Shown: piece after piece, positions 1 through 50,224 of the stretch | Layout: the number at the start of each line of letters is the position of its first letter | Position numbering within the stretch: the stretch's first letter is position 1 | Virus record (IMG/VR): IMGVR_UViG_3300013100_000003 | Span: 1 to 50,224 of that record | Length of the DNA: 50,224 bases | DNA from: a virus | Strand: one strand, 5' to 3' | Notes under the pieces: generated by a model | Databases searched by the model: none | The model's input: the letters and a program-made list of their open reading frames with translations, nothing else | Told to the model about the DNA's origin: nothing | Position numbers and translations under genes: made by a program

Positions 1-123
1 AAATGAAGGTTCGGCAGGTGCCAGCCACAACGCTTAAGCCAGGCGATATCTTCTTTGACATTAGCGGAGAGATGGCGAAAATCGTCTTTCGCGCTAACAC
101 CTCAGCGCCTGGTAAGGTGGGCT
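1..123. repeat. Left copy of the terminal direct repeat
   Basis: Bases 1-123 are identical to 50102-50224. The sequence continues through the join in frame, so the molecule is circular or circularly permuted with a unit of 50101 bp. The repeat may be an assembly overlap rather than a physical end. Confidence 0.97.
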
Positions 124-230
124 TCAGCTGCATTGATTCCGATGGCCTCCCGTGTCTGGTTACATTCGATAAGCACCAGGCAGTAACGAAGGTGACAGAC
201 AGGCGCGTAATCGGGCCGCAGGAAGCGTAA
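3..230 (+). CDS. Small KPGD-type protein, 3' part of a gene cut by the join
   Basis: Function unknown. The 75 residues visible here open with a beta-rich segment containing LKPGD (near residues 11-15). Across the circular join the frame extends upstream to ATG at 50089, which adds five residues (MASDK) and overlaps the stop of the gene before it, so the real protein is about 80 aa. Its start resembles the N-terminus of the gene at 49473 (LKPGE), suggesting tandem duplication of a small beta-barrel domain. A strong terminator follows at 233. It is the last gene of the transcript that starts near 48700. Confidence 0.75.
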   Translation: MKVRQVPATTLKPGDIFFDISGEMAKIVFRANTSAPGKVGFSCIDSDGLPCLVTFDKHQAVTKVTDRRVIGPQEA

Positions 231-232
231 AT

Positions 233-258
233 AAAGGGCCGCATGGCCCTTTTTCTTT
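233..258 (+). terminator. Rho-independent terminator
   Basis: Stem AAAGGGCC / GGCCCTTT with loop GCAT, then TTCTTTG. It closes the small-gene transcript just before the first marbox promoter. Confidence 0.85.
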
Positions 259-266
259 GTCTGCGA

Positions 267-313
267 ATAGCACTTTTTGCTAAAGACTCCCGGCAACCAT
301 TCCGCTATCATTC
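267..313 (+). promoter_or_regulatory. Marbox-type promoter P1
   Basis: The 20-bp box at 267-286 matches AYnGCACnnWnnRYYAAAYn at 13 of 14 specified positions. After 19 bp comes TATCAT (306-311) followed by TC. There is no TTGACA-like -35, so the box sits where an activator would replace it (class II layout). It lies between a terminator and the gene starting at 358. This is the only copy with 19 rather than 18 bp of spacing. Confidence 0.8.
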
Positions 314-357
314 TTTCCACGGCAACAACGCCGCAACTCAACAGAGAGATAATCACC

Positions 358-753
358 ATGTTACAGACTCGCAAAGTATTCATTTTCGCAAGCGTTGAAA
401 CTATGTCACGCGGTACTGATATCAAGCATTCAATCGTTGTTTCTGACTTTGACTATCGTCAGATTGAATCAATTAAAGATGATTACCTGTTTGTCTGTGA
501 GCGCGAGATCTCTTTTGATCTGCCAGAAGATGCAACCGGACAGGCGGCTGAAGCGATGGAAAACAAGCTGTCAGCCATTCGCGCCAAACACCACGCGGAG
601 CAGCAGAAGATCATTGACAGCATCGCCAAATTGCGCCAGCTTGCCGCGCCGGTAGAGGGCGAGCTGGTAGATGATCGCGGCCTGGTTGAGCGCAGCACGT
701 CGATCAATGCAGATGAAGCGGACGACGCAGATTTTAACGATCTGCCATTCTGA
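358..753 (+). CDS. Unknown early protein with an SSB-like C-terminal tip
   Basis: 131 aa. The start is ATG 358, downstream of promoter P1 and behind a purine-rich GAGAGATAA; an upstream in-frame ATG at 277 lies inside the promoter and is rejected. The N-terminal 60 residues are mixed alpha/beta, a charged helix covers about 65-100, and the end is acidic and finishes DADFNDLPF. That resembles the conserved tip of bacterial SSB (DFDDDIPF), used to recruit repair and replication enzymes. No OB-fold is apparent, and a true SSB is encoded elsewhere (30851). The function is unknown; a decoy or adaptor for SSB partners is inference. Confidence 0.8.
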   Translation: MLQTRKVFIFASVETMSRGTDIKHSIVVSDFDYRQIESIKDDYLFVCEREISFDLPEDATGQAAEAMENKLSAIRAKHHAEQQKIIDSIAKLRQLAAPVEGELVDDRGLVERSTSINADEADDADFNDLPF

Positions 754-761
754 TTAACCGG

Positions 762-777
762 GGCCGGGAGACCGGCC
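762..777 (+). other. GNRA-loop hairpin before the next ribosome site
   Basis: GGCCGG-GAGA-CCGGCC is a perfect 6-bp stem with a GNRA tetraloop, between the stop at 753 and the AGGAG ribosome site of the gene at 802. No T-run follows, so it is not a terminator. mRNA stabilisation or processing is possible. Confidence 0.6.
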
Positions 778-801
778 TAACCAGCCAGGAGAAATCCACT
801 C

Positions 802-1038
802 ATGAAATCAACCCGAATCCGCATGATAGGCCGCGCCGGTAAAAGCAAGCAGCACCCGGTTTACACGGTTCAGCGTGGCGATAAGGTGTACACGGTCACG
901 CCAGGCACGCGGGAAGTCACTCGCATTGTTGAGACTCGCATAAATGAGCGTATGTCTCGCCGTGTTGAGCGCATCGGCGGAAAGCTGATGGATAGTCTGA
1001 TATCTGACGCGCTGTTGTTCGCTAAGGAGTCAGAGTGA
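802..1038 (+). CDS. Small basic protein, unknown
   Basis: 78 aa, strongly basic, with many Arg and Lys residues in the N-terminal two thirds. It contains two short VYTV beta-strand motifs (about residues 20-32) and an amphipathic C-terminal helix. An AGGAG ribosome site precedes ATG 802. The stop overlaps the next start at 1035 (ATGA-type coupling), so the two are co-translated. I recognise no family. The charge would suit nucleic-acid binding, but this is unproven. Confidence 0.75.
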   Translation: MKSTRIRMIGRAGKSKQHPVYTVQRGDKVYTVTPGTREVTRIVETRINERMSRRVERIGGKLMDSLISDALLFAKESE

Positions 1039-1253
1039 AGGTCTGGGAAAATAACGTCCTTCGATCAGTGGCTAAGGCCGTGATAGCTGAGAGCCAGGCC
1101 AAAACTAAGGGCGTGAAAGCTCAGGGCGACAGGGATCGCATCAACAAAGAGATCATTGATCGCCACCACAAGCCAATAAGCGCGGGATTCACCCGCATTC
1201 AGTTACTTTACACAATCGGTGTCGTTCGCGGCGTCCTGAAAGACAGAGGTTAA
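1035..1253 (+). CDS. Small basic protein, unknown
   Basis: 72 aa, with start ATG overlapping the previous stop. Lys/Arg-rich and predicted mostly helical. It ends two bases before the next gene at 1255. No motif or family is recognised. Its place in the P1 transcript marks it as an early accessory gene. Confidence 0.7.
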   Translation: MKVWENNVLRSVAKAVIAESQAKTKGVKAQGDRDRINKEIIDRHHKPISAGFTRIQLLYTIGVVRGVLKDRG

Positions 1254-1254
1254 A

Positions 1255-1569
1255 ATGAAGCAGCAGAACAAATATCTCGCCCTTGCCATTCCATCACTGA
1301 TCATTGCAGGCGCGTCATCTTTCGCGTGTTATGTGACGGCTGAATCAAGCGTTTTTGGCGTGGCTATGTTCACCTGGGCCGCTGGTTGTGCGTTGTCGAT
1401 GATTTGCATTCACGGCTTTGCCGATTCCCAACAATCCGCCATAAGCTCTCACACTCTTGATTATTGGGGCCAGCTTTTTGGTTTAAAGCGAAAGTATTTT
1501 GGTCTTGAGTTCGATTCAGCATTCAAGCGCCGCCTCTATGGTCAGTTAAAATATGATCGCCAGGTATAA
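1255..1569 (+). CDS. Small inner-membrane protein
   Basis: 104 aa. Two hydrophobic segments (about residues 8-30 and 34-55) are followed by a polar, basic C-terminal half, so the tail should be cytoplasmic or membrane-surface. There is no lipobox, and a cleaved signal peptide is not convincing. It overlaps the next gene by 17 bp. Small early membrane proteins in phages often block superinfection or remodel the host envelope; nothing here proves which. Confidence 0.75.
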   Translation: MKQQNKYLALAIPSLIIAGASSFACYVTAESSVFGVAMFTWAAGCALSMICIHGFADSQQSAISSHTLDYWGQLFGLKRKYFGLEFDSAFKRRLYGQLKYDRQV

Positions 1570-1762
1570 GGGCTGCAAGAAAGTGAATGGTCAGCCGTTT
1601 GACGTGTATCACGTTGACGACGGATGCGAGATCCACAAGGTAAGCGTTTCAGCCTGGGGAGGAATGGTTGTTGAGTCTCCCCCGGCTGTAATGGTTGATG
1701 GTGATTCTATGGTATGCATCATCGCTGCAGTGCTGGAGCAGGAGGAAAAGCGCGGATTCTGA
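1553..1762 (+). CDS. Small protein, unknown
   Basis: 69 aa, starting inside the end of the membrane-protein gene (17-bp overlap). It appears beta-rich, with a short GGM turn in the middle, and ends with a helix. The TGA stop at 1760-1762 directly abuts promoter P2, whose box begins at 1763. No family is recognised. Confidence 0.65.
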   Translation: MIARYKGCKKVNGQPFDVYHVDDGCEIHKVSVSAWGGMVVESPPAVMVDGDSMVCIIAAVLEQEEKRGF

Positions 1763-1808
1763 ATAGCACTTTTTGTTAAAACTGGCTCCATTGATTCCGC
1801 TATTATTC
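1763..1808 (+). promoter_or_regulatory. Marbox-type promoter P2
   Basis: The box at 1763-1782 matches the marbox consensus at 13 of 14 positions. An 18-bp gap leads to TATTAT (1801-1806) then TC. It abuts the upstream stop codon and drives the gene at 1852. It has no inverted repeat in the gap, unlike five of the other copies. Confidence 0.8.
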
Positions 1809-1851
1809 TTTTCAAGGCGGCAATGGTGCCAGCCAGACAGGAGATTCAAAG

Positions 1852-2088
1852 ATGAAAGCAGCAATCACCGCAACCGACGTTAAAACCATCCTGAACCGCG
1901 CTGGCGACCGTAGCGGCTTCAAATTCCTTCGCGGAAACCCGTTCTATGCTAATAACGCCCGTTACACCGCCATGAAGGATAAATGGGAAGATCTGAAGAT
2001 GATGAATGCTGATCGCCTGAATGCTCGCGTTATCAAAAGCATCGATAACTTTCTGGCGACATGTAATGACAAGGTTATGAGCTACTAA
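1852..2088 (+). CDS. Small basic protein, unknown
   Basis: 78 aa, predicted helical, with a central Arg/Phe/Asn-rich stretch. AGGAG precedes ATG 1852. It is a single-gene unit between promoters P2 and P3; the next box starts one base after the stop. Function not recognised. Confidence 0.75.
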   Translation: MKAAITATDVKTILNRAGDRSGFKFLRGNPFYANNARYTAMKDKWEDLKMMNADRLNARVIKSIDNFLATCNDKVMSY

Positions 2089-2134
2089 AAGGCACAAAAA
2101 GCTAAACATCAACCAAATCATTCCGCTATTATTC
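2089..2134 (+). promoter_or_regulatory. Marbox-type promoter P3
   Basis: The box at 2089-2108 matches 13 of 14 marbox positions (GCAC, W, GCT, AAAC) though its central T-run is replaced by AAAAA. An 18-bp gap leads to TATTAT (2127-2132) then TC. It drives the transcript with the DNA-binding pair and possibly the lysis genes. The leader at 2140-2166 can fold into a GC-rich hairpin. Confidence 0.75.
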
Positions 2135-2185
2135 TTATCAACGGGGGCAGCAATGGTGCGGCCCCAAAGCAAAAAGGGTTATCAA

Positions 2186-2290
2186 ATGAAATTATCTACT
2201 CGCGGCAAAACCATCATCACTACAGTTGTGATTTCTTCTATTTTCTGGGCTGGCGTCATCATTTCAGTTAAGGCGGCTATTCATGGCTAA
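2186..2290 (+). CDS. 34-residue single-span membrane peptide
   Basis: A very short gene: ATG 2186 to TAA 2288-2290. A short basic N-terminus (KLSTRGK) is followed by one hydrophobic segment of about 18 residues and a short basic tail, so an N-in membrane insertion is likely. An AAAGGG ribosome site lies 8-9 bases upstream and the stop overlaps the next start (ATGGCTAA). It is the first gene after promoter P3. The function is unknown; a leader peptide for translational coupling is an alternative. Confidence 0.6.
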   Translation: MKLSTRGKTIITTVVISSIFWAGVIISVKAAIHG

Positions 2291-2585
2291 TCGCTGGAAT
2301 CAGTCAGAGATTGCTTTTCTCAAGTCAACCGCAGGGCGCGAGCCGATCCAGATTATCGCGCTCGCTCTGGGTAAGAGTGAAAAGGCCGTCATGAGCTTTG
2401 CTCAGAAGCAGGGGATCAGTCTGGCAGTTGAACGCAAGCGCTGGTCAGGTGAAGATGACGCGGTGATCCGGGCGTCGGTTAAGCAGGATTTGTCAGCCTA
2501 CAAGATCGCAGCCGTCTTAGGCCGAAGTGAAAAGGCGGTATACCATCGGATCGAGCACCTCAGGAAACTGGACGATGCAGGCTGA
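2283..2585 (+). CDS. Double SANT/GcrA-like DNA-binding protein
   Basis: 100 aa with two similar helix-turn-helix repeats (about residues 4-46 and 52-96). Each has a Trp near its start (RWNQSE, RWSGED) and an IAxxLGxSEKAV recognition segment, the pattern of Myb/SANT or GcrA-like domains. It overlaps the next gene, which carries a third related module, by 11 bp. A role as phage transcription regulator acting before or at the switch to lysis and late genes is inference from its place just upstream of the holin. Confidence 0.8.
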   Translation: MANRWNQSEIAFLKSTAGREPIQIIALALGKSEKAVMSFAQKQGISLAVERKRWSGEDDAVIRASVKQDLSAYKIAAVLGRSEKAVYHRIEHLRKLDDAG

Positions 2586-2880
2586 CTGGTATATCAGAAA
2601 GGTTTGGACAACCAGCGAAGTTGAAAGGCTTCGCCTCCTGGCTGGAGATTTCTGCCTACCGCAGATCGCGGAAATGATGGGTCGGTCTGAAAATTCAATC
2701 CGGGGTGCGGCTCAGAGGTTCAGAGTTAAGGTGAGAACCAACAGCATCGACAAGAATAAAATAGCTTTGCATGAAACAATTAGGGAGCTATATAAAACGA
2801 AATCTATCAGTCAGATATGTAAAAAAACCGGCATGAGCTACAGTCGAGTTTACAGAATAGTGACCAAGAACCCTGGCTAA
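2575..2880 (+). CDS. SANT-like plus homeodomain-like DNA-binding protein
   Basis: 101 aa from ATG 2575; an upstream in-frame ATG at 2527 is inside the previous gene and lacks a good ribosome site. Residues 8-45 repeat the SANT-like pattern (VWTTSE, IAEMMGRSENSI) of the neighbour. The C-terminal 45 residues form a second HTH (ISQICKKTGMSYSRVYRI). The 11-bp overlap implies stoichiometric expression of the pair. A terminator follows directly. Confidence 0.8.
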   Translation: MQADWYIRKVWTTSEVERLRLLAGDFCLPQIAEMMGRSENSIRGAAQRFRVKVRTNSIDKNKIALHETIRELYKTKSISQICKKTGMSYSRVYRIVTKNPG

Positions 2881-2896
2881 ACGCCGGGGTTTTTTG
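2869..2896 (+). terminator. Probable intrinsic terminator
   Basis: AACCCTGGC TAAA CGCCGGGGTT with one mismatch, followed by a T-run. It overlaps the stop of the DNA-binding gene and precedes the lysis cassette. Confidence 0.7.
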
Positions 2897-2933
2897 CTAT
2901 TGTCGCACGACAGAAACCAGCAAGGGCAAAAAA

Positions 2934-3263
2934 TTGAAATCGGATGATCAGGGTTTAATCAGCACTGCCTTAACCTGGATCGGCTATTTCGTGATCTCCA
3001 CGCTGGGCGCTCTGGCAAACTATGCAGATAAGATCGATAAGGGCGAGAAGTTTAGCATCAGCACCCTAATCCTACGCTGGGTAATAGCCGCCTTTGCATC
3101 GTCTATAATGGCTTTGTATGGTGAATCTCAACAGTGGGATGTAAGGTTTATTTTCATAGCTTGCGGGATTGCCGGTTACATGGGGGTCACTGCGATCAAG
3201 ATGGGCGAAAATATTTTAAAGCAACGTTTCGGCACTACGCCGCCAGAGGATAAGAAAGAATGA
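2934..3263 (+). CDS. Holin-like membrane protein
   Basis: 109 aa with three probable membrane spans (about 10-28, 43-62, 70-90) and a charged C-terminus (PPEDKKE), the class I holin layout. The start is TTG at 2934 behind AAGGG; no ATG gives the first span. Position decides the call: its last codons overlap the endolysin start at 3260. It would form lesions in the inner membrane to release the endolysin. The weak start may limit synthesis and delay lysis. Confidence 0.85.
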   Translation: MKSDDQGLISTALTWIGYFVISTLGALANYADKIDKGEKFSISTLILRWVIAAFASSIMALYGESQQWDVRFIFIACGIAGYMGVTAIKMGENILKQRFGTTPPEDKKE

Positions 3264-3745
3264 ATATCAAAACGGGAGTAAAGGGGATCAGCCGGAATAT
3301 GGAGAGTTTCCTGTATTGCATCGGCTTCTCAGAGTTAGGAAGCATGGTTGACCTACCCAGCCAGGGATATGACGTCATTGTAGGCAGCACTCCATCAAAG
3401 CTGATCCTGATGAAGGACTACCGCGAGCATCCAAACGTTTATGTTAAGGCGCACAACTCTACCGCTGCAGGCCGCTATCAGATCCTGAACCGATACGCAG
3501 TGGCTTATCAGAAAAGTCTCAACTTGCCCGATTTCGGCCCGGAAAGCCAGGATCGGATCGCTATTCAGTTGATCCGGGAGTGCAAAGCGTTAGATGATGT
3601 GGAAAACGGCAGGATTGAAACCGCGCTAACTAAATGCCGCTCACGTTGGGCGAGTCTGCCGGGCGCAGGTTACGGACAGAATGAAAACAAATTATCAGAC
3701 CTGGTACGCAAATTTAAAGAGGCCGTTCAGCATGGCGATTTATAA
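3260..3745 (+). CDS. R: Endolysin, lambda R-type transglycosylase
   Basis: 161 aa, close to lambda R (158 aa). Shared landmarks include FSELG with the catalytic Glu at residue 25, GYDVIVG, AGRYQIL, the SQD segment, WASLPGAGYGQ and a C-terminal KFKEA. It cuts the glycan strands of peptidoglycan. There is no signal peptide, so it needs the holin for access. It overlaps the holin by 4 bp and the Rz gene by 14 bp. Confidence 0.95.
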   Translation: MNIKTGVKGISRNMESFLYCIGFSELGSMVDLPSQGYDVIVGSTPSKLILMKDYREHPNVYVKAHNSTAAGRYQILNRYAVAYQKSLNLPDFGPESQDRIAIQLIRECKALDDVENGRIETALTKCRSRWASLPGAGYGQNENKLSDLVRKFKEAVQHGDL

Positions 3746-4163
3746 TTTTCTGAAAGGTAACTCGCGTCTTTTGGTCTGGGTGTTTCTGGGCGTTATGGCT
3801 TTCATGGCCTACAACCAATCCCAGGCACGCAAGCTGGACGCACAGCGCATAGCGACACTGGAAACTACCGTCACTCAGATGAGCAACACGGTTAACCAGA
3901 TGGCGCTCACCATGCAGCAGACAGCCTCACTGATGCAGAAGTTTAACCAGATGGCGAGCGATTGGGAGACTCAGAAGCCTCAGATCGAGAGCCGCAACGA
4001 AAGCCGCAAACAGGCAAATAGCAATGACCTTAAAAAATCTGATGTTGGTTCCATCCTTATTCCTGATTCTGTTATTAAGCGGTTGCAAGAATCAGCCGAG
4101 TCAGCAAAGAGCGCCGCTAATAGTGCCGCCATACGTGGAGACGCCACCCAGCCTGACAATTGA
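3732..4163 (+). CDS. Rz: Inner-membrane spanin subunit, Rz-like
   Basis: 143 aa from ATG 3732. One N-terminal membrane anchor (about 10-30) is followed by a long coiled-coil periplasmic domain (45-95) rich in Gln, Met and Thr. This is the i-spanin layout; with Rz1 it fuses inner and outer membranes in the last step of lysis. An earlier in-frame ATG at 3681 lies inside the endolysin and would spoil the anchor topology. The end overlaps Rz1 in another frame. Confidence 0.9.
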   Translation: MAIYNFLKGNSRLLVWVFLGVMAFMAYNQSQARKLDAQRIATLETTVTQMSNTVNQMALTMQQTASLMQKFNQMASDWETQKPQIESRNESRKQANSNDLKKSDVGSILIPDSVIKRLQESAESAKSAANSAAIRGDATQPDN

Positions 4164-4335
4164 TTGCAAGGTGCCGGTTATCCCGGCATCACTTAATGTC
4201 ACCCAGCTGGTTAACATCCTCTCAGACTCACTAGGCAGCATTGAAGCGTGTAACTACCGCATGGGGATTATCAGAAAGGTAGAAGCGGAAAGGAAAGAGC
4301 ACTATCAAATACTCACAGAATCCGCATCAAAATAG
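4024..4335 (+). CDS. Rz1: Outer-membrane spanin lipoprotein, Rz1-like
   Basis: 103 aa, starting inside Rz in a different frame. It has a typical lipoprotein signal: basic start, hydrophobic run and lipobox LSGC with the lipidated Cys at residue 21. The mature part begins with a Pro-rich linker. It is longer than lambda Rz1 (60 aa) because it extends about 170 bp beyond the Rz stop. It pairs with Rz across the periplasm. Confidence 0.9.
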   Translation: MTLKNLMLVPSLFLILLLSGCKNQPSQQRAPLIVPPYVETPPSLTIDCKVPVIPASLNVTQLVNILSDSLGSIEACNYRMGIIRKVEAERKEHYQILTESASK

Positions 4336-4345
4336 ACGCACTCAG

Positions 4346-4370
4346 GGCCGCATTTAAAGCGGCCTTTTTT
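4346..4370 (+). terminator. Terminator of the lysis cassette
   Basis: GGCCGC - ATTTAAA - GCGGCC followed by TTTTTT. It lies between the convergent Rz1 gene and the minus-strand gene ending at 4427. Confidence 0.9.
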
Positions 4371-4426
4371 ATGCCTCATCATCTACCGAATAAATCCAGA
4401 TAACGCCGCAGAATGGCGATGGCTAA

Positions 4427-4753
4427 TCATCCCGGCAACTCCGCCGCTATAGCCTCAAGCTCAGAACCAACAAACCCGGAGCAATTGCCGAAAGTTGCAA
4501 TCAGTTGCTGGCGAGGGGTCAGTAATTTAAACGCCGCTCGTTGCTCAGGAGTCTTGAGCCACACTCGGTCAGTGAAAAAATCCTTAGCAGTTTTCTCAGC
4601 CTGGATTTGCGCCAGCTGGGCCGGTGTCAGGTGCTTTTCTATGTTCAGCTCAAAAGCAAATATATCATCAAAATCATCTACACGTTTTAATGCACGATCT
4701 TGTGCATTTCGTTGTGTAGATTGATTTGCGTATTGTTCATAATAATCAGCCAT
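4427..4753 (-). CDS. Unknown protein, lone minus-strand gene
   Basis: 108 aa, helical and acidic in the first half, with a segment LTPAQLAQIQAEKTAK (about residues 42-57) that looks like a small helical bundle. It is read away from the helicase gene, from the ~100-bp divergent region 4754-4850. A plus-strand frame over the same bases is low-complexity and unlikely. The function is unknown; a regulator or partner of the divergent helicase is conceivable only from position. Confidence 0.7.
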   Translation of the reverse strand: MADYYEQYANQSTQRNAQDRALKRVDDFDDIFAFELNIEKHLTPAQLAQIQAEKTAKDFFTDRVWLKTPEQRAAFKLLTPRQQLIATFGNCSGFVGSELEAIAAELPG

Positions 4754-4790
4754 TTACGATATTCACCCATACAAGAAATCAAACAATGTT

Positions 4791-4819
4791 TTGCGTGTTT
4801 CGGAAAACGTGTTTATCAT
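4791..4819 (+). promoter_or_regulatory. Sigma70-type promoter for the helicase gene
   Basis: TTGCGT (4791-4796), a 17-bp spacer and TATCAT (4814-4819), about 30 bp upstream of ATG 4851. The spacing is ideal and no marbox precedes it, so this gene is controlled separately from the marbox set. Confidence 0.65.
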
Positions 4820-4850
4820 GCCACATCCTTAGCACTGAGAGTAGTAAAAA

Positions 4851-6314
4851 ATGATTGAAGATTACCCGCAACACGAGCACGAAGAAGATCACGATCTATC
4901 CCATTTCGGCTATGAGGGAAACAGCGCCGAAAGCATCCCAGATCACCTCACCTCAGCCGCGCCGGATAAAACACTTGAGGAATTTGCTGAAATCTATCAG
5001 CAGATGGAGCAAGACGCAGAATACGTTAACCCGTTCGATTTCGACTTTGACGAGGTGAGCGCCCCAGAGCTTAAACCAGCCAGAGTGGAAGCTAAGCCGG
5101 AATTTGTGCCGGACTGGCAAAAGCAGTTGCTCGCGGCTCGTGAATCCAGGATGGACAAGATCGCCGGTGGATCGTTCATCGTAAATGGCCTTATCCAGGC
5201 TAACGAGTCCGGCCTGATGTATGGAGACTCAGGTTCAAAGAAAACGTTTTTAGCCATTCATATCGCGTGCTGTGTGGCATCAGGAATGGCGTGTTTCGGC
5301 AAGGGGGTAAGAGAGGGTCTGGTGTATTATTTCGCGGCAGAAGATCCGGCAGGCGTGCGTGAGCGCGTTAGAGGATGGGAGCAGGCATATAACGGCGGAG
5401 ATCCACTCCCAACCATGCAGCTAATCCCGCGAGCTTTCGATCTTCTGAACCAGGAGAAGCAGGATAAATTTGTATCATCTGTCGAGGCGCTTTACTCAGT
5501 ATTGCCGCCAGAGCGCCGTAAAACATCACTAATCATCGTGGACACGCTGTCTGCGAACAACTCAGCAATGAACATCGGGGGAAAGGCACTGGATGAAAAC
5601 AGCAACAATGATATGGCAACAATGCTTACAAAAGCTACGGAACTCGCTCGCAGGCTGGGCGCGTCGATCCTATTTATTCACCATAGCGGGAAAGATTCCG
5701 AAAAGGGGGCCAGGGGTGCGTCAGCCTTACGCGCCAACGTGGGCTATGAAATCAAAGTACGAGGCATTAAAGGCCAAACAGGCGTCATCATCGAACCGAC
5801 AAAAATCAAAATGGCAGCAGCCTTGCCAAAGAGGAAGGTGAGCTTCAACCATCAGGCACTACCGCAGGAGCTTCTTGAGGAGCGCCGGTTAGCGCGTGCA
5901 GAGCTTTCACCTGATGAGGATGCCGGGTGGAGAACCGAGGAGTACGAGACAACCCTGGTGCCGATTAACCGCCTGCAGGCCGTAGACGTCGCTGATGAGA
6001 CCGAGGAAGGTGGCAAGGCTGGGAGGCCGCGCAAAGATCCTACTCACACTCAGAAGATCGCGCTGTTCGTGCGGAAGAATGGCACGTATCGCGGCATCAG
6101 CAAGGATGACATTGTGTCAGCCATGCTAAGCACCAAAGCGATTCCAGACCGCAACAGCGTTAACCGTGCGATTAAGGACGCTGAGGATCGTGGATATCTC
6201 ATCGTGACGCGTGGCGGAAACTACAAGCACGATCAGACGAAGTGTGACGGATTAGCTGAGGAAATGGGTGAAACTGTTAAGTGGAGTCCGCCGTCAGAGC
6301 AGCAGTTGCCATAG
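4851..6314 (+). CDS. RepA-like AAA+ helicase (AAA_25 family)
   Basis: 487 aa. An acidic N-terminal region (1-90) precedes a RecA-fold ATPase: Walker A GDSGSKKT at 125-132 (Lys where Gly is usual before the catalytic Lys), Walker B IIVD ending at Asp 231, then IHHSGK and a GASALRA segment. The C-terminal 100 residues are Arg/Lys-rich with a winged-helix-like segment (about 395-465). Relatives are hexameric replicative helicases of phages and plasmids. It likely works with the primase at 35920, although the two genes are far apart on the map. It is placed between lysis and packaging. Confidence 0.88.
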   Translation: MIEDYPQHEHEEDHDLSHFGYEGNSAESIPDHLTSAAPDKTLEEFAEIYQQMEQDAEYVNPFDFDFDEVSAPELKPARVEAKPEFVPDWQKQLLAARESRMDKIAGGSFIVNGLIQANESGLMYGDSGSKKTFLAIHIACCVASGMACFGKGVREGLVYYFAAEDPAGVRERVRGWEQAYNGGDPLPTMQLIPRAFDLLNQEKQDKFVSSVEALYSVLPPERRKTSLIIVDTLSANNSAMNIGGKALDENSNNDMATMLTKATELARRLGASILFIHHSGKDSEKGARGASALRANVGYEIKVRGIKGQTGVIIEPTKIKMAAALPKRKVSFNHQALPQELLEERRLARAELSPDEDAGWRTEEYETTLVPINRLQAVDVADETEEGGKAGRPRKDPTHTQKIALFVRKNGTYRGISKDDIVSAMLSTKAIPDRNSVNRAIKDAEDRGYLIVTRGGNYKHDQTKCDGLAEEMGETVKWSPPSEQQLP

Positions 6315-6348
6315 TGTTAAATTGGTTATAATAGTGTAAAACGATCTA

Positions 6349-6375
6349 CAGGTAGTAATATGACGTTACTACCTG
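6349..6375. repeat. Perfect 10-bp inverted repeat
   Basis: Arms CAGGTAGTAA (6349-6358) and TTACTACCTG (6366-6375) with a 7-base loop, about 17 bp after a TATAAT. It has no T-run, so it is more likely an operator or RNA hairpin than a terminator. Confidence 0.75.
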
Positions 6376-6517
6376 CATTTAAAACGTAGAAAACGACAAT
6401 TTTTTAATTGCCTTTCAAATACTCATCAAGTGCTTGTTATATATAGAAAAAACGCCTCAAAATGATGTTTTCAAAAACACTCCGCAAACACTCCAAACCG
6501 AACAAAAAACAATACAC

Positions 6518-6537
6518 TGCGCCTATTTATAGGCGCA
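6518..6537. repeat. Hairpin, 8-bp perfect stem
   Basis: TGCGCCTA - TTTA - TAGGCGCA. Flanking CACT/AGTG can extend it with a bulge. Role unknown. Confidence 0.65.
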
Positions 6538-6914
6538 TGTAGTGTTTGTTGTATGGGTGTCGCCGATGTTGAATAGGAAATGCAGATCAAACCGCAGATC
6601 AAATCATGACGAATTCAGCCATCGACTCTGGCAAGGAGTGTTCAAAAATCGCGCAAACAGTTTTGACCGTGCAAATTGGTATTGACCCAGCCAGAGCAAC
6701 CGCGTAATCTTCACCACATCGAGACGGTGCAGCCGCTGAGATAGCCGAAGCAACAAGGCTCTAAAATGTTGCGCAGCCTGGTACGGCTTAAACGTACAAC
6801 CGGCGAGACAACACCGGGATAGCAAAACCAAACCGGAAACAGCGCGAACGTCAACGGGTGACTAGAGTCACCGGCGCAAGGAGATGAGCGAGCCTGAAAC
6901 AGCCTCAGAATTTT

Positions 6915-6991
6915 AGGCTCGTAGTTTAGGCGGTTAAAATACTCCCCTGTCACGGGAGAGATCACGGGTTCAAACCCCGTCGGGCCTGCCA
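6915..6991 (+). tRNA. tRNA-Asp (GTC)
   Basis: A complete cloverleaf of 77 nt: acceptor AGGCTCG / CGGGCCT (one G-T pair), anticodon stem CTCCC/GGGAG around CTGTCAC with anticodon GTC, T-arm ACGGG-TTCAAAC-CCCGT, discriminator G and encoded CCA. It decodes GAC/GAT. Confidence 0.95.
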
Positions 6992-7181
6992 AAGTGGGCA
7001 TTAGATGAAAGCGGGTTTCCTCCCGGATTTATCGCAATCATCACTGCCGCTGTCAACAGCGTATGACGTTAAACCGCTCGCCAATGAATGCAAACGGGAA
7101 AGGGCGTTAAATCTACGTTAGGCCGATGAGTTCAACTGGCAATAAAGAACTGACAGCCGGGAAAGTCCGGCCACGAATTAA
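6992..7181. other. Spacer between tRNA genes with small hairpins
   Basis: No gene. It has small hairpins such as CGCTG-TCAA-CAGCG near 7052-7065 and CGGG-TTTCCT-CCCG near 7012. It may be part of the tRNA precursor. Confidence 0.5.
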
Positions 7182-7270
7182 GGCGGGTTGTCAGAGCGGC
7201 TTATTGAAGTTGACTGCTAATCAACCGGGGCGCAAGTCCCGCAGAGGTTCGAATCCTCTACCCGCCGCCA
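7182..7270 (+). tRNA. tRNA-Ser (GCT)
   Basis: 89 nt. Acceptor GGCGGGT/ACCCGCC is perfect. The anticodon loop contains GCT. A long class II variable arm (GGGGCGCAAGTCCC) is present, then T-arm AGAGG-TTCGAAT-CCTCT, discriminator G and encoded CCA. It decodes AGC/AGT. Confidence 0.95.
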
Positions 7271-7277
7271 AAAAAAA

Positions 7278-7347
7278 GACAGCTTACGCCAGTGAATAGA
7301 GCGGCCCGTCAGGGTGGGCGGAGGTGAGACACCTTCAGCTGTCACCA
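7278..7347 (+). ncRNA. tRNA-like element without a canonical T-loop
   Basis: 70 nt. The ends form a perfect 7-bp acceptor-like stem (GACAGCT 7278-7284 / AGCTGTC 7337-7343) followed by ACCA. Inside are a GCC/GGC arm, a CCGTC/GGCGG arm with a 6-base loop, and AGGTG/CACCT with a 3-base loop. The order mimics a cloverleaf, but there is no TTCRA T-loop and no clear anticodon. It could be a decayed tRNA or a tRNA mimic. It starts 8 bp after tRNA-Ser. Confidence 0.5.
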
Positions 7348-7352
7348 GATTT

Positions 7353-7491
7353 GCTCGTTTCTGAATTGCATTTTAGGGAAAGACTTTTAGCGATGCGCAT
7401 CGCTTTAAGGGCAATAACCTTGATGTAATGGGATCAGATGTTGTGGGTTGATCTCCACGGTGCCGGGGTTCGAGTCCCTGGGCGAGCGCCA
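7353..7491 (+). tRNA. Unusual tRNA-like element with a long insertion
   Basis: The 3' part is convincing: T-arm CGGGG-TTCGAGT-CCCTG, then GGCGAGC, G and CCA. The only matching 5' acceptor strand is GCTCGTT at 7353-7359 (7 pairs, two of them G-T), giving 139 nt, about 63 more than a normal tRNA. Between them are a 16-nt perfect palindrome (near 7389-7404), TGAT/ATCA, and GTGGG-TTGATC-TCCAC, whose loop could show GAT (Ile) or TGA (Ser). It may be a tRNA with an insertion, a pseudo-tRNA or a tRNA mimic. Confidence 0.5.
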
Positions 7492-7506
7492 AACAGAGGC
7501 TTTAAG

Positions 7507-7629
7507 ATGGACGAATTCGATTTAGACGATGCAGCACTTGAGGCCGCAGAGCGTAAAGCTACTGAAGTAGCAGACCGAGCGCCGGAAATTGATGATTCCG
7601 AGTCGGAATGTGAAGGTTGTAAGATTTAA
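7507..7629 (+). CDS. 40-residue acidic peptide
   Basis: MDEFDLDDAALEAAERKATE then a Glu/Asp-rich tail with two Cys (CEGC) near the end. It starts 16 bp after the last tRNA-like element. AGAGGC lies 11 bases upstream of ATG 7507. A longer frame from 7438 would begin inside the tRNA-like RNA and is rejected. The composition looks like a real protein and not a chance frame; function unknown. Confidence 0.5.
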   Translation: MDEFDLDDAALEAAERKATEVADRAPEIDDSESECEGCKI

Positions 7630-7898
7630 TTTTGTTGGCGGGAGGGTGGTATATCAACTACCTGGGCTTTAGCGGTTTGACGGAGATGAATCTCCTCTTC
7701 TCCCTTACGGGATAGCACCGCGAGCAGAGACGAAAATTGATATAGCCTATCATAATGACACTGTTACGAATGAACCATCATTGCGTAACATCGCGAGCAC
7801 AGCGACGGCGAAATAGTGCAACGACTTAACCCGCTTCGGCGGGTTTTGTCGTTTATGGGATTCAGTGTATTATGACGCTTCAAACAGGAGAGAAATCA
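7630..7898. other. Structured leader upstream of the terminase operon
   Basis: No gene. It contains GGAGAT-GA-ATCTCC (near 7682-7695), a long stem GTTACG+AATGA / TCATT+CGTAAC at 7763-7789, and two imperfect copies of CGCGAGCA(C/G)AG (near 7720 and 7792). TATCATAAT at 7748-7756 could serve as a -10, but no -35 fits. A terminator follows at 7821. A late promoter is expected here but not proven. Confidence 0.5.
7821..7853 (+). terminator. Intrinsic terminator before the terminase genes
   Basis: AACCCGC-TTCG-GCGGGTT with a UUCG loop followed by TTTGTCG; outer ACGAC/GTCGT can extend the stem. It separates the tRNA region from the late operon, whose promoter would then lie in 7854-7885 or be reached by read-through. 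Confidence 0.85.
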
Positions 7899-8426
7899 AT
7901 GTCTACACCATCAAAGGATTTCAGCAATTTTAGCCGCCTCTATAAGCGCCGATTCAGCGACGTTATAGGAACAAACCAGCTGACCAATCAGCAGCTATTC
8001 GACCTCATCACATCATATTTCGCATGGGCCGAAAACAACCCGCTGAACACGCCAGAAACGGCGAACTTCCAGGGCCGGGTTTACCAGGGCGAGGCGAAGA
8101 AGATCAGGCCATTCACGATCACCAGCCTTTGCTTGTTCCTGAACATTACGCCTAAGACCTGGCGCGAGTGGAAAAAGTTCGAAAGCACCGACGACGAGAA
8201 GGAGCGCCTAAAGATCCTGGAATTTGCGGAGAGCATCATTCATGAGCAGAAATACACAGCGGCAATGATTGGCGTGTTCAACCCTAATTTCGTAATGAAA
8301 GATCTGAACATGGACGTTAGCACTGTTAAAAACGTTGGCGATCCTGACAACCCGATTCAGCACAATCACAGCGGCTCTCTGACGCTGGATGCTGAGGCGA
8401 TTCAAAACCTGGTGAGTAAGCTCTGA
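7899..8426 (+). CDS. terS: Terminase small subunit
   Basis: 175 aa from ATG 7899, preceded by AGGAGAG; an in-frame ATG at 7872 has no ribosome site. The central region holds a helix-turn-helix-like segment (FTITSLCLFLNITPKTWREW, about residues 77-96) and a long acidic helix. Small terminase subunits bind the packaging site and feed DNA to the large subunit. The stop overlaps the terL start (TGATG), which also supports the call. Confidence 0.85.
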   Translation: MSTPSKDFSNFSRLYKRRFSDVIGTNQLTNQQLFDLITSYFAWAENNPLNTPETANFQGRVYQGEAKKIRPFTITSLCLFLNITPKTWREWKKFESTDDEKERLKILEFAESIIHEQKYTAAMIGVFNPNFVMKDLNMDVSTVKNVGDPDNPIQHNHSGSLTLDAEAIQNLVSKL

Positions 8427-10009
8427 TGGGTGAAATGCTTGAATGGGAAGAATTGAGCTATGCAGAAAAGATGCTCCTCAAGCAGTTGAGCGAAGCGGAT
8501 TTTCTGACGTTTCAGCGTATCTTTTTCCAGTTGCTGCAGGGCGACAAGTGGTCTGTTAACTGGCATCACCGGGTTATTGCTAAAACCGTTGAGGAGGTTA
8601 TCAGCGGGAACTTTGAGGGCAGGCCGCGCAACAAGGTTATCAACGTTCCACCGGGGAGCGGCAAAACTGAGATGTTGAGTATCCATGCGCCCGTATGGAC
8701 GGTAATCAAGTCGCGCAAGGTGCGAAACCTGAACATCTCGTTCTCTGACACGCTGGCTAAGCGTAACAGTCGCCGCACGCGTGAGATCATCTCCTCAAGA
8801 GAATTTCAGGAGCTTTGGCCTTTCGCTATCGGCCTGAACCAGGCTGATGAGTGGCAGCTACTTAATCCGAACGGAAAGACGCGTGCAGAGGTCATATCCC
8901 GATCAGCAGCCGGACAGATTACCGGCTCGCGTGCAGGATACCCTACTCGCGACTTTAGCGGCCTGATCAACCTGGATGACTTCGACAAGCCGTCCGACGT
9001 GTTCAGTGAGGTGCGAAGGAAGAAGCAGCACGAATTGCTATCAAACACTATCCGATCTCGACGCGGGAACAAGTCTAAAGACTACTCAACACCAATCATG
9101 GCGATACAGCAAAGGCTTCACGTCGATGATTCAAGCGCATTCATGCTGGCTGGGAAAATGGGTATGCCGTTTGACCTCATCAAGATCCCGGCGCTGGTGA
9201 ACGAGGATTATATTGATAGTCTGCCAGACTGGATCAGGGACGATTGCTGGAAGTGCGTTAAAGACAGCGAGAAGATGCGCGGCTACTGGTCATATTGGCC
9301 CGAAAACGAATACGTTGGAGATCTGATAGCGCTTTGGGACATCGACGATTACACGTTCCAGAGCCAATACATGCAAAACCCGATCAGCCTGGGCGGTAAC
9401 GTATTCCTGGGGGACTGGTGGCGCTTCTATGGCGCTGAGGGTGCCGATACAGCACCTCGCCCGGAAAGGTTTGAATATCGCTTTATCACGGCTGATACAG
9501 CGCAGAAAATCAAAGAGCATAATGACTGGTCTGTTTTCTGCCTTTGGGGGAAGTATGAGGGCAAGCTGTACCTGATAGACATGGTTCGCGGTAAGTGGGA
9601 AGCGCCGGAGCTGTCTACTAACTTTGAGGCGTTTATCAACGAAGCAGCCAGAATGAACTATTCAGATGGCTATCTGAGAACGATCTACGTTGAGGATAAG
9701 TCGAGCGGTACTGGTTTGATCCAGGACGTCGGAAAGCGCTCGCCTGTTGCGATAACTCCACTGCAGCGAAGCAAGGACAAGGCTACACGCGCCAAAGATG
9801 CACAGCCAGCCGTTAAGGCCGGTAAAATCCTGCTTCCTGATGATGCTAAGTGGCTCCCGGAGTTTCTGGCTGAACACTCTGCATTCACGTATGATGATAC
9901 GCACGCACACGACGACATAGTTGATAACACCATTGACGCTGCAACGCTTGAGCTGATGGTTGGTAACAACTCAATTGAACGCCTTAAGGCGCTTGTAGGT
10001 AAGGATTAA
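8426..10009 (+). CDS. terL: Terminase large subunit
   Basis: 527 aa packaging motor. The N-terminal ATPase has Walker A PPGSGKT (residues 75-81), an adenine/Arg region SRRTREI and a Walker-B-like LINLDD. The C-terminal RNase-H-type nuclease starts at ITADT (Asp 357) and ends with HAHDDIVDNTID. It translocates DNA into proheads and cuts concatemers. The family with DUF1073 portals is usually headful-packaging, in line with circular permutation. Confidence 0.95.
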   Translation: MGEMLEWEELSYAEKMLLKQLSEADFLTFQRIFFQLLQGDKWSVNWHHRVIAKTVEEVISGNFEGRPRNKVINVPPGSGKTEMLSIHAPVWTVIKSRKVRNLNISFSDTLAKRNSRRTREIISSREFQELWPFAIGLNQADEWQLLNPNGKTRAEVISRSAAGQITGSRAGYPTRDFSGLINLDDFDKPSDVFSEVRRKKQHELLSNTIRSRRGNKSKDYSTPIMAIQQRLHVDDSSAFMLAGKMGMPFDLIKIPALVNEDYIDSLPDWIRDDCWKCVKDSEKMRGYWSYWPENEYVGDLIALWDIDDYTFQSQYMQNPISLGGNVFLGDWWRFYGAEGADTAPRPERFEYRFITADTAQKIKEHNDWSVFCLWGKYEGKLYLIDMVRGKWEAPELSTNFEAFINEAARMNYSDGYLRTIYVEDKSSGTGLIQDVGKRSPVAITPLQRSKDKATRAKDAQPAVKAGKILLPDDAKWLPEFLAEHSAFTYDDTHAHDDIVDNTIDAATLELMVGNNSIERLKALVGKD

Positions 10010-10014
10010 AGCCA

Positions 10015-11331
10015 ATGGCAGCAAAGAAGAAAGCAGTTAAGTCAGCACCGGCTGATGCTCGCTTAGACAGCTATCAAGAGATTTTCCTGAACGTTGGTAC
10101 GGCTGGAGACCCGTTCAATTACGGCGGCATTGGCGCGGCTCGAATCATGAGACGCCCGGAGCTTGAGCGGATATATATGTCTGACGGCGTAGGACGTCGC
10201 ATTGTCGATATCGTTCCTGAGGAGATGATGCGCAGCGGGTTTAACGTTGAGGGCATCGACAACATGGATGAGGTTAAGTCGAAGTGGGACGCTATCGACG
10301 CAACCAACAAACTCACTGATGCAATGATCTGGGCGCGTCTTTTCGGCGGCTCAATCGTTATTATGGGTATTGATGACGGCAGCGCGAATCTATCAGAGCC
10401 AGCGGGTGAAGGTGAGATAGATTTTCTGCGAGTGTATGACCGCTATTCAGCACAGGTTTATGCTCGCGAAGAAAACAGCCTATTGAAGAATTTCGGAGAG
10501 CCAACCATCTGGGAAATCACTCCGATGGTTGGCCCTACCTATTACGTTCACGCATCACGCTGTATCGTCTTTGACGGAGAGCGAGTGCCAGAGCGAGTGC
10601 GCCAGCGTAATAACGGATGGGGAGCATCAATCCTGCAGTGCCTGTCTGGTGCCCTGAAAGATTTCGGCATCTCTCATCAGATGGCTACCAGCCTGTTAGC
10701 CAGAAAGCAGCAGGGCGTCTGGGGCATCAAAGATCTTTCTATGATGTGCCGTGACCGTGACGGCAAGGTGATCCTGAAAGAGCGCCTGAACCAGGTTGAT
10801 ATGACTCGTGGAAATAACAACTCAATCGCGCTGGATGCTGACACAGAAACTTACACCCTGCTTAACGGCGATCTTTCCGGTGTAAAAGACGTTATCGGTG
10901 AGAAGAAAAACCTGTTAACCATGCTGACCGGCATTCATGAATCGATCCTGACAGGCGAGAATGTCAGCGGCATAAACGCGAACGAAAACACGGCGCTCGC
11001 CTCATTCCATCAGCTGATCGAGCGTTCTCAGGTTGACGTAGCCAGGCCTGCAATTGAGATCCTGCTAAATCGAATGGGCCTGAATGCAGAAAGCTGGAAG
11101 ATCGAATTCAATCCGCTCTCTGTTGAAAGTGACGCTCAGAAAGCAGATCGCCTGCAGAAAGAAGCCGATGCTGATACCAAATATGAGGCCGCTCAGATCC
11201 TTGATGCTGACGAGTTGCGCGACACCCTCAGAAAGCGCGGACACTACGTCATGAAGGATGGGGCGGCAGACATTAAGGAGTCGCAAAACGATCCAGATAA
11301 AGACGCGGAGATTCTGAACAATGCGACTTAA
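10015..11331 (+). CDS. Portal protein, DUF1073 family
   Basis: 438 aa. It has the family's opening (YQEIFLNVGTAGDPFNYGG), MSDGVGRRIVDIVPEEMMR, WARLFGGS and GLNAESWKIEFNPL. It forms the dodecameric ring through which DNA enters and leaves the head. Some DUF1073 proteins carry an extra Acb1-like 2H phosphodiesterase domain; the HxT/HxS motifs of that domain are absent here and the length fits portal only. It lies 5 bp after terL and overlaps the next gene by 11 bp. Confidence 0.93.
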   Translation: MAAKKKAVKSAPADARLDSYQEIFLNVGTAGDPFNYGGIGAARIMRRPELERIYMSDGVGRRIVDIVPEEMMRSGFNVEGIDNMDEVKSKWDAIDATNKLTDAMIWARLFGGSIVIMGIDDGSANLSEPAGEGEIDFLRVYDRYSAQVYAREENSLLKNFGEPTIWEITPMVGPTYYVHASRCIVFDGERVPERVRQRNNGWGASILQCLSGALKDFGISHQMATSLLARKQQGVWGIKDLSMMCRDRDGKVILKERLNQVDMTRGNNNSIALDADTETYTLLNGDLSGVKDVIGEKKNLLTMLTGIHESILTGENVSGINANENTALASFHQLIERSQVDVARPAIEILLNRMGLNAESWKIEFNPLSVESDAQKADRLQKEADADTKYEAAQILDADELRDTLRKRGHYVMKDGAADIKESQNDPDKDAEILNNAT

Positions 11332-12172
11332 GCGGATTATTCCTGAATGGAAGAGGCCAAAAGCCTCAGAGCGCGAGCTTTCATCTTCCCTCAAGTCTGC
11401 CGTTAGCGATCTGATTAAGGAGGCGAAAGCCTCTTTAAATGAGGTGGATCTATCCGACGCTTACCGCTACGACAGCGAGGAAACTGAAGAGGATCGCAGC
11501 ATCCGGGCCGATGGGATTCTTGATGATCTGCAGGGAGTTTTTGCTCACCTAAAGGCCGTCGCCAACTCCCGGCTTGCGGGGCCGATAGCCAGCCTGCCTC
11601 GCATCTTCTCTCGCGTGTCTCTGTTTAACGATTCTCAGTGGCGCAGGGTTATCAAGATATCAACTGGATTCAATTTCCCCGCGAGCCGTGACCGTGAGTC
11701 TACTGGCCTGGGAATAAATGCCTACAGGGAGGAGCCGTGGTTAGATGGGATGCAGAGCGTTTGGGTTAGCAACGCATCAGATTTAATTAAGTCGCTCCCT
11801 GACGGCATGGAATCGCAGATAAAGCAGCTGGTAAAAAACTCCGTCATTAACGGCGGCAGCGCGAGCAACCTTGCAGACCAGATCGAGAAGATTTTCAACA
11901 CTACCCGATATCGCGCAGAGCTGATTGCCATAGACCAGATTCAAAAGGCAAATGCAGCGCTCACGGAGCAACGCCAGCGCGATGTTGGAGTCACCGGGTA
12001 TGTTTGGCGGGGCGTGGAAGATGGGCGGGAGCGTGTCGCTCACAAACTCAGGGAGGGTAAACATTTTGATTGGGATTCGCCACCGCCTGACGGGCATCCG
12101 GGCCAGCCAGTAAGATGCCGATGCTGGGCTGAACCTGACTTTAGCGGGACGTTGTTTGATATCGGCGAGTAA
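11321..12172 (+). CDS. Minor head protein, Mu gpF / SPP1 gp7-like
   Basis: 283 aa. The C-terminal third carries the family signature: TRYRAELIAIDQIQKANA, a WRGVEDGRERVAH segment and the Cys-rich end HPGQPVRCRCWAEP. It is an internal or vertex head morphogenesis protein, always next to the portal. The start overlaps the portal end by 11 bp. Confidence 0.92.
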   Translation: MRLKRIIPEWKRPKASERELSSSLKSAVSDLIKEAKASLNEVDLSDAYRYDSEETEEDRSIRADGILDDLQGVFAHLKAVANSRLAGPIASLPRIFSRVSLFNDSQWRRVIKISTGFNFPASRDRESTGLGINAYREEPWLDGMQSVWVSNASDLIKSLPDGMESQIKQLVKNSVINGGSASNLADQIEKIFNTTRYRAELIAIDQIQKANAALTEQRQRDVGVTGYVWRGVEDGRERVAHKLREGKHFDWDSPPPDGHPGQPVRCRCWAEPDFSGTLFDIGE

Positions 12173-12203
12173 TGCATAATGCAGGCAATAACAAAGAGGG
12201 TTA

Positions 12204-13370
12204 ATGATGACAATCAGATACGACAACGCATCCATTAAGGCGCGACTTGATGAGGCTGGATATTTGCGCGATGAGCCAGTCGTTGCCCGTACCGGCACAC
12301 TGACTTATTTTGAGCGGGACGGGAAAAAGCGAGTTGAATTGCGTCGAGCTGCAGAGGTGTTTCACGCTGACTCGCTTGATTCTTTCGTAGGTCAGGCCAT
12401 CACCATCGGGCATGGCGCTATGGTCAATGCGAAGAACTTCAAAAAACACGGCGTTGGAACGGCACTGGAGCGAGGCAGGCAGGATGGCGAAAACGTCCGA
12501 GTTCCAATCATCATCCAGGATGATCGCGCCGTATCAGCAGCCAGAGAGCAGAAATTAAACTCTCTGTCAGTAGGCTATAACGTGAATTACATCCCTCGTC
12601 CGGGAATGTGGAATAGCGCCACTGATGAAGTTATCTATGATGACGAGCGCAGCGACGAGAAAGGCGATCAGACTTTCATCGGGAAAGAGTGGGTTCACTT
12701 CGACGGTGAGCAAACTGATATCCGCGTCAATCATATCGCACTGGTAAAGAAAGGCCGTGCAGGAGCGATTGCTCGCCTTAACCTAGACGGCGATGAAGAA
12801 TTTGATTACACTGACGGCGATAAACAATCCACCAAAGGCGACAAGATGAAAACGATCCGTTTAGATAGTGGCGTTGAGGTTGAAGTTGACGAGCACCTGG
12901 CGTCACACATTGAAAACCTTGCGTCAAAACTTGAGCAGGAAAAAACCCGCGCTGATTCGCTCAATAGCGAAAAGACCAGCCTGCAGGTTAAGCACGACAC
13001 TTTACAGGCAACTGTAGACGGTATCCCGGCGCAGCTGGAGCAGGCTCGTAATGATGCAGCTCAGGCCGTCAAAGAGCGTGGCACGCTGGAGGCAACCGCT
13101 GCTAAGTTCGGCGTAGCCGTTAATGCAGAGATGAAAGATCTGGATATCAAAAAAGCTGTTATCGGCAAGACTTCAAAGATCAATCTCGACGGCAAGGATG
13201 ATAATTACGTCTCAGCATTATTTGATCTGGCGTCTGAGTCCGTGCCGGGCATTTCACGTCAGCGCGAACAAACCCGCGCCGATTCATTCCGTGGTGATTC
13301 TGCCGGTTCCGCTGCAAGCGAAGCACGCGCAAAAATGACCAGCCGCATTCTGAATAAAGAGGCTAAATAA
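12204..13370 (+). CDS. DUF2213 prohead protease with scaffold tail
   Basis: 388 aa. Residues 1-200 form the DUF2213 domain with features of a serine prohead protease: LNSLSVGYNVN (candidate nucleophile Ser) and VNHIALVKKGRAG (candidate His). Residues 215-310 are a Glu/Lys-rich coiled coil typical of scaffolds. So protease and scaffold are fused, and the scaffold would be removed by self-cleavage. Start ATGATG at 12204/12207 is preceded by GAGGGT. A probable internal start at 12846 is listed separately. Confidence 0.88.
   Translation: MMTIRYDNASIKARLDEAGYLRDEPVVARTGTLTYFERDGKKRVELRRAAEVFHADSLDSFVGQAITIGHGAMVNAKNFKKHGVGTALERGRQDGENVRVPIIIQDDRAVSAAREQKLNSLSVGYNVNYIPRPGMWNSATDEVIYDDERSDEKGDQTFIGKEWVHFDGEQTDIRVNHIALVKKGRAGAIARLNLDGDEEFDYTDGDKQSTKGDKMKTIRLDSGVEVEVDEHLASHIENLASKLEQEKTRADSLNSEKTSLQVKHDTLQATVDGIPAQLEQARNDAAQAVKERGTLEATAAKFGVAVNAEMKDLDIKKAVIGKTSKINLDGKDDNYVSALFDLASESVPGISRQREQTRADSFRGDSAGSAASEARAKMTSRILNKEAK
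12846..13370 (+). CDS. Possible internal-start scaffold product
   Basis: In-frame ATG at codon 215 of the DUF2213 gene, 8 bases after AAAGG, right at the boundary where protease ends and coiled coil begins. It would give a 174-aa free scaffold, the arrangement known from lambda C/Nu3. It is inferred only from position and ribosome site. Confidence 0.4.
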   Translation: MKTIRLDSGVEVEVDEHLASHIENLASKLEQEKTRADSLNSEKTSLQVKHDTLQATVDGIPAQLEQARNDAAQAVKERGTLEATAAKFGVAVNAEMKDLDIKKAVIGKTSKINLDGKDDNYVSALFDLASESVPGISRQREQTRADSFRGDSAGSAASEARAKMTSRILNKEAK

Positions 13371-13371
13371 T

Positions 13372-13881
13372 ATGGCTGTACAAACTGCAACTACACTACG
13401 TATGGCTATCGCTCATCTGGGTATGATCGCCGATACGTCACTGCGTCAGGTTGATGGCGCTACCGCTGCAGCTGATCAGGTTTTGGTTGGGCGTCCTGTA
13501 ATCGTTACCCGAAACGATAACCACACGAAAGTAACTCGCCATATGGCGTCAGGCGATCTGACCGCACTGTCAGGCAAGCTGATTGGCGTTACCATGCATT
13601 CGCATTGGGCTAACGTTCAAGGCTTCTATGCCAAAGGCGATGCAGTGAACGTGATCCGCGTGGGCCGCGTCTGGGCTATTACCAACATGAACGCCGCTCC
13701 TGTAGCCGGTACTGTTGCTCAGGTGGCGATTGTTGATGGCTCTCCAGTTTTCACCAACACTGGCGGCACAGCGATTCCGGGCTGGCAGTTCAGCGGTGAA
13801 TATTTCGTCGATCCGCAGGGCAACAAGATCGCTGAGGTTGAATTAACCATCCCTCAAATCGCGGCTGCTTCTGGCGCTTAA
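13372..13881 (+). CDS. Head decoration / structural cement protein
   Basis: 169 aa, beta-rich, rich in Val/Ala/Gly, with YAKGDAVNVIRVGRVW in the middle, the pattern of DUF2190-like cement proteins that trim the capsid surface. Its position between the protease-scaffold and the major capsid protein agrees. It starts one base after the previous stop region. Exact family membership is not certain. Confidence 0.8.
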   Translation: MAVQTATTLRMAIAHLGMIADTSLRQVDGATAAADQVLVGRPVIVTRNDNHTKVTRHMASGDLTALSGKLIGVTMHSHWANVQGFYAKGDAVNVIRVGRVWAITNMNAAPVAGTVAQVAIVDGSPVFTNTGGTAIPGWQFSGEYFVDPQGNKIAEVELTIPQIAAASGA

Positions 13882-13898
13882 CATTTCAATAGGTTAAT

Positions 13899-13921
13899 AT
13901 AGGGCGGTATAGTCGCCCTAT
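13899..13921 (+). other. Hairpin before the major capsid gene
   Basis: ATAGGGCG - GTATAGT - CGCCCTAT, perfect 8-bp stem without a T-run. It sits 20 bp upstream of the capsid ATG and may set 5' stability or processing of this highly expressed message. Confidence 0.65.
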
Positions 13922-13940
13922 TCCTCAGAGGATTTTAAAC

Positions 13941-14876
13941 ATGCACGAACGCTACGACGAGTTTGACCTTGAAACGATCATTGCTCAGGCAATGGCGCGG
14001 GGTCAACGTATGGACGAAGGCCAGTCTATTTTTCTGGCGCGTCAGCTCGACTACCTGAAAACCAAAGCATACGAAGTTGAATATGGCCCAATGAGCGCCC
14101 TTTCAATCTTCCCGGTAACATCAGAACTCCCTGATGATGTGATGACCTTCACCTATGGTGTTTGGGATAACGTCGGCATGGCGAAAGTGATTGCGGATTA
14201 CTCCGATGACCTGCCGTCCGTGGATGCCAACTACCGTGAAGAAACGGGCCGCATTTACCGTCTGGGTGATTCATATCATTACAGCCTGGATGAGCTGAAA
14301 GGCGCACAGCGCTCAGGCCGTGACCTGAATGCACGTAAAGCAACTGCAGCGCGTAAGGCGTTTGACACTAAGGTTAATGACCTTGTGTGGCTGGGTGATG
14401 CTGATCATCAGATCCTGGGTCTGTTCCAGCAGCCTAACATCCCGGTAGTGCCGTCTGCAGGTTGGGACACTCCAGGCGCTGCTTCTGATGAGCTGTCTCA
14501 GGCTGTGACTAACATTGCAACCCTGACTATGGGTAATCACCGCGCCAACCGTATTGTTATCCCACCATCAGCGAATAAGATTCTGTCGGCTCTTATCCCT
14601 CAGACTCAGATGACCTATCTGGATCTGTTCAATAAGACCAATCCGGGTATTACCTGGGAGCAGGCTTACGAGCTGGAAGATATCGACGGCTCAGGCACTA
14701 AGGCTGTGCTGGTGTTCGAATTCGACGCAGACAACCTGTCTATCGAAATTCCAGAGCAGTTCAACCAGTTGCCACCGCAGGCGCGTAATCTTCATTGGCA
14801 GGTGCCTTGCACCGGTAAAACTACCGGACTGACGGTTTACCGTCCGTTAACCGTGCAGGTTATCTCTGGTATTTAA
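13941..14876 (+). CDS. Major capsid protein, DUF2184 family
   Basis: 311 aa with HK97-like fold features of the DUF2184 group: an N-terminal helix with FLARQLDYLKTKAYEVEYG, then MSALSIFPV, a central YRLGDSYHYSLDELKGAQ, and the C-terminal TGKTTGLTVYRPLTVQVISGI. It forms the icosahedral shell. It is flanked by a hairpin (13899) and a strong terminator (14899), so its message is set apart from the rest. Confidence 0.92.
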   Translation: MHERYDEFDLETIIAQAMARGQRMDEGQSIFLARQLDYLKTKAYEVEYGPMSALSIFPVTSELPDDVMTFTYGVWDNVGMAKVIADYSDDLPSVDANYREETGRIYRLGDSYHYSLDELKGAQRSGRDLNARKATAARKAFDTKVNDLVWLGDADHQILGLFQQPNIPVVPSAGWDTPGAASDELSQAVTNIATLTMGNHRANRIVIPPSANKILSALIPQTQMTYLDLFNKTNPGITWEQAYELEDIDGSGTKAVLVFEFDADNLSIEIPEQFNQLPPQARNLHWQVPCTGKTTGLTVYRPLTVQVISGI

Positions 14877-14898
14877 TCGCCGGTTGAATTAACATTAG

Positions 14899-14924
14899 GG
14901 GAGCCAATTAGGCTCCCTTTTTTT
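14899..14924 (+). terminator. Terminator after the major capsid gene
   Basis: GGGAGCC-AATTA-GGCTCCC followed by seven T. Strong; it must be partial or antiterminated for the tail genes downstream to be made. Confidence 0.93.
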
Positions 14925-14947
14925 ATCCACAGAAACAGGAATAAACC

Positions 14948-15172
14948 ATGATTGTTAAAAACACCAACGCTCGCGTAGTCACCATCAGCTCTCACGTTAT
15001 CAAACCTAATTCAGTTGTGGATCTGGGTGATGAGCTGAAAGATCACAAGGGCGTTAAGATGGCGCTGTCTAAAGGCTGGTTGGTTGAGTCTGACGCTAAA
15101 GAGCTGAAAGCCTTTACCGATCCAGAAGGTGCAAAGGCTGACGCAGAAGCCGCTAAGAAAGAGAAGAAATAA
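14948..15172 (+). CDS. Small head-fibre-like protein
   Basis: 74 aa. The first 50 residues form a small beta domain (V-I-x-P-N-S-V-V-D-L pattern); the last 25 are Ala/Lys/Glu-rich helix. It resembles the 51-residue product of the next gene, hinting at duplication. Stop and next start overlap (TAATGA). A head surface or head-completion role is suggested only by position. Confidence 0.7.
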   Translation: MIVKNTNARVVTISSHVIKPNSVVDLGDELKDHKGVKMALSKGWLVESDAKELKAFTDPEGAKADAEAAKKEKK

Positions 15173-15327
15173 TGATCAGGCTCCGAAACCAGACATCGGG
15201 GCCGGTTCAGTTTGATAGCCGGGTGTTATATCCCGGCCAAACTCTATCCTACCCAAAAGAGATCGCCTCTTACGCCAGCGTCCAGAGAATGATCAGGCTT
15301 GGTCAGTTGCGATTAGTTGAGGATTAA
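15172..15327 (+). CDS. 51-residue protein related to its neighbour
   Basis: ATG 15172 to TAA 15325-15327, easily missed because of its length. It begins MIRLRNQTSGPVQFDSRVLY and continues PGQTL, aligning with the upstream protein (hydrophobic-x-Asn start, V-x-x-P-x-x-x-x-L, a late GxL). The start overlaps the previous stop and the gene ends 2 bp before the next ATG. Probably a virion protein of the head-tail region. Confidence 0.7.
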   Translation: MIRLRNQTSGPVQFDSRVLYPGQTLSYPKEIASYASVQRMIRLGQLRLVED

Positions 15328-15329
15328 TC

Positions 15330-15749
15330 ATGGACTTCTCACCGCTTTATGATTTGAGCGCACTGGAGATCTTCCGCATCATCGCTGATGAATTTGCTGG
15401 AGTTTCAGACGAAACGATCCAGAAGAAGATGCTATTCGCAGCCGTTTACCTCGACAAAGAATGCTATGGCGATGCGTACAACGTAGCGCTTGCCCTCATG
15501 ACCGCTCACCTTATGGCACTTCCTGGCGGCGTTAACGGCGGATATTCAACGAGCGCCGGTAAAGTTACCAGCATGAAAGAGGGCGATCTTTCTCTCAGCT
15601 ATGGCGCTTTAAGCTCCGATAACTCCTGGCTGGGGCAGTCAACATACGGGCAGATGCTGGATCAGCTACAGCGCTCCAGAGGTATGCACCTAACGTTTAT
15701 GACGCGTGGCGTTATTGGCGCTCCTGTTGATGACTGGAAGTTTCAGTAA
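15330..15749 (+). CDS. Head-tail adaptor, DUF4054 family
   Basis: 139 aa with the family pattern: an EFAGVSDE-type start, an all-helical middle (YLDKECYGDAYNVALALMTAHLM), a loop with SMKEGDLSLSYG and the end STYGQMLDQLQR. Such proteins form the ring below the portal. It overlaps the next start by 1 bp. Confidence 0.88.
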   Translation: MDFSPLYDLSALEIFRIIADEFAGVSDETIQKKMLFAAVYLDKECYGDAYNVALALMTAHLMALPGGVNGGYSTSAGKVTSMKEGDLSLSYGALSSDNSWLGQSTYGQMLDQLQRSRGMHLTFMTRGVIGAPVDDWKFQ

Positions 15750-16249
15750 TGAGCGTCACCACATCTGACAACCGCGCAGATTGGGATAAGTTTATCAGAG
15801 GCCTACAGAGCCTCTCTACAGGGCCGCGAGCGGCGGTGGCGGGTGTACAGCAAGGCACTACAACCGGTGACGGGCTGGACGTCGCAGAATACGCGCTAAC
15901 CAACGAAATGGGGGCGGTGATTAAACGCACTGGAAAGCATGGGCCTGTCAGGCCGATTGTTATCCCTTCGCGCCCATTCATGCGCATGTATTTTGACAAC
16001 AACTTAGCGAAGATCGAGCGCTTCTCCGAAAATGCGATCACTCAGGCTATGCTTGGGCGAGTGTCTACAAGGGCGGCATTTACTGCTATCGGACTGTATA
16101 CTCAGACAGGCATCAAAAGGCAGATAAGGAAAAGTGAGGATTTCACACCTAACGCGCCATCAACCATAGAGGCTAAGGGAAGCGAAAGGCCGCTGATAGA
16201 TCACGCCATCCTGTTAAGCAATATCAGTTTTGAGTTAAGGAGAGATTGA
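15749..16249 (+). CDS. Neck / tail-completion protein
   Basis: 166 aa. It has the AEYALTNEMG and PSRPFMRMYFDN motifs of gp10/Mu gpG-like virion morphogenesis proteins (the 'E-x-G ... P-x-R-P-F' pattern). These sit at the head-tail joint. It overlaps its neighbours by 1 and 4 bp. Confidence 0.82.
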   Translation: MSVTTSDNRADWDKFIRGLQSLSTGPRAAVAGVQQGTTTGDGLDVAEYALTNEMGAVIKRTGKHGPVRPIVIPSRPFMRMYFDNNLAKIERFSENAITQAMLGRVSTRAAFTAIGLYTQTGIKRQIRKSEDFTPNAPSTIEAKGSERPLIDHAILLSNISFELRRD

Positions 16250-16710
16250 TGATAGGAAACGGGCCTTTTAATCGTTTCAGGAAAGATCACGATGTGATAA
16301 TCGTCACAGACTCACAATTTAAAGACGGCGTAGTAATGCCTGGCGAGAGGCTGAGAACATCTGCGAAATTCAGCGTACAGGCTATCAAGAACAATCAGGA
16401 GATTGAGTCGTTTAGCGAGGGACGCAGGCTCACTGACTGGCGCAGGCTTTACAGCGATACGAGACTGCCGCTTGCTGGCGACAAGGTTTACGTTGAGTCT
16501 GGTGTTGCTGACGCTAACGGGAACTCCCTAGCCACTGATGACGGCAGCATAATCACGGTTGGTGCTTACGTTGGCTCAAAAGAGGGAATGTCTAACCCGG
16601 CACTGGTTGTGATCGATGGATACGAGTATGAGGTGATTGAGCGCGTATCGTGGCAGAATGGAATCATCAGTCACTATAAATATTTCGTCGTCAGGAAAAG
16701 CTATGGCTAA
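16246..16710 (+). CDS. Head-tail joining protein
   Basis: 154 aa, beta-rich. Position, size and the WRRLYSDTRLP / YEYEVIERVSWQNGIISHYKY segments suit a neck or tail-terminator component. No strong family motif is seen. ATG 16246 overlaps the previous stop by 4 bp. Confidence 0.75.
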   Translation: MMIGNGPFNRFRKDHDVIIVTDSQFKDGVVMPGERLRTSAKFSVQAIKNNQEIESFSEGRRLTDWRRLYSDTRLPLAGDKVYVESGVADANGNSLATDDGSIITVGAYVGSKEGMSNPALVVIDGYEYEVIERVSWQNGIISHYKYFVVRKSYG

Positions 16711-17251
16711 CCCAGAAGAAACCACAATTGATCAGTTTGTGCCGGACGAGGTGGAGGCTGCAGCTTACCGTGTTCTCGCCCCGCTGTTGCCTGAAATGCT
16801 GATTTACTATGAGGGGCAGAATCACAACATATCTCCCCCATACGCAACATTGCGCGTGATATCCCGGCCCGAAATTGGCAACCCAGAATTTGGTCAGGTT
16901 GGTGCGGATGGCATTCAGGAAATCAGGCAGGTCATTCAGGGAACTCTCAGCGTTAAGGTTTATGGCGGTACGGCACGCCGCCACCTGGACAACCTAAGAT
17001 CCAGAACGAAGAAAACGACAAGCCGAGATATTATGACTCGTGAAAAGTTTGTTATATTCTCAACTGAGAGCGTGCTTGATATTCAGTTGCGGCGTGATGG
17101 TGTCTACGCGGAGCCTTGCGCAATGCTGGATATGGGTTTCAGGTTCACTCAGCGTTTCTATGATAACGTTGGGATTATTGAGCATGTAAATGTGGCTGGT
17201 GAGTTTGATACTGTTCCTGTATCATTCGACATTGATATTAAAACCCCTTGA
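16703..17251 (+). CDS. Neck / tail terminator protein (LIC_12616-like)
   Basis: 182 aa from ATG 16703, overlapping the previous stop; an upstream start at 16637 lies inside the neighbour. It contains PPYATLRVISRPEIG and RDGVYAEPCAMLDMGF, the layout of neck proteins that cap the tail tube in myoviruses. It precedes the sheath gene, as expected. Confidence 0.8.
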   Translation: MANPEETTIDQFVPDEVEAAAYRVLAPLLPEMLIYYEGQNHNISPPYATLRVISRPEIGNPEFGQVGADGIQEIRQVIQGTLSVKVYGGTARRHLDNLRSRTKKTTSRDIMTREKFVIFSTESVLDIQLRRDGVYAEPCAMLDMGFRFTQRFYDNVGIIEHVNVAGEFDTVPVSFDIDIKTP

Positions 17252-17260
17252 GGATAGATA

Positions 17261-18607
17261 ATGGCGAACTTAAGCCAGATTGCTAAGGTAGTTATCTCCC
17301 TTAGCACGGCATCGATCAAAAAGGCTAGTTTCGGGATTCCCCTGGTAGTTTCACCTACCACGGCATTTACTGAACGTGTCCGAATTTATAGCGAGCCTGA
17401 CGCTGCAGCGTCTGATAAGTTGGGAGCATCAACCCTGGCGGCTGTTAACGCGGCTTTCGCACAATCACCGCGCCCTCAGTACGTTTACGTTGGACGCCGC
17501 GATCTTGCATCAGCTGTGTTAACCCTGGGCGTGACCACTGTCAATCCGGGCAACATTTTCAGCTTTATTTTTAACGGTCAAACCGTCAGCTATACAGCCG
17601 TAGAAGATGATGGCGTGCCGGATGTGTTGGCGGGGCTTAGCTCAGCAGCAACCGCTATCTCTGGTTTTGGCGGCGCGTATACGGTCAGCGTTAACGTCAA
17701 TGACATTACGCTGACCCCTACTGATCCGAGCAAAGCCTTTGAGCTTAAGTCTGTCAGTAACGTTGATATCGCAACCACTGGCAACGAGAGCAACATTGCC
17801 GCTGATCTTGTGGCTATTCAGCGTGCTAATAAAGCATGGTATGGCTTTAGCCTTGTTGAGCATATCGATGGGCTTATTCTCCAGTCTGCCATCTGGGCTG
17901 AAACTCAGACTAAAATGTATTTTGCTCAATCCAGCTCTGAGGCTATCACTGATCCAGAAAGCACATCTGATATCGCCAGCTTGCTGATGCGCGGTCAGTA
18001 TTACCGCACGGCGCTGATGGTTCACAAAAATGATGCTGAGTACCCGGATGCAGCGTGGATGGGTAAATGCTTCACCTACGAGCCAGGCTCAGAAGTGTGG
18101 GCGCTTAAGCCTCTGTCTATCATCCAGCCGTCTGATTGGTCTGACACAGAGCAGCAAACCATCTGGAACAAAAACGCGAACACCTACGAGGAATATAGCG
18201 AGGGCTATTACCTGACCAACCCCGGTCGAGTGTCTGGCGGTGAGTGGCTTGATATCATCCGTGGTCGTGATTTCGCAGTTGATACGATCCAGAAGGATGT
18301 AGCAAGCGGCATGATCCGTGCTAAAAAGATCCCGTACACTAACCCAGGCATTCAGACGCTGGTTAACATCGTGCGCGGCTCCATGACCAAACTGCAACGA
18401 GCTGGCGTACTTGCGCCGGATGAGGTTAACAGCGCAGGTGAGACCGTCCCTGGCTTCGTCATCAACTATCCGAATGCGGCAGACGTGGACGCGGATACTA
18501 AAGCATCCCGCAAGCTCTATCTGTCATTCGTTGGCATCCTGGCTGGAGCCATTCAAATCACCGACATTACCGGCACACTGGCTTATTCGTATGAAGGGAG
18601 CGCCTAA
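17261..18607 (+). CDS. Tail sheath protein, DUF3383 family
   Basis: 448 aa. N-terminal sheath-type start (ISLSTASIKKASFGIPLVV), then ARR-type YVYVGRRD, a domain with AADLVAIQRANKAWYGFSL, WMGKCF and the C-terminal handshake region. Contraction of this sheath drives DNA injection. The overlap TAATG with the tube gene is the usual sheath-tube pair. Confidence 0.9.
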   Translation: MANLSQIAKVVISLSTASIKKASFGIPLVVSPTTAFTERVRIYSEPDAAASDKLGASTLAAVNAAFAQSPRPQYVYVGRRDLASAVLTLGVTTVNPGNIFSFIFNGQTVSYTAVEDDGVPDVLAGLSSAATAISGFGGAYTVSVNVNDITLTPTDPSKAFELKSVSNVDIATTGNESNIAADLVAIQRANKAWYGFSLVEHIDGLILQSAIWAETQTKMYFAQSSSEAITDPESTSDIASLLMRGQYYRTALMVHKNDAEYPDAAWMGKCFTYEPGSEVWALKPLSIIQPSDWSDTEQQTIWNKNANTYEEYSEGYYLTNPGRVSGGEWLDIIRGRDFAVDTIQKDVASGMIRAKKIPYTNPGIQTLVNIVRGSMTKLQRAGVLAPDEVNSAGETVPGFVINYPNAADVDADTKASRKLYLSFVGILAGAIQITDITGTLAYSYEGSA

Positions 18608-19056
18608 TGCAAGAAAATGAACTGACGGGAACCTGGGACGCATCCCAGCTTAACGTTATCATCGGCGTGCTGCCGCTTACCGGCCTCTCCGATGGTGATA
18701 GCGTAGTTGCTCGACGCAACGAGGCGCTATATGCGAAACGTGTCGGGATGAAAGGCGCTGTGGCTCGCGCACGAATCACCGACAAAACCGGACAGATTGA
18801 AGTCCATATTCTGCAGACGTCAGCAGCAAACGCCGCGATCAGCGCAATGGCTAACCTGGACTCTCTGACTATGGACGGCAAAGCGGTGTTTCCTATCACC
18901 ATCGTTGACCTGTCAGGCGCAACGGTAATCAGTGCGGGTCAGGCGTGGCTGATGCAAATCGGCGACGTGACGTTTTCAACCAACGCAGTGGCGGAGCGTG
19001 TTTACACCTTTGAATGCGCTGATTTGAAAATGGTGCTGGCGGGTAACACGCCATAA
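18607..19056 (+). CDS. Tail tube protein (DUF3277-like)
   Basis: 149 aa beta-rich protein immediately after the sheath, with TGTWDASQLNVIIG and DGDSVVARRNE at the start, typical of tube proteins of this phage type. It forms the rigid inner tube. A terminator follows at 19063. Confidence 0.88.
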   Translation: MQENELTGTWDASQLNVIIGVLPLTGLSDGDSVVARRNEALYAKRVGMKGAVARARITDKTGQIEVHILQTSAANAAISAMANLDSLTMDGKAVFPITIVDLSGATVISAGQAWLMQIGDVTFSTNAVAERVYTFECADLKMVLAGNTP

Positions 19057-19062
19057 GCAAAC

Positions 19063-19087
19063 AGGGTCGCTTAATGCGGCCCTTTTT
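19063..19087 (+). terminator. Terminator after the tube gene
   Basis: AGGGTCGC-TTAAT-GCGGCCCT followed by TTTT. It probably reduces expression of chaperone and tape measure relative to sheath and tube. Confidence 0.85.
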
Positions 19088-19139
19088 AATTCCCCTCCTT
19101 CCGTATACAATGGCCCCCTAACTAACCAGAGGGCTAAAC

Positions 19140-19619
19140 ATGAATATCCATCAATTTGCAATCGGCGAGCAAGAATACACTGCAATCCAGCTCGACGCGT
19201 TTCGCGCAAACTGCTACCTCCTCAAGATGAAATCTAAAATTGGCGCGGCTATGTCTAAGGGCATGGACAGCAACGCGGCTAACCTGATGAATCTCATTGA
19301 CGAGAAAACCGTTGAAGAATTCATTTTCCCACTACTCAAAGATTGTGCCGTGACCTGCACCAGCGAGCGCACAAAGCTGGATGGCAAAGAGGGCATGAAC
19401 AAGCTGTTTACCGCTGCTACCCTGGGCGATTTCTATAAGGTAGCGTGGGAGGTGGTTAAGTTGAACTTTGGCCCTTTTATCTCCGAGCTAACGAAGAGCC
19501 TCTTTGGCGTGGAACTGGCGGATCTGGTGCCGGTAATGAAGGAAAAAATGGCGGGGATCGGCGCGTCACTTTCAGAAGTGACCTCGACTCAGAGTTTTGG
19601 ATCTGGCGTCCAATCATAG
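19140..19619 (+). CDS. Tail assembly chaperone, upstream frame
   Basis: 159 aa, helical, located between tube and tape measure, the standard place of the chaperone that coats the tape measure during tail assembly. The start is ATG 19140 after GAGGGC. A second conserved frame (-1) continues past its stop to the tape-measure start, as in lambda G/GT, so a fraction of ribosomes should shift and make a longer form. Confidence 0.85.
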   Translation: MNIHQFAIGEQEYTAIQLDAFRANCYLLKMKSKIGAAMSKGMDSNAANLMNLIDEKTVEEFIFPLLKDCAVTCTSERTKLDGKEGMNKLFTAATLGDFYKVAWEVVKLNFGPFISELTKSLFGVELADLVPVMKEKMAGIGASLSEVTSTQSFGSGVQS

Positions 19620-19726
19620 CCGGTAAGGTCTCGCTTGAGAGCGTGAAAACAGGGATCGTCAGCATTGACGATCTCATTAAGCTAAACGCATTCCTGGACG
19701 CGCAGGAATTTATGGCGGGTAACTAA
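19592..19726 (+). CDS. Tail assembly chaperone, -1 frameshift extension
   Basis: Frame -1 is open from 19460 to TAA 19724-19726, has no start of its own and ends on the tape-measure ATG. Its protein sequence becomes natural near 19592: EFWIWRPIIAG then a helical end LIKLNAFLDAQEFMAGN. A shift on T TTT at 19595-19598 would join TSTQSF to WIWRPIIAG. A textbook heptamer CCCTTTT also lies at 19472-19478 in the right phase, but a shift there would encode an unlikely Gly/Arg-rich stretch. About 200 aa for the fusion. Confidence 0.75.
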   Translation, partial: EFWIWRPIIAGKVSLESVKTGIVSIDDLIKLNAFLDAQEFMAGN

Positions 19727-21465
19727 TGAATATTCGCGAACTGCTAATCAGGATCGGGGTTAATGGAACTCAGGAGGCTGGGCGACAGGTAACTAACCTC
19801 GATCACAAGGTTGATCAGTTAAAAGGATCGTTTAACAACCTGGGCGGAGCGATTGCTGGTCTGTTTGGGGCTTTCTCGCTGGGTGCCATCGTTCACGCAG
19901 CTGATGAGATGCAAACGCTGGAGTTTCGTACCGGGCAGGTTGCTCAGTCGCAGGGTACAGCAGCGCAGGCTTTCGATCAGGTGGCGGCGCACGCTACTGA
20001 TGCAAGGGTGAGCATTGAGGCTTATACAGAGGCATATGCTGGTATAGGTGCAGCTACTCACGATCTTGTGCATGACCAGTCTGATTTGCTGAATATAACT
20101 GATACTGTCTCGAAGGGCTTGCAGCTGGCTGGGGCCAATACTCAGCAGACCTCATCGGTGATGAGTCAGTTAACCCAGGCTATTTCAATTCAGAAACTGC
20201 AATGGGAAGATCTAAAAGTAATCATGCAAAACTCAGACGCATTCGCCGTGCGCCTGGCAAAAAGTTTAGGCATGAGCCTTTCAGAAATGATCAAGGCAAC
20301 GCAGGGGCAAGGCGGCGGCATCGGTGCTGATAAGATAATCAAGGCAATCCGCGACATGAGCGGTGAGGTTGCTGAGACATTCAAAACAATGCCTATGACG
20401 ATCTCCCAGGCCAGGGTCGTAATCTCCAACCAATTTGACATGATCGTCAACCGGTTCAACCGTGCAAGCGGTGCGGTTTCTATGGTGGCTAACAACATTG
20501 TTAACGCCATGAACTACATTGAGCATGGCGTAAACGTCCTAACTGAGGCTCTGGGAGGCGCTGAGAACGCCGTTCGAATCCTGTCTGTAGTCTTGGGTGC
20601 TGCAGGCCTTGTGGGGGCGCTTAAAGCGCTGCAGTTTGGTATTGGATTCCTGTTCAGTCCGATTGGGTTGCTAATTGGTGGATTGGCTGCTCTGTTCCTG
20701 ATAGGTCAGGATGTGTTCACCTGGCTCAAGGGAGGGCCGTCCGTTCTCGGTGATATGATTGGGCCTGCCAGCGATTTCAAAGATGGAATTGACGGCATCA
20801 GCCAGGCGCTGACAGACTTGAAGAATATGGCGGTTGCCACTCTCCATGCGCTGAATGGGTTGGCTGATTTCTTCAACTCTACTCAGGATTGGGGCGCTGA
20901 TCTGGGGGCTAAGCTGGGGACTGATAAGTTTGCCGGTTGGCTTAAAGAAAAAGCTGGTTGGTTGGCTGACGATCTTGGACAGTGGGGCAGCTACTTTAAC
21001 GATAAGACGTTCGGTGCTTTTGATTTGCCTCAGATGTGGGGTGATAGCCAGCGCGGCCTTGCTGAGTATAACGGCGAAAAGATTGAGCAGAGGAAGCGTG
21101 AGATCGGGTTTTCTGACAGCCGAGAGGGTGATAGCAAATTCAGCTTTGCTGAGAATAACGGCGACAAGACTGATGAGGGCAATAACTACCAGCCTCTTAC
21201 GCCGCCAGGATCTTACAGTCCGCAGATGAAAATCCCGAACGGGTATGAGGATTCAGGCGTTAGCATTTCCTCACCAACGGTAACGGGTGCGCCGGTAAAT
21301 AACGTGACCGTACACATTGGAACCATTGACGCGAGCAATACAGATGCACCAGACGAGGCAATACGCGGGGCAGCTAAGGAAACGTTCACCTCTGTTTTCA
21401 GTGCGCCAGCCGGTTACGGCAGGACTCTGGGAGACAGCCTTACATTTGCCGGGGGGAGTAAATAA
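19726..21465 (+). CDS. Tape measure protein
   Basis: 579 aa. Helical N-terminal tape-measure domain with coiled coil (10-60), IEAYTEAYAGIGAAT and the conserved WEDLKVIMQNS...ARLAKSLGMS region; hydrophobic segments at about 283-330; Gly/Pro-rich C-terminal part. At roughly 0.15 nm per residue it implies a tail of about 85 nm. It is shorter than many. The start overlaps the frameshift product's stop. Confidence 0.92.
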   Translation: MNIRELLIRIGVNGTQEAGRQVTNLDHKVDQLKGSFNNLGGAIAGLFGAFSLGAIVHAADEMQTLEFRTGQVAQSQGTAAQAFDQVAAHATDARVSIEAYTEAYAGIGAATHDLVHDQSDLLNITDTVSKGLQLAGANTQQTSSVMSQLTQAISIQKLQWEDLKVIMQNSDAFAVRLAKSLGMSLSEMIKATQGQGGGIGADKIIKAIRDMSGEVAETFKTMPMTISQARVVISNQFDMIVNRFNRASGAVSMVANNIVNAMNYIEHGVNVLTEALGGAENAVRILSVVLGAAGLVGALKALQFGIGFLFSPIGLLIGGLAALFLIGQDVFTWLKGGPSVLGDMIGPASDFKDGIDGISQALTDLKNMAVATLHALNGLADFFNSTQDWGADLGAKLGTDKFAGWLKEKAGWLADDLGQWGSYFNDKTFGAFDLPQMWGDSQRGLAEYNGEKIEQRKREIGFSDSREGDSKFSFAENNGDKTDEGNNYQPLTPPGSYSPQMKIPNGYEDSGVSISSPTVTGAPVNNVTVHIGTIDASNTDAPDEAIRGAAKETFTSVFSAPAGYGRTLGDSLTFAGGSK

Positions 21466-22184
21466 TGGCTGGGATTACTGATTTAGTTGGCTTCCTGTTC
21501 AATGGTGCTGGCGATAAGAATTTCGCCATGCAATATGGTGAGGGTTCTACTGCTTCCTTTGAAGTTGATGCTGTGCTTAGTGAGACTCACAACTTCTCGC
21601 GACAGGTGACTGATAACAAGGTTGAGAACGGCTCACCAATTGCCGATCACATCATCAAAAACCCGGTAACTCTGGAGATTCAAGCCATTGTTACCGACGC
21701 CCCGATAAAAGGAATCATTGAAGGTATCTCTGACGCTGTTGATAATCTCCTGGGCGGCTCTAAGTACACGAATGACTGCTTCGGCGCTCTGTACCAGCTC
21801 TATGAGTATCAGGGCTACATGACCGTTTACACGCAGTATAAGACCTATCCAAAAATGGTCATTGAGTCTATCTCTATCCCGCGAGATCCTAAGGATGGAG
21901 AGGCGCTGGTTTTCACTATCAGCATGAAGCAGATCAGGATCGTCAGCAGCGCTACGACAAAACTACCTCCAGGCATCGGGGCCAAAGCTGATGGCAAGAG
22001 CAATGCCAAAGGTGATGCAGCAAAACGGGCAACTCCTAACAAGGATGTAGGCAAGAATACTGGCAAGGCCATTGACTCTGATGACGGGGCGAGCTGGTTA
22101 AAACAGGCGAAAGATGGTGCGTCAAAGTCGATTGGTGAGATAATGAAAAGCGCAAAAGGTGCAGCAGCTGAGGCGGGATTCTAA
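21465..22184 (+). CDS. Baseplate/tail-tip protein, Dit-like
   Basis: 239 aa. The first 165 residues form a beta domain with ETHNFSRQVTDNKVENGSPIADHIIKNP-type features and ESISIPRDPKDGEALVF, found in the tail-tip/Dit-like protein following tape measure in this phage type. The C-terminal 70 residues are low-complexity Lys/Ala/Gly. It probably joins the tube to the hub. Confidence 0.8.
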   Translation: MAGITDLVGFLFNGAGDKNFAMQYGEGSTASFEVDAVLSETHNFSRQVTDNKVENGSPIADHIIKNPVTLEIQAIVTDAPIKGIIEGISDAVDNLLGGSKYTNDCFGALYQLYEYQGYMTVYTQYKTYPKMVIESISIPRDPKDGEALVFTISMKQIRIVSSATTKLPPGIGAKADGKSNAKGDAAKRATPNKDVGKNTGKAIDSDDGASWLKQAKDGASKSIGEIMKSAKGAAAEAGF

Positions 22185-22513
22185 TGATCTTTTTCGATCT
22201 TGAAAATGGACTCACAGATCAGACCATTCATGATACGCTCGACGGAGTTCCGGTAACGCTTCGGATCATCTGGAATGAGCGTTTCAAATACTGGACTATG
22301 AGCATTTATGACAGGCAGCAGGCCGCAATCATAACCGGCGTTAAGCTGGTTAGAGATTACCCGCTAATTAGTCGATTCAACCTCAGCCAACTGGCTGGGG
22401 ATTTTATTTTCTACCGTGTGAGCGGCCCTGATGATGAGGCCAGCTTTGACTCGCTAGGAGTGGATTACGAGCTGGTTTATCTGTCAGAGGTGGAAATAAA
22501 TGTTATTCGATAG
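22184..22513 (+). CDS. Baseplate plug protein
   Basis: 109 aa beta protein: FDLENGLTDQTIHDTLDG, WNERFKYWTMSIYD, GVKLVRDYPLISRF. This is the small baseplate 'plug' (DUF6983-like) of simple contractile tails. Overlaps the hub gene by 14 bp. Confidence 0.85.
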   Translation: MIFFDLENGLTDQTIHDTLDGVPVTLRIIWNERFKYWTMSIYDRQQAAIITGVKLVRDYPLISRFNLSQLAGDFIFYRVSGPDDEASFDSLGVDYELVYLSEVEINVIR

Positions 22514-23429
22514 AATTACTGAAATCATCGTCGGGCAAGCAGGAGGCGATGGTAAGAGCATCGGTGATTTGCGATGTGAATTCGATCTCACAGCCACCTC
22601 AAGCAAGTCGCCAAACCAGGGCACTCTAAAGGTTTATAACGCCGCGCCTGACACAATATCCATGATGGAGACGGTAAACAACATCGTAATCATTAAGGCT
22701 GGATACGTGCAGGACGTTGGCCCGATTCAGATATTTGCCGGTACAGTGTGCCGGTCATTAACATATCAGGATGGGCCGGACGTAATCACTGAGATGGAGT
22801 TAAGAGACAGCGTAATCCCTCTGCGTGACGCTAAGGTGTCCATCAGCTATCCACCTAACACCTCCGCAATGAGCGTACTGGACGGCGTAGCGAAAAACTT
22901 TGGCCTGCCTATCAGGAAAAACCTGAAAGTAACAGATAAACAGTACCCGTCCGGCTTTGCCTTTAATGGTCGCGTCAGAAACGCTATGGACCAGGTTTGC
23001 AACTTCCTGGGCCTGGAGTGGAGCGCTCAGGGAAACGAAATCCAGATCATCAAAAAGGGCGGCATCTACTCTGACATGGCAGTAGACCTTAGCGCTGAAA
23101 CAGGAATGATCGGATACCCGCGCCGCGAGTCAAAGACGATGACCGAAAAGACAGCGGCAAAGGAGGGGATTAAGTACGGGCAGAAGGGCATCGTCAGGAC
23201 GACAATCGACGTTTCCGATCCAACCTCAAAGCTCAAGGACAAGACAACCCTTGAGGTTCAGGGATACCGCGTGCGCTCCTTGATGAATGGCGCGTTATAT
23301 CCTGGAGCCTATGTTAAACTCACCGCCAGGGGCATTAATGGCTCATTCTTCCGGGTGGAAGAGGCTCATTATGTTGGCGACGTAGACGGCGCTGATTTTT
23401 ATGTAGAGGTTTTGCTGAGGTTCGTTTAA
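22500..23429 (+). CDS. Baseplate hub protein
   Basis: 309 aa. Beta-rich with the gp27/gpD-like hub pattern: LTVYNAAP-like (LKVYNAAPDTISMME), an AGTVCRSLTYQDG strand pair, and a central PPNTSAMSVLDGVAKNFGL helix. It forms the trimeric hub that holds the spike. Confidence 0.87.
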   Translation: MLFDRITEIIVGQAGGDGKSIGDLRCEFDLTATSSKSPNQGTLKVYNAAPDTISMMETVNNIVIIKAGYVQDVGPIQIFAGTVCRSLTYQDGPDVITEMELRDSVIPLRDAKVSISYPPNTSAMSVLDGVAKNFGLPIRKNLKVTDKQYPSGFAFNGRVRNAMDQVCNFLGLEWSAQGNEIQIIKKGGIYSDMAVDLSAETGMIGYPRRESKTMTEKTAAKEGIKYGQKGIVRTTIDVSDPTSKLKDKTTLEVQGYRVRSLMNGALYPGAYVKLTARGINGSFFRVEEAHYVGDVDGADFYVEVLLRFV

Positions 23430-24103
23430 TGGCTGATAACAATGATGACGTAACAGCGCTTGAGAATTTCATAAAGTCAACAATAGTTGACTTTGTTAAC
23501 ACGAGCATTGATTGCGTGGTCGTCTCCTACAACAACGGGCGCGTCACCGTGCGCCCGAAAGGGAGCAAAGATTATGATGATGGTGATGGTAATGAATATC
23601 CGATCCTTCACGATCTTAAAATGCAGTGGCCACAATTTGCAGGCGGGAAAGCAGGTGTGAAAGGGCCGGTTGAGGCCGGTGATGAATGCGTGCTAATCGT
23701 CTGCCAAAACCCGATGGACGACAGCGGCGACAATCGAAAGTACAGCCTCGTTGATAGCTACGTCATACCGGGCGCGGGGTACGATGACTCAATAGGCGGC
23801 AATGATGATATGCGCCTTTATTTCGGCGAGGCATTTGTTTCCGTGACGGCTGACAAGAAGGTGAAGATCAACGCACCTGGCGGCTTCGACGTGGTGTCGC
23901 CTCAGTCAACATTCAGCGAGAAGGTTAATGTTTATGGCCTGTTCACCTATTCAGCAGGCGCTACCGGCAGCGGCGGATCTGGCGCAGCGATGGCAGTAAC
24001 CGGAAACATTAACGTGAATGGTGAGGTTACTGTGAACGGCATCAAGCTATCAACTCACCGCCACCCAGAGACAGGCGGCACAACTAACGGGCCAATTAAC
24101 TAA
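23429..24103 (+). CDS. Baseplate spike protein (gpV/Gp138-like)
   Basis: 224 aa. N-terminal OB-fold domain with CVVVSYNNGRVTVRPKG and GDECVLIVCQNP, then a repetitive beta-helical C-terminus ending GEVTVNGIKLSTHRHPETGG. It is the needle that pierces the outer membrane; the final HRH may bind a metal at the tip. Confidence 0.88.
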   Translation: MADNNDDVTALENFIKSTIVDFVNTSIDCVVVSYNNGRVTVRPKGSKDYDDGDGNEYPILHDLKMQWPQFAGGKAGVKGPVEAGDECVLIVCQNPMDDSGDNRKYSLVDSYVIPGAGYDDSIGGNDDMRLYFGEAFVSVTADKKVKINAPGGFDVVSPQSTFSEKVNVYGLFTYSAGATGSGGSGAAMAVTGNINVNGEVTVNGIKLSTHRHPETGGTTNGPIN

Positions 24104-24447
24104 TGATCGATATAGCGTGCAAGGATGGGAAATGGCTGTTTGAAAACGGCGACATTAAGATGATTACCGGCGCGGATCTGGTCAGGCAACAGCTTGAATT
24201 CAGGCTTTCGCTCTGGCGTGGGGAGTGGTTTTTAGATCCTGACTTCGGCACTCCATACAACCAGCAGATATTAGGCAAGGCTTTGACGCTTAACGGGGCG
24301 ATAGCAGCACTGAAAGAGCAAATAACGGACGTTGACGGAGTGAAGGAGATAACCCGGTTTGACTACACCTTTACTCGCAAAACACGTAAACTTACCGTCA
24401 ACTTTGAATGCTCAACTGATTACGGGCTAATCACCTACGAGGCGTAA
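24103..24447 (+). CDS. Baseplate wedge protein, gp25/gpW-like
   Basis: 114 aa with the lysozyme-like gp25 fold signature: LVRQQLEFRLSLWRGEWFLD and GTPYNQQILGK. It starts sheath polymerisation. Overlaps the spike gene by 1 bp. Confidence 0.9.
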   Translation: MIDIACKDGKWLFENGDIKMITGADLVRQQLEFRLSLWRGEWFLDPDFGTPYNQQILGKALTLNGAIAALKEQITDVDGVKEITRFDYTFTRKTRKLTVNFECSTDYGLITYEA

Positions 24448-24449
24448 TA

Positions 24450-25865
24450 ATGGCTCAGAATGTTTTAACGGATACCGGATTCAACCGCCCAACACTGGCA
24501 GTGCTGGTTCAGAGAATCGGCGACAGGCTGGAGGCGGCTGTAGGCCCAATCAGCAGAAAGCCAGACTCAAACACAGGTCAGTTTATTGGCAGCGTCGCAG
24601 AAGAGATCGCGATTGCATACGAAACGACTGAGGCGGTTTGGCTATCTCGCTTTATTGAGTCGGCAACCGGATTTGCGCTTGATGCTATCGGTGAGTGGAT
24701 GGGCGGCACGGCGCGACGCGGAAGAAGCCAGACGCAAGTCAACGCCGTTGTATATGGTGATGAAAGTCGCCCGGTTCCGGCTGGCGCTCTGGCATCATTC
24801 CAGAATTACACTTTCGTTCTAACCCAGGCTGTGACAATCACGCGAGGATCTTTGGTTGATGGTTCTTTCAACATCACAGATCCCAGCCAGGCAAGCTACT
24901 CAGCTCGCGTGAATGGACTTGATTACACCTACACTCGGAAAGCGGCTGACACGGCGTCAAACATCGCTCAGGGTCTGGCTTCGCTCATTAATGGAAGCCC
25001 AAACTACTCAGCATCGTCTAACGGCTCCCTGGTCAAAATGACCTCTGAGAACATGGTTGAAGGATATTCTGTTTCGCTGTCTGCAGGCATGACATGGAAC
25101 AAGATTGGCTCTCCAGCAATTTTCAGCGCGGTTGATTATGGTGCCATCTCTGTTCCTGTCGGGGCGCTGAATAACCCTGTTTCAGCTATCGCAGGTTGGA
25201 CTGGTGTTAACAACCTGGTAGCAGGATCTACCGGCAGCGAGCGAGAAACTGATTCAGCTTATCGCCAGCGGCTTCAAAACAGCTTAGGTGCCGGTGAGGG
25301 CAAGGCTACGATCAACGCCATCAAGTCAGCTCTGCTAAATGATGTTGAGGGCGTGACGCTGGCAGAGGTACTGGAGAATGATACCTTATTCCCTACTGCC
25401 GAAATCGACGCTAAGTCTATTCTGTGCATTGTGGACGGAGGTCTGGAGCAGGAGATCGCTCAAAAGATATGGGATATGAAAGCGGGTGGCATCTCAACCA
25501 GTGGCGACATTCTGGTTACGGCATACGATACAAGCGGCAGGCCGCACGGCGTTTACTTTTCCCGATCAGGCCGAACCCCGGTTTACATCCGAGTAAAAGT
25601 CGATAAGCAGAATCCAGAGGAAGGGTTGCCAGCAAACATCGTCAGCCTGATTGAGAGTGGTGTTGCCAATTACTTTGCAACCCTGGGCCTGGGTGATGAT
25701 GTGGTTATTCAGCGCATTTACGGCTATGTCTATGCTAATACGACTGGCATTGCTAAGATGACCATCACGGCGAGCACTGACGGATCATCTTTCAGCGCCA
25801 ACGATATCACGATCCCTGAAACGGGTTCAGCGCAACTTACATCAACAGAGGTGACGGGTGTCTGA
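24450..25865 (+). CDS. Baseplate J protein (gpJ-like wedge)
   Basis: 471 aa. It has the DTGFNRPTLAVLVQ start, GFALDAIGEWMG and the family core TGSERETDSAYRQRLQNSLGAGEGKATINAIKSALL (split across residues about 265-300), with GVTLAEVLENDT. It builds the baseplate wedges. Overlaps the next gene by 8 bp. Confidence 0.93.
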   Translation: MAQNVLTDTGFNRPTLAVLVQRIGDRLEAAVGPISRKPDSNTGQFIGSVAEEIAIAYETTEAVWLSRFIESATGFALDAIGEWMGGTARRGRSQTQVNAVVYGDESRPVPAGALASFQNYTFVLTQAVTITRGSLVDGSFNITDPSQASYSARVNGLDYTYTRKAADTASNIAQGLASLINGSPNYSASSNGSLVKMTSENMVEGYSVSLSAGMTWNKIGSPAIFSAVDYGAISVPVGALNNPVSAIAGWTGVNNLVAGSTGSERETDSAYRQRLQNSLGAGEGKATINAIKSALLNDVEGVTLAEVLENDTLFPTAEIDAKSILCIVDGGLEQEIAQKIWDMKAGGISTSGDILVTAYDTSGRPHGVYFSRSGRTPVYIRVKVDKQNPEEGLPANIVSLIESGVANYFATLGLGDDVVIQRIYGYVYANTTGIAKMTITASTDGSSFSANDITIPETGSAQLTSTEVTGV

Positions 25866-26655
25866 TTGGGATACATTCAACTATGAGGGGCTCATAAAAA
25901 CGCGCCCTACCTCATACCTACAGCAAGATCCAGAAAAGCAGATCCCTAACGCAATGGCGGCTTTCGTGTCGCCACTAAATGAGCGCGAGGAGGTTGAGGA
26001 GCGGATCTACCTATCACAGAGCATCTACAATGCAACCGGGATCGATCTTGATCGGTTCGGTGAGTATGTCGGACTGAATCGCAACAACCTGTCAGATGAT
26101 GAATACCGCAAGCAGATCCTACGCGTTAAGTTCACGCTGGGTGGCAGCGGCACAGAGGCTGACTTGATGAAACTTGCTCAGGCCATAACTAACTTCGCTG
26201 AAATTAACTTTGTGGAGCATCCGCCAGCGGCCTTTATTGTCCATGCGTCAGGGCCAGAGGTGTCTCCAGAGCTTTTGACGTCCCTGGACGCAGCGGCGGC
26301 AGCTGGGGTAAGGGCTTACACTACTCACGATTACGGCAGTGGATCATTCATGCTGGCTGGGATCGATGTTAGCTCAGGCGTGGCTATGCAAGTTGGTGTG
26401 AATACAGCCATGCAGGTTGGCAACAATACCGCTCTTGGGCTGGGGAAGGGTTCGGCATACTTGGGCGGCAGTCGCCTTGCATCATACCGGCAGACTGATG
26501 GAGCTGGAGGCGTGGTTGAGGTTATAGATGAAAATAGTAACCACTCCATTTTATCCGATGGAGATGGTAATATGATCTCAGCTCAAACCAACGCCTATGA
26601 TCAAGGCTCGCCGAATCATCTGGCTGGCGCATTCAAGAAAGAGGATCAGTATTAA
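25858..26655 (+). CDS. Tail protein, DUF2612-like
   Basis: 265 aa. Start GTG 25858 inside the baseplate J gene. The N-terminal half has SIYNATGIDLDRFGEYVGLNR and DDEYRKQILRVKF, the DUF2612/gpI-like pattern of the wedge tip. The C-terminal part is Gly/Ala/Val-rich and may attach fibres. Confidence 0.83.
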   Translation: MSDWDTFNYEGLIKTRPTSYLQQDPEKQIPNAMAAFVSPLNEREEVEERIYLSQSIYNATGIDLDRFGEYVGLNRNNLSDDEYRKQILRVKFTLGGSGTEADLMKLAQAITNFAEINFVEHPPAAFIVHASGPEVSPELLTSLDAAAAAGVRAYTTHDYGSGSFMLAGIDVSSGVAMQVGVNTAMQVGNNTALGLGKGSAYLGGSRLASYRQTDGAGGVVEVIDENSNHSILSDGDGNMISAQTNAYDQGSPNHLAGAFKKEDQY

Positions 26656-27152
26656 TGGATTCATTCGCATCAAAAGACATTCAATACCCGGACGGGCAGC
26701 CTAATAAGGTGGTAGTTCCGGCAGAGATTCAGGAGTCAGGTTTTAAACCGCCTGTCAGAGCGTCAAACGGCGAGCTGATATTAGGTGATGCTTTGTCAGC
26801 CAATCACCTCAACTACATTCTGAATGACCTTTACAATCAGCTTAAGTCAGCTCCTAAGGTGACGAAGAAAACAGGCGACAGCGGCTCAGGAACTCGCGTG
26901 TTCTCGAATGGAGACATTGAAATGTGGGGGCTGGCATCCGTTCCGTCATCTGGAATTCTGGATGTTGTATACCCAATCCCGTTGCCTGATATAACTTATG
27001 ATATACGGGTTACAGATACCGGAGACCTCAACGCCGCGTCAGTTAGAATCGGTGGCGGATCAACTAAAACAGGCTTTAGGATTTATGCCAGTAACTCTCA
27101 GGGAGTAGGTGTATCCAGGGCTGTTTACTGGAAGGTGGTATATCATGGCTGA
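26655..27152 (+). CDS. Short tail appendage protein, gp53-like end
   Basis: 165 aa. The last 90 residues form a beta domain ending VYWKVVYHG, as in the C-terminal 'gp53-like' fibre domain. N-terminal region with an NHLNYILNDLYNQ helix likely binds the baseplate. The stop overlaps the start of the next fibre gene. Confidence 0.72.
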   Translation: MDSFASKDIQYPDGQPNKVVVPAEIQESGFKPPVRASNGELILGDALSANHLNYILNDLYNQLKSAPKVTKKTGDSGSGTRVFSNGDIEMWGLASVPSSGILDVVYPIPLPDITYDIRVTDTGDLNAASVRIGGGSTKTGFRIYASNSQGVGVSRAVYWKVVYHG

Positions 27153-28017
27153 TATCCTTTTAAAGTACCTGCAAGATCTTCCTGCAGCCGGGGCTGTAGC
27201 AGGTACAGATTTAATGCATGTTAACCAGTCAGGGCAGGACAGATCTCTGACAGTCAATGTGCTGATGCGGTTTGTTGTTGATCTTCTATTGCCAGTTGGG
27301 TCGGTTCACTTTCGCGCTGATAGCTCCAACCCGAACAACCTGTTCCCTGGAACGACGTGGGTTAAACTGGCAGCCGGTAAAAACATCAGGACGGCAGCGG
27401 AAAACGGCACTGACATTCTGGCTACCGGAGGCGCAGATGACGTGACGCTAAACGGAAATAATTTACCGTCGCATTCTCACAGCTTCACTAACGGAGTAAC
27501 AAGCGCCGTCGGCGATCACGTCCATAACACATGGACAGGTAACGCCGGAGGGCACTCGCATAGTGCATACACTGATGCACAGGGGAGCCATGCTCACAGG
27601 GCGTGGACTGATGTTCAGGGTCAGCACGCCCACTCCGCGTGGACAGACGAGCAAGGCCAACACTCCCACCCATTCCTTGCCGCTGGTGGTACAGGTTCAG
27701 GTCGAGGCTTATTGATTGGTGTAAAAGAATTTGAATCCGGGCCAGAGCCTATTCATCAGGCCGGGCTTCACTCGCATAACGTAGGCGTCGGTGCGGCAGG
27801 GAATCACTCACATAACGTAGGCATGGATGTAGCCGGGAATCACGGTCATAACATAACAGTTAATGGCGTTGGCGATCACGCTCACGCAGTCGGAATGAAT
27901 GGAGCGGGTGCTCATCAACACTCTGTGACTGGTACTATTACTCCTAGCGGCTCAAATACGGCATTTTCAGTTGTTAATGCTCATGTTAAACTGGCCGCAT
28001 GGCGCAGAACTTTATAA
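27145..28017 (+). CDS. Tail fibre with histidine-dyad needle
   Basis: 290 aa from ATG 27145, overlapping the previous stop; a start at 27109 lacks a ribosome site. Residues 1-105 have VGSVHFRADSSNPNNLFPGTTW (shared collar-type domain). From about 110 to 275 come about a dozen HxH dyads (HSH, HVH, HAH, HGH, HQH), each preceded by Gly or Asp and spaced by 10-12 residues. In T4 gp37 such dyads bind iron along a thin trimeric needle. It ends AHVKLAAWRRTL. Confidence 0.85.
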   Translation: MADILLKYLQDLPAAGAVAGTDLMHVNQSGQDRSLTVNVLMRFVVDLLLPVGSVHFRADSSNPNNLFPGTTWVKLAAGKNIRTAAENGTDILATGGADDVTLNGNNLPSHSHSFTNGVTSAVGDHVHNTWTGNAGGHSHSAYTDAQGSHAHRAWTDVQGQHAHSAWTDEQGQHSHPFLAAGGTGSGRGLLIGVKEFESGPEPIHQAGLHSHNVGVGAAGNHSHNVGMDVAGNHGHNITVNGVGDHAHAVGMNGAGAHQHSVTGTITPSGSNTAFSVVNAHVKLAAWRRTL

Positions 28018-28023
28018 ATTAAC

Positions 28024-28044
28024 GGGGCTTCGGCCCCATTTTTA
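28024..28044 (+). terminator. Terminator between fibre and tailspike
   Basis: GGGGC-TTCG-GCCCC then ATTTTTATT. It isolates the tailspike gene from the baseplate operon. Confidence 0.85.
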
Positions 28045-28065
28045 TTCAAATGGGAACCAATATAA

Positions 28066-30621
28066 ATGGCAGATCCAAAGGTTAGAATCACAGACCTACC
28101 AGTAAAAGATCAGATTACTGGCGGTAAAATCATGCTTAATCAGAACGGCATCGACTGGCAGACTGACGCGGGGCAGTTGGTTCTTAAGCAGAATAACCTT
28201 GCCGATGTAGATCCTGAAATGTCACGCGGGAATCTTAACGTTTTCTCAAAAGAGGAAGTGAGTAACCTGGTTGGTGGTGGCGGCATCCCGGATCAAATCC
28301 AGGCTCAGGACGGATTCAAATACATTGGGCGAGTTGCATCGTTCGCAGATCTGGTGGCAGTGGTTCCCTCTAAAGCCGGTGAGCGTGTAATGGTCAGCGG
28401 ATATCACTCAGGCAGCGACGTCGGCGGCGGAATCTTCATTTCTCGCGCCGGTTCAGTTGGTGTAAGCGACGGCGGTACTGTTGTTCCGGTTAATGGCAGT
28501 TTCTATTGGCAGCGACTGATCGAGGATGCTGGATCTCTGGACGTTACCCACTTCGGCGCGAAGAAAGATAACGCTACCGACTGTGCTGGTGCTTGTCTTG
28601 CAATGTGGAATTACACTCAGACTCTGGGTAATGGCGGCAACAAAATCGGCATTCAATTCCCAGCGGGTGAGTTCGCGGTTGGTAACGTCGATATTTCAGC
28701 GAACTATGTCGGCAACTTCCGTCTTTCTGGCAAGGGTAATTCAACCGTTTTCGGCTACTTCCCATCCACGCGAATTAAGCTGATTGGCGCTGATAATGCT
28801 CCAGCGTTTAAGGTTCAGGCTCGCCGCTCTGACGTTTCAAACGTGCAGATTTACGGTCAGTATGAAGTTAAGGCGAACACTCGCGGATTCTTTAAGAATA
28901 CCTGTACGTCAGGACAATATGTTCACGGCATCAACTGGCGCTCAGAGTATACCGGAGGCCCGATCTTCGATCTGCTTGATACCCTGGATACGAAATTCAG
29001 TGAGTTCTATGCCAGCTACTCTTACGGCGGCGTAATCTATGGCACTCCGTCAATGTCAGAGCAGGGTTCGTGGGATCACCTGACGGCTATTGAACTGTCC
29101 AACTTTAACGTTCAGCGCTGCTACAACAAGCCAGCATTTGACCTGCAGAGATCCGGTCAGTCATTCATCTATAACGGCTGGATCGAGAAAACTGATTACC
29201 CAGGTGATTTATCTAACGGACAGTGGATCATCCAGGGCTTGAGCATGGAGGATTGCGTAAACCCTCTGGATCTGACGTTTACCCGCGCTCAGTTGAGTCA
29301 AATCAACATGCAGGGAACATCATCAGTCCGCTATGACAACCCAGAGAAATCTCGCCTGTTGAGCACTTACGAGATGGGCCGCAACCGCATTGAGGCATAT
29401 GGCGCTCAATTCTTTGGTAGCCTGTCATATGACTACCTGTCCAGCCATTACCGCCTTTCTAACAACACGGCGAATGCGGCATGGTTTAACCTGGGCAAGT
29501 TGATCGTGACCAACCAGAACGACGCAACGAAGATCCGATTCTTTGGCGCTAACGGTCAGGCGTCAGCATCATCAGATCAGGGGATTTTCGACAGCAACAA
29601 CTTCGGTGGTGGTGAATGCTCACTGACTCTCCGCCGCGTACCCGGCTCAGGCACTCGCCAGGATTGCGCAATTGAAGTTCACGGCAACTCGCCAATTGCT
29701 GACATCCGCTTAAGTCGTCCGTATGAGAATGACGTAGAGGTTTATGTTCAGCTTAAGCCAAATTGCGGCATTGTAACTGCAATGCTGGAAACCACTGCCA
29801 ATAGTCGCTTTGATAGCGGTACGCGCTTCCTGTGGACTTATAACGGCGCAGCTGTGGCAGATGATGTGATTGCAGGCATGGCGCTTTACTCGCCTCGCAG
29901 AACCGTTTCCTTTGGCACAATCGGCGCAGGCCTGGCAATCATGGAAGATAAGACGCTGGCTTTCAGTGGTCGCGCCCTTATCGATGGTAAAATGCCTTTC
30001 AACCACAACGGCAAAACTTACCTGATGCCACTGGAAATCTCTCCTGATGGGTCTGACTCTTTCGCCCGTACCGGTGAGATCGATGGAACCAAAATTGATA
30101 ACCTTCTGGGCGGCAGCATGAACCAGACATGGATCAACAGTGCGAAAACTGGCGCAGATGCTCAGGCAGGTATTTTGAATCTCAGCGTTCAGGCTGGCGC
30201 GGCTATCTCCCTGCAGACTGGCATCGCGGATCTGACAACTGAGATGACCATTGTTTCCGGCCCCGCGAATACCGGCACTGCCATCAGCACCTCGTTTGAT
30301 TTCCGCAAAGCAAACGCCGGTACTGGTCAGAACACATTGCGAATCGTTTTCGCTGGTAAGGTTAATGGCAAAAACGAGATCTACCTGGCTAAACGCCTGA
30401 GCGGTCAGACTACTACTCTGAGTCCTGCAAACGGCTTTATCAATGATGGTCAGGTTTTGAAGATCGCAACCAAAGGAAGTAGCGTTAAGGTTTATGCCGA
30501 TAACGTTATTATCTGGGATCTGACGATTGAAGATTTTACCACCTTCACTTACGCGGGTTTTGGTACGTCGAGCGCTAACGCCGGACTTAAAATCTCTAAG
30601 CTGAAATTCTTCAAGTCATAA
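28066..30621 (+). CDS. Tailspike, probable polysaccharide depolymerase
   Basis: 851 aa. Residues 1-100 make a baseplate-attachment domain (VRITDLPVKDQITGG). FYWQRLIEDAGSLDVTHFGAK (about 145-165) marks the neck before a pectate-lyase-like beta-helix that fills 170-620. The last 130 residues resemble a lectin-like jelly roll. Such proteins bind and cut capsule or O-antigen and set host range. It is the only gene of its transcript. Confidence 0.9.
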   Translation: MADPKVRITDLPVKDQITGGKIMLNQNGIDWQTDAGQLVLKQNNLADVDPEMSRGNLNVFSKEEVSNLVGGGGIPDQIQAQDGFKYIGRVASFADLVAVVPSKAGERVMVSGYHSGSDVGGGIFISRAGSVGVSDGGTVVPVNGSFYWQRLIEDAGSLDVTHFGAKKDNATDCAGACLAMWNYTQTLGNGGNKIGIQFPAGEFAVGNVDISANYVGNFRLSGKGNSTVFGYFPSTRIKLIGADNAPAFKVQARRSDVSNVQIYGQYEVKANTRGFFKNTCTSGQYVHGINWRSEYTGGPIFDLLDTLDTKFSEFYASYSYGGVIYGTPSMSEQGSWDHLTAIELSNFNVQRCYNKPAFDLQRSGQSFIYNGWIEKTDYPGDLSNGQWIIQGLSMEDCVNPLDLTFTRAQLSQINMQGTSSVRYDNPEKSRLLSTYEMGRNRIEAYGAQFFGSLSYDYLSSHYRLSNNTANAAWFNLGKLIVTNQNDATKIRFFGANGQASASSDQGIFDSNNFGGGECSLTLRRVPGSGTRQDCAIEVHGNSPIADIRLSRPYENDVEVYVQLKPNCGIVTAMLETTANSRFDSGTRFLWTYNGAAVADDVIAGMALYSPRRTVSFGTIGAGLAIMEDKTLAFSGRALIDGKMPFNHNGKTYLMPLEISPDGSDSFARTGEIDGTKIDNLLGGSMNQTWINSAKTGADAQAGILNLSVQAGAAISLQTGIADLTTEMTIVSGPANTGTAISTSFDFRKANAGTGQNTLRIVFAGKVNGKNEIYLAKRLSGQTTTLSPANGFINDGQVLKIATKGSSVKVYADNVIIWDLTIEDFTTFTYAGFGTSSANAGLKISKLKFFKS

Positions 30622-30625
30622 CAAA

Positions 30626-30653
30626 AAGGGCCGCTTATGCGGCCCTTCTTTTA
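30626..30653. terminator. Bidirectional terminator
   Basis: AAGGGCCGC-TTAT-GCGGCCCTT, with CTTTT on the plus side and TTTTTG on the minus side. It ends the convergent tailspike and minus-strand operons. Confidence 0.92.
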
Positions 30654-30839
30654 CACCTCTACTACATCAAACCAATTACACTCCAGCGCCTGCATTATTG
30701 CTATGAGCTGATCAACTCGCGGGATTGACTGGCCTGTCTCGAATCGGCTAATCATGCGCTGATTGATGCCGGTCTGTGCTGCTAATTGTGCCTGGCTTAC
30801 CTTTGCCTTTCGGCGTGCTTCTGCGATTAACAAAATCAT
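30651..30839 (-). CDS. Small HTH protein, XRE/Cro family
   Basis: 62 aa, one XRE helix-turn-helix: ARRKAKVSQAQLAAQTGI then NQRMISRFETGQSIP. Last gene of the minus operon, 11 bp after ssb; the stop overlaps the terminator. At the tail of the replication-recombination transcript it could provide feedback on early transcription. Its operator is unknown; the palindrome at 35604 is one candidate. Confidence 0.88.
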   Translation of the reverse strand: MILLIAEARRKAKVSQAQLAAQTGINQRMISRFETGQSIPRVDQLIAIMQALECNWFDVVEV

Positions 30840-30850
30840 CTTTCAGATCC

Positions 30851-31369
30851 TTAAAACGGAATGTCGTCGTCAAAGTCCATCGGCGGCTCATTGCTATTCT
30901 GTTGAGCTGGGCGCTGTTGTTGCCCTTGCGGACCGCTTCGCTGAGGTTGTTGCTGTGGTTGCTGAGGCTGGCCCCAACCGGTGTTAGATGCACTGCGATT
31001 GCCGCCACCATTTCCACCTTCAGGAGCCTTGCCGATCATTTGCATGGTGCCGCCAACATTTACCACGATCTCAGTTGTGTAACGATCCTGGCCGTCTTTT
31101 TGCCACTTGCGAGTTTTGAGCTGGCCCTCAATGTAAACCTGAGATCCTTTCTTGAGATACTCTCCCGCGATCTCCGCGAGCTTGCCGAAAATTACAACGC
31201 GGTGCCACTCAGTAAGCTCTTTAGTTTCCCCGGTATTTTTGTCCTTCCAGCTCTCTGAGGTGGCAATAGTCAGGTTAGCGACAGCGCCGCCATTTGGCAT
31301 GAATCGAATCTCAGGATCGTTGCCGAGGTTTCCGAGGATGGTTACTTTATTTACGCCGCGTGATGCCAT
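30851..31369 (-). CDS. ssb: Single-stranded DNA-binding protein
   Basis: 172 aa. OB-fold in residues 1-110 ([41 protein letters not shown]), a Gln/Pro/Gly linker and the conserved acidic tip ending MDFDDDIPF. Very like E. coli SSB, so it should interact with host repair and replication proteins. Confidence 0.97.
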
Positions 31370-31418
31370 GTTAATTTGCTTCCATTTGGTAGGGGCGCTT
31401 TCGCGCCCTCATTGGTGA

Positions 31419-32087
31419 TTAGAAATCTGAGAAGTTGCCGGGTGAATTATCAGCCGGAGCTTCTGGTTCAGCCGTTGGCTCTGGCTGGGTCGGTTGAGGC
31501 TTCTGGGCGATATTGAAACCTTGTCCAGGCTGAACAAGCGATGCCTTTTGCTCATTGTATTTAGCCGTGATAACTCGCATTGCTGCAGAGTCATTACCGA
31601 ACTGTTCCGGGCGGCGAGCATAGTCGTAAATCTGTTTCAGCTTGTCCAGCTCAGTAGCCTTGCCGAGAGAGTTTACAATATCTGTACTACTAACGACAGT
31701 AGCATTGCCATCATCATCAGCCTGGGCGATACCGAACACGCACGCAATAGCATAGCGTCGAGCATAGGTGATCGCTGAACCAACGCCGTGAGCGTCTGGC
31801 TTAGTGATCGGGAATGGTGACGTCACCTGCAGCGATTGTCCGCTGACATGCATAACCTCAGTATTGAGGTAAATGATGTTTCGCTCTGGGCCAACCTCCC
31901 ACGATTGCTGAATCATCAGGTTGTTAGCCTCAAGAGATGGGCGAATAGCCTCCAGGAATGATTCCAGGTTTGCATATCTGCTTTTCAGGTGGTTGTTAGC
32001 CGTATTCTTTTTGGCCTTTGATGACATTGCCTTGCGAGCATTAAACAGGGCCGGGATTAGTTCGTCGCGCTTTTCTGTATAGATCAT
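31419..32087 (-). CDS. erf: ERF-family ssDNA-annealing protein
   Basis: 222 aa. The first 150 residues have the ERF hallmarks: YANLESFLEAIRPSLEANNL, HVSGQSLQ, SAITYARRYAIACVFGIAQ and DDDGN. The C-terminal end is Pro/Glu-rich with a short final motif GNFSDF. It anneals strands for recombination with the adjacent exonuclease (overlap 4 bp), as Red-type pairs do. Confidence 0.95.
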   Translation of the reverse strand: MIYTEKRDELIPALFNARKAMSSKAKKNTANNHLKSRYANLESFLEAIRPSLEANNLMIQQSWEVGPERNIIYLNTEVMHVSGQSLQVTSPFPITKPDAHGVGSAITYARRYAIACVFGIAQADDDGNATVVSSTDIVNSLGKATELDKLKQIYDYARRPEQFGNDSAAMRVITAKYNEQKASLVQPGQGFNIAQKPQPTQPEPTAEPEAPADNSPGNFSDF

Positions 32088-33019
32088 TTGTTTTTCGCCT
32101 TTAAGAATGCTGGGGTTGGTAATTCTTCTTCATCATTGGTCAGGCCGTAGTTAGGCCAGATATTTGTCTCTTTGCAGCGCTTAAACAGCGCCAGTGCTGC
32201 CTTGTACTGAATTCGCCCTTCCTGCAGCTGCTCCTCAGTCATGCGGTACAGCTTAGCGAGAAATGGCTCCTCTTTCTCTTGCGCCAGTAACTTCACGGCA
32301 GTTGGCTTAAAGCCGTAGTACGCCTCAAAGGCGTCATGTTGCAGAGCCATCTTAAGCCAGTATCCGAGGCGGTAGGCGTGTAAGCCGAACTCTTGAGGCT
32401 GTGCTGATTTCGTTGACTTGTAGTCAACAAGGCAAGCGTCAGCGGTAATGCGGTCAATTCGCACTTTAACCGGCACGCCATCAATGATGACGAAAATTGA
32501 AACTTCTGCATGGCCTGACTCAACAACCTCACGCATTGCGCCGTTGCTCATCACAACTTCACGCATCAGCATAACCTTGTCATAATCCTTGCCAGGAACA
32601 ATCTCTCGCCCTTTGGCGGCTTCCTCCACCTGCCTTACGATCCGGTGCCAGATGTTAGGATTCTTCTCTGTCTTATCGACGAGCGCCAGCAGCTCATCAA
32701 GCGATTTATTGCTGTAACCGGCAACGCCCTCAGCTTTGAGGAATGACTTTATCCCTGCTTCGCTGGTAATCAGATCTTTGAACTCTGACTGATCTGGCAT
32801 ACGGATGTATGCCGCGTCAAAGCGATGCTTTTCGAGCATGTTGGTGTGTGCCGTGGTGCCGAATACAAAATGATCGGCAGGCTTAGGGGGAGTGTACTTC
32901 GCCTTTGCAGGGCAGTAGTTAAGCAGCGTTGTCAGGAACGATCCTGATACGTGATCTTTCTCAGCGTGATAAGCCTCATTGCTCAGCTGTTCGCTGGTGA
33001 ACACTTTTGGTTCGTACAT
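32084..33019 (-). CDS. RecE-like exonuclease (PD-(D/E)XK)
   Basis: 311 aa. The start (LSNEAYHAEKDHVSGSFL) and GTTAHTNMLEKHRFDA are as in RecE C-terminal/YqaJ-type nucleases. The catalytic core shows ADACLVDYKSTKSA (D ... D-x-K; about residues 190-203). It digests 5' strands to expose ssDNA for ERF. Confidence 0.92.
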   Translation of the reverse strand: MYEPKVFTSEQLSNEAYHAEKDHVSGSFLTTLLNYCPAKAKYTPPKPADHFVFGTTAHTNMLEKHRFDAAYIRMPDQSEFKDLITSEAGIKSFLKAEGVAGYSNKSLDELLALVDKTEKNPNIWHRIVRQVEEAAKGREIVPGKDYDKVMLMREVVMSNGAMREVVESGHAEVSIFVIIDGVPVKVRIDRITADACLVDYKSTKSAQPQEFGLHAYRLGYWLKMALQHDAFEAYYGFKPTAVKLLAQEKEEPFLAKLYRMTEEQLQEGRIQYKAALALFKRCKETNIWPNYGLTNDEEELPTPAFLKAKNK

Positions 33020-33059
33020 AAAGAAAAGCCTCGTTTGGTGGTCAACGAGGCTGAGTATA

Positions 33060-33473
33060 TTACCGCTCTAAGTAGTAAAGCAAGGCTTTCCAGTAAGATT
33101 CCGCACCAAATGCTAAAGCGGTGAAGTAACCGGCCTCGCGGCACTGTCGCAAGATCCTCACCTGCTCTGGACTTACTTTGCTGTCTGATTTGTTAGTGCG
33201 CTTCATCTCAATAAGTGCGCCGTGATACTCGCCGGACGGCTTGAGGATAACAAAGTCTGATATCCCTTTCAGCATACCAGCCTCTGTCAGCTTTGACCGG
33301 TACTGTACCGGAATATTGCCCTCGTTTACCGGGTGGAAAAACACGATATCCGGGAACTCATAGCGCGTCCTGGATACCGCGTCTACCTGTTCAAGATGCT
33401 CCTTTCGGCTGGAGCCTTTCGGGCCGGTTGGCCCGTCGTAAAACTCAAAGTAAGAATCATCAATTAATTTCAC
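33060..33473 (-). CDS. VRR-NUC-type nuclease
   Basis: 137 aa. Core HGALIEMKR (E-x-K) after SDFVILKPSGEY, with KVSPEQVRILRQCREAGY, the single-domain VRR-NUC pattern of phage Holliday-junction or flap nucleases. It overlaps the helicase end by 14 bp. Confidence 0.9.
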   Translation of the reverse strand: MKLIDDSYFEFYDGPTGPKGSSRKEHLEQVDAVSRTRYEFPDIVFFHPVNEGNIPVQYRSKLTEAGMLKGISDFVILKPSGEYHGALIEMKRTNKSDSKVSPEQVRILRQCREAGYFTALAFGAESYWKALLYYLER

Positions 33474-35550
33474 TGAATACCTTCTTATGCAAAATATCTT
33501 TGTTGCCCTTTCCCTTGCGGTGAGTCGTCTTGATCGGGCTATGGAACTCCCCGACGTGAGACATTACCGCGAGTGCGTTCCTGACCGCTCCAATCCGCTT
33601 AGCCAGCTCAGGGTTTGGAATGTGCTGCTTGCACGCCTCGCGCCAGAGCCGGATAGCAATCTGGTTATCTGATGCCGGTGAAAACATTTCAGTAGCCTTA
33701 AACGAGCGCCCGTCTTTCGGATCTTGCAGCAGGTACTCAAAGATCAGGCTGTTTTGGTTGGTCGTTGGCTTGATGATGAATCGTATCACGTCATAAAAAT
33801 CGTTTTCCGTGTAATGCTTCTTGCTCAGGTTGTCATTGGGATCGATCAGCGTGTTACCGCAGCAGCGGCAGAAACGCGCCGTGATATCGTTCTCAGTATC
33901 ACATCCACTATTGATTACTCGCCCGGTGTTATCCTTCACCTCCTCACAGCGGCGGGACTTCCAGAAATACTCACATCGCTCAGTCGGGTAACGGTGACGG
34001 CGTTTCTTGTATGGCGTGACAAAGTAACCTTTCGGCGCATCGCTCAATGGAATCAACCTCGCTGGCTGGGTTGCGTGCTCAGTGATGCAACGTCGTGCGT
34101 GCTCGCCATTCTTGCCGGATTTACCCATAGTGATGCAGATCGGGCAGTGCTTGAATTCCTTCTTCTGTTCGGCTATCTCGTACTGGTATTGCTCAAGCAA
34201 CGGGTTGAAATACAGCTCCCCCAGCTCTGCCATTGTCTCTGAGTAGTCCAGGATCATCGCGTCATGTTTGATAATCCCCGCGGCTATCTGCTCCTTTTTC
34301 AGTTTGCGCATTGTGCGCCCGATGAGCTGAACCAGCAGCGTGAGAGAGCCGATCTTGCGGAGGATTACGCCGGTATCCCAGATCGGGATATTGATTCCTG
34401 TGGTGAGGCACCCTACCTGGAATGTGAATTTAATCTCCCCGTTGTAAACGGCTTTCAGGTACTCGCGGCGCTTCTTCTCTCCAGTGCTGTCAGTGATGAT
34501 GCAATACGTTGTGCCGGGCGGCAGGGCAGCAGCAGCCTCCTCGCAGTGGCGTTTTCCGGCGCACGTAACCAGCACGCTGTTTCGGTTTAGGGTGCGCTGG
34601 TACACATCATGCATGATCTCTTTGGTCGTGCTCTCCTGTTCATGGATAGCCGATTGCATTTGGCGCATCTTATCGGCTGAAAAGTCAACCTCACCCTGTG
34701 CGCCAGTGCTCCTGAACTCCTTAAGATCGTAGTGTATCGACGTGTCTCCGAAATGCGTAGGAACAACCGCGCCGAACTTAACCAGGTAATCAGTCGAAAT
34801 ATCACACACGGCCTTTCGCCAGAATCCAGGTGTGTTCAGATCCTCATTGATGATTGGCTGCACGCCGCGAAAGTCAGTACCGGTAAGGCCAATGATGCGT
34901 AGCTTTCTGCCGTGTACGCGCTGGCATCGCTCCTGGAACGTGCGGATCAACACGGTGTACTGAGAGCGCCCCGCCTCTATCATATCCTCGTATGTTTCAC
35001 CCTCGTATTCATGCTCAACCTCTATCGGCTCTCCCTGGTCATCAATCATGGTTTCAGTCTTTCTGACGATCCGGCGCTCACTGGTGATTATGTCGTCCAC
35101 GTCAACATGCTGGCACTCATCGATCATGATTACCAGGGGGGCGAACATCTCCAGATCACCAAACAGGGCGTTGGCGGCTGTTTTCTCACTGGCTACGATG
35201 ATTTTGCTACTGGTTGATTTCATGTTCAGGCTGGCGCAAAAGATGGAGTTCTTTACGCCAAAATTCCACATCTCAGCGGCATCCTGCTCGACGATCTCCC
35301 CCTGCCGCGATATCACAAGGGCAGGCATGTTAAGGCGCTGAATGGTTGTTCCCAGCAAGCTGATTATGGTTGTCTTACCTGCAGAAACAGCAGCCTTAAT
35401 GATGAATGGGTGCGAGTAGTGTCGAATCTCAGCAGCCGCCACGCCGTAAACCGCGAGCTGGTATGAGTAAGGCTCATAGGGTGCATTTGGGAATAGCTTT
35501 ATCATTTCCTCAAGGTCTGTATCGGCTATTTGTTGCTCAATTGTCAGCAT
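33460..35550 (-). CDS. SF2 helicase with zinc-finger C-terminus
   Basis: 696 aa from the ATG ending at 35550, with AGGGA just upstream; a longer frame from 35604 would start in the promoter region. Motifs: SAGKTT (Walker A), DECQH (DEAD-like box), GLTGTDF, LTTGINIP and LIGRTMR (VI). C-terminal Cys clusters (CPIC; CEYF, RFCRCCGN) look like zinc fingers. First gene of the minus operon; likely unwinds DNA for replication or recombination. Confidence 0.92.
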   Translation of the reverse strand: MLTIEQQIADTDLEEMIKLFPNAPYEPYSYQLAVYGVAAAEIRHYSHPFIIKAAVSAGKTTIISLLGTTIQRLNMPALVISRQGEIVEQDAAEMWNFGVKNSIFCASLNMKSTSSKIIVASEKTAANALFGDLEMFAPLVIMIDECQHVDVDDIITSERRIVRKTETMIDDQGEPIEVEHEYEGETYEDMIEAGRSQYTVLIRTFQERCQRVHGRKLRIIGLTGTDFRGVQPIINEDLNTPGFWRKAVCDISTDYLVKFGAVVPTHFGDTSIHYDLKEFRSTGAQGEVDFSADKMRQMQSAIHEQESTTKEIMHDVYQRTLNRNSVLVTCAGKRHCEEAAAALPPGTTYCIITDSTGEKKRREYLKAVYNGEIKFTFQVGCLTTGINIPIWDTGVILRKIGSLTLLVQLIGRTMRKLKKEQIAAGIIKHDAMILDYSETMAELGELYFNPLLEQYQYEIAEQKKEFKHCPICITMGKSGKNGEHARRCITEHATQPARLIPLSDAPKGYFVTPYKKRRHRYPTERCEYFWKSRRCEEVKDNTGRVINSGCDTENDITARFCRCCGNTLIDPNDNLSKKHYTENDFYDVIRFIIKPTTNQNSLIFEYLLQDPKDGRSFKATEMFSPASDNQIAIRLWREACKQHIPNPELAKRIGAVRNALAVMSHVGEFHSPIKTTHRKGKGNKDILHKKVFSEIN

Positions 35551-35568
35551 GTTAATCCCTAAATTACA

Positions 35569-35597
35569 TTGATTAATGGTAAAGATTTGGCTATTGT
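35569..35597 (+). promoter_or_regulatory. Sigma70-type promoter for the regulator-primase operon
   Basis: TTGATT (35569-35574), 17-bp spacer, TATTGT (35592-35597). The expected start falls on the palindrome at 35604. Confidence 0.6.
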
Positions 35598-35603
35598 GAA
35601 TCA

Positions 35604-35617
35604 TCTATCAAGATAGA
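35604..35617. promoter_or_regulatory. Candidate operator between divergent operons
   Basis: TCTATC-AA-GATAGA, a 14-bp palindrome at the expected transcription start and between the two divergent transcripts, 13 bp before ATG 35630. Candidate ligands are the HTH proteins at 35630 and 30651. Confidence 0.6.
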
Positions 35618-35629
35618 GCAATACAAAAA

Positions 35630-35923
35630 ATGGCTAAAGTAGAATGGGCGTCAGCCAAAAAAACATCAGAAAGAGAGGCGGGATTAGCCGCCAGGTGCAA
35701 GATCGTCATGGACGCTTACGGGGGCCGCGCCGCCTTTGCTAAGCGGTTCAATATACCATTTACGACAGTGAGAACATGGAAAAAGCTACCGCATACCGTT
35801 GCACCACTAATTCACAATGACTCACCACGCAGATTTACAGTCAGCTTTTGCCGCCCCGATCTTAACTGGTCAGGCTCAGAGCTGAGGAGTAGTGCGAGAT
35901 TTAAGAGGCCGATTTACTCATGA
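35630..35923 (+). CDS. Cro/YdaS-like regulator
   Basis: 97 aa. HTH at about 26-52 (AYGGRAAFAKRFNIPFTTVRTW) followed by VAPLIHNDS and RPDLNW, the layout of YdaS/Cro-like phage regulators. The ribosome site is weak. The start follows promoter and operator directly; autorepression is likely. The stop overlaps the primase start. Confidence 0.85.
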   Translation: MAKVEWASAKKTSEREAGLAARCKIVMDAYGGRAAFAKRFNIPFTTVRTWKKLPHTVAPLIHNDSPRRFTVSFCRPDLNWSGSELRSSARFKRPIYS

Positions 35924-36867
35924 GCAATTACGACTGGAAAGAGATAGCGCCGAAAATGGTTGGCAACTGGCAGAATGCGATCTTCGCGCTGACCGGACTC
36001 AACCTGAATGAGTACCACCCAAAGAAGCACTACGCCTGCCCGATATGCGGAGGTAAAGACCGTTTCCGCTTTGATGACCGAAAGCCAAAGGCACGAAGCC
36101 CGGACGGCAGCGGCGGCTACTTCTGTAATGCTTGCGGCAGCGGCGACGGGATGCAACTCTATCAGAGAATCGCTCACATCTCATTCAGTGAGGCAGTTAA
36201 CGAGCTGGGTAAATTTGTCGGTGGACAGCCTGTTGAGCAGCGTCGATTAGCGATAAAGGCCATACAGTCAGCGCCAACGATGGACTATGGCAAGCAGATG
36301 GCAGAGGAGGAGGCGGCAGCAAGGCTGTCACGCGGCGTCAGCCACTCCACCTGCCCGTTAACACTGATAGAGGGAATATGCCCCGCCACACTGCTAATAC
36401 TGTTCAGGAAGGGCACGGAGGAGCTAGGATTCACCTCTCCTGATAACTGGCGATGGGCCAACCCGGTAAACCGGATAAACTCTGATGGAACTCGCGGCAC
36501 GCTCTGTAATGTATCAATGACTGACATTGAAGGAGACAGCGCTTTCCTGGCTGGGGCCATTACCTATAATGCAGGAACGGTGATTGATGGATCAGCTACG
36601 GTAATTCTCTGTGAGAGGCTGGTTGACGCCTGGCACGTCTATCATCAAACCGGCGCAACGGTGATTGTTTGCTACTCAGCGCAGAATATCGATCACGTTG
36701 CCAATGTCATTAAGGGAGTTGCATCCGGGGTTGTGGCGCGTGGCGACGACATAGACACGATTATCTATGCAGAAGAGAACGATCTGCCAGTATGGGCGAT
36801 GCGTGGAAAGAAATGTGTGGGCCGGGTATCAGCTAAGAAAGTTTTAGACAGGAAACAATCGCAATGA
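35920..36867 (+). CDS. Primase with zinc ribbon and Toprim-like domain
   Basis: 315 aa. Zinc ribbon CPIC (C40, C43) and CNAC (C69, C72) with KDRFRFDD, the P4-alpha/DnaG type. The C-terminal 130 residues resemble a Toprim-type domain (VILCERLVDAWHVYHQTGATVIVCYS) but with the acidic motif weakly conserved. No helicase domain; the RepA-like protein at 4851 may supply it. Makes RNA primers for host or phage replication forks. Confidence 0.9.
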   Translation: MSNYDWKEIAPKMVGNWQNAIFALTGLNLNEYHPKKHYACPICGGKDRFRFDDRKPKARSPDGSGGYFCNACGSGDGMQLYQRIAHISFSEAVNELGKFVGGQPVEQRRLAIKAIQSAPTMDYGKQMAEEEAAARLSRGVSHSTCPLTLIEGICPATLLILFRKGTEELGFTSPDNWRWANPVNRINSDGTRGTLCNVSMTDIEGDSAFLAGAITYNAGTVIDGSATVILCERLVDAWHVYHQTGATVIVCYSAQNIDHVANVIKGVASGVVARGDDIDTIIYAEENDLPVWAMRGKKCVGRVSAKKVLDRKQSQ

Positions 36868-37145
36868 GAGAAAGAAAATATAGCGTCGAAGATAATCGCA
36901 CTGATATACCAAAGTACAGACTGAAAACGATTCCCAGCCAGGATAAGCGGATGGGTAAATCAATGTCTGAATGGTATTTCATCCACCTCAAGCAGTTGCC
37001 GCTGTGGGAAACCATGCTGATCAATCACCCTCAGACCTACAAGCAGGCGCTGGCGCTGGTGAACTACGCTGGGGGCAACCTGCAGCGCACTTTCAGGACG
37101 CACAATCACAAGGATGGAACTATTGCAGTATGGAGGGTTGAATAG
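36864..37145 (+). CDS. Small basic protein, unknown
   Basis: 93 aa, Lys/Arg-rich at the start, with a helical centre and NLQRTFRTHNHKDGTIAVWRVE at the end. Start overlaps the primase stop. Its TAG stop (37143-37145) is part of the P4 marbox. Function unknown; a primase partner is possible from the overlap. Confidence 0.75.
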   Translation: MRERKYSVEDNRTDIPKYRLKTIPSQDKRMGKSMSEWYFIHLKQLPLWETMLINHPQTYKQALALVNYAGGNLQRTFRTHNHKDGTIAVWRVE

Positions 37146-37187
37146 CACGAATTGCAAAACAATCGGTTAATGATGCCGATATTATTC
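37142..37187 (+). promoter_or_regulatory. Marbox-type promoter P4
   Basis: Box 37142-37161 matches 13 of 14 marbox positions; 18 bp later TATTAT (37180-37185) then TC. The gap holds a small inverted repeat ATCGG/CCGAT. The box includes the stop codon of the upstream gene. Leader CATCGAAAC is shared with P5 and P7. Confidence 0.82.
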
Positions 37188-37223
37188 ATCCATCGAAACG
37201 AAATGAGGCATGGAAATAAAATT

Positions 37224-37427
37224 ATGGAAGGTTTAATAATCCTGGCGGCAATTTACTTTTTACCGACTCTCATTGCGATGAGTCGCAAACGTGATAATAC
37301 CGGCGCAATTTTCGCGCTTAACTTATTTGCAGGCTGGACTTTCATTGGATGGCTGGTGGCAATGGTGTGGGCGGCGACAATGGATCGCTACGAATCTGAT
37401 AAGCGTAAATCTAAATTCAACAAGTAA
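37224..37427 (+). CDS. imm: Superinfection-immunity-like membrane protein
   Basis: 67 aa from ATG 37224 (alternative ATG 37203 in frame). Two spans: GLIILAAIYFLPTLIAMS and FALNLFAGWTFIGWLVAMVW. The pattern P-T-L-I-A ... N-x-x-G-W-T-x-x-G-W-x-x-A-x-x-W-A is that of the Imm superinfection family (T4 Imm). Expected to sit in the inner membrane and stop DNA entry of related phages. Confidence 0.85.
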   Translation: MEGLIILAAIYFLPTLIAMSRKRDNTGAIFALNLFAGWTFIGWLVAMVWAATMDRYESDKRKSKFNK

Positions 37428-37436
37428 GGAATGAAA

Positions 37437-37931
37437 ATGGAACAATTAAACGTAGTTATTGAAAAGGCCGAACCATCAGCAAAAATGCCAGAATACGGCA
37501 GCGAGGGCGCGGCGTGCTTTGATCTGTTCGCTTCCTCAGTGGCGCAAGGCAAGCGTGCTGTTGACGGCGTTGGGTACGAAACTCTTACAGTTCGCACCGG
37601 CCTAAAATTCCAGATCCCTGATCATTGGGTAATGCGTCTTTATTCCCGCAGCGGTCACGGATTCAATAAAGGTGTTCGCCTCTGCAACTCAACGGGAATC
37701 ATCGACTCTGATTATGAGGGCGAGGTGATGGTGAAACTCCGCGCCGATTGCCGCGAGGGTTCAGCTTTCCTCGCTGAGATGTGGGACGCCATCGCCAGCG
37801 GTCAGAAAGTGGCTGTGTGCCAGGGTGAACTTGCGCCGGTTGAATACGTCAACTTTGAGTTTGGCGAGATCGAGAAGAAATCGGCACGCGGAGAGGGTGG
37901 TTTCGGCTCTACTGATAAGGCGGTTTCGTAA
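37437..37931 (+). CDS. dut: dUTPase
   Basis: 164 aa from ATG 37437 (AAGGA 6 bases upstream; another ATG at 37431 overlaps the ribosome site). Trimeric dUTPase motifs: GAACFDLFA-like GAACFDL (1), YSRSGHG (2), GIIDSDYEGE (3) and the C-terminal RGEGGFGST (5). It hydrolyses dUTP to dUMP, keeping uracil out of phage DNA. An insertion between motifs 3 and 5 makes it slightly longer than usual. Confidence 0.95.
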   Translation: MEQLNVVIEKAEPSAKMPEYGSEGAACFDLFASSVAQGKRAVDGVGYETLTVRTGLKFQIPDHWVMRLYSRSGHGFNKGVRLCNSTGIIDSDYEGEVMVKLRADCREGSAFLAEMWDAIASGQKVAVCQGELAPVEYVNFEFGEIEKKSARGEGGFGSTDKAVS

Positions 37932-38125
37932 TGGCTCTAATATATTTGGTCTGTGTCGCGTGGATTATTTTTGCGTTCTTTCTCTCTCTGGGTAGTGCAA
38001 TCCAGGTTAAGGGGTTTAAGCGATTAAGTAAGTGGAAAAAACGAAAGGTTGTTGTGTTTACGTGGATTATTATCGGATGGTTGCCAGCGTCTGTGGTGTT
38101 CGGGTTGGCTAAGGTGGTTCTATGA
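37931..38125 (+). CDS. Small membrane protein, two spans
   Basis: 64 aa with spans at about 3-24 and 42-62 joined by a basic loop (KGFKRLSKWKKRK), so N- and C-termini probably lie outside. Overlaps dut by 1 bp and dam by 4 bp. Function unknown. Confidence 0.75.
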   Translation: MALIYLVCVAWIIFAFFLSLGSAIQVKGFKRLSKWKKRKVVVFTWIIIGWLPASVVFGLAKVVL

Positions 38126-38835
38126 AAGACGAGCACGACACACAGACGGCTGACGCTTTTAGCGTTGAATCCATACTCGGTGAATCATGGCAGACGTCAG
38201 GCGGTCTGATTGTCTCTCAGCGTCATGCGCTGGTTGGTCATTACCGCGCAGTGCCAGCGCCGAAAGCATTCGCAGTTACCGGCAAGCGCCATGCAGGAAC
38301 CACTACGCCGGACGCTTTCCGAGATGCATGGCAGACGCCGCGCTGGTTGTTTAACTACTTCAATATGATAGCTGGAGGCTTTGATGTTGACGCGGCAGCG
38401 GGGCCGGTTAACGCGTTATGCAAAGAGTTCTACTCCGAAGATATGGACGCGCTTTCTTTCGACTGGCCTGCAGGTAAGAAATATTGGCTCAACCCTCCAT
38501 ACAGCAAGATCGAGCCGTGGGTGAAACACGCAGTTGTGCAGGGTGAGCGCAAAGGTTCCTCTGTTCATATGCTGGTGCCGGATGACGTATCGACGCTCTG
38601 GTTTAAGATGGCGCTGGACAATGCTGCAGAGGCTTACATTCTAACGCATGACGGCGTGGAGGGTTCAGCAGGGCGGTCAGGCCGGGTGCAGTTTATCAAC
38701 GCGATGACTGGCGAGAAAGGAAAGGGCAACAACAAAGGATCATGGGTGTTCGTGTTCCGCCGTCACCGGGTGCCGGTAAAAATAATCCCGATTGACCGCA
38801 CTTTATGTGAAGCAGAAGCGCAATCATTCTTTTAA
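38122..38835 (+). CDS. dam: DNA adenine (N6) methyltransferase, phage Dam type
   Basis: 237 aa. SAM site-like FDVDAAAGPVNALC, catalytic NPPYS (NPPY), and the VPDDVSTLWF and GRVQF segments of the phage N6-adenine methylase family. The first 65 residues are an extra, poorly conserved extension. It probably protects phage DNA from restriction or changes its own promoter binding. Confidence 0.93.
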   Translation: MKDEHDTQTADAFSVESILGESWQTSGGLIVSQRHALVGHYRAVPAPKAFAVTGKRHAGTTTPDAFRDAWQTPRWLFNYFNMIAGGFDVDAAAGPVNALCKEFYSEDMDALSFDWPAGKKYWLNPPYSKIEPWVKHAVVQGERKGSSVHMLVPDDVSTLWFKMALDNAAEAYILTHDGVEGSAGRSGRVQFINAMTGEKGKGNNKGSWVFVFRRHRVPVKIIPIDRTLCEAEAQSFF

Positions 38836-38841
38836 TCTTTA

Positions 38842-38861
38842 AGCGGCTCTCAGGGGCCGCT
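38842..38861 (+). other. GC stem-loop after dam
   Basis: AGCGGC / GCCGCT with an 8-base loop and no T-run. Weak terminator or mRNA 3' protection. Confidence 0.5.
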
Positions 38862-38893
38862 ATCAATATAAATCATCAAAGAGACTATCATTT

Positions 38894-39460
38894 ATGAAAA
38901 TCATCGTTCCAGTTAAAACCCTCAAAGCACACAATATCATTCGCGGCACTCGCGAGACTAACCTGGCCCTGAACGGGATCTTTATCACCAAAGATCAGAT
39001 AATCAGCAGTGATGGCCGCCTGTTGCTGGTTAGCGAGAATAAGCTCAATCCTCGTCAGCGTGCCGATTACCTGGTGAAGATCGAACACATCCCTGCAGGC
39101 TCATCAATGGCGGTGATCGATACTGACCTGCAGCTGTGTTACTTCCTGGATCGCGTCGTCAGCCATTCAACGCTTGATGACATTAACCTGACGGAGCAGT
39201 ACAAAGGCGTGTCTGGCGCTCGCATCATGCGCTACGACTACCCGGACGTTAGACCAATTATGCAGATGGTTGGTGGATCAATTTCCAGCGTGAAACTGAG
39301 TGCTCATGTTCTGGGTAAAATCACCGCGCTCACCAAAGCCATCGGGTCACGCACTGGCGAGGTGGAATTGCATTTCCAGAAGGACAAGACGCAGACGATT
39401 AACGCGCTTATCCGCCAGGGTGCGACTGTATTAAACCTTTTCCTTAAACCAATGAAGTGA
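38894..39460 (+). CDS. Sliding-clamp-like protein
   Basis: 188 aa. GIFITKDQIISSDGRLLLVSE and DYPDVRPIMQ resemble the second strand and the YPDYR segment of beta-clamp (DnaN) domains, but the protein holds only about one and a half clamp domains. It could be a small processivity factor, or a mimic that competes with the host clamp. I see no polymerase to pair with. Assignment is from motif similarity only. Confidence 0.6.
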   Translation: MKIIVPVKTLKAHNIIRGTRETNLALNGIFITKDQIISSDGRLLLVSENKLNPRQRADYLVKIEHIPAGSSMAVIDTDLQLCYFLDRVVSHSTLDDINLTEQYKGVSGARIMRYDYPDVRPIMQMVGGSISSVKLSAHVLGKITALTKAIGSRTGEVELHFQKDKTQTINALIRQGATVLNLFLKPMK

Positions 39461-39467
39461 GGAAGTG

Positions 39468-39713
39468 ATGAGCGAGAAACTCAACGGGACACGCGCGGGA
39501 GCGTGGTCATTCTTTAAGAGCCTGGTGATCATGACGTTGATTACTCGCAAGATCGTTAGCACGCACCAGGAAGCGTCTGAGTTTGCAGAAAGTCTTGATA
39601 TGTCATTTGATGAGCTTTACGAAAATGAGCCGCGCTCAAGGTGGGCGCAGGTAATTAATCGTGACTGCGATGACTATCAGAAAGATCTGGAGAGAATGAA
39701 AAGTGGAAAATAA
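39468..39713 (+). CDS. Small acidic protein, unknown
   Basis: 81 aa from ATG 39468 behind GAGGAAG. A short hydrophobic stretch (about 14-24) and an acidic helical C-terminus (SLDMSFDELYENEPRSRWAQ). Overlaps the next gene by 11 bp. No family recognised. Confidence 0.7.
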   Translation: MSEKLNGTRAGAWSFFKSLVIMTLITRKIVSTHQEASEFAESLDMSFDELYENEPRSRWAQVINRDCDDYQKDLERMKSGK

Positions 39714-40488
39714 AAAGGCCATATTCCTTTTCAATGAAAGTTTCACTATGGCTATGCCGTGGGCGCTGGCTGGATATGAGTGCCACGCTTTCGACGGAAA
39801 GCATGAGGGCAGTAAGACTCACCAGTTTGGAAATAATGGTGGCAGCATTACCAACCATCATTTCTGGTTTCAGGCTGAAAAGGGTGACTTAGATATTATT
39901 GCCATATCTAAAATCGTTGGGCCTGGAGTTAAGTTTATCGCCAGCTTTGCGGAGTGTACTTATCTGACCACTACCGGCGCTCGCTGGTTCTATCACCCTG
40001 ACGATAAGCACCTGCCAACAAAAGACCGCAGGCCGCACCCAAGCTACCCAAATCGGAGAAAGGATCAGGAAAACGCCGTCATCCTCGCCAGAATGGTTCA
40101 GCGCATGGCGGCTCTATTTGAGGCCGTTAACGCTGATGGATCAGAGGTTCCCTGGATGCTGGAAAACCCGGCTATCAGCTCCCTTAATACGCTATGGCGC
40201 AAGCCTGATTACACGTTTGATCCGTGTGATTACGGCGGGTACTTGCGAGAGGGAGATCCTCATCCGTTATTCCCTGATGTATATCCTCCGCAGGACGCAT
40301 ATCGAAAGAATACGGGGATCTGGTGCGGTGGTGGCTTCATAATGCCCGGAAAGATACCGGTTCCCGCACCTAAAGGATTCCCTGGTTTCCTAAAGGCTGG
40401 CGGCAAGTCAGCGCGGACTAAGGAGATCAGGAGCACAACTCCTGGAGGGTTTGCCAAAGCCGTTTTTGTATTCAACGCAGAGTTTTAA
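39703..40488 (+). CDS. Phage C5-cytosine-methyltransferase-like protein
   Basis: 261 aa from GTG 39703. Motif I region LFNESFTMAMPWALAGYE, motif IV region FAECTYLTTTGARWF (candidate Cys 85), ENP at 154-156, WRKPDYTFDPCDYGG and a C-terminal STTPGGFAKAVF. Phage relatives have PPC before the conserved Thr; here it reads AEC. The Cys is kept, so catalysis may persist with altered specificity, but the motif differs enough to question activity. Overlaps its upstream neighbour and ends just before promoter P5. Confidence 0.8.
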   Translation: MENKKAIFLFNESFTMAMPWALAGYECHAFDGKHEGSKTHQFGNNGGSITNHHFWFQAEKGDLDIIAISKIVGPGVKFIASFAECTYLTTTGARWFYHPDDKHLPTKDRRPHPSYPNRRKDQENAVILARMVQRMAALFEAVNADGSEVPWMLENPAISSLNTLWRKPDYTFDPCDYGGYLREGDPHPLFPDVYPPQDAYRKNTGIWCGGGFIMPGKIPVPAPKGFPGFLKAGGKSARTKEIRSTTPGGFAKAVFVFNAEF

Positions 40489-40491
40489 CAA

Positions 40492-40537
40492 ATAGCACTA
40501 ATTGCTAAATATAGCGGGTTAATTCCCGCTATTATTC
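40492..40537 (+). promoter_or_regulatory. Marbox-type promoter P5
   Basis: Box 40492-40511 matches all 14 specified marbox positions. 18 bp later TATTAT (40530-40535) then TC. The gap carries inverted repeat TAGCGGG - TTAATT - CCCGCTA. Drives the cluster at 40567-42817, which includes the AraC-type gene. Confidence 0.88.
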
Positions 40538-40566
40538 ATTCCATCGAAACAGAGTGAGAGAAAGCA

Positions 40567-40866
40567 ATGAGCAACCTGGCATTTAATCCTATCGAAATTT
40601 GTCGCGAAGTTGGCGAGCCTTATACATATCCGAGAAAGCCTCGCATGTTCTCTCAGGAGCAATCATCTGTATCCGTTAAATATCCATCAGTAAGCGGGAT
40701 GATTAATCGCGACTCTTTATTCCTCGCTCAGCAGTTGGCGCGTTTTGCCGGTAATTGCCGGAGCACTGCAGCGAAGGATCGTTATATCAACCAGGCTAAT
40801 TATGAGCTGACACGCGCTTACATGGGCGGCACTCAGCATGAATTATTCTGGAACCAGGGGTTTTAA
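40567..40866 (+). CDS. Unknown early protein
   Basis: 99 aa, first gene after P5, with GAGAGAAAGCA before the ATG. Helical, with FLAQQLARFAGNCRSTAAKDRYINQANYEL typical of a small helical bundle. No family recognised. Confidence 0.75.
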   Translation: MSNLAFNPIEICREVGEPYTYPRKPRMFSQEQSSVSVKYPSVSGMINRDSLFLAQQLARFAGNCRSTAAKDRYINQANYELTRAYMGGTQHELFWNQGF

Positions 40867-40868
40867 TT

Positions 40869-41099
40869 ATGGCAACAATGGTGAAAGTTAAATGCGCTAA
40901 CAAGTCGTGCGGATGCGAATTCATGGCTCGACTTGCTGACCGAAAAAGAGGGTGGGGTAAATTTTGCTCTAAGTCTTGCAAGGCTGTAAAGCAGGAGCGC
41001 CGCACAGGGAATTACAAACGTTACTTGCAGTCTCAGGATGGTAATTCATCTGGTCGAGGCTACATGTTCCCCTCAATGGCAGAAGGAGATGTTCAGTGA
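40869..41099 (+). CDS. Small zinc-finger-like protein
   Basis: 76 aa. C-x4-C (residues 9 and 14) and C-x3-C (33 and 37) in KCANKSCGCEF and KFCSKSCKAVK form a probable zinc ribbon, followed by a basic helix. This resembles small phage zinc-binding proteins; DNA or RNA binding is likely. It starts two bases after the previous stop. Confidence 0.78.
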   Translation: MATMVKVKCANKSCGCEFMARLADRKRGWGKFCSKSCKAVKQERRTGNYKRYLQSQDGNSSGRGYMFPSMAEGDVQ

Positions 41100-41350
41100 A
41101 AAAGGCGAAGATTTCAGTCAGCGAGGCGGTTGACCTTATATTGTCAGCTGGGCTTTCGGTTATGGAGAGAGAGAACCATTCAGATAGTTGCAGTGGTTCT
41201 AACCACCTGACGATCGCGGGGGGAAAGCGAATTGTTGAATACTGGCCCACTACCGGCACGGTTTATGCCAACGCGGTTAAGGGACAGTTCAAAGCTGTTC
41301 GCGGGTCAGGTCATGCTGACGCAATCAGAATAGCCAAGCATGGAAATTAA
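41096..41350 (+). CDS. Conserved-looking phage protein, unknown
   Basis: 84 aa. The core IVEYWPTTGTVYANAV resembles a short domain common in small phage proteins (xYWPxTG). N-terminal amphipathic helix. Overlaps neighbours by 4 and 11 bp. Function unknown. Confidence 0.75.
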   Translation: MKKAKISVSEAVDLILSAGLSVMERENHSDSCSGSNHLTIAGGKRIVEYWPTTGTVYANAVKGQFKAVRGSGHADAIRIAKHGN

Positions 41351-41606
41351 GCGCGGAGGCGCAGCAGTCAAAGAGCACGCGATAGAGGCCGGGATTGATG
41401 ATGACCTATCCCGGATCATTGCGGCTTTCGGCGGAAAGTCAGCCGTTAAAGATATCTCGATCTATACGCCAGGTAAGCTGACATTCATCAATGAGGCTCC
41501 GCAGAAGGTAACGCGGGTTAGGCCGGGTGGAGACGGGCAAGGCGTGACAACCAAACAGGCTATTGAAGCCTCTCAACAGCAACGCAATCAGGGGAAATAC
41601 AAGTGA
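41340..41606 (+). CDS. Unknown protein
   Basis: 88 aa, basic, with a Gly/Thr-rich middle and a Gln-rich, basic C-terminus. Starts inside the previous gene (11-bp overlap) and ends overlapping the next start. No motif. Confidence 0.65.
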   Translation: MEIKRGGAAVKEHAIEAGIDDDLSRIIAAFGGKSAVKDISIYTPGKLTFINEAPQKVTRVRPGGDGQGVTTKQAIEASQQQRNQGKYK

Positions 41607-42187
41607 AGAAATTCAAAAAGGCCAGCAACCGCAGTCGCAACGTCGTTAAGCACCTGGTAGACACGTTTGGCGATAGCCAGCACAAAAAGGCTTATCTGTT
41701 GATCATGCGCAGCATTACCGGGCTTAACCGCAAGATCCAGAGCCTGCACCAGCGGCTCAACAACCAGGCGTCTCACATTGACAAGATTGAGGCAGAGAAC
41801 ACGTCTATCAAGCGTGACCTGTTGCTGGGGAAGGTAAACGCTCCTTGCTCTATGGGCGTCGGTGATGGGAGCGGCAATCTCGTTGTGTACGGGACTTATG
41901 AGTCGATAAAGGCGGCTCAGGCTTTCGTTTTTCGCGCTGAGGATGCGACGAGAGAGTCCGCTCAGTGGAAGGAGACGGCAATCAAAGCGCACGAAGAGGC
42001 TGAGGAGGCACTAACGCTGGCGCAGCACTGGCGGCGCGAGGCTGAGAGCCTGAAGGAGGAAGTCAGCAAGGAACGAGAGCGTGCTGATTCCAATGAAAAG
42101 TCAGCTCAGTACGCAGCGGCGACGAATAAGAACCTCACAAAAAAGCTGTCTGATATGCAGTATCGCTTAGATAGCCTGGAGCACTGA
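41603..42187 (+). CDS. Coiled-coil protein
   Basis: 194 aa. Coiled coils at about 33-70 and 110-190 flank a short beta module (CSMGVGDGSGNLVVYGTYESI). Very Glu/Lys/Ala-rich. Likely an oligomeric structural or scaffold-like early protein. No family recognised. Confidence 0.72.
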   Translation: MKKFKKASNRSRNVVKHLVDTFGDSQHKKAYLLIMRSITGLNRKIQSLHQRLNNQASHIDKIEAENTSIKRDLLLGKVNAPCSMGVGDGSGNLVVYGTYESIKAAQAFVFRAEDATRESAQWKETAIKAHEEAEEALTLAQHWRREAESLKEEVSKERERADSNEKSAQYAAATNKNLTKKLSDMQYRLDSLEH

Positions 42188-42189
42188 TT

Positions 42190-42420
42190 ATGGGCCGTCA
42201 CCACAATCGCGGCTGGCGTGCCGTACCCGAACAAAACATCGTTCGCCTCTACAACCGATTTGATGGAGAGCGGTTCAGAGGTTGCGTGAAGGTTGACGGC
42301 ATTATCATCAGTTGTGGCATTCATCCAACCCGCAGCCGGGCAGTCATGGCACGCAGGTTGGCAATTCATTGGATTAAGTCGGGTTATGGCCTGGCTAGGG
42401 ATTATGGGTATGAACGTTGA
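42190..42420 (+). CDS. Small basic protein upstream of the AraC-like gene
   Basis: 76 aa, Arg/His-rich, with FDGERFRGCVKVDGIIISCGIHP in the middle and an AVMARRLAIHWI helix. It resembles the N-terminal DNA-binding part of AP2-like phage proteins but without clear conservation. Its last 11 bp overlap the AraC-type gene, implying coupled synthesis. Confidence 0.68.
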   Translation: MGRHHNRGWRAVPEQNIVRLYNRFDGERFRGCVKVDGIIISCGIHPTRSRAVMARRLAIHWIKSGYGLARDYGYER

Positions 42421-42817
42421 GATAAACGCAATCTGCAGGATCATGGAGGTTGCTACGGTTGAGGGTAAGCGCTTTGAGGTCGGTGATATTGAGCGCGTGA
42501 TCGGCTGGGATTACGAGCAGTGGGGTAAGCAGTTCCGGGAGCAGACCGGACAGACCCCAGCCAGATATGCTCGCCTCTTTCGTTTGCGCCTCATCTGCAA
42601 GGACTTGCGCGAGACGGGAGCGACGGTAGGCGATGTATTTACCGGGCACGGCATGGACGTAGCGCATATGCAGCGCCAGTTTAAAAAGGCTATGGGGATG
42701 ACTCCTTACATGTTCAGGAAATCATCCCAGGAAGTAGCGGAGCGGCGTATATCGAGGGTTTTCGGTGATACGCAATTCCAGCACGATCTATCAACTTCAC
42801 CTCCCACACTCAAATAG
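42410..42817 (+). CDS. Single-domain AraC/MarA-type activator
   Basis: 135 aa from ATG 42410; a longer frame from 42293 would lie inside the neighbour. HTH1 (IERVIGWDYEQWGKQFREQTG) and HTH2 (VGDVFTGHGMDVAHMQRQFKKAMGMTPYMFR) match the AraC DNA-binding domain. No sensor domain, so size and layout equal MarA/SoxS (about 100-130 aa). The stop TAG (42815-42817) lies inside marbox P6. Its likely targets are the eight marbox promoters. Rare in phages. Confidence 0.9.
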   Translation: MNVEINAICRIMEVATVEGKRFEVGDIERVIGWDYEQWGKQFREQTGQTPARYARLFRLRLICKDLRETGATVGDVFTGHGMDVAHMQRQFKKAMGMTPYMFRKSSQEVAERRISRVFGDTQFQHDLSTSPPTLK

Positions 42818-42859
42818 CACTTTTTGCACAACATGCCGGGATCATTCCCGGTATTATTC
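42814..42859 (+). promoter_or_regulatory. Marbox-type promoter P6
   Basis: Box 42814-42833 matches 12 of 14 positions; 18 bp later TATTAT (42852-42857) then TC. Gap inverted repeat CCGGG / CCCGG. Overlaps the end of the AraC-type gene, giving a direct link between the presumed activator and its sites. Confidence 0.8.
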
Positions 42860-42904
42860 TTTCATCGGCAGCAAACAGCAGCCACCAACTGAGAGAATGC
42901 AAAA

Positions 42905-43186
42905 ATGACTACACAATTCAAAATCGCCGCACTGACCGCCCTGTCAAAATCAAACGTATCAAGTGATATCCTGGCCGTGGCATCAGTACGCGTCCGCACC
43001 AAAGCGAAAGAGCTGAAAGTTGGCGATATCGTTAAAAACATCATCACCAAAGAATTCTACCCGGTTGCCAGCATCGACAAGGATAGCCTCTGCTACCTGG
43101 TTACTCTCGACTGTTGCTCATCAGTAGACGGAAGCAGCTTCACGATGGATCTGGTTGGTGACTATATCGACGTGTACGCAGTCTGA
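42905..43186 (+). CDS. Small KVGD-type beta protein
   Basis: 93 aa. A basic N-terminus, then KELKVGDIVKNIITKEFYPVASI, a small beta domain like the KPGD proteins at 49473, 50089 and 43901. First gene after P6. Possibly part of a recurring small-barrel family. Confidence 0.7.
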   Translation: MTTQFKIAALTALSKSNVSSDILAVASVRVRTKAKELKVGDIVKNIITKEFYPVASIDKDSLCYLVTLDCCSSVDGSSFTMDLVGDYIDVYAV

Positions 43187-43195
43187 TTCCCAGAC

Positions 43196-43213
43196 GCCGG
43201 GAGAAATCCCGGC
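43196..43213 (+). other. GNRA-loop hairpin before the next gene
   Basis: GCCGGGA-GAAA-TCCCGGC, a perfect 7-bp stem with GNRA loop, no T-run. Same design as the hairpin at 762. Confidence 0.65.
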
Positions 43214-43237
43214 AACCATAACAGTGGGGTATGTTCA

Positions 43238-43423
43238 GTGGAAAAATTCATGATTGAAAAGGGGACTCGCATTATTACGCGGGTTTCAGAGAATGGCGAT
43301 TGCCACTGGTACAGGCGCAGCATCTCTCAGTGGGTTAAATGCGAAATGACCACTGCAGAGATCGTGGAGAATACCGTAGCCACCGGAAATGGATATTGGG
43401 TTGATAATCCAGAGGGCAGGTAG
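43238..43423 (+). CDS. Small protein, unknown
   Basis: 61 aa from GTG 43238 behind GTGGGG; ATG 43250 is an alternative. Contains WYRRSISQWVKCEM and an aromatic end. Its TAG stop (43421-43423) is the TAG of the P7 box. No family. Confidence 0.6.
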   Translation: MEKFMIEKGTRIITRVSENGDCHWYRRSISQWVKCEMTTAEIVENTVATGNGYWVDNPEGR

Positions 43424-43465
43424 CACTTTTTGCAAAACGGCGGGTATAGATTCCCGCTATCATTC
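43420..43465 (+). promoter_or_regulatory. Marbox-type promoter P7
   Basis: Box 43420-43439 matches 12 of 14 positions; 18 bp later TATCAT (43458-43463) then TC. Gap inverted repeat GCGGG/CCCGC. Includes the upstream stop codon. Confidence 0.8.
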
Positions 43466-43496
43466 TTCCATCGAAACTAAACGAGGTTACACCGAA

Positions 43497-43892
43497 ATGA
43501 AATCAGTCATCGCTATGTCACTCATCGGCTTAATGGGCCTTATCGCCACTGATAGCCACGCTGAGAGCTTCGAGAAGCCATCCATACTCGTTTGTAAGGT
43601 GCAGGCGTGCGTTAAGCAGGGCGGCGCACAGGAGCGCTGTGAGGTGGACAGAAAGGAGCGTGCCATCATCAGCGACTATGGCAACCGCATCCTCATCACT
43701 TATGCGTCAGAGACAACAATAGAGTCACCATTGTTGACCACGCGTAAAGGGCGCTTTGATCTGGGTGAGGTTGTCACAAAGACAGGGAAGCGTGTACGAT
43801 TCGCACGCCGCACCGATGGCTATAACTTTGGCTTTACCGTCATGGGGAGTGGCACGCAATTCGAGTTCAAAAACTGTTCCGTAGTTAATTGA
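43497..43892 (+). CDS. Exported protein with Sec signal peptide
   Basis: 131 aa from ATG 43497; an earlier frame from 43389 overlaps the promoter. Signal MKSVIAMSLIGLMGLIA then SHA before ESF: cleavage after residue 22 is likely. Mature part has four Cys (LVCKVQACV, RCEVD, NCS) that may pair in the periplasm. Candidates: superinfection exclusion or envelope modification. Unrecognised family. Confidence 0.8.
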   Translation: MKSVIAMSLIGLMGLIATDSHAESFEKPSILVCKVQACVKQGGAQERCEVDRKERAIISDYGNRILITYASETTIESPLLTTRKGRFDLGEVVTKTGKRVRFARRTDGYNFGFTVMGSGTQFEFKNCSVVN

Positions 43893-43900
43893 GGGTTTCA

Positions 43901-44071
43901 ATGGGTAAGGATTTTGAGGTAGGCCAATCAGTGAAGTGCATCAGCGGTGGCATGTTCACTGGCTGCATTGGCAAGGTAATCAGCATCAATCAAAACGGCG
44001 TCCTGGTGAAGTTCGCAGGAATCAATCACCAGCAGCGCATCAACCCTTTTCATCTGGAGGCTCTACCGTGA
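43901..44071 (+). CDS. KOW/SH3-like small protein
   Basis: 56 aa from ATG 43901 with GAGGG five bases upstream. KDFEVGQSVKCISGGMFTGC then GCIGKVISINQNGVLVKF is a small SH3-like barrel (KOW pattern). Overlaps the next GTG by 4 bp. Confidence 0.75.
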   Translation: MGKDFEVGQSVKCISGGMFTGCIGKVISINQNGVLVKFAGINHQQRINPFHLEALP

Positions 44072-44448
44072 AGCACTGGCACTTTATGGCGAAGATCTAC
44101 GAAAGCGCAAACATGCAGTTGATCAACATCAGCTCAGGCGTCATCAGCACGCCAAACAGCATGAGCGCAACTGACACCATTAACTATCTTAGCAAGATGG
44201 TGGCAGACCAGCAGAAGCAGAAGCCAGGCCCGGAGGAGGTCACTATTGCTTTTGAGGCATTTGGCCTTGTTGAGTCTGACGACACCGAACCGGCAGCACC
44301 GCTCACCGATGAAGATATCGCGCAGCACCGGCACGACGACAAGGCAGAGGCTCAGGCATTCGCAGCAGCTGGCCTTATCGGGATGAGCCATAAGGATGTG
44401 TTTGATCACCTTGATGGCATCAAAAGCGACAGAGGAGCAACCGAATGA
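44068..44448 (+). CDS. Acidic helical protein, unknown
   Basis: 126 aa from GTG 44068 with GGAGG 7 bases upstream. The middle is polar, the C-terminal half acidic (ESDDTEPAAP, DEDIAQHRHDD), then a helix. Overlaps the next gene by 4 bp. No family. Confidence 0.7.
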   Translation: MKHWHFMAKIYESANMQLINISSGVISTPNSMSATDTINYLSKMVADQQKQKPGPEEVTIAFEAFGLVESDDTEPAAPLTDEDIAQHRHDDKAEAQAFAAAGLIGMSHKDVFDHLDGIKSDRGATE

Positions 44449-44705
44449 AATGGTTGGTTCTGATTGGAGTTCTACTGGCTGCAGGCGCACTGGCAAATAA
44501 GGTGATTGACCGCAAAGCCAGTTTCGATGCATTGCCGGAAGAGACGCAGCGCAAGGTTGAGCAGGCCGAGCACAACGAGCATGCATCTCAGGGCATCGTT
44601 GTCTATCACGACACGGCCCGACGCGTAACATGCTGGCGCTATCACCAGTACAACGCAGGAGGATTGTCGTGCCTGCCTGATAGTCAGGTGACGCTGGCTG
44701 AGTAA
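44445..44705 (+). CDS. Small membrane-anchored or exported protein
   Basis: 86 aa. Hydrophobic start WLVLIGVLLAAGALA, no lipobox; a charged helix and a soluble tail with two Cys follow. An uncleaved anchor is most likely, with the tail in the periplasm. Unknown role. Confidence 0.72.
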   Translation: MKWLVLIGVLLAAGALANKVIDRKASFDALPEETQRKVEQAEHNEHASQGIVVYHDTARRVTCWRYHQYNAGGLSCLPDSQVTLAE

Positions 44706-44830
44706 CTGTATCGCATAGCGGTACGCTGTATCACAGGACTGTTATATAACAGTTTGATTATTCGATTGATGCACATAACGCAATAATGCTGAGTGTGCAT
44801 TGCAAAACTTGCAAGAGTGAAAAGGGGTAG
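44706..44830. promoter_or_regulatory. Intergenic control region with palindromes
   Basis: ACTGTTATATAACAGT at 44738-44753 is a perfect 16-bp palindrome. TTGCAA-AAC-TTGCAA lies at 44800-44814. No marbox with correct spacing. Probably operator and promoter for the gene at 44831. Confidence 0.55.
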
Positions 44831-45331
44831 ATGATGGGACGTAAAGCACGTGAGAAAGCAGTGCGCAGAGAGTGGCTGGCACGAGGCAACGGCGAGGATA
44901 CTCCACGCATGACGCATCAGCAGGCATGGCACCAGGTATCGCAGAGCAAGCCTCGCAACGTGATTGTGAGCAATGTTGAGAGCGTCGTGATTGTTCGGGC
45001 AGTGGATGCAGAGGGTAATGTTGTGACGCGTAAGAAGCTGGCGAGCATCCCAATGTTGCACAATATGCATCAATACCACGAGCTGATGGCTAAGCATCAC
45101 CAGGCGATGAACATCCCCAGCACGCACTACCGGCACCGCCTGACAATCACTGGTGAGAAGCTGGTTCCTGACGCTGGCATGTTCGGCACTCCGAAGGTGA
45201 TGCCAGTCTTTAAGTTCCGGGTGGTTAATTGTGCCATGCACCGCAAGCAGGGCCAGGTGTTCCCTCGTGGCAAGGCGTATCAGCGTGTCATGTTGCGTGC
45301 AATGAAGCAGGCTATGGAGGCTCGCTCATGA
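44831..45331 (+). CDS. Basic protein, unknown
   Basis: 166 aa, highly basic, with ATGATG start behind AAAAGGGG. Three regions: basic helix (1-40), a beta core VVIVRAVDAEGNVVTRK, then a His/Met-rich part. May bind nucleic acid. No family recognised. Confidence 0.75.
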   Translation: MMGRKAREKAVRREWLARGNGEDTPRMTHQQAWHQVSQSKPRNVIVSNVESVVIVRAVDAEGNVVTRKKLASIPMLHNMHQYHELMAKHHQAMNIPSTHYRHRLTITGEKLVPDAGMFGTPKVMPVFKFRVVNCAMHRKQGQVFPRGKAYQRVMLRAMKQAMEARS

Positions 45332-45663
45332 AGCACGCTAAGCACAACCTGATTATCGGCCTGTACTCCCTTCTGTCATCGCATCGTTGGTTGATCAGCA
45401 TCCCGGCCATGATGGTTATCGCATGGTTCACTGTTCTCCCGGTTGGCTATGCATACACGGTCTACGCCTACAGATTCCTGTTGTGGTGCGGTACGTCTCC
45501 TGCAGGCAACTACGCGCCTCTGGTAATGTCAGCTGGGGTGATTGCCCTTGCCTGGCTAAGCATCGTGATGCGAATCCTGGTTTCGCTGCTTGATTACCTG
45601 CAGCACATCATATATCGGGCTTACGTCAACTCGGTCATGCTCAAGTATTACAGCAACGACTAA
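45328..45663 (+). CDS. Membrane protein, two or three spans
   Basis: 111 aa from ATG 45328; an upstream frame start at 45229 is inside the neighbour. Spans at about 20-42 and 62-90, possibly a further amphipathic helix. Overlaps the previous gene by 4 bp and ends before a terminator. Confidence 0.72.
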   Translation: MKHAKHNLIIGLYSLLSSHRWLISIPAMMVIAWFTVLPVGYAYTVYAYRFLLWCGTSPAGNYAPLVMSAGVIALAWLSIVMRILVSLLDYLQHIIYRAYVNSVMLKYYSND

Positions 45664-45670
45664 CTATCAC

Positions 45671-45695
45671 AGCCTCCTGACGGGGGCTTTTTTTT
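45671..45695 (+). terminator. Intrinsic terminator
   Basis: AGCCTCC-TGAC-GGGGGCT followed by eight T. Ends the 44831-45663 transcript; the next gene starts about 10 bp later. Confidence 0.88.
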
Positions 45696-45704
45696 GAGGT
45701 GAGG

Positions 45705-45944
45705 ATGAGAAAGAAGCGAAGCGAACACTACAACCTGAATCGCCAGGGGCACGGAGCGAGCCTGACGAAGCATCAAATGTATGAGGCTCGTTACCGGGCA
45801 GAGTTTGAGGGATGGAAGGTGAGAAAGATTGAGGCTTACTTTGGGGTCAGTTACCGGTATGTATTACTGAACGTTTTGGGTTATCGGACGATGGCTGGAG
45901 TGTACCCTGTGAGGGGTGTAAAACCTGAGGATTATACGGGTTGA
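45705..45944 (+). CDS. Small basic HTH-like protein
   Basis: 79 aa from ATG 45705 (GAGG at 45696). Contains LTKHQMYEARYRAEFEGWKV then VRKIEAYFGVSYRYVLLNVL, a helix-turn-helix-like pattern with an aromatic turn. A DNA-binding role is plausible; not proven. Confidence 0.65.
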   Translation: MRKKRSEHYNLNRQGHGASLTKHQMYEARYRAEFEGWKVRKIEAYFGVSYRYVLLNVLGYRTMAGVYPVRGVKPEDYTG

Positions 45945-46325
45945 TTTTGCATTCCGGTAATGCTCAACCAGTCTGCATTAAATCGCCGCTTTCGCTGTTT
46001 ATGAACAAGTAAACTGAAAATGAGCGCTTATCACTGAACAAGAAAAACACTTGCCCGTCTAGGGACGGGTGTTTTACTTGCCGACTTAGCTCACATTTTA
46101 CTAGCGATTTTAAAAAAAACGAAACAAAACCAGCATTAAAAAACAGTGACTTAAGAAAAAAATAAAAATCATCCAAAAAAACACGATTTCGAACATAAAA
46201 AAACGGTGTTAAAGTCAGTGCTGATGCGACCTGAAGCACTTAAGGTCATGTAGATTAAACTGTAGATTGTGACGATTGCGAATCTTGCATGAAATCACCC
46301 TCGTAAACTCAGGAAAAGTCAATAA
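45945..46325. other. AT-rich non-coding region with A-tracts
   Basis: No convincing gene. A terminator-like hairpin sits at 46053-46076. From 46112 to 46203 six A-tracts of four to eight A recur at about 12-22 bp, so the DNA is probably bent. Candidate roles are replication origin, promoter UP region or packaging site. Confidence 0.6.
46053..46076 (+). terminator. Probable terminator after the HTH-like gene
   Basis: GCCCGTC-TAGG-GACGGGT followed by GTTTTACTT. Confidence 0.7.
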
Positions 46326-47036
46326 ATGAACATGGTAGAAAAAGACGCGATTTACAATCAGCTTTTCACTTTCGATAAGCCAACCAGCCAGCTGATCGAC
46401 AACTTCAGCGGTTGTGCTGTCACGTCGAAATATGCAGAGGTAAAGCGAGTTGGTTACACGTCTGTTGATGACATTAAGGCCGGGATCATCCGGCACAAAA
46501 ACCGAGAGATTAAAGCAGCCCAAAAACAACCAGTGACCAGTCGCGAGAAGCGAAGAGAATTGCGTGAGGCTCGCCAGGAGCAACTGACCGAGAAGCAGAA
46601 GGCGGCACTCAAGCGCAAAGAGAAGCGCCAGCAGGAGATCGAGTTCTTTGACAGGATAGACCGAAGTTCAATTGACTATCAACGCAAGATCAATGATGCG
46701 CTGTCTATTGGTGATATGAAACTTGTCGGAGCCATGATCCACCTGTCAGAGAAAAAGCGCAGGCCAATTGCTTACGCTGAGGGTTATGGATACTTCTCTA
46801 CTGACGACGGAATTCACTGGCACCAAATTCGGGTTCACTACCGTTTCATTAAACATCGCGCCCCGGCTCACAGGAACAGCAGGGGTGAAGCCATGATCCT
46901 GATCAATAAGAATCTTGAGCCAACTAAAAATAAACGGCTGGGAGGTAATCGCGCCAGCATTAGCGGCTGGACTCAAGAGGAATTTGAGGCTGCTACTAGT
47001 TTCATCAAGCAGCGCCGGGAAAGCACGAATAGCTAA
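46326..47036 (+). CDS. Unknown protein with coiled-coil centre
   Basis: 236 aa; ATG 46326 or 46332. Basic helical centre (about 55-105; SREKRRELREARQEQLTEKQ) and a C-terminal beta part with AYAEGYGYFSTDDG. Preceded by the A-tract region, which may hold its promoter. Large for this cluster. No family recognised. Confidence 0.75.
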   Translation: MNMVEKDAIYNQLFTFDKPTSQLIDNFSGCAVTSKYAEVKRVGYTSVDDIKAGIIRHKNREIKAAQKQPVTSREKRRELREARQEQLTEKQKAALKRKEKRQQEIEFFDRIDRSSIDYQRKINDALSIGDMKLVGAMIHLSEKKRRPIAYAEGYGYFSTDDGIHWHQIRVHYRFIKHRAPAHRNSRGEAMILINKNLEPTKNKRLGGNRASISGWTQEEFEAATSFIKQRRESTNS

Positions 47037-47099
47037 AGCGTATTATCGGGAGAGCCTGTATATTTGGCTCTACACCAACCACCCACTAAGGGGATCATC

Positions 47100-47462
47100 A
47101 TGGCAGACAAATTGTCACCATCACTTACCACAACCGGCACCGACGCTGACGAGCAGCTGGCAGCACTCCAGGCCGCGAGCGAAAACTCTCCGTTTTATGC
47201 TGAGTTCCACCTCATCAACCTGGTCAGCCGGATGCGCTTAGTTGTCATGCAGGGCCGCACAACTCCAGACCTGGAACACATCATCAAAGCCCACGAAAGG
47301 ACTCACCCAGCTTTCTCAAACGCCCTGAAAGGCTTTGTTGAGCAGGCAATAAGCGAGTACAAGGCGGCAGTGAAGAGCGACAAACAGCGCGAGCTTTACC
47401 AGCGGCTTTACGCGGCAGAGCAGATGAAAACGCAGGCGCTGATGGAACACAAAGACATTTAA
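47100..47462 (+). CDS. Helical protein, unknown
   Basis: 120 aa from ATG 47100, after AAGGGGATC. Two long helices with FHLINLVSRMRLVVMQG and VEQAISEYKAAVKSD. An RNA hairpin AGAGCC/GGCTCT lies upstream at 47051-47071. Function unknown. Confidence 0.72.
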   Translation: MADKLSPSLTTTGTDADEQLAALQAASENSPFYAEFHLINLVSRMRLVVMQGRTTPDLEHIIKAHERTHPAFSNALKGFVEQAISEYKAAVKSDKQRELYQRLYAAEQMKTQALMEHKDI

Positions 47463-47473
47463 TCACCTGGCTG

Positions 47474-47485
47474 GGGGTTGGCCCC
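47474..47485 (+). other. Small hairpin ahead of the ribosome site
   Basis: GGGG-TTGG-CCCC, followed by AGGAGG. It may modulate access to the ribosome site. Confidence 0.45.
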
Positions 47486-47505
47486 GGCCCAACAGGAGGT
47501 CACGA

Positions 47506-47772
47506 GTGGTATCAAGAATGATTCTCATCAATGGGGTAAACCAGCAGATTGAGGTTTGCCAGGCAGATCTTGAAAAGTTCAATTTCCTTGCCGTCGATCA
47601 GGATGGTGAAGTCTGGTTTTTCCGCAGGAAGCCGATCATCAGGGATGATAATATTTTCCGTGGCTTCGTCCCTCAAGAGCCGCGTGATGGCTCATTATCA
47701 GGCGAAAAGGTTGAGGATGTTGGCGAAGTATGGCGGGACTCTCTCACCAAAATTAATAGCGAGCAATCATGA
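47506..47772 (+). CDS. Unknown protein
   Basis: 88 aa from GTG 47506, with a strong AGGAGG 6 bases upstream. Beta-rich N-terminal half (MILINGVNQQIEVCQ and AVDQDGEVWFFRRKP), acidic end. Overlaps the next gene by 4 bp. Confidence 0.72.
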   Translation: MVSRMILINGVNQQIEVCQADLEKFNFLAVDQDGEVWFFRRKPIIRDDNIFRGFVPQEPRDGSLSGEKVEDVGEVWRDSLTKINSEQS

Positions 47773-48116
47773 AAACCCAAAACGCGCAGTACCTGCAGAC
47801 TTTCGCAAAAGCCGTCCGGGCCGCGAAGGACGCAAAGCTGGAAACCGTATCCGTTGAGGCAATCGACTTTGAATGCCTCGTCAGCCTGGCGCAATCCAGT
47901 ATGCACGAGGCGGAGATGTTCAAGTCTCTACATTGTCACCACGGACACGGCCCTGGCGCTCATCAACACGGACAGCAAACGTGCATAGAGTGTGCCGGTA
48001 TCATCACTTATCTTTGGGACTTTTCAGAGATCGGCCTATTCCCGACCATGACACCTGAAAAGCTGAAACAGCACTACGTAGGCCGGATGGTATATGGCGA
48101 AGCGTACAAAGGCTAA
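47769..48116 (+). CDS. His/Cys-rich metal-binding-like protein
   Basis: 115 aa. The central segment LHCHHGHGPGAHQHGQQTCI and the following EC hold seven His and three Cys in about 22 residues, a likely zinc or nickel site. Helices flank it. No family recognised. Coupled to both neighbours by overlaps. Confidence 0.75.
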   Translation: MKTQNAQYLQTFAKAVRAAKDAKLETVSVEAIDFECLVSLAQSSMHEAEMFKSLHCHHGHGPGAHQHGQQTCIECAGIITYLWDFSEIGLFPTMTPEKLKQHYVGRMVYGEAYKG

Positions 48117-48234
48117 GCCGCGCCGGGTGAACCCAGGCCAGCATGACCAGCACGTAATCGCCTGGTATCACCACATCCTGATCACCAGAACCTTTCCCCC
48201 TCGTGGGGCATTCATCAGCATCATAGCGGGGTAG
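48094..48234 (+). CDS. 46-residue basic peptide
   Basis: ATG 48094 lies inside the previous gene; TAG at 48232-48234 is two bases before the next start. Begins MAKRTKAKPRRVNPGQHDQH, then HVIAWYHHILI. The arrangement and basic composition favour a real gene, with a possible nucleic-acid role. Confidence 0.58.
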   Translation: MAKRTKAKPRRVNPGQHDQHVIAWYHHILITRTFPPRGAFISIIAG

Positions 48235-48236
48235 TT

Positions 48237-48443
48237 ATGGCAAAGGCATCAAGGGACACGCTATTCAGGCGGCTTAACGCTCTCCAGCAGCGTCAGGACG
48301 ATCTTCCAGCGCAAGTGATTGAAACCATCTTCACCAGTGGTGGTGATTGCACCGGAAAGCACGAAACACAGGAGGCGCTGTTCCGCATGGCGCTTGAAAT
48401 CAAAATCTTACGCCTTAAGCAAAAGCTGGGCTACGTCCAGTAA
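48237..48443 (+). CDS. Small helical protein, unknown
   Basis: 68 aa. Arg/Gln/Leu-rich first helix, DCTGKHETQEALFRMALEIKI second helix and a basic end. No family. Confidence 0.7.
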   Translation: MAKASRDTLFRRLNALQQRQDDLPAQVIETIFTSGGDCTGKHETQEALFRMALEIKILRLKQKLGYVQ

Positions 48444-48452
48444 GGAACATCA

Positions 48453-48671
48453 ATGAAATCACGTTACTTTCACTACGTCGCAACACTGACGATGGACGAT
48501 CACGGAGAGAAGTATTCAGGGCGAACCAGCGGCATCATTGAGCGCTCAGATCCAGGTGTGACGCCAGCGGAGGTCTTTAAGCACATTCAGCTTGTTACCT
48601 GTCAGAGCCTGGGCGTGATGACCAGCAATGCTGATCTGGTTGTCGTCGAGCTGATCAATCCTATCGAATAG
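48453..48671 (+). CDS. Small beta protein, unknown
   Basis: 72 aa: YVATLTMDDHGEKYSGRTSG and VVVELINPIE as strands around a helix. Its TAG stop (48669-48671) belongs to the P8 box. Unrecognised. Confidence 0.7.
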   Translation: MKSRYFHYVATLTMDDHGEKYSGRTSGIIERSDPGVTPAEVFKHIQLVTCQSLGVMTSNADLVVVELINPIE

Positions 48672-48713
48672 CACTTTTTGCAAAACATAGCGGGGTAGCT
48701 CCCGCTATTATTC
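48668..48713 (+). promoter_or_regulatory. Marbox-type promoter P8
   Basis: Box 48668-48687 matches 13 of 14 positions; 18 bp later TATTAT (48706-48711) then TC. Gap inverted repeat ATAGCGGG/CCCGCTAT. Drives the final cluster, which runs through the join to 230. Confidence 0.84.
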
Positions 48714-48739
48714 AATCTCCAATAACTGAGGGTAAATTC

Positions 48740-49195
48740 ATGAATCCGACAACCACAATCTCCAAGCCATCACTTCCATACCGTTTCTTCGTTAAGTCAA
48801 TCGACGATTACGAGACATTCCCAACCATGCAGCAGGCTATCGACGCGGCAAATGAGCGCATTCAGGATTGCCTATGCGACGGCTGGGATGAGGAGGCCGT
48901 GAACGCCATTGAGTATGGCGCGATCATGGGAACCGCTGAGATGTTCGACAAGCGTCCGGACGAAACAGGCGAGTTCTCTTACATCTGTAACTATCAGGCC
49001 GCTCCGCTAAAGGATTCAATGTCACGCCTGGGGGCATTTACAGCCGGATCGATCAGTCAATCCGTCGCGTCATGGTTAGATGTTACCCTGCTCTCATCCA
49101 CGCTGGAGATCAAAGACCCATCGATTAAACTTGAGATAGTGCAGACTATTTGCGGCCTGATTGCAGCCGAAGCAACTCAGAGAGGGATTAAATAA
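48740..49195 (+). CDS. Unknown early protein
   Basis: 151 aa after GAGGG. An N-terminal RFFVKSIDDYETFPTMQQAID unit (beta-beta-helix) and a helical C-terminus with DPSIKLEIVQTICGLIAAEA. Acidic. First gene after P8; coupled to the next gene. Confidence 0.75.
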   Translation: MNPTTTISKPSLPYRFFVKSIDDYETFPTMQQAIDAANERIQDCLCDGWDEEAVNAIEYGAIMGTAEMFDKRPDETGEFSYICNYQAAPLKDSMSRLGAFTAGSISQSVASWLDVTLLSSTLEIKDPSIKLEIVQTICGLIAAEATQRGIK

Positions 49196-49470
49196 TGAGC
49201 ATTATGGTTCACCTATCAAAGCTGGTTTGCGATCCAGAGATGAAGGAAGGAGCTGTTTTCTCCGATGAATGCCCCAAGCAAGGAGCTTTTTTAGCTGTAT
49301 GGATTTTTCGTGGAAAGTTGTTTTCTCGCCGTGCTGAATGGGTAGGCGGTGGAGATGGCGGGGTTAATTGCGGGACGCGATATCTTTTCTGGCACGCAAC
49401 AAGTCAGCATTCCGAGATACTTCGAGAATGCAAGCCTTTATTTTTCATCCAGATGAAACAGGAGTCCTAA
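49195..49470 (+). CDS. Unknown protein
   Basis: 91 aa, start overlaps the previous stop. Beta-rich and aromatic (FLAVWIFRGKLFSRRAEWV) with three Cys. No family. Confidence 0.65.
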   Translation: MSIMVHLSKLVCDPEMKEGAVFSDECPKQGAFLAVWIFRGKLFSRRAEWVGGGDGGVNCGTRYLFWHATSQHSEILRECKPLFFIQMKQES

Positions 49471-49472
49471 TA

Positions 49473-50099
49473 ATGCCGCAGGTAAAAGATCTGAAACCGG
49501 GTGAGCACTTTATCAACAAAGATGGCGCTCTTTTCCTTGTGCTCTGCCAGGGCGGCGAGGTCACTTTCACTCGACACATTTCGACAGGGGAAGAGAGCCT
49601 ATATGATCCGGGCGCGGCTGTTAGTCTGGCTCATGAATCCCAGGTCAGGCAGGAGGGGAAGGTAGCCGTTATCCGCTCGATCTTTGAGGATGCCAGCACT
49701 ACCCGGCAGGCGGCGGAGCAAATCATTGATTACCTGCAGGCAGAGCAGCAGGCTATCCCAGGCGTAATGCAGGAGATCTCAGCGAAGTATGTCGAGCGGT
49801 GCACGGAATCAGTTAAGGCTGAGGATGATCAGTTGCTCAACGGCATCAACGCTCTGGCTGGGGCCGCTTTTGCCCTTGCTGGCTCAGACTCACCAGGTTA
49901 TCAGGACAAGGCTGCCAGGATTTGGCCGTGGAATCACCCCCAACACCTTAACGAGACGCATCGCGAAAAGTTCCGGCGCGTGTTCGTGAAGGATGGAGAG
50001 GGATACACGACTTTCCGAGATCGCCTGGTGTGGGCGGCAGTGCTCATCATTGCCGAAATCGAAAAGCAGGATCGAGCGGAGTTGAAAAATGGCAAGTGA
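49473..50099 (+). CDS. Phage protein with KPGE barrel and helical end
   Basis: 208 aa from ATG 49473 (AGGAG at 49461). Residues 5-55 are a small beta domain (LKPGEHFINKDGALF) like the next gene. The C-terminal 85 residues have LNGINALAGAAFALAG, KAARIWPWN and RLVWAAVLIIAEIEKQDRA, a domain common in phage proteins of unknown role. Overlaps the next start. Confidence 0.75.
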   Translation: MPQVKDLKPGEHFINKDGALFLVLCQGGEVTFTRHISTGEESLYDPGAAVSLAHESQVRQEGKVAVIRSIFEDASTTRQAAEQIIDYLQAEQQAIPGVMQEISAKYVERCTESVKAEDDQLLNGINALAGAAFALAGSDSPGYQDKAARIWPWNHPQHLNETHREKFRRVFVKDGEGYTTFRDRLVWAAVLIIAEIEKQDRAELKNGK

Positions 50100-50224
50100 T
50101 AAAATGAAGGTTCGGCAGGTGCCAGCCACAACGCTTAAGCCAGGCGATATCTTCTTTGACATTAGCGGAGAGATGGCGAAAATCGTCTTTCGCGCTAACA
50201 CCTCAGCGCCTGGTAAGGTGGGCT
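50089..50224 (+). CDS. 5' part of the KPGD protein cut by the join
   Basis: ATG 50089 overlaps the previous stop TGA (50097-50099). The reading frame continues at base 1 of the window and ends at 230. It gives the true start of the gene listed at 3. Confidence 0.85.
   Translation, partial: MASDKMKVRQVPATTLKPGDIFFDISGEMAKIVFRANTSAPGKVG
50102..50224. repeat. Right copy of the terminal direct repeat
   Basis: Identical to 1-123; see that entry. Confidence 0.97.

Follow-up and report, generated by a model that had tools for sequence, protein, structure and literature searches.

SSB serves as a hub that brings many repair, restart and nuclease enzymes to DNA. In phage T7, both the helicase-primase gp4, a non-SSB protein, and the ssDNA-binding protein gp2.5 bear an acidic tail with a terminal aromatic residue; neither tail has the D-x-P-F form, and their target is the T7 polymerase. 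On their own, the nine C-terminal residues of E. coli SSB suffice to bind PriA and the chi subunit, the tip peptides P9 and P15 bind both partners equally, with linker length adding nothing, and the 15-residue P15 binds RecO (most tightly), PriA and chi via the tip only (PMC7145534). The pockets that receive this C-terminal tip (SSB-Ct) are basic and take up the last Phe in a hydrophobic spot (PMC5872125), and the SSB C-terminal region strengthens the stimulation of PriA when it is fused to PriB (PMC8509808). The docking peptide is known; what appears to be new at the locus described here is its presence on an unrelated phage protein, and our searches of the open-access literature turned up neither a description of this protein nor one of a natural SSB-Ct mimic on a phage protein other than SSB.

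The locus lies in a 50,224-nucleotide stretch of viral DNA (IMG/VR record IMGVR_UViG_3300013100_000003; the window), in which a small gene starting with ATG at 358 and stopping with a TGA that ends at 753 encodes a protein terminating in DEADDADFNDLPF (C-terminus ...INADEADDADFNDLPF; Table 1). A mechanical ORF call also offers an upstream TTG at 277, but the ATG at 358 corresponds to the start position annotated in relatives. Like the SSB-Ct of bacterial and phage SSBs (DFDDDIPF), this end places acidic residues, a hydrophobic residue, Pro and a terminal Phe at the close of a disordered tail; unlike it, the window tip reads ND for DD, with N at the position where the SSB tip has D. An earlier note on this DNA had proposed an SSB-like tip on a protein that is not an SSB, in a phage that also encodes a true SSB with the standard tip, and all of this is borne out. 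Acidic -PF ends occur in only two of the 360 mechanically called window ORFs of at least 40 aa, namely the tip-bearing protein and the phage SSB, whose own C-terminus reads MDFDDDIPF. From a rough composition estimate, the chance that a gene ends in at least two acidic residues followed by a hydrophobic residue, Pro and Phe is ~6e-5, or ~0.005 per 85-gene phage. The tip goes beyond chance, and no relation of its carrier to SSB is detectable by sequence. The tail of the phage SSB (window 30854-31369, minus strand) also matches the end of PHROG 2544, a family of unknown function (positions 303-362 of 362 columns), which hints that SSB-like tails occur in a further phage family.

Table 1. Features of the tip-bearing gene and its phage context, in window coordinates
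Feature	Position	Strand	Basis
Promoter-like element ATAGCACTTTTTGCTAAA ... CCGCTATCATTC upstream of the tip gene	264..320	+	Like element before the gene in all five phages
Promoter-like element copies ATAGCACTTTTTGYTAAA ... CCCGCTATTATTC	270, 1766, 40495, 42817, 43423, 48671	+	6 copies, 0.2 expected
Gene for the 131-aa tip-bearing protein	358..753	+	ORF and tblastn matches; ortholog of AAM37 gp69, PSKM gp66, DIBBI_067
N-terminal part, residues 1-59, predicted mixed alpha/beta	358..534	+	Two agreeing low-confidence AlphaFold2 models
Long helix, residues 60-96 (predicted)	535..645	+	AlphaFold2 models, low confidence
Conserved motif APxxGxLxDDRxL, residues 97-109	646..684	+	Alignment; lowest pN/pS of the protein, 0.17
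Variable linker, residues 110-117, indels among relatives	685..708	+	0/5 to 1/8 identical to window, with gaps
SSB-Ct-like acidic tip, residues 118-131, DEADDADFNDLPF end	709..750	+	Alignment with relatives
True SSB of the phage, canonical tip DFDDDIPF (presumably the protein imitated)	30851..31369	-	PHROG 44 SSB, 5e-58

Relatives of the protein were recovered by tblastn only from the Dibbivirus phages AAM37, PSKM and DIBBI, with which the window shares genes, local gene order and ~37-67% protein identity over the genes compared, and from Erwinia phage Snitter, a Drexlerviridae phage whose homologue is distant. The family, which belongs to enterobacterial and plant-associated phages, comprises five known members, four of them from one phage genus or its near kin. 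No relatives were found in plasmids, and none by pattern search in sequenced bacterial species; when 394 genomes of the order were searched with a profile, the two hits (E 0.002-0.004) were alanine/lysine-rich, coiled-coil, lipoprotein-like proteins that we judged spurious.

Acidic residues followed by hydrophobic-Pro-Phe are present in all five members. AAM37 and DIBBI end in DEADDATFDDFPF, PSKM, where an insertion (SKV) interrupts the tip, in EDAQYSKVDDFPF, and Snitter in DEADDAEFDEIPFR; the three Dibbivirus proteins share a DDFPF end. Over the 14 tip positions, identity to the window is 10/14 for AAM37 and DIBBI and 7/14 for PSKM with its three-residue insertion. In the deepest comparison, that with Snitter, 30/93 body residues (32%) are identical, against 0/5 in the gapped linker and 9/14 (64%) in the tip. 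Among the four Dibbivirus-type sequences, pN/pS is 0.45 in the N-terminal part, 0.29 in the helix, 0.77 in the linker and 0.32 in the tip, with the APxxGxLxDDRxL motif lower still. The SSB-Ct-like tip follows a variable, disordered linker (most of the tail has a pLDDT below 50) that is saturated with changes and indels, and it is retained in every member; it is truly conserved across deep divergence.

Conservation in relatives, which the earlier note had made a check on its proposal, holds in that all of them keep the tip and is qualified by the C-terminal Arg that Snitter adds. The Phe is the very last residue, with a free carboxylate, in four of the five members including the window; the exception is Snitter (PFR*), whose DEIPFR* end arises because the bases following CCATTC read CGA TAA rather than the TGA of the window, adding one codon (L004 3360-3381). 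Since the terminal carboxylate belongs to the bound epitope and the Arg lies past the Phe, canonical docking is doubtful in Snitter: the extra residue should weaken it, and the Snitter end predicts lost or altered binding in that relative, a natural negative control. The same Arg weakens the general claim of SSB-tip mimicry.

The Dibbivirus tips call for similar care. The DNA of AAM37 and DIBBI is ~95% identical from the tip on into the genes that follow but ~50-57% identical over most of the body, and their tips accordingly count as one observation rather than two. The tips of AAM37, PSKM and DIBBI, to judge from the shared near-identical DNA block, are not independent, which leaves three lineages (the window, the Dibbivirus trio and Snitter) as independent evidence. 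Between AAM37 and DIBBI, the body of this gene diverges strongly between near-identical flanks (L001 3016-3356 versus L003); it looks to have been swapped or to have diversified among close phages, which share the tip and the downstream DNA. A second Dibbivirus protein (PSKM gp48, DIBBI_048; L009 37335-38138, L010 36831-37634) ends in SEIPF or KEIPF, a weakly SSB-tip-like sequence; tblastn found no match to it in either the window or AAM37.

In contrast to SSB, the carrier of the tip has no SSB sequence homology and no OB-like model, and its body is acidic. It has no Pfam match, including to SSB PF00436, and no significant PHROG match, including to PHROG 44; single-member PHROG hits at E 0.006-0.5 differed for each member and were not taken as real, and PDB sequence hits at E 0.05 or worse were rejected, leaving no PDB sequence relative. 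Two AlphaFold2 runs, using three sequences, reached pLDDT 53 and 57 and placed strands at 2-12, 26-28 and 43-54 and helices near 33-39 and over a long stretch at 60-96, with the tail mostly lacking confident structure. At this low confidence the strand order is not OB-like in either model, and a Foldseek search with the first (pLDDT 53) returned no hit at E <0.1. We do not claim a coiled coil for the long helix, whose periodicity gave no consistent heptad. The pI is 4.4-4.8 for the whole protein and 5.0-5.6 without the last 34 residues, which makes ssDNA binding unlikely. The AAM37 record applies the label 'structural protein' to a number of its virion proteins but lists gp69 as hypothetical, a weak indication that the tip protein is absent from the particle, and the protein is probably non-structural.

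SSB-like ends reach well beyond this family. In exact-end scans over 2.9 million viral contigs (IMG/VR), FDDLPF* gave 79 matches. Of these, 73 terminate ORFs that are at least 60 aa long and fall into about 26 clusters; a single cluster, with 11 members, is SSB, and about 62 of the 73 ORFs lie outside it. FDDFPF* gave 11 matches, with the six in ORFs of at least 60 aa including the tip-protein family and three RIIB-like proteins. These counts are of contigs and clusters and not of independent origins. The scrambled controls FDLDPF* and PFDDLF* matched 6 and 5 times, never at the end of an ORF of 60 aa or more. The tip is strongly enriched at phage ORF ends well beyond SSB, and SSB-like tips on non-SSB phage proteins look, from these sequences, real and recurrent. 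Other FDDLPF* carriers match a helicase, a RecA-dependent nuclease, a GIY-YIG/UDG protein, ThyX, DUF3127 and DUF736, and some of the unannotated ones may be unrecognized ssDNA-binding proteins. The RIIB-like proteins, on the metagenomic phage contigs L014, L016 and L019 (PHROG 609, 7e-77), end in GDDFDDFPF; like the window protein they are non-SSB phage proteins with an SSB-like end, but their body is unrelated to its body. Compared with T7 gp4, the carrier here is a small protein with no recognized enzymatic domain. The artificial PriB-SSBc fusion, which can affect PriA, likewise places the SSB C-terminal region on a non-SSB protein (PMC8509808), but it is man-made and PriB is itself an OB-fold ssDNA-binding protein.

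The gene is preceded by a promoter-like element (ATAGCACTTTTTGYTAAA...CCGCTATYATTC), of which the window carries six plus-strand copies where 0.2 would be expected. Because the gene follows this repeated element, its early expression is plausible; the element fits coordinated, perhaps early, expression of the tip gene, with the timing read from this arrangement. Several copies, though not the one that precedes the tip gene, enclose an inverted repeat between the two boxes (e.g. GCGGG..CCCGC). The element also occurs in Snitter, a phage of another family.

The best explanation, which we consider about evenly balanced between right and wrong, is that this small, strongly acidic, probably non-structural protein displays an SSB-Ct imitation on a disordered tail and docks on SSB-interacting proteins. 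By analogy with the isolated SSB peptides, RecO, PriA and chi could also bind such a tip when another protein carries it. We suggest that it would enter the SSB-Ct pocket common to host genome-maintenance proteins (RecO, PriA, chi, ExoI, RecQ and others) and possibly also dock on phage proteins that use the same SSB-Ct docking. A free acidic DLPF or DFPF end should compete for these sites, since the isolated SSB tip binds partners on its own and the pockets fit the last Phe. Partners would then be held away from SSB-coated DNA by competition or redirection, which we favor over delivery to ssDNA because the body is acidic and no ssDNA-binding fold was seen; the long helix might allow oligomerization. 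For this protein we infer the binding, the identity of the partners and the competition. The suggestion in the earlier note, that the tip recruits or titrates host SSB partners, is in this light reasonable and partly supported.

The main rival, a phage-internal role in which the tip docks on the Erf-type annealing protein, the helicase or the primase as a replisome or recombination accessory, replacing or joining the phage SSB, is rather unlikely. The genes for the SSB, an Erf-like annealing protein and an exonuclease VIII-like protein lie side by side, a primase is also encoded, Snitter likewise encodes an SSB, a recombinase and an exonuclease, and the last six residues of the HK620 phage SSB are required for it to function with the Sak4 annealing protein (PMC5928155). 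However, the tip gene lies far from the SSB-Erf-exonuclease block, on the opposite strand and within a cluster of small genes of unknown function, and such a role leaves the loss of the canonical end in Snitter unexplained. That end, together with the acidity of the whole protein, instead lends weight to a tail doing something else, such as DNA mimicry, autoinhibition or solubility, with its SSB-Ct likeness incidental; nor is the chance estimate per phage vanishing, given the many motifs that a reader could notice. We regard such a coincidence as unlikely, considering that D-x-P-F or E-x-P-F is specifically retained beside a variable linker, at the very last residue in all but Snitter, and that such ends are strongly enriched over scrambled controls in viral ORFs. 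It is less probable again, indeed quite improbable, that the protein is an atypical ssDNA-binding protein on which the tip acts as it does on SSB. Of the annotated families among phage proteins ending in FDDLPF*, SSB is the best represented, and several of the others look ssDNA-associated, but the body is acidic even without its tail, the two low-confidence models show no OB-like strand pattern, no match to an SSB family was obtained and the phage already owns a full SSB.

Taking docking on SSB-interacting proteins as the preferred reading, a wider proposal is that many phages use SSB-Ct-tipped non-SSB proteins to capture host SSB-interacting proteins (nucleases, helicases and replication restart factors), with the present family as a dedicated decoy whose body diversifies while its tip is kept; we advance this tentatively and hold it to be rather unlikely. 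The control scan suggests that SSB-like tips recur on phage proteins other than SSB and can be catalogued. If the reading is true, a docking-tip mimic would allow a phage, at little cost, to block or divert several functions of its host together. Defenses that sense phage SSB include Hachiman, Nhi, Retron-Eco8, AbpAB and Hna (listed in PMC13381803), and an SSB-tip mimic, if real, would join them as a further point of contest around SSB.

What the first reader, a model, noticed from the sequence alone, without database searches (positions are those of the whole stretch)
42410..42817. Phage-encoded stand-alone AraC/MarA-like activator as likely master of the boxes
The 135-aa protein holds both AraC helix-turn-helix units and no sensor domain, like MarA and SoxS. 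It lies inside a cluster driven by the best-matching box (P5, 14 of 14), and its own stop codon lies in P6. Together these suggest an autogenous feed-forward circuit: host Rob or MarA may start P5, and the phage protein then amplifies all sites.
Basis: partly seen in the sequence, partly recalled or inferred. Interest (0 to 1): 0.9.

Follow-up and report, generated by a model that had tools for sequence, protein, structure and literature searches.

The report
Phage promoters built as host marboxes
The phage does carry a small AraC-type regulator gene, but the repeated DNA boxes around it look like landing sites for the bacterium's own stress and drug-resistance activators (MarA, SoxS, Rob), and about a thousand other phages, classical phage T1 among them, carry the same boxes; the sampled ones outside this phage group have no such gene.

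Summary
Bases 42410-42817 encode a 135-aa protein with only the AraC two-HTH domain, in an operon behind box P5; the box P6 supplies its stop codon. Orthologs (38-40% identity) exist only in three Dibbivirus genomes and are already annotated 'AraC family'.

'Master of the boxes' is not supported. The boxes match the published marbox GCAHWWWWTGYYAAA (up to 15/15), forward, with GCAC 35 nt before the -10 hexamer, exactly as in E. coli micF, the class II MarA/SoxS/Rob promoter. The same element occurs in 1,095 GenBank phage records (scrambled control: 56), mostly enterobacterial; T1 has about 14, lambda and T7 none. The 34 box-bearing records tested outside the Dibbivirus group carry no AraC domain. 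The protein has lost two of MarA's three key DNA contacts, and its recognition helices differ between orthologs although the boxes do not.

Best reading: the boxes are host-read class II marbox promoters of early genes. The araC gene is one of their targets; the protein most likely acts at other sites. I found no report of marbox-driven phage promoters in the literature held. Host dependence is untested here. A second feature, a variable inverted repeat around the -10, is real and unexplained.

The parts
42410..42817 (+). phage AraC/XylS-type protein, 135 aa, DNA-binding domain only (P0001)
   Evidence: orthologs DIBBI_gp47, AAM37 gp49, PSKM gp47
267..311 (+). P1 marbox promoter: GCACTTTTTGCTAAA (15/15), -10 TATCAT 36 nt after the box start
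1763..1806 (+). P2 marbox promoter: GCACTTTTTGTTAAA (15/15), TATTAT at 35
2089..2132 (+). P3 marbox promoter: GCACAAAAAGCTAAA (14/15), TATTAT at 35
37142..37185 (+). P4 marbox promoter: GCACGAATTGCAAAA (13/15), TATTAT at 35; its TAG is the stop of the upstream ORF
40492..40535 (+). P5 marbox promoter of the araC operon: GCACTAATTGCTAAA (15/15), TATTAT at 35, 8-bp inverted repeat before the -10
42814..42857 (+). P6 marbox promoter overlapping the araC stop codon: GCACTTTTTGCACAA (13/15); the same box follows araC in all three Dibbiviruses
43420..43463 (+). P7 marbox promoter: GCACTTTTTGCAAAA (14/15), TATCAT at 35
47020..47064 (+). ninth site: GCACGAATAGCTAAA (13/15), TATATT at 36; equivalents with TATAAT at 35 in three Dibbiviruses
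48668..48711 (+). P8 marbox promoter: GCACTTTTTGCAAAA (14/15), TATTAT at 35
40567..42420 (+). small genes between P5 and araC; the last one overlaps the araC start by 11 nt (coupled translation likely)
   Evidence: sequence

Best explanation
The boxes are class II mar/sox/rob promoters. A host activator of the MarA/SoxS/Rob/RamA group binds the forward marbox GCAC...GCTAAA centred near -40, takes the place of the missing -35 element by contacting sigma region 4 and alpha-CTD, and lets host sigma70 RNA polymerase start the phage's early operons. The phage araC gene is one of the genes switched on this way. Its product is a real AraC-type DNA-binding protein, but most likely recognises a different site, not identified here. 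Shown by sequence: the box, orientation, spacing, -10, lack of -35, wide spread, absence of AraC genes in the other box-bearing phages tested, and lost MarA contacts in P0001. Inferred: which host protein acts, that it activates, and what P0001 does.
For: The boxes match the ChIP-derived marbox GCAHWWWWTGYYAAA (PMC6900184) at 13-15 of 15 positions. Class II rules (forward, near -41, no -35; PMC10268841) are met. In E. coli micF, GCAC lies 35 nt before the -10; in 100 non-redundant phage promoters chosen with the -10 at 34-36 nt, 73 are at 35, and without that constraint the exact 17-mer shows a -10 mostly 19-21 nt after its end. 66 of 73 have no better than a 3/6 match to TTGACA. The 30-nt box query hits 1,095 records / 6,957 places against 56/56 for a scrambled box. 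Scan at 34-36 nt: T1 15, window 9, DIBBI/AAM37/PSKM 4 each, lambda 0, T7 0; wrong-distance and reversed-box controls give 0 or 1. PF12833 in 0 of 34 box-bearing non-Dibbivirus records; PF00165 absent in T1 and KP15. MarA/SoxS/Rob share W42, R46, R96, whereas P0001 has E/K/R and its orthologs C/E/R (key residues from PMC8279559 and PMC11633057).
Against: No binding or expression data. No infection experiment shows that these phages need mar/sox/rob, and PMC11633057 describes Rob as normally sequestered, so the active factor in unstressed cells is uncertain. The boxes carry extra conservation beyond the marbox (AATA before GCAC, and TAGCA/TGCTA near-symmetry), so another reader is possible. DIBBI's stated host is Xanthomonas, which to my knowledge lacks MarA/SoxS/Rob; if correct, a phage-encoded reader would make sense there.
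Confidence: 0.75

Rival explanations
1. One reading: the phage AraC protein itself binds the boxes and amplifies all of them, after host Rob or MarA starts P5.
For: The gene lies in a box-driven operon and is followed by a box in all four phages. The fold is MarA-like. R96 is kept and R46 is replaced by K. DIBBI's stated host, Xanthomonas, would lack host readers (own knowledge).
Against: The same boxes, including the GCAAAA variants, occur in phages without AraC (L011, T1, KP15). W42 is lost; the orthologs have E where MarA has R46; one residue is deleted before helix 6; recognition helices differ between orthologs although the boxes are the same.
Confidence: 0.12
2. Another host factor reads a palindrome TAGCA-N5-TGCTA (for example Lrp, whose half-sites look similar), and the marbox match is incidental.
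For: TAGCA/TGCTA symmetry in many boxes; TA precedes GCA in 59 of 69 boxes that were not selected on it.
Against: Conservation is asymmetric: C after GCA in 72 of 73, T at the mirrored spacer position, AAA after TGCT, and C/T alternation at the marbox Y position. Palindrome models do not predict these, nor the micF spacing.
Confidence: 0.06
3. The box is an ordinary phage promoter element read by RNA polymerase alone or by an unidentified phage protein common to many families.
For: A G at -14 (extended -10) is frequent, so some basal activity is likely.
Against: The element is shared by Drexlerviridae (T1, Rtp), Slopekvirus KP15, Dibbivirus and 41-kb IME_EC2-type phages; a match to the marbox at the class II distance would then be coincidence.
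Confidence: 0.07

Closest known systems
E. coli micF promoter (class II mar/sox/rob)
   Same: Forward marbox, GCAC 35 nt before the -10, no -35 hexamer
   Different: Here repeated up to 9-15 times in phage genomes, in front of early operons, and often with a variable inverted repeat around the -10
MarA/SoxS/RamA stand-alone AraC activators
   Same: About 100-residue two-HTH fold without a sensor domain; model aligns to MarA at 1.8 A rmsd
   Different: 19% identity to MarA in the alignment; W42 lost, Q91/Q92 replaced, C-terminal extension of about 25 residues
DIBBI_gp47 / AAM37 gp49 / PSKM gp47
   Same: Orthologous gene at the same place, 38-40% identity
   Different: Different residues on both recognition helices
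Slopekvirus KP15 'putative middle promoter; discovered using MEME'
   Same: The annotated promoter overlaps a 15/15 box
   Different: Annotators did not link it to the marbox; the paper names no factor

Membership tests
AraC/XylS family (P0001) | C-terminal-type double HTH domain (HTH_18 / HTH_AraC) | tested here: met
MarA/SoxS/Rob/RamA subgroup (P0001) | Key DNA-contact residues W42, R46, R96 (MarA numbering) | tested here: not met
   E, K, R in P0001; C, E, R in orthologs
MarA/SoxS/Rob/RamA subgroup (P0001) | Binds the marbox | not testable with these tools
   needs a gel shift
Class II marbox promoter (P1-P8 and 47023) | Match to GCAHWWWWTGYYAAA | tested here: met
   13-15 of 15
Class II marbox promoter | Forward orientation, centred near -40, overlapping the -35 position | tested here: met
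   35 nt (36 in P1 and at 47023) from box start to -10; micF 35
Class II marbox promoter | No recognisable -35, sigma70 -10 present | tested here: met
   tested on the phage-wide set
Class II marbox promoter | Activation by MarA/SoxS/Rob/RamA | not testable with these tools
   needs reporters or in vitro transcription
Lrp operator | Palindromic 15-bp site | tested here: inconclusive
   half-sites fit; spacer and flanks are asymmetric. Lrp consensus recalled from memory

The most novel reading that the evidence does not exclude
A large set of enterobacterial phages from several families, including T1, has placed early transcription under the host's multidrug and stress regulators MarA/SoxS/Rob/RamA. 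A host's antibiotic-stress state would then set how fast infection starts, and the Dibbivirus group added its own AraC-type gene as a target of this network.
Probability: 0.7. Interest if true: 0.85.

Novelty: new variant of a known kind. Interest (0 to 1): 0.7.

Why it matters
If true, it names the host factor behind the repeated early promoters of many Klebsiella, E. coli and Enterobacter phages, and predicts that hosts with altered MarA, SoxS, Rob or RamA levels transcribe these phages differently. It can be tested at once with T1 and standard E. coli K-12 deletion strains. It also corrects the idea that a phage AraC protein is needed to read the boxes.

Tried and rejected
P0001 alone as a search seed in viral contigs found no relatives; an alignment found only AAM37 and PSKM. 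I looked for late-promoter candidates that P0001 might read: the terminase promoter region of the window and of AAM37 shows a conserved TGTATTAT (extended -10) after a terminator (sequences), so no AraC site is needed there and none was identified. MotA-type middle promoters were considered because KP15 calls its box a middle promoter, but the spacing (about 20 nt from TTGCTAAA to the -10) does not fit a MotA box as I know it. inaA and sodA were meant as further geometry checks, but the scan did not recover convincing marboxes there; fumC gave a possible site at 34 nt and marR the expected reverse site. Literature searches for a phage marbox report found none in the held library, which lacks most subscription journals.

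Full report
What is there. The window is one IMG/VR virus record of 50,224 bases with an exact 123-bp end repeat (1-123 = 50102-50224), so its map is probably complete. It aligns along most of its length at about 73% DNA identity to Dibbivirus DIBBI, AAM37 and PSKM. The ORF 42410-42817 encodes 135 aa with HTH_18 (1e-11) and HTH_AraC (3e-6) above Pfam cut-offs. An AlphaFold model (pLDDT 80, pTM 0.75) shows two HTH units joined by a long helix; it aligns to the MarA-DNA structure 1bl0 at TM 0.73 and 1.8 A. The only close relatives found are DIBBI_gp47, AAM37 gp49 and PSKM gp47 (38-40% identity), already annotated as AraC family regulators. So the gene is real and its family known.

The boxes. 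Repeat analysis finds the box family on the + strand. Scored against the published marbox GCAHWWWWTGYYAAA (quoted in PMC6900184), the window has nine sites with at least 13 of 15 matches and a -10 hexamer 34-36 nt after the box start: 270, 1766, 2092, 37145, 40495, 42817, 43423, 47023, 48671. Shuffled windows give 0.08 on average, at most 2. In E. coli MG1655 micF, the structural model of a class II promoter, GCAC lies 35 nt before TAGAAT, the distance seen in seven of the nine phage sites (the other two are 36). [quoted passage not shown] PMC8811837), as here.

The boxes are not special to this phage. A 30-nt box query hits 1,095 phage records at 6,957 places, against 56 records at 56 places for a scrambled box. 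Hosts are overwhelmingly Klebsiella, Escherichia, Enterobacter, Citrobacter, Salmonella, Shigella and Cronobacter. Hits include Drexlerviridae (Rtp, ADB-2, Jk06; T1 was scanned separately), Slopekvirus KP15 and 41-kb phages such as IME_EC2 and Lumpael. Scanning whole genomes with one rule gives T1 15, window 9, each Dibbivirus 4, lambda 0, T7 0; moving the -10 or reversing the box gives 0 or 1. One of the 15 T1 sites (39347) lies inside a coding gene and may be chance.

Who reads them. Of 37 box-bearing records searched for HTH_18, only the three of this phage group (window, AAM37, PSKM) have it; 34 do not. T1 and KP15 lack HTH_AraC. The logo of 73 promoters at 35 nt spacing is asymmetric: GCAC, then W-rich, TTG, C/T, T, AAA, no -35, G at -14, TATAAT-like, CA at the start site. 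This is what MarA-type monomers bind and not what a symmetric dimer would select. MarA, SoxS and Rob share W42, R46 and R96, the residues named as key contacts (PMC8279559, PMC11633057). P0001 has E, K and R, its orthologs C, E and R, with one residue missing before helix 6. The recognition helices change between orthologs while the boxes do not. It does not prove it, and its targets remain unknown.

The local circuit. In all four phages a box precedes the small-gene operon that ends in araC, and another box follows araC. So a host-to-araC arrow is likely. The overlap of the araC stop codon with P6 is not evidence of autoregulation: P4, P7 and P8 also supply the TAG of the gene before them.

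A second, unexplained feature. Box promoters carry an inverted repeat of variable sequence at two fixed positions: centred about 8 nt before the -10, or centred on it. Stems of at least 6 bp occur in 38 of 100 promoters against 5.9 in shuffles; with one mismatch allowed, 37 of 103 against 4.5. Mismatches inside stems are G-T 7, A-C 1, which hints, on few cases, that the hairpin matters in RNA read through from upstream. T1 shows the -10-centred form repeatedly.

Limits. Everything is sequence inference. The held literature gave no report of marboxes in phage promoters, but most subscription papers are missing. Which of MarA, SoxS, Rob or RamA acts in an infected cell is open; Rob is described as constitutive but sequestered. 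The host of this phage is not known.

Noticed in passing
window 40516-40535, 42831-42852 and other boxes; L150 (T1) boxes: Variable-sequence inverted repeat centred about 8 nt before, or on, the -10 of box promoters across unrelated phages; far above chance and with mostly G-T mismatches. Function unknown.
   Followed up: partly
window 6983-7270: A 288-bp stretch holding tRNA-Ser is 99.65% identical to DIBBI 1713-1999, while the genomes are about 73% identical elsewhere: a recently exchanged tRNA cassette.
   Followed up: no
L150 (phage T1, NC_005833): About 14 class II marbox promoters in front of most small-gene operons of T1, not annotated as promoters in the record.
   Followed up: partly
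L018 (DIBBI): The stated host is Xanthomonas vesicatoria although near relatives infect Pantoea; a MarA/SoxS/Rob-less host would change the reading of the boxes there.
   Followed up: no
downstream of boxes in many phages, e.g. window 37191-37198, 40541-40548, 43469-43476: A conserved start region ATCGAAAC(GAA) follows the -10 in many box promoters, at the likely 5' end of the transcript.
   Followed up: no
window 1-123 and 50102-50224: Exact 123-bp end repeat: complete or circularly permuted genome.
   Followed up: no
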